From Paramacrobiotus metropolitanus (Eukaryota; Tardigrada; Eutardigrada; Parachela; Macrobiotidae), in the NCBI RefSeq assembly GCF_019649055.1, contig NW_026570248.1, forward strand, positions 1 through 64,000: 64,000 bases of DNA. The letters are read 5' to 3'. Positions 1 through 64,000 of the stretch are shown one piece after another. Both the position numbers and the translations under genes were made by a program. The notes under the pieces are model-generated. The model saw only the letters and a list, made by a program, of their open reading frames with translations, did not search any database and had not been told where the DNA came from. The first letter of the stretch is position 1; every line of letters starts with the position of its first letter.

Positions 1-1
1 T

Positions 2-3000
2 GTTGTTCCTAAGGGCGGTCCATTAGCCGGGCCGGATGTGTCGGGCGTAAAAGTTCACGGCCCGGGAACGCAGGGTATTGGTGGCGGTCTCTTGTTGTGG
101 TGATGGTGATGCCGCTTTTGGTGTTGCTAATGTTTCGCTTGTTGCTGCTGCTTGCCATCCGCTTCGTATCGTATTACCGCGGTTGTTGGTGCGCACTTTT
201 GGTAATTTAATCATTGTGACATAAATATTCTTTTCTCAAGGAGCATTCTTGGATTCTATGACGGAGTTCACAGTTGATGCGCGCAGTGTGACTAGAAATG
301 AGAAGGCAAAGTGAAGGTCATCGTTACCAGTCCGAGTGGCATCCGCACAGAGGCGCTGGTGTCTAACAAACACGATGGAACATACACTGTAGATTACAGT
401 GTTTTTTGAAGAAGGTGCGTCCTACAGCGGTATTAAAATTGCCAGAATACTATCACAGAAACACTATACTACTACAATTCTATAAAAACGAAATATATTT
501 GTGAAATGTGATTTTCCATTCGTTTTATGAATACAGGAAAACATACGCTGGAAATCACGTACGAAGGAATTCCTGTACCGGGAAGTCCTTTAAAGTCAAT
601 GCCGTTCGTGGATCGGACCACACAAAGTGCAAAGCGTATGACCAGTTTCAGGGCGGTTACACGCATATCACCAATCAGTTCACCGTTGAAACCAAAGGAG
701 CCGGAACCGGAGGTTTGGCTTTGGCCATTGAGGTAGAAAGCGAAAATTAAACTTGAAAATATCTAGCAACATTTCAGCTTCGTATTTCGATTTTCAGGGA
801 CCATCTGAGGCTCGCATGACTTGCAAGGTATGCCGAAGTTCACTGTTGCTGATGTATAGTTTATAATATTTTTCGAACTTGGTACCGTGTTTCAGGATAA
901 CCGCGATGGTACATGCCTCGTTGACTACACAGCTACGGAAGCCGGAGAATACGACATCACCATCAAGTTCGCTGATAAACATATTCCTGGCAGCCCCTTC
1001 AAAGTGCACATCGACAACCCCGTGGATTCGAGTCGCGTGCGAGCTTATGGACCCGGCGTGGAACCGAACAAAGTGCGTGCCAATGTTCCAGCCAATTTCA
1101 AGATCGATGCAACGAAATCCGGGCGCGCCCGGTTGCCGTGGACGTTACGTCGGATCGTGGACCAGCTGGCAAGCGCCCAGAGGTGTACGACAACGGTGAT
1201 GGCACCTTCGACGTCAGCTATCTCCCGCCACCCGAAGGATCCAACTGCAAGGTCCGTGTGACCCACGGAGGCAAGGACATCCCAGGCAGTCCTTCCAGAC
1301 CCGCGTCTTACCCACATGCGAGCCGCAAAGTGGTGGTCAGCGGGCCCGGTGTCAATAAATCCGGTATTCCGGCCAGTATGCCGACAGAGTTTATCGTGGA
1401 CACTCGCGAAGCCGGCTACGGTGACCTCCGGGTGAACATCGCGGGACCGGATGGTCGGCCGGTGAAAACGCAGATCGAAGATATGAACGATGGGACGTAC
1501 AAAGTGCGATATGTGCCGGATGATTTGGGAACGTACAATGTCAACGTTATGTACGGCAATGAACCGGTGAAAGGGGCGCCGTTCCAGATTAAGACCTACC
1601 CGACCGGCGATGCGTCGAAAGTCAAGATTCTGGAGGTGTGCATGAACAAGTTGTGATTAACCAAGAGTACCGCATCACTGTTAACACAATGCAAGCTGGT
1701 GGGCAATGTGACGTGTAAAGTGACCGGGAGGGTCAAGATTTCTGTGGATATTCAGGATAATGGCGATGGCACGATTAGTCTGTTTTACACCATGAAACAA
1801 CAGGGCGATTATACCATCAATATCAAGTTCGGCGGGCAGCCTGTTCCAGGAGGCACGTTCAAGGTCAAGGTAAGCACTCTACCACCGATCTTGTGTAACC
1901 GTATAATGAGAGAGGGCACATTTTTAAGCTTTGGAAGTTTTCTAATGTACATTCAGCGAAATAAAAAACCTAATAGAATACAATATTTTCTACTGATTTG
2001 GGCGCCTTTTTGGTGCGTATGTTTTGTTTTGCATAGTAAAATGAATGTGAGTGCCTGTTTTATCACACAAGTCGTATGTGCGCTGTTTTTTTCCAACAGT
2101 AACTTTTAGCCCTGACTGATACTGCACTAGCTGAATATTTTACAATTTTAATGACCAGAGCCTTTTGCGCGCTATAAGCTGTCTCATGCGTAAAATCATT
2201 TTGGGGCTTGAGGTTCGTAGTGGCGTCAGTCGTGCTCATATCCTCGCACTATTATCTTCCTCCATTCTGCAGTAAATCATAATTATTATGCCATTGCAAA
2301 ATTTGCGCAAGCCCACAAACATGTCGTTATGAGCGCACAGTGATAGTTTTTGCACTGCGCTAGGAGATCTCATTACTACGAGAGTTTTGATATGATTCGT
2401 GGTTAAGTGCGTCTCACAGTGGACAGTCACTGTCGACAGTAGCATCACCGCTTCTTCGTTTTGTTTAGAGATGTGTCATTCCGTAAGTCCGTTAGATAAA
2501 AATAAATTGGGTAGGATTGCAAGGGAATTGTATCAACTGGAAGGCAACAGTGTTAGCCAGACACATGTGGACTATGTTAGGATTGACAGTTAGAGCACAT
2601 TTTTCACACATGGACGTATTATATGGCCACATGTAACGACTGCCAACTCCCACTATAGACTACGCCACCAATTAGACAAGATTTTTACAGTAAATTTTTT
2701 TGGCCTGAGATAACTGTTGGGGATAACTTGTCGTAAGAGCGTTCGTACCGCCGTCATCGGCCGTCTTCCGAGTCGGAAGGCACAACAGAAGACATCTTAG
2801 CAGGGCTAGTTAAGATTTTTTAGAATTTACAATCTCTTCGCGTTAGCATATGCTAATTAGCTCTCATCGGAGGTGAGTTAGATGTGAAGCCGTGAATTTC
2901 TATCAGGGAAATTGATACGTTAGAAACGTTGTTAGATGCCGTAATTGTGAGGTCCTACCTGGAAATTGATTTTTATCACTTCTCGTTGCCCTTCGAAAGT

Positions 3001-6000
3001 CAGCTGGACATGTGTGGTTATAATTGGATTTAAAATAATATCACTGCTTTGACATACTGTTCAAATTATACTTCTGTGGATTACATTTCTGGCTAGGAGC
3101 TTTGTTTACGACTTTCCCGGTAAATCAGCGTTATTTTCAATTCGCAGGCTACAACTGAGGAAATCATCACCCAGAGAACTGTTGAGCGTACGACTACTCG
3201 CAAATATCGCGCTCTTGAACTGAAAAATATTCAGATCCCGTCGGGTGGTGGTTCCTTATCTGGTGCGTGAACGAATTTCTTCTTATGGTAGCGAAAGTGA
3301 ATTAATGGGGTTGTGTTGTTCTGCAACAGGCCTTGTAATCATGCCGTCCGGAAAACAGGCTCAACCCGAATTAGTCGACAATAAAGATGGTACAGTGACA
3401 GTTCGTTATCAGCCTACGGAGGCTGGTCAGCATGAAATGCATGTTAAATACGCTAACCAACACGTGCATGGCAGTCCGTTTAAGTTTTTTGTTGACCAAA
3501 TTGAAACCGGCAATGTGAGGCTTACGACCGGGTCTGACACATGGCAATGCCGGTGAGCCCAGCCACTTCACCATCAACACACGGACGCGGATCAGGTTAG
3601 TAAGCATTCAAATTCTCGAAATGATCTTTGGCCTGGAAGATTGTTTTAGTACTGGTGTCAGTGGTGTGGCATTTGTAACCTTTCCAAATGTCAGATAAAC
3701 ATTCAGCAGTTATGTAACAGTAAATATGACATGGTGCGTTTGTTTTGGAGAAAATTAACCAATTAGTACATATGTGATATGTGCGCACGTAATGGAAATG
3801 CGTATGGGTACATCGCCTCCCGGTTAATTACATACGCAGTTACGCACAGATCTGCATTGCGTTAGTAGATTTCATTTGCTCTTGGTTTTATCTGCTCCAT
3901 GGGATACAGAATTGTAAGCCTGTTTGTTGACGAAAAGCGTTGTTTTTTTAGGTGGACTTTCCGTAGCCGTGGAAGGGTATGCTAATAAAATGTTCATGAG
4001 ACGTCCAGACTGTAATTAAAATATTAATTTTTTGCAGACCGAGCAAAGCTGATATTACTTGCACTGATAACAAAGACGGCACTTGCAACGTCTCGTACTT
4101 ACCTGTCTTGCCTGGCGAATATAAAATCATTGTCAAATTCGCGGATAAACACATTATGGGTAGCCCATTCACCGCTCACGTTACAGGAGCTGGCAAGCGA
4201 ACCAATCAGATTTCGGTGGGAACCGCCAGCGAAATCTCCTTGATGGCATGAGACCGATGTGCGAAATTTACTGCAAGTACTTTGTATAATACTCGTATTT
4301 TTATATATGAAAACTCGGTCCTTTGTGGCTCAGGTGATTTATTTGGTTCGTTGCAGCTACAATTAAAACGCCGAGTGGTTTGGAAGAACCGTGCATGCTT
4401 AAGCTTTTGCCCAATGGACATCTTGGTAAGTGTCAAGTTTGTGTTCAGTGTTAGTGAAAGGTCAGAGCAATTATGATTTACGTTGCATTACGAGTTACCG
4501 TTGTAGGAATCTCATTTACGCCCCGTGAGATCGGTGAACACCAGGTTATTGTTACCCGCAATGGCAAACCGATCCAAGGATCTCCTTTAAAGTGCAAGTT
4601 GGTGACAAGGAAGTAGGCAATGCTAGCCGTGTGAAGGTCAGCGGAACGCTGTCAAGGAAGGAAAGACTCAAGTCTTGAACGAATTTATTGTCGATACGAA
4701 GCAAGCCGGTAATAAAATTTTGCCAGTCTTGTTTTCCTGTATGCATTTTTTTTTTCTTAGGCTATGGAGGATTGAGCGTATCTATCGAAGGTAAGTAGTA
4801 GCACAAGTAACACAATACCGCACACGATATGGAATAATTAGAATAATAAGAAAACATACAGAAAATTAAAACTGAAATTATGAACCCTGTCGAGAGGTCC
4901 GTTTAAACTCGGTAATAATTATGCCTGTATTATAGACCAAGCAAAGCGGATATCCAGTGCACGGACGGTCCGGATGGCACACTGAAAGTGGGCTACAAAC
5001 CAACCGAACCCGGCAACTACACCCTGAATGTCCGTTTTGCCGATCAAAACATACCAGGTGCGTACGTCTGGAAATGATTTGGCTGTTGATATCCGAACGT
5101 ATTGTTGGGAAATCCTTTGAGTTAAAGAAACTGGATATTATTCGGTGGTGGTATATGGACTCATAATCCGTAGCGCTAACGAGTATTATTTGGTTAAGGC
5201 TAGCTTTGAAATCGATTTTTGCCTGCTTATTGATTGATTAATGCGACTCCTCTTGTGCTGACAGGAAGCCCGTTCCCCGTCAAAGTGACGGGAGAAGGAG
5301 CGCGCATCCAGATGGAGAAGATCACCCATACGGCGCAGACCATCCAGACCTCGCATGTTGGCGCTAATTGTGAACTGCAGCTCAAACTGCCTGGTATGAT
5401 TGAGCTCCCGATCGTTTTTTGAGTAACTAAAAAATGCGCGAATATTCTGAAACACATCATATCCGATTTCCAGGATCGGATCCTTTTGATATGAAAGCGC
5501 AGGTGACCAGCCCGAGTGGAAAGACGGAAGATGCCGAGTTGGTTGATTTAAATGATTCGACGTACAAAGTCCGCTTTGTCCCTACCGAGATGGGAGTGCA
5601 TACCATCAGTGTGAAGCACAAGAGCATGCATATTCCCGGATCGCCCTTCCAGTTTACGGTGGGGCCACTGAAGGATGGTGGGCCGCACAGGGTGCGTGGT
5701 GGACCGGGTCTGGAACGTGGTGAAGTGGGGAACAAAATGATTTCAATGTGTGGACGCGCGAAGCCGGAGCGGGCAATCTTAGCATTGCCGTGGAAGGCCC
5801 TTCTAAAGCGGCTATCAACTTTAAAGACCATAAGGACGGATCATGCTATGTTTCCTACAAAGTCGACCAACCAGGTATAGAAAATATTGTTAAAATAATT
5901 ATGAAAAATATTGTACGATAAATTGGTATCAGGCCAGTTTTGGTATGGCTGCTACATAATTAAAGCGGAAGAATGAATACAGTAAGAATACCTGTGGAAT

Positions 6001-7619
6001 CAATGAATCGGGTTTCTAATTCACCAAAATAATTTTGAGCAGGTTAAATGCAGTGAGGATTACGTAGATATGTGATAAACAATGTGACGTATTAGTTTTC
6101 TGGTGATGGTTGGTTTTATTTGCACATTTGTTTAGACAGCTTGCTTGATTTCTGACAGGTGAATATGCTATCGCCATAAAATACAATGATGTCCACATAC
6201 CGGACAGTCCCTATAAGGTGCACGTTGCCCTTCGGTGAGAAGCTAAGCGGATTGAAGTCGGTTCCATGCAACAAAACCTCCAGCCACAAAAACCCGTGGC
6301 CTTTACCGTCAACATGCACGGTGTTAAAGGCAAACTGACCGCCTCCGTGGTAAATCCCAATGGTAAAGAGGAAGACTGTGTCATTACTCCAGTCGATGAC
6401 GGTAAGAGACGGACAGCGCGGCCATGAGTGGATTACTGGATATTGATCTAATACTTGTTTTCTTTGCGTCACAGGCGTTTATGCCGTTCGATTTATGCCA
6501 TACGAAGCGGGTGTTTACTTTGTCCATGTCAAATACAATGGTGCTCAAATTCGAGGATCGCCGTTCCGAGTGCGTGTCGGTAAAGAAGAGGCAGATCCCG
6601 CTCTGCTATTGCGTACGGAAAGGGATTGGAAAGTGTACAAACTGGAGAAAAAGCAGAATTCGTTGTCAACACGTCAAAAGCTGGTGCTGGAACTCTGGCT
6701 GTAAGTGCGACTGTTAAAGTGCGACTGTTATTATTTACACGATATAGAGGATGTCTAGGTATTTACGTTTATTATTTAGGTCACTATTGATGGACCAAGC
6801 AAAGTTAGTATGGATTGTTCGGAAGTGGACGAAGGATACAAAATCCGTTATACCCATTAGCGCCAGGAGATTACTTTATCGCCGTCAAATACAACAACGC
6901 TCACATTGCCGGCAGTCCTTTCCGTGTCACAGCTTCCGGTACATATATATAATTAATTTTATTTTGTGCAGAATTTTGCTGTGCGTACCTTATGCTTCGC
7001 ATCGAAAACGTAATTTACAAACGGGATTTGACGGATGGGTACGGTTATATTTTTTTAAAAAAAAGAAAATTTACGCAGTTATCAGAACAGTTATTGATCA
7101 GTGATTTGTTACAGGAAAAGGGCGTGCTGGAAGCGTTGTTCAACAACAACCCAGTCAGTTCAAGCAGACAAACTCCGTCGTCGTCGAAACAGTGACAAAA
7201 TCGGAAACTGCCACTAAAGTGCAGAGTTTGAGTAGCGGCTTACATGGACGCTCCGATGCCTCTAAGGTCACCGCCAAGGGGCCTGGTCTGGAGAAGGCCT
7301 ATCAGAATAAGCAGAATACATTCAATGTAAAAGCCGAAACTGCTGGTATGTACTAGAACCACTGCGAATATCATAGTTTTGTAAAGTTGTTTTCGTAAAC
7401 CCATTTACATTGACTGTTCATTGTTTTTCAGGTCATAACGTTTTGCTGGTTGGTGTTTATGGTAAAGAGAAACCAGCAGAGGAAGTACATGTTAAGCACG
7501 TCGGTCATGATTCCTATCAAGTCAGTTATATGCTGCGTGAACGTGGAGAATACCTTTTGATTGTTAAATACGGCGATGATCACATACCCGGCAGTCCCTT
7601 CCTGATCCATTGTGCCTAA
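2..7619 (+). CDS. FLN: Filamin, C-terminal part (5' end outside window), with frameshifts
   Basis: Actin-crosslinking cytoskeletal scaffold; only the Ig-like repeat rod is in the window. About 14 filamin repeats are recognisable from their ending motif (HIPGSPF and variants near 590, 990, 1290, 1570, 1850, 3470, 4160, 4580, 5265, 5640, 6200, 6560, 6910, 7590) and DGTY/VxYxP cores. The last unit (7432-7619) resembles the dimerisation repeat, and a Thr/Ser/Gln linker before it (7115-7250) looks like hinge 2. Inferred exons: 2-74, 241-414, 537-732, 798-827, 896-1869, 3148-3262, 3331-3595, 3952-3976, 4038-4276, 4357-4425, 4507-4708, 4761-4790, 4936-5057, 5266-5393, 5474-5874, 6159-6401, 6475-6700, 6780-6938, 7115-7345, 7432-7619. 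Three exons of 25-30 bp code the same strand of different repeats. About 20 single-base length changes, nearly all in short homopolymers, break the frame while splice sites and conserved residues stay intact. Assembly error is likelier than a pseudogene. The family is certain; the state of the gene is not. Confidence 0.93.
1870..3147 (+). other. Large filamin intron
   Basis: A 1.28 kb intron bounded by GTAAGC and TTCGCAG, the largest in the filamin fragment. The ORFs inside it show no family signature. It contains a short palindrome, GACAGTCACTGTC, near 2420, and nothing else was recognised. Confidence 0.7.
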
Positions 7620-8357
7620 ATTAGAAGCTGCAGTTTGTATCCACATTGGCATCCTTCTCTCTCATACGGTGTCAAAGCAACCCCGTTTAATTTCCTTTTG
7701 TTTCTTCTATCCTGACCTTTAGCTTGCGAAATACTCAAAAGAGTTAGTTTGTCTTTGTGCTGCTTCTTGTCGAATTCAACATAATGCATTTATATTCATT
7801 TTTGTTTTCATAATAATGAAGATTTAATAATTTCATCCTGGTTGCATGCAAGTATAATCTTATTGGTCAAATACTGTTAGTTGTCACCGGAAATCGATTT
7901 TTGTTGACCGCTGCATTTTGTGCACCGCAAGGTTTAATTGTATTTGATTTTCTATGATTTTTTAAGGCCGGTATTGGATAGCATTTCGTGGTTACAAAAT
8001 ATACAGTTGATCTATTAGGATTTAGGATTACCATCGCATCTGTATTTTGTTACGGAACTTGGATTAAATAGTTCATCGAAATTCCTGGTTGGATATTTTT
8101 GTCGCGAACACGCTATGCAGGGCTAACTAACTTAAGCGTTGACCAGTCTACTTGTTGTTTGCATTTCAAACCCATCATCTATCCATCTAACCAAATTCAG
8201 ATTAAGAAAAAAAATTGCAGACACGAGCGCACTACTTCATAATTAAAATTTAAACATTAAAGAACAACTAAAATCTCTATCTTCCCGTACGTTAAAGGTA
8301 ATATAAAGCCGCAGCGTTTCCCTAATAACAGCCAAAATGAAACGTTGCTTAAAAAAA

Positions 8358-8379
8358 CGCGCTTCAGCAGTGAAGCGCG
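8358..8379. repeat. Short inverted repeat (hairpin)
   Basis: Arms CGCGCTTCA and TGAAGCGCG are perfect 9-bp complements around a GCAG loop, directly after a run of seven A. No host gene or known element is recognised around it. Confidence 0.6.
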
Positions 8380-9218
8380 CTTCTCGTCACTTGACGAATT
8401 TTTCGGCCCATGAAATGCAACAGTTTGTTTGCAACCGGGCCGAAAATACCCAACCACTACATACTGTAGGAGATAGAAGAGATCGATTGTCCAGAGATCA
8501 GTACTTCCATCGCTTAATTCAGATTCGTGGCCGACAAAATACACGAAAGCCACTCTGTATGTTACAGCTACGTGGGGGTTTGCACGAGTACAAAACAATA
8601 TTATGTAAACGCAGATAGTAAAGCAGTCACGCAAGGTCACCTCAAAGCGAGTGGCTTGGTTCAGCCTGTGTCGCGAACACCTTCGAAAGGTGACGGTTCG
8701 CGGGTCGGAATATGTGCGAACTGAACATTTTAACCATAACGCCAAGTCGGCTCGTGCTGTTGCGAGCATAACCAGAGTTTGCATGAACAGTGCCTTAATT
8801 ACGAGTACTTATACTGCTGGAGATCTGATAGCAGATCCACATACCCAGTATAGGTTAGTCCAGAGAGTTAGTCATTATCTCAGTCGCCATCAGTCAAGAA
8901 ATTTTAGGGAAGGACATCACTGATTTACATTAATCATTTTACGATCGCCATAATATTATAATCAGCCGATGGTTAAAATATATGTTTACCAACCAAAAGT
9001 GAACCAAAGATCTAGAGTAAGTTTAATAACGTACATATTTCAAGTTGTTAGAATAGCCGTATGGATGTTCTCCAGTTTTGGTCACAACAGTTTTTTTTAT
9101 AGAAGTGCTGTATAGATCTGCATCTGCACCTTCCTGTACACTTTGTGTGGTTAAGCAGCTTATCGGTGAGAATTAACCTACCCGGTTCTATTCGAGAAAA
9201 AAGCGCCCATGTCTTCTT

Positions 9219-9242
9219 CATCCAAAAGATGTCTTTTGGATG
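9219..9242. repeat. Short inverted repeat (hairpin)
   Basis: Arms CATCCAAAAGA and TCTTTTGGATG are perfect 11-bp complements separated by TG, followed by a short T-rich stretch. It could be a chance palindrome or a remnant of a small transposon end. Confidence 0.6.
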
Positions 9243-10326
9243 GTTATTTTTCGAATTTCAAAAAGCCATATTATAGTTCCGTAGACCATGTATTTTAGAC
9301 GTGAAAATGTACATAAAAAGGGGCTCCATAAGTATACTGAAACATGCCGTTCTAAAGACGGCGTTTTATGCTCCGATGATGTCTAAAGCACGTCAAAAAA
9401 TTGCTTGCCGTAGAACCGGGGCCTGTCCATGTGACCTTCGAAATGTAGTGTATCGCCATTCTTTTGCACTACCCTTAATCCGATACATGTTTTACTGCAA
9501 TGACTGTACAGAAGTTTTTTTTGCGCTGGCGAAGAGAAAAAGAGTGTTCCTACTACATTGGCGGCGTGGAACCGCGAGTGTTAGGACACGATGTTGATTT
9601 GTAAGCGTTGTAAAGGAGTGCAAATATTTGCAGTCAAACTGGATACATAAATGTAAACAATGGCTTAGAATTTCGGATTTCGGTTTTCATGCAAGCGAAC
9701 CACGCTTCTGTTTATCTATTTACAGGACCCATAGATTAAGCGATTTTTAATTGTTGGCGCGGTTTTATCATAACGCTGGCTTGCAAAGTGTGGCTGGATG
9801 TTGAAAAGCGTAAAAAGGAAAAGGCATATTTCTTTGTGCACGAGGCATTGTTCGAGCAGCGTCTGTTAGCGTTTCCGTACACATACCACATATACAATAC
9901 AACGTATCGTGAGAGAGTGTGCAAAGAGCTTAGTCTTGAAATGGCTGGCCAAGGACTCTCCAAAAGCAACTGTTGACATCTTTAAAACCAACTCCAATGT
10001 AACCAGCTGCTTAGCGCTGCCAGTAAGCGGATTACTTTTGGCTGACTGGGTAAAAATATGTAATACTTGAATTAGCTGTTTGCTGCATATACCAAGTTTC
10101 TTACCTATCGGCTCCGGGTTGGTCTCACTTGACTTGGTTGTTTCTTGAAGAAAATAATTAAAACAACCTGTACACCACTTTGTTATACTCTAATCCCTGC
10201 AATATCAACTGACCTGCACGGATTATGGCAGCGTTGACCAACGACCCAGGTCGTTTCGCATGCTGACCTTATATGCATTTTTCAGTGGATTGCCCATATT
10301 ATTTTTGTACTGGAAGGGATGGAATC

Positions 10327-11866
10327 ATGGGAACTGGCCACTGGCATGCCGTATACATTAATGTCCTTTTGATGGTACTTCTCTTTCCTACTTATGCTTT
10401 TGCTGATAAGCACCCGAAACCGCCCAAACCCAAGCATGGTGCACACGATTCCAGGTAACTGAAACGAAATATTGCCCAAATGAGCTTATACGCTTCATTG
10501 TACTTTTGGAAAACTATAAATTTTATACTGTTGAAAGTAAAATATTATTGATTGTTAAGTGTTTCTCTTTTTTGCGCGAGTCAATAGGCAGCCTAGTATA
10601 TAGTACTACATATAACAATACTTTGCAACTGTTAATGGGCAACATTAAGTAACTGTTGGTACATTCTGCACATTATGTGACTGTCCGTGGTAATTATAAT
10701 CGTAACATATGATTATTGTTTTGCTTTTCACTGCAAATCTATTGAGTACTTGCGATACGAATTATCCGTATTGCTGCAGCAAGCTGTCTGGAAGTGAAGT
10801 GCCACTTGTTTGCCACGTTGAGCACGTGTTCCTTGTTTGATTCTTTTCCGTTTGAAAATCATCGTGATGGCTCGTTAACGTTGAAAACCCGTACAGTGGT
10901 ACACCAAACAGTGTGCAAAATAACACATGTGCTTGTTTTGTTGTCGCTTTTATGCTGATACAATTCTAACATTTGCATGTATATATCCGTAGTTCGGAGG
11001 AAGAAGGCCCATCTGGACGGGAGGGACTGCGGTGTTACAAGTGTGACCCAACGGATTACAACAACTACTGCCGGGATTTCAAGCCCAATTTAGCCACACC
11101 GTACGACTGCTATATACCTCCAACGGACACCCGGCATTCCAAGAATCCCACACCGCTGGAAGTATCACTAGATCCCGATAAGCCGTTTTCGTGCTACAAA
11201 ATTAAAGGGGACGTCGCTTATGGGCACGGGAAAGGTCAGTGTGCCATTAAAAATACAATGCAATTACATTTAGTCTTACTGTAGTCGGGTGTAATTACTG
11301 TATATATCTCTTGTATGGCTATGTGTGTGAAACCGACTCTTATTGATATAATCTGCAAAATTTGGCTTGTCAAATTAGTCCGTTTCTGCCCAAGAAAGCA
11401 ATGAAACTGCAATTTAGTACGTAATATGCACTTATGCAGTGACATTAATGCAATATAAAATTACTGTAGTATGGCCAATACAATTTTTGTTCATGGCTGC
11501 TCAAAATTTGCGACCCATATTAACAGCGGCAAGGATTTATTTACCTGTTACATATAAACTCGGCGCAATGCGTTAATTAAAATAAATGCCTAATAGAGAA
11601 TATTCAATTTTTCAGTGTACGGTGCAAAACGGTATGGATGTGGGCATTTAACAAAATTCAAAGAAGCGCCTATTAGGACCCTGGATCATGAGTGCGTGGA
11701 TGTGAAGCTGGGCAAGGATAAAAGCAAAGAGTTCTTCGAAGGAACTATTTGTAACTGTGATAATGCCGATGGATGCAATGCGGCACCCAAGAAATTTTCT
11801 TATTACTTCGTATCCCTGCTAATTCGCCTAATTGCTTATATTTTTTCTGTTACTTTCAGAATATAA
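10327..11866 (+). CDS. Ly6/uPAR-like secreted or GPI-anchored protein
   Basis: Small cell-surface protein of 206 residues from three exons (10327-10454, 10993-11234, 11616-11866), phases closing in frame. The start is chosen because it gives a signal peptide (hydrophobic residues about 8-25). The mature part opens with LRCYKCDPTDYNNYC and ends with a CNCDNADGCN block, the typical first and last cysteine pairs of the three-finger Ly6/uPAR fold. The last 20 or so residues are hydrophobic, as expected for a GPI-attachment signal. Spacing between the cysteines is longer than in classic Ly6 domains. The ligand cannot be told from sequence. The signal-peptide exon followed by domain exons is typical of the family. 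Confidence 0.8.
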
Positions 11867-13028
11867 AAAATACGGGTAATATATGAGCATGCGAGAACGA
11901 TTTAATTTTAAATAGTCATTAAATCTAGTACTAGTCAAAATGCAAGATTATCAATTAATCGTGCAGAGCCTTTCCAGTACCACGAAATATATTGAAACAT
12001 GGATAACTACAGCCCTATTTTGTTCAAGATTGCTTGCCAGTTTATTGGTCCAACGATTTTTTTCGTCATAATTACTGAAGTATTTACGTTGCTGCGACAT
12101 TTACGTTGCTAAATAAAAATAACTGTTTCGCGCGACGTACAATACTTTTATATAATATGCAGAGTATCGAAGGGATTAATCTGTGTCGTGTGAAAGCGAA
12201 ATTACCATACTTCCGTGTGAGTGTGTCAATAATGATTTCGCATCTACACGAAAAACAGCCGTTCAGACAATCATTACGTTACATTAAGCACATTCCATGA
12301 GTAATTTGGAGTACGAGTTGTAGATACGTATTGTATTTCTCGCAAAAAACTTGCTACATCACGACCTTGGTGTACAATGCTCCTCTAAAGTGACTTCCTA
12401 CTTACATTTGTTAACGAAAAGCCTTGCACGAGACTTTGAATGGTGTTGCTTTTTAGGTTAATGAATAATAGCACGCCTGCTGCTTTGAAAGTAAAACTGA
12501 TTATAGAAACGCGAAAATGATACCTGCTGAAGTCAATTTGTTCCGTTAGCGAATGACCTTATGGTAAAAAACTCATAAACAATTAGGCTAGAAGACTAAG
12601 TATGCACTATGCAACATATAAAAAAACGCAGAGTCCACGGGAATCACAACATATATAAAACAAACCGTGCAAACATAAGTTTTAGGATTTGCCACTGTGA
12701 TCGGTTGCGATTAAGGACGTAACTAAACAGTTTTACGAGGATGAGATACAAAACAGACACATTATTGCATGGCACCATTTGTTACGCATGCTTCCGGAAA
12801 AGTTCTCACGCTTTGTTTTTATGGAACCTGTGTTGCAGACCAAACGCCGCATTGTGCTAAACTTGTTTCAGTGTTCGGATCCCTTTAGGCGTTCGCTTGA
12901 TACAGCCTTATATGCACTGCATACAACTACGTAATGTTTTCCCCGTCGCATGGCACGCACTGCTGTCGTATTGCCACCTGTTGACCTTTACAGCAAATAT
13001 TCTGTAGTTTACGAAAACAGAAATAATC
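11867..13028. other. Intergenic region, Ly6-like to lysozyme-like gene
   Basis: AT-rich, with no supported gene. It holds the 3' UTR of the Ly6-like gene (ATTAAA near 11920) and the promoter side of the lysozyme-like gene. The short ORFs at 12106-12300 and 12950-13138 lack any domain. Confidence 0.55.
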
Positions 13029-14489
13029 ATGTTTTACCGCCAAAGATGGGTAACCGCAGGGGTGCTTTTAGCAACAGTTTCTTCTTTGTTTTGGCTCGTT
13101 GGTGGACAGTCAGATCTTACTATGGAAAGTACGGGTAAATATGCCATTGAATCCGCTATTGGCAGATTGAGCCGAGCCCGGATATTTAACGATGACCACG
13201 AATTCATGAGACGTGTTGCTTGGATTGAAACGAGGGACGGTGGTGACCCGAAAACATTCCGCACTGGATATTATGGTGGAATATGGCAGGTAGAAACTAA
13301 AAACAAACTGAAAATGAAGGTTTCGAACGCTTGCCATCTTTGTATTCGATTTAGCTGCTACTTCGGTACTTGGCGCAAAGCCTGTTGCGTTTTAAAAATT
13401 CACAAACAGAGCGCATGAAAACTGCTAATAGCTACTAAATGCGGATGATACGGTATATACTTTCATAATACGGTATATTATACTTTCATAATTCATGATA
13501 CGGTATATACTTTCATAATCATATTAACCAGAGAGGTTTTTTGGTTCGTACGGAAAAATTACCATGAATTCGTACGTTCGTACGTCATTAGGAAAATGCA
13601 TCGAATGGTGTATTAACAGTCCGCGTAGCGCAGCTCTTTGCGTTTTAGAATTATTTACAGTGATAATGTTTAGGTTATCGATACCCCAGCCACAGTTTTG
13701 TGACCTTTACCTGTGCTACGATTGCTTCCACAAATATAATTACCATTCGCGATATCCTGCACTTCCACACTACATTTCCACACTATAATTAGTTGAAAAA
13801 CATGGCTTTAGTAGCACGGGACGGTTGCAGCAACGCGGCTCGCAAACCTTTGTGCGACAAGGTTGTACCGAAAGGTCGTGGCTCCGTGTTTGTTACTATA
13901 TGTAAAATTTTCAGCCTTAAACAAAGTTTGAGTTCGCAAAAAATTTTCAGTTATATATCCGACTGAGAGGTAATGGCGGTAAACTGCGTTGCAGTATTGG
14001 ACATAATTATAGTATTGTGTATGCGCGAAGCTTTATACAATACTGTAGTTGTAAACCTTGAAATACCGTACAGATAGGTGATAATTAGAATCTTGTGCAC
14101 ATGCTTTATTCTCGCCAGGTGGACGCTGACGTGTTTTTCAATACTCAAACTGACCCGGTAGCGATTTCCGTGTGGCAACCTCGAATCGCTAGCAAATTGA
14201 ACATAAGCTGGCCGGACGTTCTGTGGAAGGACCTGCGCAAGCCATTTACTCCTTGCTAGCCGCCCGACTCCAGCTTCAAATCCAAACGCAGCCCGGCGAG
14301 TGTAAGCGACCTATTCCCAATTCCCTGCCTGACCAAGCGACGTTCTACTTGCGCTGCTACCATACATCATCCTCCAACCAGATCAGCCTTTCTATGCAGA
14401 TGGGAGCAGTTCGCAATCCGAACAGTTTTATTTTGGCCATCACTGAATGTAGAAAAGCAATGTCGTGCACAAGCGGCGGACCGACATAA
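13029..14489 (+). CDS. Secreted lysozyme-like protein, one frameshift
   Basis: Two exons (13029-13289 and 14119-14489) joined at GGIWQ|VD. The first about 27 residues form a signal peptide ending near VGGQS. The body carries FMRRVAWIETRDGGDP, followed by TFRTGYYGGIWQVD and later DLRKPF...LLAARL. This order recalls a widespread, poorly named family of secreted invertebrate proteins with a lysozyme or transglycosylase-like layout, where the Glu in WIE would be the catalytic candidate. That assignment is from memory of the pattern and is an inference. The second exon is broken near 14244 by an apparent loss of one T in a T run; allowing for it, the frame stays open to the stop at 14489, giving about 210 residues. 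The intron (829 bp) holds a minisatellite. Confidence 0.65.
13443..13522. repeat. Minisatellite, about three copies
   Basis: A unit of roughly 25-30 bp containing ACGGTATATACTTTCATAAT occurs three times, the middle copy with a small change, inside the intron of the lysozyme-like gene. Confidence 0.75.
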
Positions 14490-14663
14490 TCGAGAAGCCA
14501 ATGGAAATTCCAAGCCAAGCCAATGGCAATAAAGTTCAAAGCTGCCTGCTTCTTCCATTCTAATTTCATATTAAGCATTTCAAGACAATTTAAGTTAATG
14601 TGTATATAAAATAATTCTAATGTCTGCTTGAATATTTTTGTAGTCGATATACGTACAGTGACG

Positions 14664-14699
<36 letters not shown>

Positions 14700-15603
14700 T
14701 AGTTATTTTGTTGACTGCAATATTTTATGTGTGCTTGAATGACCGATACGTAGATCGTGTCGGCGTTATCGATCGAACCGCCTGCATTTTTTATAGAATG
14801 CCTGCATGATGACGTGGCGTATTGCGAAATATTTCAGTTTTTGGTAGGTCAGTTTGATGACCGCTTGATTAATGCCACTAATTGTCAATGGTTTAAATTC
14901 TTTTGTCTATCCGGTAGAAAAAGTTTGGCGAAGACATACAGAAAAACCTATTTAGGTTCAACTGTCTCGTTATCCCACTTTAGATTACTGGTACCAGAAC
15001 TATCAACATACAGTATTGTATTAAATTATTAGCGCTTTTAAATAACAAACCAATGCTATCCTTTCGATGTTTTTTACGTAATTTAGCCCTGTTATAACTG
15101 ACGATAAGCATTACTTAAAATTCGGCGTCCAAATGCCTATATAAGTTAGTCATCAGTGAAATGCAGTGTTTTGCTTAAGTCTTAGGGGTTTAAAATATGA
15201 ATGGCAAATTACTTGGCGTATTGTTATTTATTTTTGACACTGTGATGAAGTTCAGTTTTGCAACCTGCGAAGCAGGATTACTGACTTCAGATTTGCGGAA
15301 TACTGAAATGCTTATTGCTTTCCTTGTGACGATATGCGATAACAAAAGTACCGTCTTGAGCGTCCAAATTGTCGTCTAACTAAGCGTCGGCTTTCGTTTT
15401 CGGTGCCATTATGAAAACACCATACAAATACTCAACTTTATTTATATTAACATAACATATAACACATAATAATGTACGCGTTCAACAATCGTCGTACAGT
15501 ATGTATCACAACAAAACAAAGAACATTGACCACTTTGTATGGCTTTCTGAACGGAGAATTTCAAAATTGAGATCCATCAGACACAGCGCGAACTGCCACG
15601 GAG
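14490..15603. other. Intergenic region with 3' ends of two convergent genes
   Basis: Lies between the lysozyme-like gene (+) and Frizzled (-). It holds a TA microsatellite and, on the minus strand, an AATAAA (TTTATT at 15437-15442) that suits the Frizzled transcript. No supported gene. Confidence 0.6.
14664..14690. repeat. (TA)n microsatellite
   Basis: Thirteen or so uninterrupted TA units. Confidence 0.95.
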
Positions 15604-17727
15604 CTATACCGCGTTTAACGAGTATTTACACTGCAGTCGCAGGAATGGATCCGTTGATTTGGTCAAAGTATACTCATCAGCCTTCGCAATTACTTGCTGG
15701 GCTTTTGCGCGGGATCCACAACATACAAAACCCCAAGACTTTACCGTCTTTAAATTCAGAAACCAACCCACAGAAATAACACCCACAACCAACATCGCTA
15801 AATATTTGATGATATATAATACTGAAACATTCGGCTGGCTTCCACTTCCTTTACAATTGCACAGTGTCGTCCGTTCCCAGTCTTCTCGATACAGCATTTC
15901 ATATATTGTGCAGCCAAGGAAAGTGGCAAAATGGACGAACGTACAAATGGCGAAGGCCCCAATCCGGTTCATCTGGTGGTGGAAGCGCTGGTGTTCCTCC
16001 TTGTCGGACAGGGAAATCAGTCGACCCTTCTGCGAGTGCGCGCCCCACAAAGAGCACATTCCCAGCAGTATGAAACCGGCTCCGATCACTAAGTAAACAG
16101 CCAGCGGTGCCGTCACGAAGACCAAGAGGTCATTGGGGTCATGCATGCCGACATAGCACACCCCGGCTACCGGATCGCCGTCGACGGAATGTGTTCCCAG
16201 GACGACAGCGGTAAAGCCCAGTGGCAGTCCCCACGCTGCTAAGTGGAACCATTTCCAGTGCGCAGCCAGCGCTTCCGTCGTCCACTTCCGGCCAGTCGAT
16301 AAGTACCACGTAAAAGACAGAATCACCCACCTACAAATTATGTCCAATTAAAACTAGAAATATGCAGTCATAGAAAGCAGTTCCGGCACAAGTGATCAAG
16401 ACGATTAATACATTCAAGTTTTACAAACTTTACCAGTTCCGTGCAAAAGCAGCAATATTTATTTATTTAAACAATTATTGTGTTCCTATTTTATAAAAAA
16501 TTACTATCTGAGCCGTCTTCAAAAATTCTAAGGTGATCGCAATGTTTTGCACATCATATATATTTGGACATTACGATTTTGCAGCTGGCGTCGCCGGCGA
16601 GCATCTAAGTTATCTAACAAGCCACCGTGAATTTGAAATCCCCAGTTTTTATTATTGATCTCATTCAATGTATTCATTATTAATTTTGGATGTGCTCATG
16701 TCTGTGGACAACAGATTTACAGCATAGCTTACCATATGCAGCTGGCCATCCCAAAAAAGTAAAGAAGGACAAAAATCACGGTGCATTTCCAACTGCTAAT
16801 ATCACCGTGCCTGGAAGCTCCTCCGCTGCACGAAACATCGGAATGCCCAAAATACAGTCGTAATACGAAGCCCAGTGACACCATCAGGTAACACCCGGTA
16901 ATAAGGACGACAGGCCTCTCCGGATACAAAAATCTCTTTCGGTCAAGCAGGAATGTAAGAACGGACAAAAAGGTCAAGGCAAAGCACAACACAGACCATC
17001 CACCAATCCAATATTCGATAATCATCCACTCATTGCGGCTGGGAAATGGACTCCGGCAGGGACTTGCACAGCCGGCTAATCCCGCAAAACTGGTGCCATC
17101 AATCGCTGGCACGGATAAATCCTTAGGACAACTGCAGGGAGGGCAGGTTGCAACAACAGGCGGCGGAAATGACGAAGAAATGGGAGTTTTGGTACTCTTG
17201 GTGCTGCCGCCGCTCCGGGGCGGTGGCACTGGTCGCGCTTCCGGCTGATCCGGCACGGAGCCGTTGAGCCAGTCCATGCACAGATTTTCCGGATCACCGT
17301 CTTCTTTATACTCGGGGAACTGTTCGCACTGCATCCTCTCGGGCCACTCGAAACCATACTGTGCCATAACCGGCTCACAGGCCGCCCTGGTACGCAGACA
17401 CACGGATCGGCAAACGGGAATAGGCCGGTGGAAATTCTCCATGCAGATGGGCGCATACATGCTGCAGAGGAACTTGGCCAGTTCCGGACTGCACTTTGTG
17501 TGCACTAGCGGTATGAATTGATGAACTTCTAGGCCGGCTTCGTCTTGTGTTTCATGATGGAATCGATTGGGCATCATGGTGTAATTGTACGGCACGTGTG
17601 ACCGGCACAACGGAATCTTTAACAATTCGCAGCGTACAGTTTCCGGCTGCAAACTCCCATTAACACCATCCATTTCCACCAGAATTACAGTCAATAGCCA
17701 AACGCCAACCGGCAAAAGAACAGCCAT
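15604..17727 (-). CDS. fzd: Frizzled family Wnt receptor
   Basis: Seven-pass Wnt receptor at the plasma membrane. Two exons (17727-16733 and 16330-15604) encode 573 residues; the junction restores CIWWVILS, a family hallmark. A signal peptide (about 1-24) precedes a cysteine-rich domain with all ten cysteines (C33 to about C148), including THTKCSPEL-like and FLCSMYAPIC motifs; the TQDEAGLEVHQF and QYGFEWPERMQC stretches look closest to the FZD5/8 type. A Pro/Ser-rich linker leads to the seven-helix domain. The cytoplasmic KTxxxW Dishevelled-binding motif is present as KTVKSW just after helix 7. The tail is short and ends in NAV, not a clear PDZ ligand. The family is certain; the subfamily is an inference. 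The long gene-free upstream region is consistent with a developmentally regulated gene. Confidence 0.96.
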
Positions 17728-20700
17728 TTTAAGCTGGGTAAACCTAACAACAAAAAGCAGAAACGATTTGAATTACACGCCACTATAGTATGCGGTGTCA
17801 GTGTTGGGACAAAGGCTATTCGGCGGATATCTGTATATCGAACTGCAGGGCTTAATGGAAGCCGTTGAAGGGATGGTGCAGCGACCATTTCCCTTCGGTA
17901 GAGCGAAATTCAATTTGCTCTCGCACGGACAGGCCAGTTCATCTGGACTCAATTTCCTCAGCTTAACCAAATATACACAATTCCGTTATGCGCTCTCACT
18001 GTCTCACAACGCAATCCTGGATGATCCAGACTGTGTTTCAGAACAATCAACTGCGATCGTTCGAGTAACAAATACTTCTGCTTCGGCGCGTACATGTTGC
18101 TGCTATCTAAAAGTAAGGCTGGCAAATAACGCAAGATTTCAGTTATATCCAGATTTCAGTGGAAAACATTCAGGCCATTAGATTAATGAGCTAACAAGAA
18201 AAACACACTTATTTTTGCATGATTTTCACTTGCGAAAATGACCGGTTTCTCGGATACTGTTAAATAATTACTCTAATGCTAATATTTAAAAACGCAAATT
18301 TTCGATACTTAAATAAATAGCCAGCAGGTTTCAGGTGATCAATTATCTACCTAAAATTTGAACATCTAAATTATCTTACAACAAGATACAACAAGTACGC
18401 AATGGTTCTTCTGCCTATTGAGTTGGCTGAAATAGATCAGAGTATTAAATTATTGGCTTTTGTGAAATTGAAACTGGGGACTGAATAATATCATATGAGA
18501 ACAACATCAGCAACTGTTGTGCAATGGAACGAATAGTGGAAATTTGGAAATACCTGCTTGTGTAATAGTTCTATATCGTTAGTGCAACACATGTGATAAT
18601 ACTCTGCATAAACGCCCATAAATCAGAAACTTAGATTGCAATCTAATGAAGTTTACTTAATACGTTAATACTTACTTTACTAAGTTTACTTAATCTCATG
18701 TTAGTTAGAGCAAAAATTTTTTGTCGTTGGTTCCGTACACTGGCACGCGCATAGCTGTTCCGATTATAACATAATCAAATCGTTGTAAAGCTGCTTACTT
18801 ACTCCTTACGCACTACATGTTTTGAAGCAGAGTGGATAACCTTAAACTTATGCACGGCTACGTAATTTCCCTATAGTGAAATGGTTGATTTAGTTGGTTT
18901 ATACATGAAATAGTTGGTTTATGCAGATTTTTTACAACTATTTATGGTTTTAATCAGTATTTGTGCAGGCAAGCATCGGTCAATCATGTGGACATAAAAT
19001 AAAAACAAGTTACTACTATACTGACTTAATTTTAGCTGTAGTAAATGCTTACTATGTGTATGTTGTAATATTCAGAAAAATAGCGGGCATAAAACCATTA
19101 TTCCTCCTCTACTGCAATGGATAAAGCTTGCTGACTCTTTTCTTCAAATAAGAACACAGCAAGCAAAAAGGATTTGGCTGACAGAGAACAAAGCGTCTTA
19201 ATCTTACCTCGACGAATTTTCGTCTGCCGGCAGAAAAGCAGGTTGGACAAATTATTCTCACAAAGCGCTAGGATTAAGTCCGGAATGCAGTATGCTGAGA
19301 ATACGGCATGCGGTGAGTGCACCTTGAGTTTAATAACAAATTCGCATCAAATCGAAGATGAATTCAAAACGGAAACGAACACCGCATACTAGAAAAAACT
19401 TCAAACGATTATTCCCACATTAATCATAATCTGTCAAATTGCGGCGACAAAATGACTCCGTTAACATGTCGGGGGCAGTCAGAAGAGAATGGCCGTTTTA
19501 CGGGCGTGCGTGATTGTGATCACTCACAAGACGAAAGAGCGGACAAGACCGAAGAATGCTACCACGCGACTGACCAGTGCATTTAACAAGCTGCTGATAA
19601 CTCCATCACCATATTAATCATCCCGGAAAATGAGGCGGGCGGGCCTTGTGTGCAAAATATGGAACGTCACGATCGCTGATTGGTCGCCGGCCGCCTAATC
19701 GGTCACACCTAGCCAGCTTCTGGTCAGTAATGCGCCAGCTATTAGAGAAATGGAAAATGACCGTGGGTGCAGTGTATTTACTAGTCCTGTCAATTAGGGA
19801 GTCAATCAATCGGAACATTAACATAACGTTTAGCCGGGCAAATTATCGATTTTCAACAAGAAGGACGAGTGAATAATAAATGTAGGTATAGAGAGATTAG
19901 TGTGGGACGTGTTGCAATGATGTCGAAAACAAGGGCTACTACCGTATCTCTGGCGATCTCTGTGTCTTCGGTTTGAAAGGAATCTGAGCCATTGCATATC
20001 CCAAGAACAGAAGCTTGGGAAAGTTAAACAGGGTAGAGTGCAGTGAGGCTAGCTGGCATAAACGTGTGAAATGGTGAACAATGGTGCATTTCAAACCCTA
20101 AGAATCAGATGTTTAAGTCAGGATGAATGCGAAACATACAATTTAAAACAATTTTGTCAATAACGAATATTTTCCTGGTAATTGCAACTTACATGTACGA
20201 TCCCTGCTCATTTCAAAAAACGTTTATAGAATGACGCGTTTACCTTATACGGAACGCTGTGACCTTTTATGCATTTCTCAAAGTGCAACAGCTACTGTTT
20301 GTTCTTGCGTTCGCGTACCGCTGAATAATTTTTCTGTACACAGTAGGATTATTTAAACACTATCACCTTGACACTATCTTTGCTGTACGTATACTACTAG
20401 TTCTATGACTAGTACTAGTACAAGATGAACATATTTTTTATAATGGTGGTATAATAAGCTAATATAAATATAATCCTTCTGATATTCGCGGAAAACTAAA
20501 TATTGAATGTAAAGGTTTGGTTTTGTTCCGGCCCCGATTGCTTGGCACTGGACGTTTCGAGATGCAATAGCGTAAAATCGATAAAATAAGTTACTTGTCC
20601 GAGAACTAATGGTGAGTTCTTGTCGAATTAGAACGACTGCGAATAGACCCTGATGTGGACTGGCCATTAATCAGCAGATTCAATTTGACCATTTGAATCA

Positions 20701-23367
20701 AAATTATGCATAAGTACCTAATTATTTTCGCGATAGGGAGTCATGAACTTTGTTCTGCAGCCTGTCGTTTCGCCCTGGACAAGCAGTAATGTTTTTATGC
20801 CAGATACAACAAGTACAAGTAAGTATGCAGTCACTCTAGAAGTATACACATCGTCATGTTGCATTATTACCGTATTTCAAATGCTGCGATTAAAATTTTC
20901 CTTTCGTTCTTACTAACTTACATGTCAATAACAAAAAGCGAAAATATTGCTGCAGATTGATTTGATCTACAGTGCACTAATAATTTTATATTAACAATTT
21001 TGTCACATTTGCTTTTTTGTGTTCACCATCGCCGTTGATATAAAACCGCAAACAGGCCAGGTTAAATTTTTACGGTTATTAGCTCAAGTTCAAAAAATTT
21101 TTGGATGGCTTTATGCGAACTTCGATAAAAGTTTTGAAAGCATGAAGGTTGTTTGCGATAAAAAAACGGGACCTGTCCCTTTTGGTTTAGTTTTGTTGCA
21201 GCTACTGTATTCAGTAGCTATTTTTTTCTGTGCAGTAATTAAGTTTTATTGCTCTTGCTAACCATAAGGTAAGTGAGGCGCTGACAACGGACCGCAGATC
21301 CATTTGTCAATTTCACAACAGATAACTACATGGGACGAGGCGAAATATGACACATTAGCAGAACAGCCTTGTTGGATATTTGCACAGAAGAGGGAAAAGT
21401 GCAAATTAGGAAGGAGGCACAGATGTGCTGACCAGCGGTCACTCACGCCAGCAGGGACACTCAATTGTTCCTGCTGATGATTGAATTTCGTTTCTGTCTG
21501 AAATGATTTGCTGAATACTTTAGCTAAGATCAACAATGGTCTCGTCGTCCATATACGCGCAAAATGTGAAGTGATTAAGCAAAGAAAGCAGCGGAGTCCC
21601 AGCCTACGTATGACTGCAGTGCAGTGTATTATGAGAAGGGGAGAAAAATGCTCGGGAACACGCTACTTCAAGTAGGGTGGTGCAGACTGCAAATTTTTGG
21701 CCCATCATCTTGCCAGCGACGGGATACCTGCTGGCCATTATATTCATTAGCGCTGCCACTCCACTCCGCCTATTGTCACGCCAGACCAACAGCATGTTCT
21801 TCATGGCCAGTACGAGTACCACTCATCTTGCTCCGTCGAGGGAAATTTTGCATTTATTACTCCGCGACTCGGTACATAGTTTTCCCGTGAACAAGCCATT
21901 AGCCACATCTGGTCATTATGGGCATTGTGCTTAAACGGTTGGGTGGCATCGGAGAAAATGTTAATAAGCGCAAAATTAACTGTAGTTTATGCAGCATTGC
22001 TCTTCAGTTCCTTCTCGACAGGATGGGCAGGTGAAGAAACAAAAATGTATAGTGATTCGCTGATTGATCTACTGTACAGATGTGATGCAGAGAGAATTTT
22101 CGAAGAAATGCGTACTTAAACATATCTACAGATGTAACTGGTCGTACTTTTTGTTTCTCACTGCCAGTGCCGACAGCCGGCTGAAAACAATAAGAATTAT
22201 TTGTACGCCAAAAAATATGAGTGCAGTACTCTGCCGTATGGTCAGCCGTCACTGTTTGGTACATATTTCTAATTAATTTTCTGTAAATAAAAGCTGATTA
22301 AATGATGACGAATTCAGGAGTCGTTCACATAAGTACTGTACTGATTTATTTCAACTACATACCATTGTAGAAAGCATACAACCTATCAGATTAATTTTTG
22401 CACAAAAATTTTTCTCATTTTGCCGGGCGATTTAATACGAATCAAACGGAATTAACAAAAATAAGTCGTAACGAACGAACGCAGGACAACTGATCCGCGA
22501 GTACCGATTCCATATATAGTGTCGGATGTGAAACTGACCGACTTCCTGCAAGCATGATAAACTCTCGAGAGACACGAGTGTAGTAAATGTCTCCTACAAT
22601 CCAGCGGCGGGAATGTGCTGTTCCATTAGCTAAGCCCGTGGCCCGCTTTTATCATCGGAATCAGGTCATCGTGTCCTGGCAACCTGGTAAATAATTAAGG
22701 TAAAATTGATCTGGACACGTTAACCATCCTCATTCACCACTACTTGGCGGAAGTGAAAGTGTCGCTTTCGGCCAATTGACCGGCTCCCCCGCCTCCCCGT
22801 GGTCACACTTTATTGCTAGCCCTGCTGAATCCGACACACACGAAAGGACAATAATGATTTGTGCCGAGGATAAGAATGTAACGTTGCATCCAAATTAAAA
22901 GCCATCTTTTATCTACGTTCACGAATTCTTTTCACCTCTCTATTGTGTGAACTTAATTGAGACGAGCAGACAAATTACTGTACAACAGCTACTGCTGCAT
23001 GCCCGTAAAATGCTTCCTCATTATTGTCCGTGTAAAGAAAAGCAGGTACCAGGTAATGCGATGAACCTTGCTTTAATGCAGACTACAGAATAAAATTCTT
23101 TTTGATGGGAGTTTACAACAGGATTTCGACCATGTATTTCAGTTTACAGTCAGTAGTCATACCACGAGATTTTTCTTATAGGTTTGTGAATGAATCGCAG
23201 TGAAAAGGCGGCAAGTACGGCGAAAAATAAAACATTTAGCTACCGCTACTCAACACATGAATTTCTCGCCAGGTTTTTCATATTTTAATGCTTTTTTAAA
23301 TGACAACACAGTAAACTAATACTACAATGCACATTTCGAGATCATAGCGAAAAAGAGAACAAAAAAT
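17728..23367. other. Large gene-free region upstream of Frizzled
   Basis: About 5.6 kb between the Frizzled start and the EXT1 stop codon (both genes minus), the second longest gene-free stretch in the window. It is mostly AT-rich, with less AT-rich patches near 19480-19760, 21280-21830 and 22470-22820. ORFs reach 128 codons but have no recognisable domain. It probably carries the Frizzled promoter and distal control elements; no individual site is proven. Confidence 0.5.
19480..19760. promoter_or_regulatory. Candidate regulatory patch upstream of Frizzled
   Basis: A GC-richer patch in AT-rich surroundings with a CCAAT-box core in reverse (GATTGG near 19678) beside GGTCGCCGGCCGCC. Position about 2 kb upstream of Frizzled is the only functional hint. 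Confidence 0.25.
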
Positions 23368-26300
23368 CTATGGTGCGGTTTTCAAACTGTTTTCCAGCTG
23401 GCGGTATTTTTTCCTGTAGCTGGACACGTTATCTTTATACAATACAGGATTATAAACAACAGATGACCGTAAAAGAGGCATGTAACCAAACAACTGCACC
23501 AATTCATTGATGCAATCACTCCGTTGGCGTACCGTTATCCAATACCTGTCCATGTCAGAAGTTATAGAATCCTCATCCGACATTTTTCTGGTCAATCGCG
23601 CAGGCGGCACTCTTGTGATTCTCGCCGCCAGGAAATTTAGCAGAATATCCAAACAAATATCGGGCAGATTCGGCACCACTTTTTCTTTGTAATGCCAGAG
23701 AAGGCCATAATACTGTACGTGAAAAAAGGCTTCTTTCATGAAGACCAGCGAATATTCGTTAGTTAGTTTGTCCGAATATTTCCACGATTCGCTTGGCTCG
23801 TCCCAATAGTGTGAGGCTGCCCGGTAGCCAACAATACGGCTGGGAAAAGACTTCCAGACGTGGAAACCATACTCGAAATCTTCCCAGGTAAAACTGCAGT
23901 CGTCCTGCACGAGAAGAACTCCTTCCGTCGAGACCTGTTTTCTGAACGCTTGCTGTAGTTGCGAGAAATTCAGCTGTGCGTCTTCCACACGGAAAGGGGT
24001 TCGCAACCAGGTCCAGCTGTTCAGGGTACTCAGTGTTGTGGCTTTCCAGGGGCTAAACACAATGACCTTATCCACAAATCCGATACGGTTAATGACTTTC
24101 AAAAGCCGCACGAAACGTCCCATCAAATTTTGCTTGCTAGTTACGTTGACGAGGATCGTTAGATTTTGCTTTGTATACAACCGTGGTTTATGCACATTAT
24201 GAATGAATCCTCGGTGAAAGTTATCCAGTTCAATATGCGTCAATTGTGACATGGCCATTGCCGGCCACTTATTCCAATAGTCTTTCGCGCGCCGCACGGT
24301 AGCCAAGCGGTTGCGAACAATTTCCAAAGTCGTTACTACAATTCTTTCAATGGAAGAAAAATACTGTCGCCAAAGTAGCTGAGTCTGTTGGCGGTAAATA
24401 AGTATCCGGTCGAAGTGGATGGATCTCAGCAGACTAGGAATTTGTGTCAGAAGTCGTTCGTCCGCCATGACCGCTGCTTTATTCCAGTCTATCACTTCGG
24501 TGAAAGGCAGCTCCCAATCGTTTGATAATATTACAGGAACACAACCGGCTTGCAGTGATTCCAAAAACCGGAAGGAACCCAGTCGCCGACCCCGAGGGAC
24601 AAGGCAAAAAGTGGTATTATCCAGCAGAGTTTGGTAATCGTACCTGTAACAAGGCTTCGTGAATGAGTTATGCATTTATCACAACAACCAATAATTCCTA
24701 CACCAACTTAACAACACATAATATTATAAATAAGCTCCGGCACAAAGGCGTTGTGGAATCACAGACAAGGTGTGTACAACTGGTACAAGTATCAGGAAAG
24801 CGACGTATAGGAATGAAATCGAAACCACGGTACGATGGCGCATCAAGAACCGATTTATGCCGCATAATTTTTTTAAAAAAATCGGTGGTTTCGGCAGAGA
24901 CAGGAAACAGTTCAGGCAGCTCTTCCTACCCATGCTTATTATAGGCACCTAACTGTTAAGCAGCACCATGTCCACTACGGATTCAAAAAATAATAAAAAG
25001 GTGCCCACGTGAATACTTCTAGAAAAATTCTAAAACTAAATGCACCCTTGTTACGGACGCCATTTATCTGTACTTGCTGTCACCGCGTTACCGGTCGTAA
25101 AGAGAATCATCTCGATCGCAACGTTCGTCTCGTAGTTCCTTCGACTGCTTTCCATGGCGGCATGTAGTCAAAATGATAATATCCTTCCCATTGTGGATGT
25201 GGTATAGCGAATTACGACTGTTGGATCCAATGCCATACAGATAACGTTTTCCTTTGAAGGATACTAAATAACTTCGGGCTAACTCGGGATAGCGAGTGCT
25301 TCGTGCCAGCCGACCAGCATCCTCCCCTCGCACAGGCAGTGTGTTATGAAATAGCGGAAGACTAACATCAAATCCTTTGCGAAATTTTCGTGTTGACATA
25401 CTCGCTTTCGCCAAGATAGCATAACCAATGTCGAAACCGATGTCATCTTCGAAGTAGTCAGGGAAGGTTCCGGAATACAGGTTGAATATTATGTGATTTC
25501 GGCCATTATTCCAGTATTTCTGAACTAATGGGTCCAGATGAATGCGCTCATCGATGTTGGTGATGTACTGATCACTAAGGCGGTCCCGATCCAAGGTGTC
25601 CAAACCCAACACGAATACACAAGCTTCTTCGGGATTCTCGGTTGCGTAACCTGCATTAAATTTTCAAAACATGTCATTCACTGCCGCCAACGAGCTCACC
25701 GATTACACCGAACTGGCCATCCAAACCTAAAGCTATTTTAACCGGGAAGAATACTAATATGCATACTCTTTTATCAGGCAATGGCCTACAGCATTTGAAT
25801 AGAAAAGACTATAATAAAGGTTGAAACATTATAAAACAAATAAAACAGCGCATTTTTTCTAAACATGAGAACACAGAGAAGATTTTCAAAATTTTTAAGC
25901 ACAAAGCTTTCTGCATGCGTACATAGTAAATAAAATTACTCAGAGAACATAAAATTATTCAAAGGCATTAAAATTATTCAGAGAACTAAAAAAGACCAAA
26001 AAATACGGAATCCAATACCACTAACCACAAAAATTACCATGGTCAGAATTATTTTTAACGCACATACCTGATGCTCGAAGTGCTGCCAGTAAATTTTTAT
26101 AAATCGGCGACAAGAATTTATCTTCAGGATATACAAATAATTTAAACAATCCACGACATCGTTGGAAATCAAAACACTGCTGCATGGTGCATTCCTGCGT
26201 ATCGAAAGCCCCGCTATTTTGATTGACGGATAATTTCTCTCCTGTATGAATATCATGCAAAATATCCATCAGTCCGAAATCAAAACTGTCAGCTCGCACG

Positions 26301-26485
26301 GTATTCCTGACGTCCTTTGCTGGCTCCACACCGAAGAACGTGGAAGGCTTTCGTTTGGAATGTGGACTTTGGTCATGCACGTTCATCAGCCCATATCCAA
26401 AAATGAGTATACATCCCAAGCAACTGCCAAACAATAAATACAAAACACTGTTTCTGCGAGATTCGCTTTTCCTGCGCACTTCCAT
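23368..26485 (-). CDS. EXT1: Exostosin-1-like heparan sulfate polymerase
   Basis: Golgi type II glycosyltransferase that, with EXT2, extends heparan sulfate. Three exons (26485-26068, 25650-25092, 24643-23368) give 750 residues, close to the 746 of vertebrate EXT1. The start was chosen to place a short basic tail before one membrane segment (about 15-35). The GT47 half is well kept: WNNGRNHIIFNLYSGTFPDY, GFDIG, FKGKRYL, and TFCLVPRGRRLGSFRFLE, which includes the RGRRLGS loop mutated in human exostoses. The GT64 half is recognised by FPSRIVGYRAASHYWD and a C-terminal FGYMPLL...DPVLYKD-like block (here NPVLYKD). At the position of the DXD metal motif (DED in EXT1) the sequence reads QDD. A longer in-frame start exists upstream (26572). 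It lies head to head with ACAD9. Confidence 0.93.
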
Positions 26486-27431
26486 TCCAGTTCGTGTTCT
26501 GTGCTCAAGTGTCTCCAAAGTGAAAAAAATTCCAAACCACGCTACACTAACGCGACTGCAAAACAAACGCAAGTCAAGCCATAGCTAATTGTAAATTTTG
26601 TGGTGAACACTGAACGGTTTATCAAGTTAAATACTTAAATTGTTAAAACGACAAATCGTAAATCAGCTTGCTGTAGAATGTAGATTAATTACAGCTTCCA
26701 TCTATCTTCAATGAAGACAGACTCTTCAATTCCCACAACCAGCATTCTATTTACTACAAAGAAAAAATACCAAAGGAGGAGTAAGAACATAAGTACCTTC
26801 TAGTTCTGCGTTGCCATTCCGTGTCTCTGCATTTATCAATAAACTGAGGAGTAAAGGTAAAGCCAAAGGAAGTAATAGTTGATGCTGTTCTTCTTTATCA
26901 TATAGGTGACATAATCGACCCATTTTGGCTTCAGTTTCTCCGCTTTCCTCACCCCGTAATCGTAAATAAACCTGAAAACAATTTTACTTTCAAACTGCAG
27001 TTTCTAAATAAAGTAAACTTGCGATTCATAAAAATGACGCCAAAACAATGTCACAAAAACATAGTAAAAATCTTCTTTCGTTTTTTTCACTTTTATACAG
27101 TTATTGTTACTGCGCACCGGTGGTCGTGCAGAACCCATGTAACGATTCACAACGTTGATGAGCCTGACAGTGACGACTATAGTCCACTTCGGCCGTTTCG
27201 TTAGTTTTGACACTGTTGTTTTCCCCTTATTTCCAAAAAAATTTGAAGTTTTGTAACCGCATAAAGTTAGCCGTACACCACAGTTGATTTTACACGTTGT
27301 TGACGTTAAATCATTTTTCTGACGTTTTGTTTTAACGTTTACATGCTCGAAGGTGCTGGTTGAATCCATATAACTGTATTGCTTGTTGTAGTTTGTGGGA
27401 TCAGTCGCCCGTGCATACGGTGTTAGCGACC
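26486..27431. promoter_or_regulatory. Shared upstream region of EXT1 (-) and ACAD9 (+)
   Basis: The 946 bp between two divergent start codons must hold both promoters and 5' UTRs. No TATA box or known factor site stands out; a 121-codon minus ORF (27004-27369) has no domain signature and is disregarded. Confidence 0.5.
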
Positions 27432-30400
27432 ATGAGGTCGGCGTTGCACAATCTCACATCGCGGGTTCATGGTTCTTCTCCGCTGGCTGTGGGTAAAGGA
27501 CTTCCGTTCGCTCGCACAACCCGAGCATCTCTTACGCCTGTGCAGCCCTCACGATGTCAGGTTACTGTTGACCCCGCTGCTGTCGTTGGCATACAAAATC
27601 AAGCCACTAAAGGCGATGAATTTGAATTAATCCGGAAAAAAACACGAGAGTACCTAGAACGGCCAAAGAAAGATCGTGCGCCGTTTATTAAATACCTCTT
27701 CGTGAAGCAAATTGACCCGGTAAGGGCAGTGTTTTGTTGTGGAGATTTTTTATTGAACGCATGTATTTGTAGACATATTTGGAGTATCCGCAATTGGATC
27801 TGGAGCAGCTGAATACCCTGCGAGACCAGTGCGAACCGGTTATCAACAAAATGAAATCTGATGGTGCGTGAATGAGTCGTTCGTGCCATAAGGTGTGCAT
27901 GTTGTGGGCTCGCACCGCTCTTCAGATTTACGCGAAATGTTTTATACAGTTGATCCAGGAACCATTGATTTTAATGAAACCATCCCTGCTGATCTGATTG
28001 CTGCCTTGAGTAATTCAGGCGCATTTGTGCACACCATTCCCCGCACTCATGGTGAGTGGATGTTTGTTTTTTTCCCGTTGGTGTATTTTTCTGTACTCTG
28101 CTCCTTTAGTCGTAGTCTTTTAATCGATAGATGGAAACGATTTGGACGTTACGGGCTATACGAGAATGGTGGAGTCACTGAGCTTGAATGGGAATATTTC
28201 TCTAGGAGTCTTGGCGTATCATCAAGGCAGTTGGGCCAGTCGGGTAATCGTTATCAGAACTGAAAAAAAACACGGTTGATAAAACAAATATTGTGAATGA
28301 TGTTTAAATATACAGTAGTGTTTTATAATTTACGGTAGTATATTATTGCACATGAATAATATCTTTCCCGGTATTTGAAAGTTTTAATGCTTGACCATAC
28401 TGAGTTAGTGGTTAGTAGAGGATTTAGCAGTCTGCCAGCATGTTATGTAGTGCTATCATTAATTCCAGATTATCTCAAAATATGGCACTGAGGAGCAAAA
28501 GAATTTTTATTTACCAAAAGTTGCGAAGGGTGATGCCACGTTTTCGGTCGGAATAGCGGAGGCTGAAAGGTATAATGATAATTAGTACGAAAATTATCCT
28601 CTTCTGCAAAAACTTTTAGTTTGCAGCGGATCAGATGTCGCCAACATGCAGTGTAGTGTTCGAATGGGTCCTGACAATCGCGGCTATATAATTAATGGCA
28701 AGAAAAGCTGGGTTATCAATGCTCACAAAACGAATTATTTTTTGATTGTGGCGAAACACGAAGGAACCGGCCTGAACATTGAAGTAAAAGACCCAACGGA
28801 ACAGTTTCAAATGGTACATATTTTTTTGTGATTTGATTTGTGGGAACGGCAGTAAGGAGTTTTCTTAGATGCAAGCCAAACAAGGCAGCATGTCAGTTCT
28901 TCTCATACCAAAAAAGGCGCCAGGAATATCCGTCCAGGATCCTGTTGATTTTATTGGTCTTCGCGGCTTGCAAGGTATTGTTATTTGCCTATTATAACAC
29001 CGTAGCTACAGATACATAGCGCGTTGCTGTTTCCCTACATGAAAGGAAGGTTATTCCAAATGTTACTTAATTGCAGAAAACAGTAAATGTTATTTGTTTT
29101 AATGTTCGTTATGTATACGGCCTTAATACGGATAGTCAGGAAAGTGAAGACGATGGACCACGCACCTGAAAGCGGTCTACTTAAATAATGCTATGCTTGA
29201 ATATTTTTGTAGTATCGGAAGTGCATTTTAATGACGTGGCAGTTAGTCTGGACTCCTTAGTTGGACAAGTTGGTGCGGGCTTTTCAGTAAGGTTACTATG
29301 ATGTATTGTACAATCGTTGTTTTGTATTTGTAATGCTAGGCCCATACTTAAGTTAACACAGTTAAACTGCAATTACAGTTGCAGTAGTAATTCTGCATCT
29401 TCAAAACACTCATTTTACATGTGCTATTTTCTTTTTGCAACCGAAGGAAGGAAGTCAAGTAGCATAAAAACTGTATTGTCCTGTGTCCATATCATTTTAA
29501 AATGTACAGATTGCTATGGATGCCGTGGCCAGTCAAAGGCATGTCATCGGAGCCATTTGCCTTCCATTGCTGCGAAAAATGATTGGTGAATACTGACTGA
29601 CTAATTCGTAATTGCGATTCTTCTCACTCGTAATATACCGATTGTTTTTGCACTTACTTTGGGGTAGCGGTAAAGGCACCGCATGGTGTCAGATTTTGGT
29701 ATTGCTTTCACTTCTCACAACAACGGCTTACTACATGCGTTTTTTTATAACTGGTACTGCTTTTGTTGTAGATGGTGCCACACAGCATATGGTACACCGC
29801 AAATTATTTAACCGTCATCTGACAGAATTTCATATGATGAGGGTAAGCATGCGTGAGCGCTTCTGAAATTTGTAATGATATTTTGTGCGTGGCTTGTAAA
29901 CTCTTTTTTCCTGCTCCAGGAAAAGCTCGTGGAAACGACCTTTTTGACCTATGCTTTGGAAAGTGTGACGTATATGACATCCTTATTGATGGACCAAACC
30001 GTTAAGCCGGAATTTGATATGGAAGCTGCAGCTGTGCGGGTATGGTTTTGCTTTCGATTTTTCTCAGTCCTGTTGCAGAGATTTTGAAAATATAAATATG
30101 AATGTTTTTAGGTACTTGCGGCAAATATTGTGCCACAATGCATAACCAACATCATGCAGATTTATGGAGCTGAAGGTGTGACGACAAATTCTTATCTCGA
30201 GTTAGCCTTAAGAGACTTCTTAACGCTTAGTCAGCTTGACGTAAGTATGGGAAAACGGTTGTAGTTTGACGGGATCATCTGCTACGGTAGATCGACTCTT
30301 TCTCCAGGGTGGGACGGATGTTGCGCGCTTGTTTATCGCACTCTCTGGTTTCCAGTTCGCCGGAATGCAGTTGATGGACCATGTGAAGTGAGTGTGGGCA

Positions 30401-31459
30401 GTATTTCATTTCTTTTTGAAATTCTGGACAATAAGTACATCCATCGTCTTTGTGTAAAACCATATCGCGGTTTGCTAAGACTTTTGTTACCCGTGTTTCT
30501 CAATTTTTAGTAAAATTAACAATCCTAAAAGAAACCCGTGGTATGCTTTCAAGTTTAATATGAAATCCGAATTTACTTCCCAACGGAAAGTCAGGAAAAG
30601 GACAGTGTTTTTGGAGGATTATCTTCATCCGACTTTTCAGGTGCGCCGAAACAAAACAGTGCTTTCGTTTTCGAGAGAACTCTTGTGGCATACGTTAGAA
30701 AAATTGTTGTTGGTATGTACTGTTGGCAGTGCTGTGCAGTTTTAAACATCGGCCGTTTAATCTTTAGCATACAGCAATTCACCTGGAGGACTGCTGCAAT
30801 CGTTTGCATTTGAACATCGAAAATTTACTGCTTAGACATCACAAAGTAAGTGTGCGAGGTTCGAAGTTATAATTGGAAGATATAAGGATGCAATGAAATT
30901 TATAAAATTTGAAAGTGTTGACTTAGTGCATTCCGAGGCCATAATCGTGGTGCAAAACAGTTTTCATGATTTTAAGGAGCTAATACACCAGCAAATGCAT
31001 TTGCGAAGAATTTCGGAAGCGGTAACTTTGGTTTATGCGTGTTTTGCTGCCTTGGGCCGTGCATCTCGTTCCTACTGTCTGGGGATAAAAAACGCTGAAT
31101 TGGAAGTACGTATTGTCATTTTGTCATTTTATGATGGAATAACTAACCATAAGGTGCTAGCTGATACATTTCTCAGTTTGCTCACTGCATTCCTGTTGTA
31201 GATGCAGTTGGCCACATTATTTGCCCAATACGTGGATCAGAAAATTCATTGGATGTGTGAAGAAATAGAAGAAGGTGAGTCCATTAAACGTGACGTATCT
31301 GATAGTAACCCTGATTGCACGCGAAACTGAGAATGCTCATTAATAATGGGTACATTTTCAGACACGTGGGGACGTGATGCAGGAATTCATCCTGTAGTGA
31401 ATTTCATGGTGCGAACCAAAGGATACAGTCTGGAGCATGCGCTTTCGCGTAATTATTGA
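27432..31459 (+). CDS. ACAD9: ACAD9-like mitochondrial acyl-CoA dehydrogenase
   Basis: Flavoprotein of the VLCAD/ACAD9 group; in vertebrates ACAD9 also assembles respiratory complex I. Eighteen exons: 27432-27719, 27773-27863, 27926-28051, 28131-28243, 28469-28569, 28627-28813, 28869-28974, 29213-29286, 29510-29585, 29772-29842, 29920-30039, 30112-30240, 30308-30387, 30511-30640, 30768-30845, 30977-31105, 31202-31274, 31362-31459, giving 689 residues in frame. The N-terminus is Arg/Ser-rich, as for mitochondrial import. YTRMVE, LAYHQGSWASR, YGTEEQKNFYLPKVA and EAESGSDVA match the flavin and substrate core. The C-terminal extension with ALGRASRSYCLGIKN matches ACAD9 rather than short-chain enzymes. 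Where the family has the catalytic Glu (FEGTNEI) this protein has LDGGTDV. ACAD9 fits better than VLCAD; overall similarity is modest. Confidence 0.88.
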
Positions 31460-31594
31460 AATTGTATTCTACTACTGTCTGCCTTGTGCGAAAGCTTTAA
31501 AGTGATACCTTGGAAGTATGAGATAAATAAGGCAAACGTTGATTGGACCTGTGGTGGAGTTGTACAATATGTTTTGTTTTTTTGTGAACTAATT

Positions 31595-31600
31595 AATAAA
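31595..31600 (+). promoter_or_regulatory. Polyadenylation signal candidate for ACAD9
   Basis: AATAAA 136 bp after the ACAD9 stop codon. Confidence 0.45.
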
Positions 31601-31865
31601 TCGGGATGTATGAACGCGAAGTTCGTACGTGATGGGTTTGTTGGAAGTTCGGATACTGCGTACCGTTCATTGGTTGATTGAGCAGTTGAACTTGACTTAC
31701 AGTACTTGAGAGAATACAAAACGGAAGTACACGAATGAGCGGTTTATAGTAGTATTGTACGTACGTGAATGACGCTGTTCTCCATATTCAAGCGAGCGAG
31801 CGAAGCATTTTTAATTTAAAGTGTGTAACGGGGCGAACCGGGTTCCCGGGGTCCAGGCCGGGGTT

Positions 31866-31914
31866 TGGGGCGGAGCCCCAATAAGCAGGGGGTGCGGGGG
31901 GCGCAGCCCCCCGC
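31866..31914. repeat. Pair of GC-rich palindromes
   Basis: TGGGGC-GGA-GCCCCA (31866-31880) and GCGGGGGGC-GCA-GCCCCCCGC (31894-31914), perfect arms with 3-bp loops. They sit just upstream of the 124-bp tandem array in an unusually GC-rich stretch. Confidence 0.85.
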
Positions 31915-31929
31915 TGAAGCAAGTGAGAA

Positions 31930-33080
31930 GGTAGTTTAAAATCAAAAACCTAACCGGGTTATAATTGACGGACCCAATGGGGGAATGTGTGTTCGACCGT
32001 AAATTTTGACCCAGTACAAACGCTTAGACCGGTCCGTGTGGTGGCTTTTTTGAGAAACCGTAACGTAAATTATAACCGGGTCATTATTGACGAACCCGCC
32101 GTAGTAATATACGGGGGGTCAGGAAATTTGGACCCGGTCCGGATTTTTTTAACGGCCCCCGGTTGGTGCAGTTTTGGGGAACCGTAACGTAAATTATAAC
32201 CGGGTCATTATTGACGAACCCGCCGTAGTAATATACGGGGGGTCCGGAAATTTGGACCCGGTCCGGATTTTTTTAACGGACCCCGGTTGGTGCAGTTTTG
32301 GGGAACCGTAACGTAAATTATAACCGGGTCATTATTGACGAACCCGCCGTAGTAATATAAGGGGGGGTCCGGAAATTTGGACCCGGTCCGGATTTTTTTA
32401 ACGGCCCCCGGTTGGTGCAGTTTTGGGGAACCGTAACGTAAATTATAACCGGGTCATTATTGACGAACCCGCCGTAGTAATATAAGGGGGGGTCCGGAAA
32501 TTTGGACCCGGTCCGGATTTTTTTAACGGCCCCCGGTTGGTGCAGTTTTGAGAAACCGTAACGTAAATCATAACCGGGTCATTATTGACGAACCCGCCGT
32601 AGTAATATACGGGGGGTCCGGAAATTTAGACCCGGTCCAGATTTTTTTTGCGGCCCCGGGTGTTGCAGTTTTGGGGAACCGTAACACAAATTATAACCCG
32701 GTCATTATTGACGAACCCGCCGTAGTAATATATGGGGGGTACGGAAATTTGGACCCGGTCCGAATTTTTTTAAGTTAGGAACAGTTTTGGGGAACCGCAA
32801 CGTTAAATGTAACTAGGTCAGTATTGACGAACCCAGTAATATACGGGTGGTCGTGAAATTTGTACCCGGGAATGATTTTTTTGTGGCCCCGGGTGGTTGG
32901 CGTTTTGGTAACCGACGTTTTGGGAAATACGTATTCATTTTTCAGGGGTCCGCCGTACAATTGTATAGGTAGCCCGATTTATGAACCCTGTCCGATCATT
33001 TTGCCCGGTGTTGTTGGTGGGGTTTTTATGTTTGCAAGTCCCGTAACAGGTTACTTTTGTCGTGCAAGTTCTTGGAACCA
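31930..33080. repeat. Tandem array, unit about 124 bp, 7-8 copies
   Basis: The anchor AACCGTAACG recurs at 32056, 32180, 32304, 32429 and 32554, with diverged forms at 32677 and 32793, i.e. spacings of 124, 124, 125, 125, 123 and 116 bp. Copies 1-5 are nearly identical; the outer copies decay. Each unit carries GGGTCCGGAAATTTGGACCC, itself an inverted repeat. Changing spacing breaks any shared reading frame, so the repeated peptide-like ORFs are not thought to be coding. Confidence 0.92.
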
Positions 33081-33089
33081 TTTCTAAAT

Positions 33090-33390
33090 ACTGTCAATAA
33101 AATTACCGTACCCGCAGTACGTTACTAATGCGGGGGATTACAGTTACCTTTCAATAGCAGGGGATTACTGTTACCATAACGGATTACTTTTTATGCAACG
33201 GGTGAATTATTGAATTTCTATGATAATTTATCCTTAGCGTAACGGGTTACCGTCCCCGCAAACCGTTCTTTAACGGATTACTATGGAGGGATATTGTTAC
33301 TGCTACCGTTACCGTAGTAGATTACCGTGCACATTCTTGTCACCGTTTCGGGTCACCGTAACCGTTACTGCTTACTTTTAGCATCGTCAG
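33090..33390. repeat. Irregular TAACGG/GTTACCG-rich repeat cluster
   Basis: Short variants of GTTAC(C) and ACGG(A/G)TTAC recur many times without fixed spacing, on both strands, for example TAACGGGTTACCGT near 33240 and CTACCGTTACCGTAG near 33303. Confidence 0.7.
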
Positions 33391-33779
33391 TTGTCCCAAT
33401 GAGTTGCTGGTACTTTAATACTTGACCGTTTCGATAACAAAGCTGAGGGCGCCGCCAGGCTGCACCGCGAACAACCATTTGATTATTGCTTCAAAAGAGG
33501 GATGTAAAAATCCTAAAAAAAACTTATCTGAATTGGATTTAGAATTACTAACACCGGTATTCATCAAAGGTTAACTACGGAAATTCGCGCTCACGAAAGT
33601 TGTGAGTTATAACTTTATTTAAAGAGGTACGCTTAAAAAGCGCACATTCGAAAATTTGTAAATTTTTAAGCAAAATCCAAAGGATTCTGAGGCTTTTGAG
33701 CAGTTGTTGGAAATATGTTTTAGAACGTTGCCATAGCGAAACATTTCTTAATGACGTCAGCATTAAGCAAGCGCCGCGC

Positions 33780-34440
33780 AGCATGCGGTGCAGCAAGTAA
33801 AACGGGGGATTCTATTGCCTTTGTATTCTGAAGCAATTCTTACAGTTCCGTTTGAACTTTTCGTTACCGTTTTGATACGGTAGCGGAACTGAGGGCCGAG
33901 CCGAAGGCGACGTCAAACAGCGACGCGAGCAGGCGCAGCGCAGCAAGCGGAGCAGCAAGGAAAACGATAGGATTCTATTGCTTTTTATTCTGAAAAAGTT
34001 CTTACTGTTTCGTTGGAACTTTCGCAACCGTAATGACACGGTGCCGGAAACCGAAGGCGGAGCCAAAGGCGACGCCGAGCTGCGGCGCGAGCAAGCGCAG
34101 CAAGCAAAACGAGAGGGTTCTATTGTCCTGTTATTCTCAAAAGGTTCTTCTTACAGTTCCGCTTGAACTTTTCGTTATTGTGATGATACGGTAGCGTGTC
34201 ATCATTTCTACGAAAATCGAATACGAAGTCGAGGGCGACGCAAATCTGCGCCGAAAGCAAACGCTTCGAAGCGAGCGGTGCAGCAAGTAAAACAAGAGCA
34301 TTCCATTGTCCGTTTTATTAAAAAGATAATTTTCACGGATGAACTTTCCGTTAACGTTATCATATTCGGTAACGAACTATCGTTTCGAGGAAAACCGATG
34401 GCCAAAGCCAAGCGGGTGCGCAACTGAAGCATCAAGTAGA
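33780..34440. repeat. Tandem array, unit about 150-180 bp, 5 copies
   Basis: The anchor GCAGCAAGnAAAACG followed by TTCTATTG recurs near 33790, 33952, 34097, 34280 and (degraded) 34428, spacings 162, 145, 183 and 148 bp. Each unit joins a GC-rich segment full of GCGCAGC/GCGAGC motifs to an AT-rich segment containing GAACTTTTCGTTA. Confidence 0.85.
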
Positions 34441-37410
34441 ACGAAACATTTCCTTTTTTTACTTCAAACCTTTTTCAATAGATATAACAAATATCTCAAG
34501 AAATTCTGCATTAAATTTTAGATATCAGTTTTGCAAATGAAAAACGAATTATTTGACTGCTGGATCAAAGTTTCTCGCCTTGGGATGCCACTCCCTATTT
34601 CAAACTTTAAAACAGGCTCTTTTCTGACAGTTTATATAAATCTGAAAACAAAAGAACAAAAATATAAACCTCAGCGTTTAACGTTCATGTTTCTTTGCGG
34701 GGAAAATGAAAGGAGATCAACCTCAAAGGTCTTTACAATTACATACACCACTGTTCACAGAAATTTAATCACGTGGCCTTGCCCTCACGAGCATTGCGTA
34801 TATGGGATAAGGTTCAACGTAGTAAGTAAAGTGGTGAAATTTCCTGATTTTGAAACGAATTTCAACAAAATTTTTAATTTTTAAAGTCTTTGGGGAAATT
34901 GTTGTAGACATTTTTTGAGGATAATCACGCGCTCCATGAACTTTATTGTAAACCGAAGATTCTGGTAAGCTTAGTCAAATCAATACCCAAACACTAAAAC
35001 TTTTTCGCTCCAGGTCAAGTTGAGTTAGTACGCTGAGACCAAAAACGACCGTGGATTACTAGCCATAGTCATATGCGGGAAACGGGCACTTGATGTTCAA
35101 AACCATGGTAAGTATGAGTTACTCGACCGTTGTTTTGCTTCAGAATAAAATCAACCAAATAAAACTGAAAACCATAGAAAAACATGGTACCCTTTACCCA
35201 AGAAAGTCATCCATTTAGTAACCGCTACTGCTTTATTGTTACCTACGTTGCCGCTGCCAACAGACATCAAATAAGGTGTTGAACCGATAAATTGTTTGCG
35301 CAATAAATAAGCCTAACCAGGCTTTACGAAAACATTAAACTCTAAAAGAGAAATGTGTGCCGGCGCTCCTCGGATCTTGTGTGGTTAAATCGGCATACGC
35401 GATTTGTATAAATCAGTGTGTTAATTTATCTGTAAAAAGACAATCTGTCCATGAATTTGAAAATACTGGGATTTAAATGGCTAAAACTTTTATGCGTCTA
35501 ACAACTAACTGAAAAAGTTAAAACAAAGAGTTTTTTAGGTTGTTAACTACCGGCGGAGAATCATTAATTCAGTTCAGAAATAGAAGGCGAGAAGTTGCGG
35601 AATAGTGACTGCATAGTCAGATATTTGCGATAAAACGGGCTTTTCTGCCAATAAATGATACGATGCGGCAGCTTTCCAGGTAAGCAATGCCATCGAGTTC
35701 TGGCCAACTGCCAATCTTGCGAAAACTTAAAGATCTGAAGCGGAACTTATTTTCTGCTTTTCCATGGACCACCAGCACGAAAAGTAATATTTCTAAGTTT
35801 TTAATTTAACACCAAAAATTGGTTTGATAGACCGTTACGAACTGTTAAAATATTTTGCAGAGAATCACTGATTTACGGTTAGTAAACGACTGCGGTGCAG
35901 CGTGAATGGCAAATCAAGGTTGCCAGAAGTTTAGTGACGTGGACCATGTTTTAGTACAGCCGTCTGGTTAGTGAATTGAGCTGCCAAACCATTTTGCATA
36001 TTTCGCTCTTGATTGCGGTTGCGTTGGGAAATCTCTTCAATTAGCATGTTATGTTTTGTTTTTTTCTCTGCAAGCGGTAAGTTTGGAAATTCAACCTGTG
36101 CGAACGATTGTACTTGACGGGTAATGGCCTGGGTTGCGATTCTTGAACAGGCTCTCAGTCTTCTGATCCAATATAAGCGTAAAAGTTGAACGTACCCATT
36201 AAATCGGCTCTGTTGGCGATTTGCATAAAGGTCTTTACAAATTTAAAGCAACGACCAGTATCCTAAAATAAAGAATCTGGTGCGAAATGGACGGCTATCT
36301 GCGATAGGGTATTTATATTAGTAGTGCCCGCGTCGCAGTGGCTGGCGTTGACACTTCTGATCGTGTGGCAGTCCTCCTGTGTGACCCGCTAGGTCGTTAT
36401 TATCATTTAGATCAGCATTATCATCTGTATTACGGAATGAGATGTCGCGTGCGGGAGTACGGAGAGACCTAGACAGACTGGTGGATAGCGGTAAACTCAT
36501 GCCAGTCAATCACGCCGACTGTCGAGTCACAATCGGCTCTACAATGGAGAGCGTAACCGCAAAAAATATTTTTTGGCCAACACACAAATCTGAAATGCCT
36601 TTGGCTTGGTTAGCTCAAGCGTCTCAACCTCCCCCCTCCTGCGTAGTGCCAAAAAAATTTAAATTTTTAATTTTTGGAATTAAGTTTAACGTGAAAAGTT
36701 AATTAGAAGAAATTTGCGCGTTATAAAAATACATCTTTTATCTTTTTACACGCAATTTTCAGATAACCAGAAACCATTTCATCTTACGAAATTCGGAATT
36801 TAGTTTCTTGGAAAGCATGCACCAGTACGAAGCTCAAAGAATATTATACTTTTTTTAAGGGAATCAAAAATAAAAAAAAAATTTAAAAATAACATATTGT
36901 ATTGGCATAATTCCGCAAACGGCATAAAAATAATGATATCATATCGGCATCTTAGCGGCGGCAAAAACTGATATCTGAGCAGCTCTGGTGATATGCCTTC
37001 CACAGCATATGCAACAGCTACAAAAAACGAGTAGACTCAACTACTTCTGTTCCAGTGACGCAGTCTTACCCAACCGAGTCTTTTACAACAAGAAAAATTT
37101 ACACGCTCGCTCGCTTGCACTAAGGGCGGTTACGACCTTTATACTAGTATATTTTGTTATTATAAATAAGCATCAAATTTATAGTGAGTGCGAAGATGCG
37201 GGGAGTACCGTACATACGCACGTACATCTTATACAAACTACAGGTGCTACGGTTTATCAGTCGTGCCATCTCATCCACCATCAAAACCCGTGATCGGTCA
37301 TTTCTGCTCATTGGCATGCTGCTTCAGCTTCAAAATTTCATTCAGTAGACACATCAATCTCTACATCCCTCAATTATCGCTACCCCGGAAATATTTTTAC
37401 GGTGACCAAG

Positions 37411-38525
37411 ATGTATTTCGCGTGGTGTGTTGCCCTTTTCTTCGTTTCGACTGGCTTTGAGCACATCGTTCCTGGAGTTTATTCTAGAGAAGTATTTACA
37501 AACTAACCTGTTGCTTATGGAACGTTTTCTACAACGGATCAGTGATTCGTACAATGCATAATTACCGTTGCTATTTTGTCCCAACAGGTAGATATCTTTT
37601 TTAACGAAGGAAACGTTCACCAGCCTGGCTGTTGCCATCACCAGCTGAACGACGATGAGTTGCTGACAGAAGAATTGCTGCGAAAGGATGAATTTTCCTC
37701 CCCGGAGCAGCGGATTCGCCGCGAATTGCTGCGCCAGTCCGACGAAATTTCCTCCCCGGATGCGTGTCTGCTGAGTGAGCTGAGACGCAGAGGTGCCAAC
37801 GACCTTTCCTCTTCTGACCTGCGCAGCCATCGCGACATTTTGCGCAAGAATGACCTTTCCTTGGCTGAACTGCGCCTGTTACAGCGTGAACTGCGCAGAG
37901 AAGCTGCCGACCTTTCCACCGTGAATATGCGTACCAAATTGGAGAAACTATGTCCCTTGTTGGATGTTTCGTCGCCGTCGGATCTGCGCGATGTGAAAGG
38001 TACGATTAATTAAAACAGTTTTGGTTCTTAGTAGTTCACAGACTTCGTAAATGTATGATCCCATTGTTGTAATAATTTTGTAAATTTTCTTGATTTTCTC
38101 GTGTCAATGTTGTCTTTTCATATTGTGGCAGCAATGTCGTACAATGTTTTCTCGTATTACAGTGCTGGGACGTAGTCAGACTACTGTGATCAAACGACAA
38201 GGTACGCTGTTAACTTTGACCAGATTTTTTCAGAATTTTGTTTTCCTTTACGTATACGTCAGAATGTTTAGGTGACAGATCGTAACGACAAGTATTTCTT
38301 GTTGCAGTCGAAGAAGAAGACGCAGAAGAAGAAGAGGAGACAGAGCAACCCAAGAAGTCACAGAAGAAGTCTCTGAATAAGTCGCAAAAGAAGTCTCAAA
38401 AGAAGCAGTCGCAGAAAAAGCAGAAAGCGGAAGCTAAGAAGAAGCCTGCTAAATCCAGCAAGTCGTCCAAGAGTAAAGGAAAATCCTCAGCGAAGAAAGG
38501 GAAGAAAGACAAGAAACAACGATAA
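37411..38525 (+). CDS. Unrecognised secreted Leu/Arg-repeat protein with lysine-rich tail
   Basis: Function unknown. Four exons (37411-37491, 37588-37999, 38163-38201, 38308-38525) give 249 residues with phases that all close. The first exon encodes a signal peptide (hydrophobic MYFAWCVALFFVSTG). Exon 2 holds about five imperfect 17-19 residue repeats beginning near residue 48, each with L-L/R-R, an acidic residue, SS or LS and a following R/L-rich stretch, for example LLRKDEFSSPEQRIRRE and LLRQSDEISSPDACLLSE. The pattern suggests alternating charged helices. An acidic EEEDAEEEEE block follows, then about 55 residues made almost only of Lys, Ser, Gln and Ala, ending KKDKKQR. A basic tail behind a signal peptide is odd; it could bind polyanions outside the cell. 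Whether the signal peptide is used is not shown. Confidence 0.72.
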
Positions 38526-41231
38526 GCCTATAGTCCTTGGTCTCGTGCTGTGATAATTTTATTCGGCTAGTTGGCCAGTACACAATGACAATATGCCTGC
38601 GCAGATTTACACTAATTAAAATTTTTTAAAACTGTTTTTGATTATTCTGGTTTTCTTTGCACGCGTTTATGCGGATGCTGGCGCAGTATTTGTGATGCCT
38701 GATGGTTTAATGCTGTTTCGGTGATATTTTTCCTGAATTTTCGGTTGAGTTGTATCTATCGAATAAAGTCATAAACCGAGCGTTCAAGTTTTACTTGTGC
38801 CGTATGTACTACGTTGCCGACTTAACCTTCAGTCTTATGTATCCAGTACTTATCATTGTCTGACGTTCAGGTTTCAGTAAACATGTAAGTGCACGAGCGA
38901 CTGAACAAATAGGTTGCATTTCAGTTTTTTAATCAGAATTATCATCTGCAAAATTTCGATATTCTTTATTCTTAGTAGAAGTATTGGTACTTGGGGCTAC
39001 CACTATAATTTCAACCCGGGCACATGCCAACAAAAATTTAAATATTCATTTCAATATTTAGAGAGTAGCCAAGTCACAAAAAAATGAAATAAGTGTTTGC
39101 TCTGCTACCGATAAAACTAGAACTAAGATTGATTTCTAAATGGTCCATTGGTATCAGACTATCAGGAGTCAACTTCAAGAGTAAATAAGTCCTGCTAAAA
39201 TGACTTTTGTTGTAATGCTGATTTTTGTCATTTATAACCTTAATCGGTTTTGCAATACAAAATGAGTAAATTATAATATGAGCTACTAAATAATATGAAA
39301 CAATAATTAAAAATATGAAATCAACGATCGGTAATTCAGAATTGTATGGTATTTGCGTTTTCGTATCGACAGACAGCCGTAGCCTCCCAATTTTTGTATA
39401 CTTCTACCATTTTTTTATAATGTAGTGTGATATGTCAGTAGTAGTACTGTAGCTGCATAACAACATTGTAACACTCATGACGTAATAACAATCCACATTC
39501 TGCTTTGTAGAGAACTGAGAGAAGTCTTTGCGTGTAAATTGTGGACGCGGTGACGATAGATCATCGAGATTTCATTAATGAATTTGCATGCATTTTCCCA
39601 ACGCTTAAAGTACCTATTTTCGGTGTATACAATAGCGATTTTAGAAATAACAGCAAGCACGAATTTCCCGGCTGCGATAATAGGTGTAACAGTTACTGAC
39701 AGTGAGTACGAGTATACGTACAAAGCACAATCGTCTCAGTATGCCTTTATGTGCCCAAAACGGCAAAATCGTAAGTACCCTTAAATTACGGTAACATACC
39801 TCATAACAACAAAACCGAAAGTTGCCTAAAAAAGCTGCAGACGACTGCATCGGTCATCGCGATGTACGCTCTGTACAGAGCCATAGATAAACATATGACC
39901 TTATGGTAGGTTTGGCTAGCGGTTTTCAATTACAGTACTTCCACATTTGATCGTTAATACTCGTATTATGGCAGCTATCCGTTATTCACTTGCAGTCGCC
40001 AGTCAGTACGCCCGAAGAAATACCCATCGTCGTTCTTTAGATTGACACAAAGAGATCCACGTGACCAGTCTCTGGGTCTCGCGCGGTTAGAATACCTGCG
40101 AAGTGGTTCTGTTAAAAATAAATTGTTTTGCCGTAAGCCAGTAGGCCGACACCACAAAAGAACAATTTCTTCTGAATGGCCATGTTGAACTGTAACGGTA
40201 GTCGCGCGCAATATAAGCCCAAAGTGAGATGGATCTGTGCCGGGACAGTGATCATGACCCTAGGGATATATCAGCAGATAAATCAGTAGCCGGGAATTAG
40301 TGTTCCTTGTTCTGGGTCTGTGATAGGGAGTTACACTACACCGACGATACGATTGACGTCATCTGCTTGTGATGGTTCCAGTATTACATCTTAACGGTAT
40401 TTCCTACGCATAAGATTTGCACTCCACTGTCTCCCAGTGTATTGTGATGCAAATAAATCTACGCAAGCCTTATATGCTTATTTATTGTTGTGTTTTTCCT
40501 GAATGCCCGTGCAATCATAGTTAAATACTCCGAGCAGCATTTGTGCCGCGCTGCTTCCTGGATTGTGATGATTTGTTGCTCACAGTTGCTGCATCGTATT
40601 TTTGTATCCGTATATGACTCCCACGCCGCAAATAACACCCGGCGATGTTTCATCGTTTAGCACTTCCGGTCGGGGCGCATGTTTATTGTTTTCTTTAGAA
40701 ATTGCTGGTAATTCTCTCTCATAACGCATAAACGCCAATATTGCTCTGTGCAGCGCGCAGCATGAATTAAGCTAGCTCCTGATCATTGATACGTATGCTT
40801 ATCCCTGTCATTTCGTGCGTATGTTTTCAGCGAAGCGCTCTTTTGGTTTTGTCAATATTGCTCAGCATACTTGGGAACATAGAGACACTCAGCCGCATAT
40901 TTGGATGCAACACAAGACTTCATTTCCCTAAAAACATTCCGCTGGATCAGATTTTCATCTGCCCGCATGGACGCATCTGAAACATGTTGTATGCTGGATG
41001 TGCACAGTCTGCGGACCTGTCACTAATCGTGGCCTTTGAGTTGTGCGCAGCTGTACAATTGTTATCAACCGTTGTATTAGCTGTCATATAGATGTGTCGC
41101 TGGATTGCCAAAAACCCGGAGTCTATCGAATTTTTTTGTCAGTCGGCACACGGATTATCCGCACTTCATCCGAGCAGTGTTTTAGAAAATTTCAAACATA
41201 ATCAGTCACCGTAAACCACGCGTGCTGTATT
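38526..41231. other. Intergenic region upstream of the GPCR gene
   Basis: No gene supported. AT-rich sequence with ORFs below 85 codons. A minus ORF at 40459-40653 has a CxxC...HxCC spacing but no other zinc-finger feature and is not called. Confidence 0.55.
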
Positions 41232-44200
41232 ATGGATTACACCGGATCGACCGTAGTTTATGATGAATACGGAAAGGTCTTTCCACATGATGTGATTCCT
41301 TACGATGACCCTGAGGTCATGAAAAAACCGTGGATCTTCGATGCCCATTTTGTGCCGATTATTTTTGTATATTCCATGTGTTTTATTCTTGGAAGCATCG
41401 GCAACCTCTTAGTAATTTGGGCTATGCAGCGTAACCGCGGCAGCAGAACAGTGACAGCCATGTTTTTAGTCAGGTACTGTAATTAAATATTCCAAAGATT
41501 TTCGCAGAAGATATGGAGTATATTTTCTAATTTGCTCTGGAAAGTAAGGGAACGTTTATTTACAGTAGATAAGGAATACTTTTTTAGACGTATGCGTTTT
41601 TTACCGACCAGCGAGTGTATAATGTATAACAAATAATGCATGGCGCGATGTACTTACCACTATCGATGCGACATTCGATCGTTATTAACATACATGCAAC
41701 CCATCAACAACAATTATGTGCACGCGTAAATCCCATTTATCTGACTTTAACTGACCATGGATTATTATAGCTTGGCAGTTGCTGATATCCTGCTACTGTT
41801 GTCTGCTCCAGTGGATGTTGCCTCTTATTTTGTTCGCACAGTCGAAGGCGGAAATCTGTCGTGCAAACTGGTAGCGTTTTGCCGGTTACTAATCGCCTTT
41901 TCTACTGTTCTCAATCTCATGGCTATAACGATGGAGAGGTACGAACTCAGTAACGACGGCACGCAAGGAAGGTTTTTTTTGACGTATAGAAACTCTGTGG
42001 ATGTAGAGAAAAATTTTATGTTAAAAATTTATGGTAAAACTGTTTGTAGTTATCGATTTGAAATATGAAAGCTCGCGCAAGTGTGAACTAATATTCATTA
42101 ATCATTTTTAAAAATGATCAATGATTAATGATTAAATGATTAATTGGTAAATGGAGAATTTGGTTGTTTTATTTCAGTCTTAATACATTAATCTGATTCG
42201 TGTGTACCTTAGTGTTGTTAACCTACCGTGAATGCAAGAAGCATCAAACGAATTAAAGTTTTCAGTACCTATTTTTAAAAAGATAACGTGCTGTGATAAA
42301 AAATTTGCAAGATTCTCATTCAGGTGTTATGGCTTGTGAAAGGTCGAAGTCCTGCTGGTTAAAAGTGCGAAATACAAGCTTGGGTTTGTCATCCTGTTTT
42401 TGAATTTTAACTCGATTATGACGCGCACTTTCATCAAACTGACATGATTTACGAGCGGTAGTTGTTATGCAGACGTCATAACGACTTTTTGTAAGATACA
42501 AGACTTTTGGTTTTGAAAGATGGGCTTTTGCATAGCTGTGATTAATGACCGCTAACCATGATGTACCACAATAAATACACTGTCGGCTGTAATTATTTTC
42601 ACGAATCAGTAGTTTTAGTACAGTAGTAATTCCAAAACTGCAATCCTTTTGCAGTATAAAGAGGCTTTATTGTAAAACAATGATTGCGATTACATGTGCG
42701 GTATAAGTTTCGCACGGTGCACTACCAATAATCCTGCTTTGTCTTTAAAATCCACAAATCAGCGTATGCCTTTAAAATTTCCCTTGTCTTCAATTTTGCA
42801 GGTATCTGGTTATCGTCTATCCGATGAAATCCCGACAGCTTTCGACAGTCAAAAGCTGCAAACGCACCTTATTTGCCGTGTGGGTGTTGTCCATTTTCTT
42901 AGCGTCTCCTTCATTGTATACTTGGGTACGGTTCACCTGTTTTGCAGCAGTTTGTATGGTATTTAAGTTTAGAGCATTAAGCAGGAACTTATATATAAAA
43001 ACATAAAATAGTAATAGTACTAAATAATGGCGAAATAATACCTTAAACGACGCGAAAAGGATCGTACGGCGCATAAAATTTACTCGCTATGTTTTCGAAA
43101 ACGCCATAATAAGACGTGTAAGAAGTGCGAATAAATTAATAATGTAATTGGTGCTGACTGCTGAGCCTTAAAGACCCCGCCGTGTGTTATTTCGTTTCTT
43201 ATCTGCATAAATACGCAAATATTTACATTTTGTTAGATACTGTTGAACAGTAATGAGTTTGATCGTTGTAATATGCAGGAAGTGGAACCGTTCTATTACG
43301 GGAAGTTCACTAATGATTCCCGTCTTCTTGCGGAAACGGTGGTAATTCATCAATTATGCGAAGAAGTCCATTTCGAAGACATTATGTCATTGTACCGGCT
43401 ACTCCTGCTATTCATTCTTCCATTGGCAATGCACTGTTTCTGCTATGGCCGAATGGTACTAATCCGGCTTTATGTGAAATCATTGTCGCTTATTTATGCC
43501 ATGAATGAGCAAACTCTACTTCCCGTAAATTTTTATCTCAAAACAGTTCATTAATTTTATCTTTTTGTAGATACGAGTGCTATGGAGCAGTACGGCAAAC
43601 AGCAGTCTTGTTTCTCATACTGGCCACCGTACCGGAAATGGATCACCCCCAAAGTACGACCGAAAAAATTCTTTGTATTTTAAAATTACTCCTAACATCA
43701 ATAATAAGAATCTTTAAGAATCTCTTATGTTGTGGTACAACATAAACTGCTCGAAGTATTTCGATTGGCATACCACAAAAGCTTTAAGTTGACAGTTGCG
43801 AGTAGTTGTGAACATTTATGTAAAGAAGTACGTTTGTGGAATTCTATGCATGCGCAGAAATTGTTCTTAACCGTGGTGTTTAACCTTGTAGACCATTGCT
43901 GCGTGTCCCAAAAATTGCACGAATCTCATCCAGTGACTTAAGCTTAAGTGGTTCATTGGAAAACGTTTCAAAATCATTAATGCCAGTATCAATTAGGGAC
44001 AGAAACGTGGATAACGACACGTTACTGGATGTGCCGGCAACAAACAGACACATGATCAGATACCAATCACTAACAGGCGATACGGCAAACGAGTCATTTC
44101 CGGTTGGCAAGAACCGACGCAGCAGGACAGACAGCCTGGCGTATACGGAAATCCCAAAACATTCAAATGGAAAGCGCAGTGGAAAGGTGATTCGACTGGT

Positions 44201-45220
44201 GACCAACTGGAAGCAGCAGGACAGCAGGACACAACTGCAACGTCACAGTGAAACCAATGTATCTGCTCCGACTAGCTACAATGCGCAAAAACACCCCAAC
44301 TCCAGTACCGACCTCAAAGCCGGAAGGCGGCAGGTACAGTTTCGTTTTCGTAGTTAAATTCTCTTTCCTTATTAGAGATGGGTACCAAGATAAATCATTT
44401 TATCGCAGCCAAATAACGTGTCCCTTGAAAGTCAGTGCTGGCGCTAGAGACGTTGAGACTACTAATAAGGCGGTTGCCTCTTTATGTGTTGTATTTATGG
44501 TTAATGAAGGGATCCCAAAACAGCTGTTTTCTGTCTGCGTGTTTGTAGTTTGTACCATAGAAGTGTGGGAACGTTAATAGACGACATACTGTAATACCGT
44601 ACGAGCACGTAGAATCTTATAAAATTTTGTCGAAACAAATCTTAAGTACTCTGTACATAGGTGACGTAAGTGTTTGGCATTATCGCAAATTTGCAGTGAA
44701 AAATCGGATTAACACCGAGAGCGGCGTGTTACTCTTCGTGCTACGCAGTAAATAAAAAAAATATGCTGTGCGTATGACCCGAAAGTCTGCATTATTTGCA
44801 GGTGATCAAAATGCTGCTGGTTGTCAATTTTGCTTTCTTAATCGGCTATGGACCAGCAGTAAGTGTCGTCCAGACTCCAGACTCAAAATTGTTTTTAGCA
44901 GAAGTGTGGTACTGATTTATTGCGTTTAGGTCATATTTGATGTGTTGAGAATGTACGGGTTAATACCGATCGGAGACATGGCCTATGTGACGAAGTATGT
45001 CGTCAAACTGCTCCCTTACGCACACTGCTGCTTTAATCCCGTTATTTACGGATTTATGTCCAAAAATTTCCGGCGTTCTCTGAGGAAAGCCTGTACTGGA
45101 ACCTGTTTATGCTGTGCCGAGACAAAGACTACCGACAATATTCATATGATGACTCCCGAATACTCTGTGATAGCAGCCGGGAAGACGAACCGTCTGAACA
45201 GCATAGCTCAGCTGATATAA
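41232..45220 (+). CDS. Class A (rhodopsin-like) neuropeptide-type GPCR
   Basis: Plasma-membrane receptor, 541 residues from eight exons: 41232-41473, 41771-41938, 42802-42925, 43237-43455, 43571-43653, 43892-44333, 44802-44858, 44930-45220. Hallmarks in order: acidic N-terminus; TM1 GNLLVIW; TM2 SLAVADILLL; extracellular Cys before TM3 (NLSCKL); ERY in place of DRY after TM3; TM4 Trp; second loop with Cys (DRCNM); TM5 ending in a very long third intracellular loop of about 170 residues rich in Ser/Arg; TM6 with FLIGYGP in place of FxxCWxP; TM7 NPVIYGFMSKNFRRS. Three cysteines near CTGTCLCC after helix 8 are likely palmitoylated. Overall it looks like a peptide receptor; trissin- or orexin-like receptors are the nearest guess, unproven. 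No signal peptide. Confidence 0.88.
42090..42142. repeat. AT-rich palindromic/simple repeat in GPCR intron
   Basis: Copies of ATGATTA and its complement TAATCAT form an inverted repeat around TTTTTAAAAATGAT, then two further direct copies. Confidence 0.6.
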
Positions 45221-45635
45221 CGACACTGCAATAAACATTGTGATAAAATTGGTTTTGCAACTATGCGCTGAACCAGTTCCGAAGAGGATGAGATCGAGAC
45301 TGATTTAAATTTTTCTTATATTTTGCTTAATTGTCAGCGATCGCGAGTTATAATGTCTAATGTTTGTATTACTATGTGTTAAGTATTATTCGCTTTGCAT
45401 ATTAAAGTCTACTAATTTTTAATTACGCCGTCAAGCCATTTTACGTAAATCCAAAAGGTGAACGCAGTATTCATTTCACAGTACTCATACCTGTATTTTG
45501 TATGCACGCTTTTTGGTCATCGTATTAGATATTGACCTTATGCATGAACAGGAGCGCATGAACAACAATCTCACAGGCCACAGTCATTTTAAAAACAGGT
45601 GGCAACGTTAATTATCCGTTTTGGACACAGTTTCA
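45221..45635. other. Short spacer between convergent GPCR and glutamate receptor genes
   Basis: Both 3' UTRs share 415 bp. AATAAA lies 10 bp after the GPCR stop (45230-45235). No gene seen. Confidence 0.6.
45230..45235 (+). promoter_or_regulatory. Polyadenylation signal candidate for the GPCR
   Basis: AATAAA only 10 bp past the stop codon, implying a very short 3' UTR if it is used. Confidence 0.5.
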
Positions 45636-48600
45636 TTATATTACTGCATTTCGTCTGTTAGGCAGCATAGGGACTGCGGCCGACATAACTTCTTCCCGAA
45701 GCTGTCCCGGGGTCGCGGCACGTAGAAGTGTCTTAGCTCGAGCGTGTGGAGAACGTATGGCCTCAGCAATGGATTTGAAGGCCTCCTTCATGATTGGCTC
45801 CTGTTGTCAGCAAATTTATAGTAATATACTGTCAAAATGTTTACAGACAATAATTTTAAAGAAATATGCTATGGTTTTCACGTGACGATCGCCGAGTAAC
45901 TGTAACTTAAGTAACTATTGTAATATGTTGTTTGCTGACAATACAAACCGTAAACACAAACTATTCTCTTGAGGACAGCAGTATGGATTTCGAGAAACCT
46001 AATATCCATCAACAGTGCACACAAGAGCACTATGAGTAAGAATAAACAGAGTAGCGTAACGTATAAGCAGCGCATACCTTGTATTCATCTGGATTTTTTT
46101 TGGCTTTCCAAACAAATTCAAGTACTGCCACCACTATGCCAAGCAGAACACCAAGTAGAACAACGACGAAGACACCGCCCACCATGTCCAGTCCCATTGC
46201 GCTGGTGCCGGATAAAGGTGCCGCTTCGTGACAGGTGTCCCCGCCATCCTCTTGTTTCCACCATTTAATCCGGAACTCTTCCAGATATCCTTTATCTTGC
46301 TGGGTCAGAATAATTACCGATATTTCCTCCCGAAATGGCGAATCTGTCACAAAAGCATTCCAGCTAGTGCCCGTAAAAAAACCCGTAAAAATACGCTGCT
46401 CACCCGTTTTCACAATTACAAAACGCATTACCCAATAATAATAATATTATAATTAACTAGGTATGCTAGTGTATATGAATTACTGACGATATACATAGCC
46501 AACGCAGCGGCAGCATGACCAAGCTACAAAACGAACGGTCACTGGCTCGACTGCAAGGAACAACTAGTTGCAATCAGTAGTACGAGCATTTTGCAGGTTT
46601 TGCCTTTAAGTCAGCCGGTGCGTAAAAGGTAACGGATTACAATCACTAAAAAATGCCTTGTTTACTTTTGGGAAATGCGACTCCGTAGCCTTTAGTGTCC
46701 AAAGGATTACCGATCCCCGTCAAGTTGCAGTCTCGAGAGGTGATGTAATCGAGTGTAATAGACTCCATTAAGTATGCGTATCCTTTCATTCCCTCTGGCT
46801 TTTTTACTTTGGCGATACCCTCATCATGGGATTGCACCAAATTATTCTTGGGATCAGCCTTGATAGCGTCCCACATACGTACGTAATCTGGATATACGGA
46901 ATTCTACAAAGAACAGGGGAAAGCTCCATTTGTAATTAGGTTGCCACAAAGATACATCACAGGGTACTTATGTATTGTACTGTATATAGTACATATTCGA
47001 AATACATAAAGGTTGCTGCACAACTACCGGAAGTCCACCATTACGCTCGCAGTATTGTAGTGCAGTCTTTGTACCTTGAAGAAGTTACAGGTGGCTCCAC
47101 CCTCCAAACAGCCGTACTTAATTTGATTTTGTTTTACCAGGTCATGGGCGTTTTCAATGGGAAGCTTCATTCGCTCGGCCGTTAGATATGCAGCTAGATT
47201 AGCTGTGTAGCTGCTGACCATGACCTATGAACAGCACCGGAGTTGTTTAAATTTGTAGACCCTTACGCGCATTCGCAAATGAAATGCAAGCAAAACATAA
47301 AATAAAATTAATCGATTCTTAGGACTTTGTACCATGGTAAAGAACCACCAGATTCCAGCCAAAAATCTGGTCGATATGGCCCGCGGGGCTACTTCTGTCC
47401 CTTCTTGCATAAGCGATCCAATAGTGAACCACATGGCATTAAAAATAGAGAACTGATTTTCCACCACTCCGGCTTCCTCCACGCAGGGATTGGGATTATA
47501 CCACTCATAGGGACTAAAGCGACCAATGATGAACATCACCCCGGACGTGGCGATGTATGCTATCAATATGTAGATCCAGACCTCCAGACTGAGCGGTACG
47601 AGGAAAGAGAACAAAGTTTTGGGGCTTCCCTCCGGCTTTCTCAACAATATCCGCACCCCGAGATATAAAAACGGCTGAGAAAAGTCGACGACCTCCTCGC
47701 GTTCGGTCGTAATGGTCATGGCGCCTAGTACCATGTCGCCCCTTTTGTCGATTAGTTCCCGAATTAGGCCATTCCATTCCTTAGTGACCGGATCTTGATC
47801 TCCGTAGGGAAGGTTGCTGACAATGAGTTCATATGAGAAATTCAGTGTGCGGCTGATATTATCCAGCATGTCCACGCAAAAACCACGGTAACGCTTATTT
47901 CCGCTTAATAAGGATGCATTGGCCATTTCCATAACGTAGGGGCGTTCCTTTTCGTTTGATAAAAAAAATAGCATTACTCTTTTGAAATCATTTTACAGTG
48001 GGATACAGTACCAGTTTAGTGAGCACTTTCAGGACTTTATTCTTGATTGAACTTTGAACGAACTCCCGCTGCCCTGTGTAGTTGAACATGATGCGGACAC
48101 CTTGCTCGGCTGTCCATTGGCCAACCTGTTATAAATCTCAAATAAATTAACCAAATTTGTTAACCCTTACATATTAGCTTCTTTTCAAATGTTTCGATTT
48201 TATTTTTAACCATGGAACTGGGATGGTTTGCACCTTCTGCAGTCCGTATCGAAGTGGCTCCACTATGTGCAACCGTACCGATGACCTTAGGCCGCTGCTT
48301 TCGAACATCACGTCACCTGACAGTCCCTTTATTTTAGTCTAAACATAAAGATATTAAGCATCGACACTGCAATAGTTATCCATGTATAAATAATTTTTCC
48401 GAAACACAAAAGTTAAATTTGTTTGAAAAAATTACATAGGAAATTTGTTTGAAACTGAAACAAATTTTCATAGCTAAATTTGTTTGAAAATTTCTACTTC
48501 CATAGAAAATCGTATGCACGCTATTGTAAGGCCGTATATCTAGGTCATTGAAGTCAGACAAAGAAATTCACTTGCTGGAAAGGAGCGCTGCGCATTACGA

Positions 48601-50610
48601 GATTGTGAATTATCAGATTTAGTTGTGTATGCGGAACGCAACTGCAACAGTAAGTAGTTCTTTTTGTTGTATAAATATTTTTCCTGCCATTTTATGAAGT
48701 AACCACAATCTCCGTACTGTTAGGATTTGGTTGTATATTTCTCCTCCCTGAATCCATGGCCGTGCGTCATCGCAATTTACGGAGGCAGGTGTCACATCGA
48801 CAACAGCATCCAGTTTCCTTAATGCTTTGGCAAACACCATAACGGCATCGTGTAACAAAGCCGCTTCAGTCTGGGAAAATTATGTACATACAGATAAGCA
48901 ATATAAAATGCAACAACTGTGAAATTATTCACTCTGTGACGTACGCAGTATTAAGAGCTACAACAAATTAAACATACATACAATAATTAATATAGCTGCG
49001 TAAGACATACAACAAATTCAAAGAAAAAATGTTATGACTGCAATAAGTATAAAGCGTACAAGCATCTATCACAAAATGCGGTATGTACTATGTACAAACT
49101 TCTACACCGCTAGCAGTAATTGTTGTAGTTACTGTTGTTTTTTTCCCGCCATGTGTGGATATACATCGTCACACTTATCTTTAGAAACTTTTACCGTTAC
49201 ACCTATTTTCCCGTATTGTCCTTCCATCAAAGGCGCTCCCCAAGCTTTTGCAGCTTTAGCCACATGAATATCGTCAAAATCTACTAACTGTAGAGCGGTA
49301 ATATTTACGTGCGTCGAAAAGATATCGTTCAAATCCAGCAGGTGAATGTCCTGCAAAGAACATCGTCCAACTTTAGTTTGTAATTTATTTTTTCCCTTTC
49401 AGGTACCGATGCAGTCAAGATGTAGTGAAAATAGTAGTCCACCATATCCAGTGTTTTAGCTGCCCGCAAAACCTGCAAAGCCTGCTTGGCCGGCAGATCC
49501 AACACGAAAAACGATATGCCGCTGGCTTTAACGTCCATAAGGGTAGCCGAAATGTTGCTTGCATTGAGTTTGTACAACTTTGGTTTAAGGTCATACATTC
49601 CGTTTAATATACCACTCGCTCTAATCAAACCTAAAAGACAATATTGCATTATGAGCTTGATAACAGAGATTTTTATACAAAAAAACAATATAACATAACT
49701 AATGAAACTTTGTATTAATAATATTGGTGCTGCCTATGCAGACGTATAAAGCTGCATGAAAACGTTAGCAACTCTATACAGGAACATACAGAGTATAATC
49801 CAAAACGACGAAACCTTAATCGCGTGCGTTGATCTTTAGTTAGGATTCTAATAATATACTCACTTTCGGCATCATCATAAACAAGAGCAAATGTTGTCCA
49901 ATTAAAATAGCCAATCAAATCCACCAAAGCTTTGGAAACGGTCCAGTGATCCGGGTACATGTTAATGGTCATTTTGGAATTCAGATTTTCCGACGGCGAA
50001 TAACGTACGCTGAAATGTGGTACACTGGTGCTGTTGGAAATCGACTGGACGAGCGCCGTAGATAATCGGCGTTGAGGTCCAAAAATTGCCGCAATTTTTT
50101 CGCGTAGTAGTTCGCAGACTATAAAAAGTACCAAATAAGAAGATTTTACTCATTATTTGGAGATATTTTTTCTCATAAACATCCGGTTGCATGCCATTAA
50201 TCAAGTCCGCACCTACTTTGGGATGGTCCAGTTATCAAATCGGCTTGAAATTCCCGAATGTCCTTGGACACAAACTTAGTGTTAGGCAGCGCTGCCGCCT
50301 TTCGGCCATCATTCAGCGTCTGGATAGCATATTTGAAGGCGTTGTAGGCCTGAAGTGAATCGGCCTTTTTGTCGAATATTCCAGCTGTAATAAACATTGC
50401 TAACAATGTAAAGTACAAATATACCGCATAATAAAATGTGGATGATATCGGAGATACATCATTTGCCTATATAGCCTTTAAAACGAAATTCATTTGTCCT
50501 TTTAGAACTACGTAAGTAACTATCATATTCTGACCAATATTCAGCGCTGGTGGAAGTGCTAATGATAGGTGGAGCGTTGACAAAAATAATAATATGAGGA
50601 GAGATTGCAT
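45636..50610 (-). CDS. Ionotropic glutamate receptor, kainate type
   Basis: Ligand-gated cation channel subunit of 894 residues. Thirteen exons: 50610-50535, 50384-50217, 50118-49864, 49630-49407, 49350-49195, 48870-48718, 48338-48234, 48125-48012, 47947-47333, 47224-47075, 46903-46666, 46343-46078, 45800-45636, all in phase. Signal peptide (1-18), amino-terminal domain (about 25-410), ligand-binding S1 with the conserved Arg in TITTEREEVVDFSQPF, M1, pore loop FTIGSLMQEGTEVAPR, M3 with SYTANLAAYLT, S2, M4 (GGVFVVVLLGVLLGIVV) and a 70-residue cytoplasmic tail. EGTEVAPRAISTR and the NITALQLVD/TEAALLHDAV blocks favour kainate over AMPA type. The Q/R site carries Gln, predicting calcium permeability. 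One intron (48011-47948, acceptor GAAAAG) is only 64 bp with a weak acceptor, and exons 5-8 rest on splice logic. Confidence 0.93.
48410..48500. repeat. AAATTTGTTTGAAA short repeats in an intron
   Basis: Three direct copies of AAATTTGTTTGAAA-like sequence plus one inverted copy (GAAACAAATTTTC) in 80 bp, within the intron between exons 6 and 7 of the glutamate receptor gene. Confidence 0.65.
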
Positions 50611-52402
50611 TGTACCGCCGATATAAAAAAGAGATGACCGTTTGGACCCATCAATTGTCAAAAAACAGAAGTACATTCACATTAGAAAATACTAAATACC
50701 CGCAATTTGCAACACCATTAAATTTTGTAAATTCGAAAGGCCGTGCAACGTATGTACTAACAGTAACAACAAGTACAATAAGTACAGTATAAGAAAAAAT
50801 GTTAAATGGCGTCCATGTTACACCAGACTTATAGGAGGCATAATGAACCAAAGTCGATGATCTTATACGAGTTTTGATTTCCCGATTCTATTTGCTAGTC
50901 CAAGTAGTCTTTAAGCAGAGACTGCTCAGCGCTGGCAGAAGCCGGGAAAACATCAGTGCACTTCTGATGAGCCACCCCGACCCAACAAAAATTATAAACA
51001 CACTAGTTAATTCTGGAAATGTTGACAGATGGATGACAGTTAAACCACAGAAAAACCATAACGCCATACCGTAAAGCATAACGGAATCCAGTATATTTTA
51101 ACGAAGCAAATTCTGGGCAATAAATTTGATAATTAAAAACGAATCATGCTGATGCAGTTCATGCAGTTCCGATCCTGTTCTCTTATAGCAGTAAAATTTG
51201 ATACAATACTATAGTCTACACTCTACCGCACAATCATTGTCATTGGTACAGATACTCGTAGCTTCGATACAGTATCTAGCTGGATTAAATAAATAAATTA
51301 AAGTAAAAGTAAGCGCTGCCGCCATTCTTAAGCTATGCACCGGGTTATTGATAGTGGTTCTAAACTAAAAGTGCACTTATAATTTATTAATTTTACAACA
51401 TATAAACCCTAGCTTGTAATGGAATTGCTGTATATCTATATTTATAGTAGAGGTTGTAGAGCGGTATAATACAGATCGCTGTTGATTAACAGTAGTACTG
51501 AAAGACCGAAGCGAAGCGGGAAACATTAAAATTAAATAAATACTCTAGAAGGTTCATCTTTTTTTAAATTTCCCATTTTCATTTATTATTTTTTGTATTC
51601 ATTAAATATAGTTTTCAATATTATTTCGCTCTTATGAATTTTGTCTGAAATATGAAGGCGTGACCGACGTGACCGGCAAAAATCCCGTTTTCTTGAGGAC
51701 CTTCGCTTCGCTTCGGTCGATTATAACATCACTATATCCGTGATACCCACCTCGGCTACCATTTCCAATTTTTCACGGTAGTGCACCTTCAATTGTGTAA
51801 ATTATATACTCGCACAGTTGAGTAGCTTCCTGGGACTCTTTGGCGTCTACTCGAGTAGCCATGGACTGACCATTCGGTCCAAGCCTATATGTATACTCCA
51901 AACAGGTAACAAACCCACAACTTTCCATCGCTGAAAGGTATCCAGCTCATTGCCTGTGTAATGTGGGAGCCAAGAACAACCAAAAACTGCTATTGAATAT
52001 TGCCTATTAAAACTCGAGGTTTAAAGTCATCATGACTCCAGAGACTTGAATGTTTTTGTCGCTATAAAAACTGGATACAACCGCAGATTTCGAATTTCAA
52101 CCAAAGGGGTGCCACAACCTTTTCAAAACATGCTCAATAGCAACCACCCCATGGGAGTAGTTGCCATTTTTCACGCAGCCAAAATTAACTTGCCGTATCG
52201 GTACTTGGTAGTTGATACGGTATGCTGTAGCACATTGCTTCGATGCCAGGGTTTTCGCCAGGTGTGCCAATCGGTGTTAGGTGGTTCTGCTGTAGTTTGC
52301 TAACCTGCATTTCAAAAACGTATTCCAGATTTTAGTTGTCCTAGTCTGCTATTCTATAAAGAACGCCACCTTGCAAACGTGTTTTCCGTTGGAAGCAGTA
52401 AA
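50611..52402. other. Region between divergent glutamate receptor and SUCLG2 genes
   Basis: Holds both promoters. No supported gene. A 215-bp element with terminal inverted repeats lies at 51504-51718. Confidence 0.55.
51504..51718. mobile_element. Candidate MITE-like element with 15-bp terminal inverted repeats
   Basis: GACCGAAGCGAAGCG at the left end is matched exactly by its complement at the right end. The ends are GC-rich and the 185-bp interior is strongly AT-rich and non-coding. No clear target-site duplication is visible, so a non-mobile palindrome is possible. Confidence 0.45.
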
Positions 52403-54747
52403 ATGGCAGCCTCGACCCTTCGCATATTGCGCAGTTCCTCCCGTTTGACGTCTGTATTCTCCCCTGCATATCAGTGTCGTCATCTCAGCTTGCAGGAATA
52501 CCAGAGCAAACAGCTGATGCAGGATTACGGTATCAACATCCAACGTTTCCAGATTGTGGAAAATAAAGGGGATGTAGATAAAGCCGTGCAGGGGCTGAAT
52601 AAGCAGTGCGGAAAAGTTAACGAGTATGTCATCAAAGCGCAGATCTTGGCCGGCGGACGAGGCAAAGGACATTTCAAAGAAAGCGGCTTAAAAGGAGGTA
52701 TAGCTCGACTGTAACATTTTAAAAACTACCATCATCAATCAACTTTTCATTGCACACCGCGGAGAACGGATTTTGGTTGCAGGAGTCAAGCTGACCAAAG
52801 ACTCGAAGCAAGTAGCGGACTTTGTGAGCAAAATGCTGGGGTACAAGCTGGTTACCCATCAGACACCGGAGGACGGCGTCAAAGTGCAGCGCGTGATGAT
52901 TGCGGAAGCTCTGGATATCGCTAAGGAAACATACTTGGCCTTTTTAATGGCACGTCAGAAGGATCACGAAGGACCCATTTGTGTGTATTCGCCAAAGGGG
53001 GGCGTCGATATCGAGCAGGTAACCGTAATCCGTCACTGTTGATCTGTCGCAGTACTTAATTAGTTGCAGGCGAATGGTAGAATAATTTTCTTGTGTGTGC
53101 TTATAATTGTTTTATTGACGAAAGAGTTGTGATTGTCAGATTGGGCCTTTTTCCTTGATCCCATACTGTCATGGGATTTATATTATTTGCTTCAACTTCG
53201 GCTTCAGCTTTTCAAAGCTGAGTTAGCGTTATGTACTATTAAGTTTATAGTTTATACTGTTTGTAGTCACCTCACAGACTAATTTAAACTATGTACCTTT
53301 CTGTATTATGAGTCAGTGTAAGCTGGTTGGATGGACTTGAAAATACAAATTTTTAAATTGAAAATACAAATTTATGCTTGCATTTCGCGGGCTGCTATTT
53401 TTGATTTATCCTGTTTGTTTGTTCTTTTTTTGTTTTGTTTCGTATGTGGAAGAAGCTGGGAAGTTGACCGATCTTATGACTTTCAATAATAGCAGATTAG
53501 TATTAAGGAATATTTAGTGCGTCTGATTAATTAGCGCACTTTGTAATTAGTGCAAAGTAAGAAGTTTTGCCATCTAATTTCCTTCGGAGCAGGTATCGGA
53601 AGAATCTCCGGAGGCTATTTTTACGTCTTTTATCGATATCGACAGTGGACTGAGTGCCGAAGAAGCAATGAAGATTGCCAAGAAGTTGGAATTCGAACCG
53701 CAGTATCTGGAAGAAGCAAAAAATCAAATTATGAAATTGTACAATCTGTTTTTGAAAGTGGATGCCACTCAAGTGGAGGTGAATCCCTTTGGACAAACCC
53801 CTGATGGACGCATTGTGTGCTTTGATGCCAAATTGTCATTTGATGATGTACGAAATACTTTCTGATGCATGTGTAGAGCTCATTACTTACTGATTCTTGA
53901 TTTTCAGAATGCTCAGTATAGACAGGAGAAGATTTTTCAAATGGGCGATACGATGGAGAGCGATCCACGCGAAGTGGACGCTGGAAAACATAATTTGAAC
54001 TATATCGGACTCGACGGAAACATCGGATGCCTGGGTAATGATCCAAACACAATGACGTTACTCTTGTCAAAAAATTGATTATTTTGCACACTTCTATCTG
54101 TGAATTTCTAAGGCATCGATCGCTCTGTATTTTGGCTTAGATGGCAGAGCACGTTTTTGGGTCTGAAATTAAACATGGGCATTGAAATATATCAGTACGA
54201 CGCATGCAAAATGGATGATTGATTTTCACTCGTCTAACGAAGTTCGGTGTTTATTTATTAGTGAATGGCGCTGGTTTGGCTATGGCGACTATGGATTTGA
54301 TCAAATTACACGGCGGCGAACCGGCCAATTTCCTGGATGTCGGAGGCAACGTTAAGGAAAATCAAGTCCAGGAAGCGTTCCGAATTCTTAGCGCTGATAG
54401 GAAAGTCAAGGCAATTTTAGTTAATATTTTCGGGGGTATTGTCAACTGCGCAACGATTGCCAATGGTATTATCAACGCTTGCCGCAATATTAAATTGTCC
54501 ATTCCACTTGTTGTGCGATTAGAAGGTAAGCGTTTTGCAGTCGATTAAACGAAAAAAGTTTAGCAGTTGGTGCTGCACCGATTCAGCTACGGCTGCCTAT
54601 TCTACATGCACGAAATGTTGCAAAATATTGGTAGGAACCAACGCGGACGAAGCGAGGAGGCTGCTGAAAGACAGCAATTTGCCCATTACGGCTGCTGATT
54701 CCCTTGAAGATGCCGCTCGAAAAGCTGTGGAATGCTTGAAGAAATAA
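52403..54747 (+). CDS. SUCLG2: Succinate-CoA ligase [GDP-forming] beta subunit, mitochondrial
   Basis: Beta subunit of the TCA-cycle enzyme that makes GTP from succinyl-CoA in the mitochondrial matrix. Six exons (52403-52697, 52783-53018, 53593-53847, 53908-54034, 54262-54525, 54635-54747) give 429 residues with all phases closing. The N-terminus, rich in Arg and Ser, is a likely import signal that ends before [15 protein letters not shown]-grasp features include [14 protein letters not shown], the metal-binding [17 protein letters not shown], and [38 protein letters not shown] and the C-terminal [10 protein letters not shown]...[13 protein letters not shown] match the GDP-forming isoform (SUCLG2) better than SUCLA2. 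No frameshift or truncation was found. Convergent with the downstream methyltransferase. Confidence 0.96.
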
Positions 54748-55318
54748 GCTGCTTCGTATTGGCTCATAAGCTGAATTCCATTTATTTCTATTTCGTGCTT
54801 CTTTGTGTTCTTAACTTGTTAACTGTTGTATCGTTGATGTGCGCTTTTGATTTTACAAATGAATTGTTTTCTGATTCGTACATCGTTCGATTGTGGACAG
54901 TGAAATTCGTTTCTACGTTTCGTCAAAAAAATTTATTGATTGGTACTTCCATCTAAACTCTTAAGCGACAGCTGCGTTTACTCCAAGACGATTACATTTT
55001 GCAAACTGCCATTTTGCAAAACGACATTTTGCAAACTGCCGTATCGTACTCACTTTTTTATTCGCTCCAAAATAATCCGATATAATGCCAAACTGTCAAT
55101 CTCTGCAGAAAACATGGGAACGATTAATAAATCCACAAATAAATAAAATTTTTGAAACGAAAACAGAAACGGCAAGGGTGAAATACCGGAAACAAGCACC
55201 CCCGAAATATAATACTTCTATTGGATTCGCTAAAAATCACACCGCTAACGGTTAATCACTATTTTCATTCTGCCACAAATCCACGTTCCGCCAGAGTCAA
55301 TCAATAGCAGCACTGCAG
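54748..55318. other. Spacer between convergent SUCLG2 and methyltransferase genes
   Basis: 3' UTRs of both genes. AATAAA at 55126-55131 suits SUCLG2. A short direct repeat lies at 54994-55040. Confidence 0.55.
54994..55040. repeat. Three copies of ATTTTGCAAA
   Basis: CATTTTGCAAACTGC, CATTTTGCAAAACGA and CATTTTGCAAACTGC follow each other at intervals of about 15 bp. Confidence 0.8.
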
Positions 55319-56089
55319 TTATAGTTTGGGTTTGCTGCATATCACCCCAACACCCTCCTTTCCGTTGTTCGCAGCATATGGACGTGCAATGTATGCCAAT
55401 TTCTCTACAACGAAACCAGCTCTCTCGACTTCACGTTTCAGCACATCCAAATCCACAAAATGCATATGCTTCAGGCCTTCCAGGATCGTCTCCAATTCCG
55501 CGGTCTCAAAATATCCCGGGAACTCTACTCCAGCAGCCCGTCGGCGATTATACTCATCCAAGAACGGAATGGCTTTGCATAAATATGGCGAGGAGACTGT
55601 GAGGCATAGTTTTCCACCGGGTCGCAGCCATTTTGCGAAGCGTGCCAGCATACTTCGCATTTCGTCTGGCTTGAAAAATTGGAAACATCGACTAGCCAGA
55701 ATCCCATCGAACGATTCCGCTGGAAAATCCAAATCCAGGGCACTTCCTGGTTTCAGCTGCAGTCGTCCTTTTTCCTCTTCACTGACGTTTGAAAGCAGGT
55801 CGTCCAGCATTTCGGCGGAGAGTTCATTGGCAACGACGGAAGCGCCCGCTTCCAGCAGCTGTTTAGAAGTGTAACCATACGCCACGCCAAGATCCAGGAT
55901 AACTGGCTTTTGGCAGGCTTTGGCATACTGGATGAATCTCTCTCCGAACTCGTCCAGGACATTCATCTGCCAGCCTGTATTATTGGATGTTTTCCGCAGG
56001 TAACCCGTTTCTTCGTGCTGTTTTGTCAGCTTGTCGAAGTATTCGATGCTGCCTTTATCCTCCGCTGTGGAATCTCGGGTGCAGGCCAT
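55319..56089 (-). CDS. Class I SAM-dependent methyltransferase, single exon
   Basis: Small soluble methyltransferase of about 256 residues in one uninterrupted frame. SAM-binding motif I is VILDLGVAYGYTS; an acidic residue follows in ANELSAEML; DLDFPAESFDGILASRCFQFF covers motifs II/III; LRPGGKLCLTV is the post-motif. PGYFETAELETIL marks the substrate side. The substrate cannot be told. The start at 56089 gives MACTRDST; the frame is open to an ATG at 56191, and a TTTTAG just inside that extension could instead be a splice acceptor, so a 5' exon is possible. The lack of introns, unlike most neighbours, raises the question of a retrocopy or a transferred gene. Confidence 0.85.
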   Translation of the reverse strand: MACTRDSTAEDKGSIEYFDKLTKQHEETGYLRKTSNNTGWQMNVLDEFGERFIQYAKACQKPVILDLGVAYGYTSKQLLEAGASVVANELSAEMLDDLLSNVSEEEKGRLQLKPGSALDLDFPAESFDGILASRCFQFFKPDEMRSMLARFAKWLRPGGKLCLTVSSPYLCKAIPFLDEYNRRRAAGVEFPGYFETAELETILEGLKHMHFVDLDVLKREVERAGFVVEKLAYIARPYAANNGKEGVGVICSKPKL

Positions 56090-57293
56090 TCCTGTCGTGC
56101 ACGTGCTTATCAAGCGTTTGTGCACTCTACTTTCAAATAAAAAACCGGAAGGTGAATAGAACGTTAATGAATAGTCTAAAATGTAAAGCATAAAATTAAA
56201 AATCGTAAGTAATCACCTGACAAGGATGATGAATGATGAGTTCGCTATCGTAATAACAAGGTGCTGTATTTATACGAGTACGTTTGTAAACAAACTCAGA
56301 AGTCTGACTTATGTACTGTTATAGTGTTATTACTTATTACTCTAGTACTGTACTTATTGGAACACAGAGGGGTGGGGAGATAAAACGAGAGATTTCGAAA
56401 TTTTTTAAATGCGTTTTAAAATACAGATATTGCGTCATGTAGTTGCCGGAGAATAGGTTGTTTTTTTATAAAACTGAAAATGTGACGAACTGTACAGCCG
56501 GCACATTTTGCCACATGGTTGACCTGTAATACTTTACATGTTTTTTATTTTGTTCATCGCAATGAAGTGTAGAACAGATAAATTTTTCCTTTCGTCCCTC
56601 CGTCACACCGTAAGATGGTCCGTAACATCAGATTCGAACAGATATGCACGGACATGTATTATCAATACCTACCCTATATGTTGGCTAGAAATTTACGAAA
56701 ATTGATTACCTATTTACGATAAAGTGTGCAAAACCTTACAGAAGATTGTTCTTATAACGAACAAAAAGTTATGATTTGTAAGTGGTGATTTATAAAACTA
56801 CAACCAGTACTAGAGTAGCACTTATGTACCTCCGTAATTTGTTGTACGACGTTTAACATGTATGTACTTAAACATGAAGCACACCTAGTTACTTACCGTA
56901 AAATTACTTAATAATCAAGTATTGTAAGTATTTACGGGCTGCATAGTTAATAGTTAGATTTCAATGGTGCTAATAAAATTTAATAATCGTTACTTGTAAA
57001 CTAGTTTCTATAAACAGATGCTACAAGTAAATGATTTAGCTTGCAGACAAATGTTACAAACAAATGCTAACTACAAAAACAAACGTTTTAAACAAATGGT
57101 TTTGGTTTCCAAACAAATGTTACAGATTTCAAACAAATCGCTACTTGCCAGTTGCCACCCTTTAATTTTCAAGAACCATCGATATCATATTGATATATGC
57201 GCTAATGCGTGATATGATAGAAGCACTAATAATTATTTATAGTTCATACAAAAGTAAATCGACAAAAACCCCTTACCTATCTACATCTCCGGA
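56090..57293. other. Region between divergent methyltransferase and orphan gene
   Basis: AT-rich; both promoters should be here. Near 57045-57145 AAACAAATG-like words recur five times, the complement of the motif at 48410-48500. No gene supported. Confidence 0.5.
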
Positions 57294-58562
57294 ATGAATG
57301 TTGCACTGCTGGCACCGTCGTATAACTCGGTTCACGGGAATGTGTTGGAAAATATTAAACAACAGATCACTCGACGTCTGGTGGAAAAGCAAGCATCTCC
57401 ACTCGAATCTGGAAAGGTCATAGTCTTAGATCAGTCCTTCTGGAGTCAGCGTCTCTCTCCACCCGCAATAATAAGAAAGTTATTTCGTGCTAATGTGACG
57501 GGCATTTTTATTCTAATTCGCTACGGGCAGTCTGTGAGAATGCGCGTACAGTTAGACGAAGTTGTGAGCAATTTGTTCTCTGTGGATCAGGGTCTGCCAT
57601 TATTGCCTATCTGTGTTTTCTTTTATGGATCCAGACCAGTTTCCCGTCGTGAAAAATTAAGAATTCAAGCCATGTTCAAAACACATTTAGCTGAACAAGT
57701 CGACATACCCCCTGTTTTATTTGCACAGCGTTTACTCCAACTGCGTCACTGCTATTCAGAATTCCTAAGAGAAGACAAAATCGCTGACATTATGAAATGG
57801 ATGAAAAGTCAGATGAAGCTATGTGCAACATTCAGTTGGCGATCATACGCTGCCAGTTATCATGCTGCTGAAAGCTCCACGCAACTACATGAAGCTGGTG
57901 ATGCAAATGCAGTACTGCGGAACTTGGTTCCCACGAGGTCACGGCGGAGATCTCTATCAGAACCCAAAATTGTCCCAAATCTGAGGGGTTATATTGTTCT
58001 TGTGTGCGAAGAAGCTCGACGGGTGCCGAGTAACAGTTTCAGTATGTCCATTAGAAAAGTGGCCTTGCGACAATTGCTAAATGGTGATAAACACTGGACC
58101 GACAACTGCCAAGAGTTCAAGACAGCTGAGCGTATTCATGGAATATTTTCCATTTTAACGGCGAGCCGAGATAAAGCGTATGGTGTACTGAGCTCCAGAG
58201 TAACAGCTCTAAAAGCGCAACATGGGCACACGTTTCGACCACGGAAGCATGAATTATTCTTAACTAATTTCAGCTGGAGTGTACAGTGCTGGAATAACAG
58301 AACAAGTCATGCTGTGATGCGGTGTGCAATTGGCTTTTTAGGACACACGGAAGTATTTGGATTTGCAAACTGGCTGAACGCCCAAGAACTCCGATTACTG
58401 CGATCCCATATATTAGAATACTATGCAAATTTTGACAAGCGTACGATCGAGAATCGGTCTGAGAAACTGTCTCCTGCAGAAACCCTTGCTCGCGCCAGCT
58501 TGCATCGATCTCATAGTATTCATGATTTTCGAAGTTTTATGCAGCGAGAAATTCTGGACTAA
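57294..58562 (+). CDS. Orphan intronless protein, 422 residues
   Basis: Not recognised. One uninterrupted frame from ATG to stop, far longer than chance for this composition. No signal peptide and no clear membrane segment. The N-terminal third alternates beta-like and helical stretches (KVIVLDQSFW, ITGIFILIRYG-like NVTGIFILIRYG, LPLLPICVFFYGS), which could be an alpha/beta fold, but the first residues VALLAPSYNSVHGN are not a standard nucleotide-binding loop. A basic Ser/Arg stretch (PTRSRRRSLSEPK) sits mid-protein, resembling a kinase or nuclear-localisation site. The C-terminal third is helix-rich. It may be a retrocopy, a transferred gene or a lineage-specific protein. Confidence 0.7.
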   Translation: MNVALLAPSYNSVHGNVLENIKQQITRRLVEKQASPLESGKVIVLDQSFWSQRLSPPAIIRKLFRANVTGIFILIRYGQSVRMRVQLDEVVSNLFSVDQGLPLLPICVFFYGSRPVSRREKLRIQAMFKTHLAEQVDIPPVLFAQRLLQLRHCYSEFLREDKIADIMKWMKSQMKLCATFSWRSYAASYHAAESSTQLHEAGDANAVLRNLVPTRSRRRSLSEPKIVPNLRGYIVLVCEEARRVPSNSFSMSIRKVALRQLLNGDKHWTDNCQEFKTAERIHGIFSILTASRDKAYGVLSSRVTALKAQHGHTFRPRKHELFLTNFSWSVQCWNNRTSHAVMRCAIGFLGHTEVFGFANWLNAQELRLLRSHILEYYANFDKRTIENRSEKLSPAETLARASLHRSHSIHDFRSFMQREILD

Positions 58563-59902
58563 TGTGCTTGGAGCAGCGCATAAGAGCAATAACACACAGC
58601 ACAACAAAAGAAAACCGCAAGTATATACATGTTTATTGTTCAAATTTATTTTTAACTGCCTCATCGGCACTTTCATGTCATTTACTTAATACGAATTATA
58701 CGATATCCGAAGGAGTTGTACAGTAATATACGTAACAGCGAAATTTAGATGTTTTATGGTTTGCAAAAATCCTACGGAACTCAAGAGTTATATATACGTA
58801 TCGTCGATACGTGGAGTGTTATCGATACGGTATCGATAACACTCCTCAAACAAAACATTTCGAATGCTTGTGTTAGGATATGTATGTACATCTGTACTCC
58901 GGGCTAATCTGCCGTGAATAAATAAGTATAGAAATGAACAAAACAAATTAATTAGACCATAATTTTTCAAAATTCTGTTAATATCACTACCCAGCATAGG
59001 CAAAGTAAAAGTCGTTTTCGTACAGTTCACATGCTGTTAGAAAATTTAAAGCATTTAATGGTACGGAAATTCGGCCTTGTCGAAAAGGTGTGTAACAAAT
59101 TAAAGAGTCGTCATAACTTTATATTTACCATATTCGAGCGTTCGCCTAAAGAAAATGTTTAAACGAACCCTTCTACAAAAAGAACTAATAGTCCTGTGTA
59201 ATCGCAGTGGTAACTGTTGATATCGCAGGTTACACAATTTTGATAAGTAGTGGATTAGGGCTATTGCTGCCCTTTATACGCATTCATCTGCCGGTGAATA
59301 TGTGTGACTGTTTAGCTTTGCCATTATAAAATGCAGTCATTGCCTGACTCCGTAAACACGACAAACACGAGAAAACGGTTGTACTTCAAAGACAACCTGG
59401 GAAATATGGCAACAATGGTTACTTAAAGCCTGGTCACTCTCGCATATGTCACCTATTCCAGTCCAAGTCAGTGCATAACTAACCGGTAAACTGCCCCAGT
59501 GACTGGTCATTCGCTTCCGGCGTCATTAAATCACAGTGGCTGCAGTGGAGATAGCGCTTGTAGCAAACAGGACTGCATGACGCATAGATTGTCGCAACAA
59601 TGTCTCATTTCCGCCTGGTGTTATCCGTATATAAACTATCATCTTGGTCACCAACAGCATCATTCAGTTCTCACTTAAGTATTAATCCACTTAAGTATTT
59701 TGCACCTGTCCTCCAAAAACCGTTTAGTAACCGGTGTTCAGTATCCATATATTCCGTGCTTTACATCATCAATAGGATTTTACTGCTCCCATTTGTTACC
59801 AATCCCATAATCAGTGGGTTGCGCACCCTTTCTTACGTTGACCAAAGGCCACTAGCTCAACAGCAATCGCAATCGGTTCCTTTCGGAAATAGGAAGATCA
59901 GG
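58563..59902. other. Intergenic region with a strong palindrome
   Basis: No gene supported. A 33-bp near-perfect palindrome lies at 58813-58845. The stretch 59600-59902 is open in the frame of the next gene but is better read as its 5' UTR. Confidence 0.55.
58813..58845. repeat. 33-bp palindrome with two TATCGATA sites
   Basis: Arms GGAGTGTTATCGATAC and GTATCGATAACACTCC are exact 16-bp complements around a single G. Each arm holds ATCGATA; TATCGATA is the core of the insect DNA-replication-related element bound by DREF. Confidence 0.85.
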
Positions 59903-61364
59903 ATGTCTTCGGTGTTCATCATAGTTTTTTCCACAGTCTTCCTGTCGTCGGTCACCTTTGCCGACACTATGGTAAAGTCTGAGATGGATAGGTGGCATCA
60001 GTAGTGACTAAGATCTGTAATATCATCAGCCAGCAATGCCAAAATGTTCGAATGTTTTATTTTAAGTGCTCTGTACAATAAAGAAGCATTTGAAATACAT
60101 TTATTTTTATTGACAGATGAAGCGGCAATCCGGTTACGGTCAAGCAGGGTCGGGCGGTGGCCTTTCTGGATTCCCCGCAGGATCAAGCGGTATAGTTGGT
60201 ACGCAGATTCTACCAATGCAGTCTTTATTGTCCACTTGCAACCTCCCCATTGCAGGCTATCCTAGCTCGTCTAGCAGTGGCATGAGTTCATACCCCGGTT
60301 TGGTGTCCGGTTCTTCCGGCAGCAGTGGTGGCGGCAGTTATTCCAATTCCGGAACAGCCAGTGGCTTTGCGGCAGCCGGCAGTTCGTCCTTTAATCTGTA
60401 TGGCGGTAACAGCATTATTGCCGCGCAAAATCCAAATGTTTACGCTGCGCTGGACCAGCTGCGAGGATCCGAAGCATTGACAGCATCTGAAGCAACCGCC
60501 GTCATTGCGAATTCCATTCCCGGCACATCCTACCCGACTCTAGCTCATATTCCACAAACCAGCTTCTCCTGCTCCAACGTCCGTCAGTTTGGATTTTATG
60601 GTAAGTAATCATACTGGCGCTTAATAATTTCGCTCTGCCATAACAATGCGTTCGCTGGCTTGGTACCTGAAATACTCTTAATTCTAGCTGATCCCGAGAC
60701 TAGATGCCAAGTGTTTCGCCGATGCGAAGCGAATAACTATATGTTTTCCTACATCTGCCCCAACGGAACACTTTTTAACCAAATCACTCTGATCTGCGAC
60801 TGGTGGTACAACGTTAACTGCCCAAAGTAAGTATTAAAACGTTGTATGCCCGTCACTGAGCCGCATGTTATGCAGATGACCAATATGTTTGACCTTTTGC
60901 CTATTAAATATACCGAAAAGTATTATTAACAGCAATATCTTTATAGCTCCGCTGCCTGGGTTGATTACTCCAATCCCCGCATTTATCGTCAAGATCTGCG
61001 CCTGTTCGACGATTTGTACGGTGCCGGTTCGGGAATGGGTGGAGGCAGTTACAGCGGTAGCGGCGCCGGAAGCTACAGTGGCGGAGCCGGCGGAAGCAGC
61101 GGTAGCACATACGGAGGCAGCTTGGGCGGCTTAGGCGGAGGCAGTGGATCATTCGGCTCAGGCGGCTACAGTCAGGGCGGCTCGTCTCCCATGCAACAGT
61201 ACCGCAGCGCTAGCCTGGCCAACAAAGTCCTCTCCGAACCCATTGCGTCGGCATCCGAGAAAACCCTCAGAGAAATTCTCACACAACTGGCCACGAATTC
61301 CCTGCAGTTACCTGACGCCGTGGTCACTTCAGAAAGAGACAATGTCACTACAAAATTTGTGTGA
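59903..61364 (+). CDS. Secreted Gly/Ser-rich protein with a chitin-binding type 2 domain
   Basis: Probable cuticle or extracellular-matrix protein of 369 residues from four exons (59903-59971, 60117-60600, 60688-60826, 60947-61364). The start is set at 59903 because it yields a signal peptide (FIIVFSTVFLSSVTFA); the frame is open further upstream. Gly/Ser/Tyr-rich sequence follows, then FSCSNVRQFGFYADPETRC, QVFRRCEANNYMFSYIC, GTLFNQITLICDWWYNVNC, a complete six-cysteine CBM14 (peritrophin-A) domain at about residues 175-235. After a short NSAAWVDYSNPRIYRQD segment, common in arthropod proteins of this kind, comes a GGGSYSGSG-type low-complexity block and a non-repetitive C-terminus. The AATAAA at 61556 lies 192 bp past the stop. 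Confidence 0.92.
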
Positions 61365-61555
61365 TTCCGCACGGGTTAATTTATTTTCTTGTAACCAGTT
61401 AAATAATTGTTGAATTTTTGTAGCTGGCTTTAGACATACCCATCGGTTAATGTTTAATTTGGCTGTTGGTTAATGTTTTAACCTTGTTACCGTTGTGAAT
61501 CTCTTATTACATGTTGCGTTTCATGAAGGAAAGCAGGAACTTTGCAGACTGTTTT

Positions 61556-61561
61556 AATAAA
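61556..61561 (+). promoter_or_regulatory. Polyadenylation signal for the chitin-binding gene
   Basis: AATAAA about 190 bp after the stop codon, followed by A-rich sequence. Confidence 0.6.
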
Positions 61562-64000
61562 AACGAAAAAAAATAAAAGTTTCGGTGATGTAGACCTCGA
61601 GGTAGTTATTAATGTGCTTTATTACCACATGCTACTATATTATCAGCTGAGATTGACAGTGTAGAAACTGCAACGTGTACCTGGATATGAAAAGTTCAGT
61701 TAGTTATGCTCTACAAAGGTCACTAATACTTACCCTTCCTCCTGGCTACGGATGTAAGCTGCAGCGCATTACAGTATACATGGCGGTCCATGTGCATTCT
61801 GTATTATACGTGAAAGCTTTGTACAATTGTATTTCATCACCTGAAACATACTTTTTCGAAACAATATTATAAAAGCTGAAGCTGATGACAATATTATATT
61901 TTCAATCTTATTGTTGCAGTCTTTGATAAGGGTTGCAGTGTAATTTTTGCTGCATTATGAAAACAAATACAAATTGCCGCGGTGACATGCAAGATTTTTA
62001 AAAAAATGTATCGTCTGGCCGGTATGGTATGGCTAAGCAGTAAGCATACATCACAAAATTTATTTCTCTGGGTGCAAGTGGCTTTTGGTAAAAGCAGTTT
62101 AAAATTCATAAGAACTGGTCGAATTTTTACCTTACTGCAAAATAAAATAGTGGTTTAAAAATTCTGTAATAATATGTTGCACCCAGACTAAGCTATCCTG
62201 AACAGTTTTCATAATATTATACGAACACAGATGCAACTGCATATTTGCTGAAGCGTGACCATACAGTAGGGTATGCAGTGAATGCGTGCCGGACAGTTTC
62301 CACCAGTTGCATAAATTGCACGAGTACTGCACTAACTTGGAGTCCACCTGTGCTAAGATTATATATAGATCTGTTGATTTTATTTCTTCCTGATTGCTTG
62401 CCCTCCGCAGGCATATATCTAGTGCAATACAAGATTAATTTTGACTGCTAAATTTTGATACAAATAGTATTGTTGTAACAGTATTTGTGGGCACATTTTT
62501 GCAGAGTACTTTCATTTCATTGGGTGTTTCATTACGATTTACGTGGAAAGTTTCTTTTATGTGGGATTTAATTTTTTATTTATTTTTCCATTCGTGCATT
62601 ATTTTCGTGCATTCGGCACTGCAGCTATTATTAGCACCTTCCACGCTTTAATCACCTTTCACGCGATTTTCACCAGTTCGACAACAAAACCCTTTTGCAA
62701 TACCGAAATCGGTATCGGTGTAATTGGGATCAATCGGAGAAATTTGAACGAAACTACTGCGTATTACAGCCAGGTAGGCACAAAAACCGCGCACGTATCG
62801 ACGGTACCGTTATTTTTAACCGGCTAATTTATTCATCTGAAAATCTTTATCTGCAGACTAAAATCAAAACATTATACTCTAGATATTCAATGTAACCGGC
62901 TGCTGTATCGAACCATCCGGCTGTTCATGGACGTGCAGTATACTTAAGTACAATTACTAAGCAGTTAATAACAATTATTCTTATTAGTTATCAACGCCAG
63001 ATCTTCGAGCGCCATTAGTGCACAAAGATGGAAAAAATGTTTAAATGTTGGCAGTGTTTAACAGCGCTGTTTTCCAGTATCATCCTACCAAACCTGCCAT
63101 GTAAACAATATCCACCGATGTAATAAATTACAGAAGTTTATACCAGCAATTTCACACTGGTTTGTAATTATATAAATAAATTTTCCATCAACAATTTTGC
63201 AGACGGCAATCGACTGTTTCTGTGAACCAAATCATGACAACCACTTTTCAAAAACCGAATAAATATTTTATTTGAATTTGACTACCGAGCAGAACTAAAA
63301 ATGTAATAAATAAATTTGCTCCTGAATTAGGAAGCTGGTCAACACTTAAACACTATATCTACTATGGCTAGCCTTGACTTCAATTTATATAGATTTTATT
63401 CGCTCTGGCGATATAATACTGCCATAAGTTTCCTATAAAAGTGAAAGATTTGCACCGATTTGATCTGCTTTAAAATAATTATGTACACGTAATTTTGGTA
63501 AGTTTCAGTTTTATTTTATCGGACGCAAATGTCGTTACACTTTCACATGTGCAAGCGCAATTCGTTAACATTGCTCAATTAGACGATATGCGGAACGAAT
63601 GCTATTTACCGCCAATAAAACGACATCAATATGCTGACTACACAGTCTGCCGGTTGATGTCTTGTCAAGCACATCCAGATCGCAGCCTTCGATCATCGTT
63701 TTTGTCAGTTCATTACACCAACAAAAAATGTACTATGAAGGCCAATCAAACGCTGTTTTTGCTCGTGAAAATGCTTTTGAACCAGACTTATCAACAACTT
63801 TCGTTTTCATATCTTACTAATAACAAATAAGTAGGATTGATCAAACTCAAAGAACATGCGATTTGGCAGCCGGTAGTAATTATGTACATCGAAAAATTAC
63901 CAAATAGTAAGTAGCAGTTAAAAATTTTTTGCTTCCTCTAAAGATGCACGTGTCCAGCGTAGAAACGAATGAGAATCTCGTATTAATAAAATGCATATGT
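61562..64000. other. Gene-free right end
   Basis: AT-rich. ORFs of 94 codons (62543-62827) and 111 codons (63495-63830) lack domains or matching splice signals. No RNA gene or repeat was recognised. Confidence 0.5.

What the first reader, a model, noticed from the sequence alone, without database searches (positions are those of the whole stretch)
37411..38525. Novel secreted Leu/Arg-repeat protein with polylysine-like tail
A signal peptide, about five 18-residue amphipathic repeats, an acidic patch and a roughly 55-residue Lys/Ser/Gln tail in one 249-residue protein match no family I know. The basic tail could bind heparan sulfate, nucleic acid or mineral outside cells. If the organism is a tardigrade, such disordered charged proteins are of interest for stress tolerance.
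Basis: partly seen in the sequence, partly recalled or inferred. Interest (0 to 1): 0.7.

Follow-up and report, generated by a model that had tools for sequence, protein, structure and literature searches.

The report
Orphan helical-repeat protein with lysine tail
An animal gene of four small exons appears to encode a 249-residue, possibly secreted protein made of six short repeated units and a lysine-rich tail; it matched nothing searched here, but its start is uncertain and its function is a guess.

Summary
The gene is probably real. Four exons at 37411-38525 (+) join in frame to 249 residues. The repeat exon has the codon usage of other window ORFs in the claimed frame, above 400 of 400 background windows. 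The repeats exceed chance: six units of 17-19 residues, not five, scoring 119 against a maximum of 17 in 100 shuffles. An acidic patch and a 60-residue Lys/Ser/Gln tail follow in frame. Two claims are weak: the signal-peptide exon joins by a poor acceptor and 53 of 717 control ATGs start as hydrophobically; amphipathicity is not significant (571 of 5000 shuffles). No relative appeared in Pfam, PHROGs, PDB, prokaryotic genomes, viral contigs or plasmids, but no animal genome collection was available, so novelty is untested. Best reading (0.4): a lineage-restricted secreted polyelectrolyte whose basic tail sticks to an anionic matrix. Main rival: a nuclear protein with a misassigned first exon. 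Neighbouring genes show an animal, no more; tardigrade stress tolerance has no support here.

The parts
37411..37491 (+). Exon 1: ATG and 27 codons, putative signal peptide (YFAWCVALFFVSTGF core; possible cleavage after GVYS by the -3,-1 rule, recalled)
   Evidence: codon score negative in all six frames, -0.211 in its own; donor GTATTT in the top 8% of GTs
37492..37587 (+). Intron 1 (96 nt); weak acceptor TTTTGTCCCAACAG; alternative in-frame acceptors end at 37623 and 37644
   Evidence: holds in-frame stops
37588..37999 (+). Exon 2: spacer with GCC and HH, then all the repeats
   Evidence: codon score best of six frames and above 400 of 400 background windows
37648..37974 (+). Six tandem units of 17-19 residues (residues 48-156), each ending D-(E)-[FILV]-S-[STL]; partial seventh unit 37975-37998
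   Evidence: 119 vs shuffle maximum 17 of 100; one helix in each of units 2-6 and the partial seventh, none in unit 1, in low-confidence AF2 models
38000..38162 (+). Intron 2; donor in the top 0.3% of GTs (1.7% with the smaller training set), acceptor in the top 21% of AGs
38163..38201 (+). Exon 3: 39 nt, LGRSQTTVIKRQ linker; symmetric phase, so skipping keeps frame
38202..38307 (+). Intron 3; donor in the top 0.2% of GTs, acceptor in the top 0.4% of AGs (0.5% and 2.2% with the smaller set)
38308..38342 (+). Acidic patch VEEEDAEEEEET (residues 178-189), net charge -9
38343..38525 (+). Lys/Ser/Gln tail, residues 190-249, 26 K, 12 S, 8 Q, net charge +24, then TAA; the DNA holds a 12-bp tandem of 4.5 copies
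   Evidence: synonymous codon score best of six frames
38762..38767 (+). AATAAA, possible polyadenylation signal (ATTAAA also at 38615)
   Evidence: word match only
37342..37346 (+). TCAGT initiator-like word upstream of the ATG (also at 37257; TATAAA at 37161)
   Evidence: word match only

Best explanation
A lineage-restricted secreted protein that works as a polyelectrolyte adhesive. The signal peptide sends it out of the cell. A run of short repeated units, probably helices (predicted for units 2-6 and the partial seventh, at low confidence), forms a flexible helical rod or loose bundle that makes contacts between molecules. The acidic patch screens the tail or pairs with tails of other copies. 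The disordered Lys/Ser/Gln tail binds anionic material outside the cell, such as sulfated glycan, acidic protein of cuticle or eggshell, or nucleic acid, and may help the protein condense or be cross-linked at K and Q. Shown: an in-frame gene model, coding frame of the repeat exon, repeats, charges. Inferred: secretion, disorder of the tail, binding, role.
For: In-frame four-exon model; coding statistics; repeats; tail +24 and patch -9; the highest combined splice score among the starts enumerated belongs to the hydrophobic one, by a small margin (5.21 against 4.90). Precedents for the parts: the basic tail of the tick salivary protein Salp14 governs its anticoagulant effect, and acetylation of its lysines impairs it (PMC8294578, abstract and passages); 48% of products secreted during the moult of the C. 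elegans pharyngeal cuticle are predicted disordered, with families whose sequences favour phase separation (PMC9629831, abstract and passages).
Against: Weak first-exon acceptor; rival starts close behind, and for acceptors 37591 and 37609 only ATG 37009 was listed. 53 of 717 control starts are as hydrophobic. Exon 1 has a negative codon score. Amphipathicity not significant. No fold match with E below 2.2. No relative, hence no evidence of conservation. The tail would fit a nuclear protein equally well.
Confidence: 0.4

Rival explanations
1. A nuclear or nucleolar protein: the first exon is misassigned, and the acidic patch and the Lys/Ser tail, which resembles histone H1 or nucleolar tails (recalled), serve nuclear import and DNA or RNA binding, with the repeats as an interaction module.
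For: Tail composition and acidic patch; weak intron 1 acceptor, with upstream ATGs 37009 and 37196 able to join in frame at nearly the same score; starts as hydrophobic as this arise at 53 of 717 control ATGs.
Against: The best-scoring start listed is the signal-peptide-like one, narrowly. No Pfam family passes its cut-off; the weak GAGA_bind match (E 0.045, 14.4 bits, cut-off 26.6; residues 142-245) lies mostly in the patch and tail.
Confidence: 0.28
2. A multi-copy peptide precursor: the repeats are cut at basic pairs (LRK, LRRR, LRK, LRR) into related peptides of about 15 residues.
For: Basic pairs at the same place in 4 of 6 units (1, 3, 4, 5), and IKR before the acidic patch (and sequence); signal-peptide-like start.
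Against: 6 basic pairs against a shuffle mean of 3.5 +/- 1.5 is only mildly high; unit 2 has its pair elsewhere and unit 6 has none; no Gly for amidation before a site; a 60-residue basic tail is unusual for such precursors (recalled).
Confidence: 0.1
3. A young or decaying gene of no settled function, or a chance reading: a G+C-rich repeat exon beside simple A/G-rich sequence.
For: No relatives found; tail DNA is an array of 12-bp and 15-bp units that can slip; ORF length alone is not significant; exon 1 and exon 4 have negative full codon scores.
Against: Exon 2 codon usage above 400 of 400 background windows, and synonymous choice best in the claimed frame for exons 2 and 4; codon position 3 varies most among repeats (0.69 against 0.60 and 0.54, untested for significance); the repeat and tail exons join in frame by strong donors.
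Confidence: 0.12

Closest known systems
Tick basic-tail secretory proteins (BTSP, Salp14, BSAP1)
   Same: Secreted, with a C-terminal lysine-rich tail that in Salp14 carries activity
   Different: The canonical BTSP domain has six cysteines; here four cysteines follow the signal peptide, and there are repeated units instead
C. elegans pharyngeal cuticle disordered families (IDPA, IDPB, IDPC, APPG)
   Same: Secreted, low-complexity proteins
   Different: No sequence comparison was made; the word 'lysine' does not occur in that paper's main text
Tardigrade SAHS proteins
   Same: Secreted proteins studied for drying tolerance
   Different: SAHS have a fatty-acid-binding-protein-like beta-barrel; no such match here
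Tardigrade TDR1
   Same: Small basic proteins, 146-291 residues, 20.5% K or R in that of H. exemplaris

Membership tests
Tick basic-tail secretory proteins | Canonical six-cysteine domain | tested here: not met
   Four cysteines lie after the signal peptide in the sequence; definition
Tick basic-tail secretory proteins | Lysine-rich C-terminal tail (usual, but may be acidic or absent) | tested here: met
   26 K in 60 residues
SAHS (tardigrade) | FABP-like beta-barrel sequence | tested here: not met
   No lipid-binding family among Pfam matches to E 10 (filters drop most matches above 0.1); residues 1-177 gave 4 PDB matches to E 10, none SAHS; only helices predicted, at low confidence
TDR1 (tardigrade) | Conserved C-terminal domain with basic positions | not testable with these tools
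Any Pfam family | Score above the curated cut-off | tested here: not met
   8 weak matches for the whole protein, best E 0.045, all below cut-off; 1 without the acidic patch and tail, E 0.049, below cut-off
Multi-copy peptide precursors | Basic cleavage site between the copies | tested here: not met
   At the same place in 4 of 6 units only (and sequence)
Secreted proteins | Cleavable signal peptide | tested here: inconclusive
   Hydrophobic core present; 53 of 717 control starts as hydrophobic; no signal-peptide predictor among the tools

The most novel reading that the evidence does not exclude
The founder of an undescribed family of secreted capped-helix repeat proteins whose acidic patch and polylysine tail drive condensation on an anionic or mineral matrix of an animal.
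Probability: 0.1. Interest if true: 0.55.

Novelty: new member of a known kind. Interest (0 to 1): 0.27.

Why it matters
Animal genomes hold many lineage-restricted secreted proteins of charged, low-complexity sequence, and their roles in cuticle, eggshell and glands are poorly known (recalled, in part). If this one is secreted and conserved, it pairs a clean repeat with a polybasic tail and would be a simple test case for how such parts build matrices. As it stands it is one more orphan gene with a plausible but untested role.

Tried and rejected
Antisense coding: the minus-strand ORF at 37354-37878 is long and by eye also looks repetitive, but over that stretch its frame scores -0.006 against 0.062 for the plus frame, and it has no Pfam match. 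ORF length as evidence: dropped, because long ORFs are expected here. Fold comparison: 68 PDB matches, lowest E 2.2, from a model with mean pLDDT 53.6, so not used. Paralogues elsewhere in the window: tblastn to E 10 gave nothing convincing; apart from the gene's own region the best E was 1.1. Relatives of exon 2: 458 pattern stretches in genome contigs and 38 in viral contigs, none confirmed by tblastn at E 1e-3; none in plasmids at E 0.1; 2 weak PHROGs, best E 0.2. The phage and E. coli collections were not searched. [quoted passage not shown] a search for tardigrade neuropeptide precursors listed 4 and one for tardigrade secreted proteins listed 12 of 4,399; no title there pointed to this protein. 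All cover open-licence PMC papers only. Amphipathicity as a defining trait: not significant.

Full report
Observation. The sequence at 37411-38525 yields a four-exon reading that joins in frame to 249 residues and a stop: 37411-37491, 37588-37999, 38163-38201, 38308-38525. The exons have 43-53% G+C, the introns 31-38%. Intron 1 holds in-frame stops.

Is it coding? A stop-free run of 155 codons is not evidence: 2.65 such runs arise per 64 kb in 40 simulations under an order-2 Markov model. Codon usage is evidence. A model from 2451 codons of ten window ORFs gave exon 2, in the claimed frame, 0.126 per codon. The other five frames gave at most 0.031, and 400 randomly placed, overlapping background windows, each scored by its best of six frames, gave at most 0.065. 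The model is modest: left out one at a time, 8 of 10 training ORFs scored uniquely best in their own frame, one tied and one missed. With amino-acid content removed, exon 2 (0.086) and exon 4 (0.126) are again best in the claimed frame. Exon 1 is negative in all six frames, -0.211 in its own. Exon 4 is negative in all six on the full score, as its composition is odd, and its frame leads there only narrowly (-0.388 against -0.394) (all).

The repeats. Six full units (residues 48-65, 66-83, 84-102, 103-119, 120-138, 139-156) and a partial seventh are all in exon 2. The best ungapped arrangement scores 119; 100 shuffles of the same region, each given the same freedom of spacing, average -62 with standard deviation 27 and maximum 17. 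Differences between units fall most on codon position 3 (0.69) and least on position 2 (0.54), as expected if the protein is what is kept, though this was not tested for significance. Of 40 lags tested, 17, 36 and 37 stand out (1, 4 and 3 of 2000 shuffles reach them, uncorrected). All six units end in D-(E)-[FILV]-S-[STL], and 4 of the 6 starts of units 2-7 read S-x-x-E/D, which is a helix-capping box (recalled). AlphaFold2 from the single sequence places one short helix in each of units 2-6 and in the partial seventh, and none in unit 1, in both jobs, at mean pLDDT 49.8 and 53.6, so the arrangement in space is unknown. Foldseek gave no match below E 2.2. The word 'amphipathic' is not secured: the mean moment of the six units is reached by 571 of 5000 shuffles.

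The other parts. Residues 178-189 carry net charge -9; residues 190-249 carry +24, with 26 K, 12 S and 8 Q. Their DNA contains 12-bp and 15-bp tandem arrays, so the tail could have grown by slippage. The donors of introns 2 and 3 lie in the top 0.3% and 0.2% of all GTs, and the acceptor of intron 3 in the top 0.4% of AGs; the acceptor of intron 2 is middling, top 21% (the smaller training set gave 1.7%, 0.5%, 2.2% and 18.3%). The repeat exon and the tail exon are therefore probably one gene. Exon 3 is 39 nt and symmetric, so it could be skipped without loss of frame.

The weak point. Exon 1 joins exon 2 by a donor in the top 8% and an acceptor at -2.8, while the 20 acceptors read by eye from two neighbouring genes score 4.8 to 12.0. 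Acceptors at 37623 and 37644 also keep frame and score -1.5 and 0.3, still low. Among the 15 best starts listed, ATG 37411 leads for acceptors 37587, 37623 and 37644, but by little (5.21 against 4.90 for ATG 37196 and 4.50 for ATG 37009 at acceptor 37644); for acceptors 37591 and 37609 only ATG 37009 is listed. The hydrophobic stretch is no great rarity: 53 of 717 ATG readings open for 27 codons have an 11-mer at least as hydrophobic. Secretion is plausible but unproven.

Surroundings. Filamin, frizzled (two ORFs), exostosin/GT64, ionotropic glutamate receptor, an ATP-grasp domain (as in succinyl-CoA ligase, recalled) and a methyltransferase were matched by Pfam, in 7 of ten ORFs scanned. An acyl-CoA-oxidase-like gene at about 28.0-31.5 kb and a seven-helix receptor-like gene at about 41.2-45.2 kb, both +, were read by eye and not scanned. 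The organism is an animal with compact genes; its phylum is not established.

Relatives. None: Pfam best E 0.045 below cut-off, PDB sequences best E 0.38 (residues 1-177), genome contigs and viral contigs none confirmed, PHROGs best E 0.2, plasmids none; searches used exon 2 alone. Pfam and PDB do hold animal proteins, but the DNA collections are prokaryotic, viral and plasmid, so absence says little about novelty.

Mechanism. The best reading, at 0.4, is a secreted polyelectrolyte with a sticky basic tail. A secreted lysine tail that matters to activity exists (Salp14: PMC8294578, abstract and passages), and C. elegans secretes many predicted disordered proteins into its pharyngeal cuticle (PMC9629831, abstract and passages). 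A nuclear protein with a wrong first exon stands at 0.28, a peptide precursor at 0.1, a young or decaying gene at 0.12. Membership in tick basic-tail proteins and SAHS fails on a defining feature; TDR1 could not be compared.

Verdict. It is an orphan gene of moderate curiosity. The stress-tolerance idea has no support here.

Noticed in passing
32048-32773: Tandem array of a 125-bp unit, 5.8 copies, 94% matches, between the acyl-CoA-oxidase-like gene and the gene studied.
   Followed up: no
33766-34101: A 162-bp unit in 2.1 copies, 80% matches, with AGCAAGCGCAGC-like words.
   Followed up: no
57258-58562: Stop-to-stop open frame of 434 codons with no Pfam match at E 0.001.
   Followed up: partly
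60114-61364: Two Gly/Ser-rich open frames, possibly another low-complexity protein.
   Followed up: no
13008-13418: Open frame whose MFYRQRW start looks like a signal peptide, followed by FMRRVAWIETRDGGDPKTFRTGYYGGIWQVE; no Pfam match to the 129 residues given; the motif recalls an unnamed invertebrate family (recalled).
   Followed up: partly
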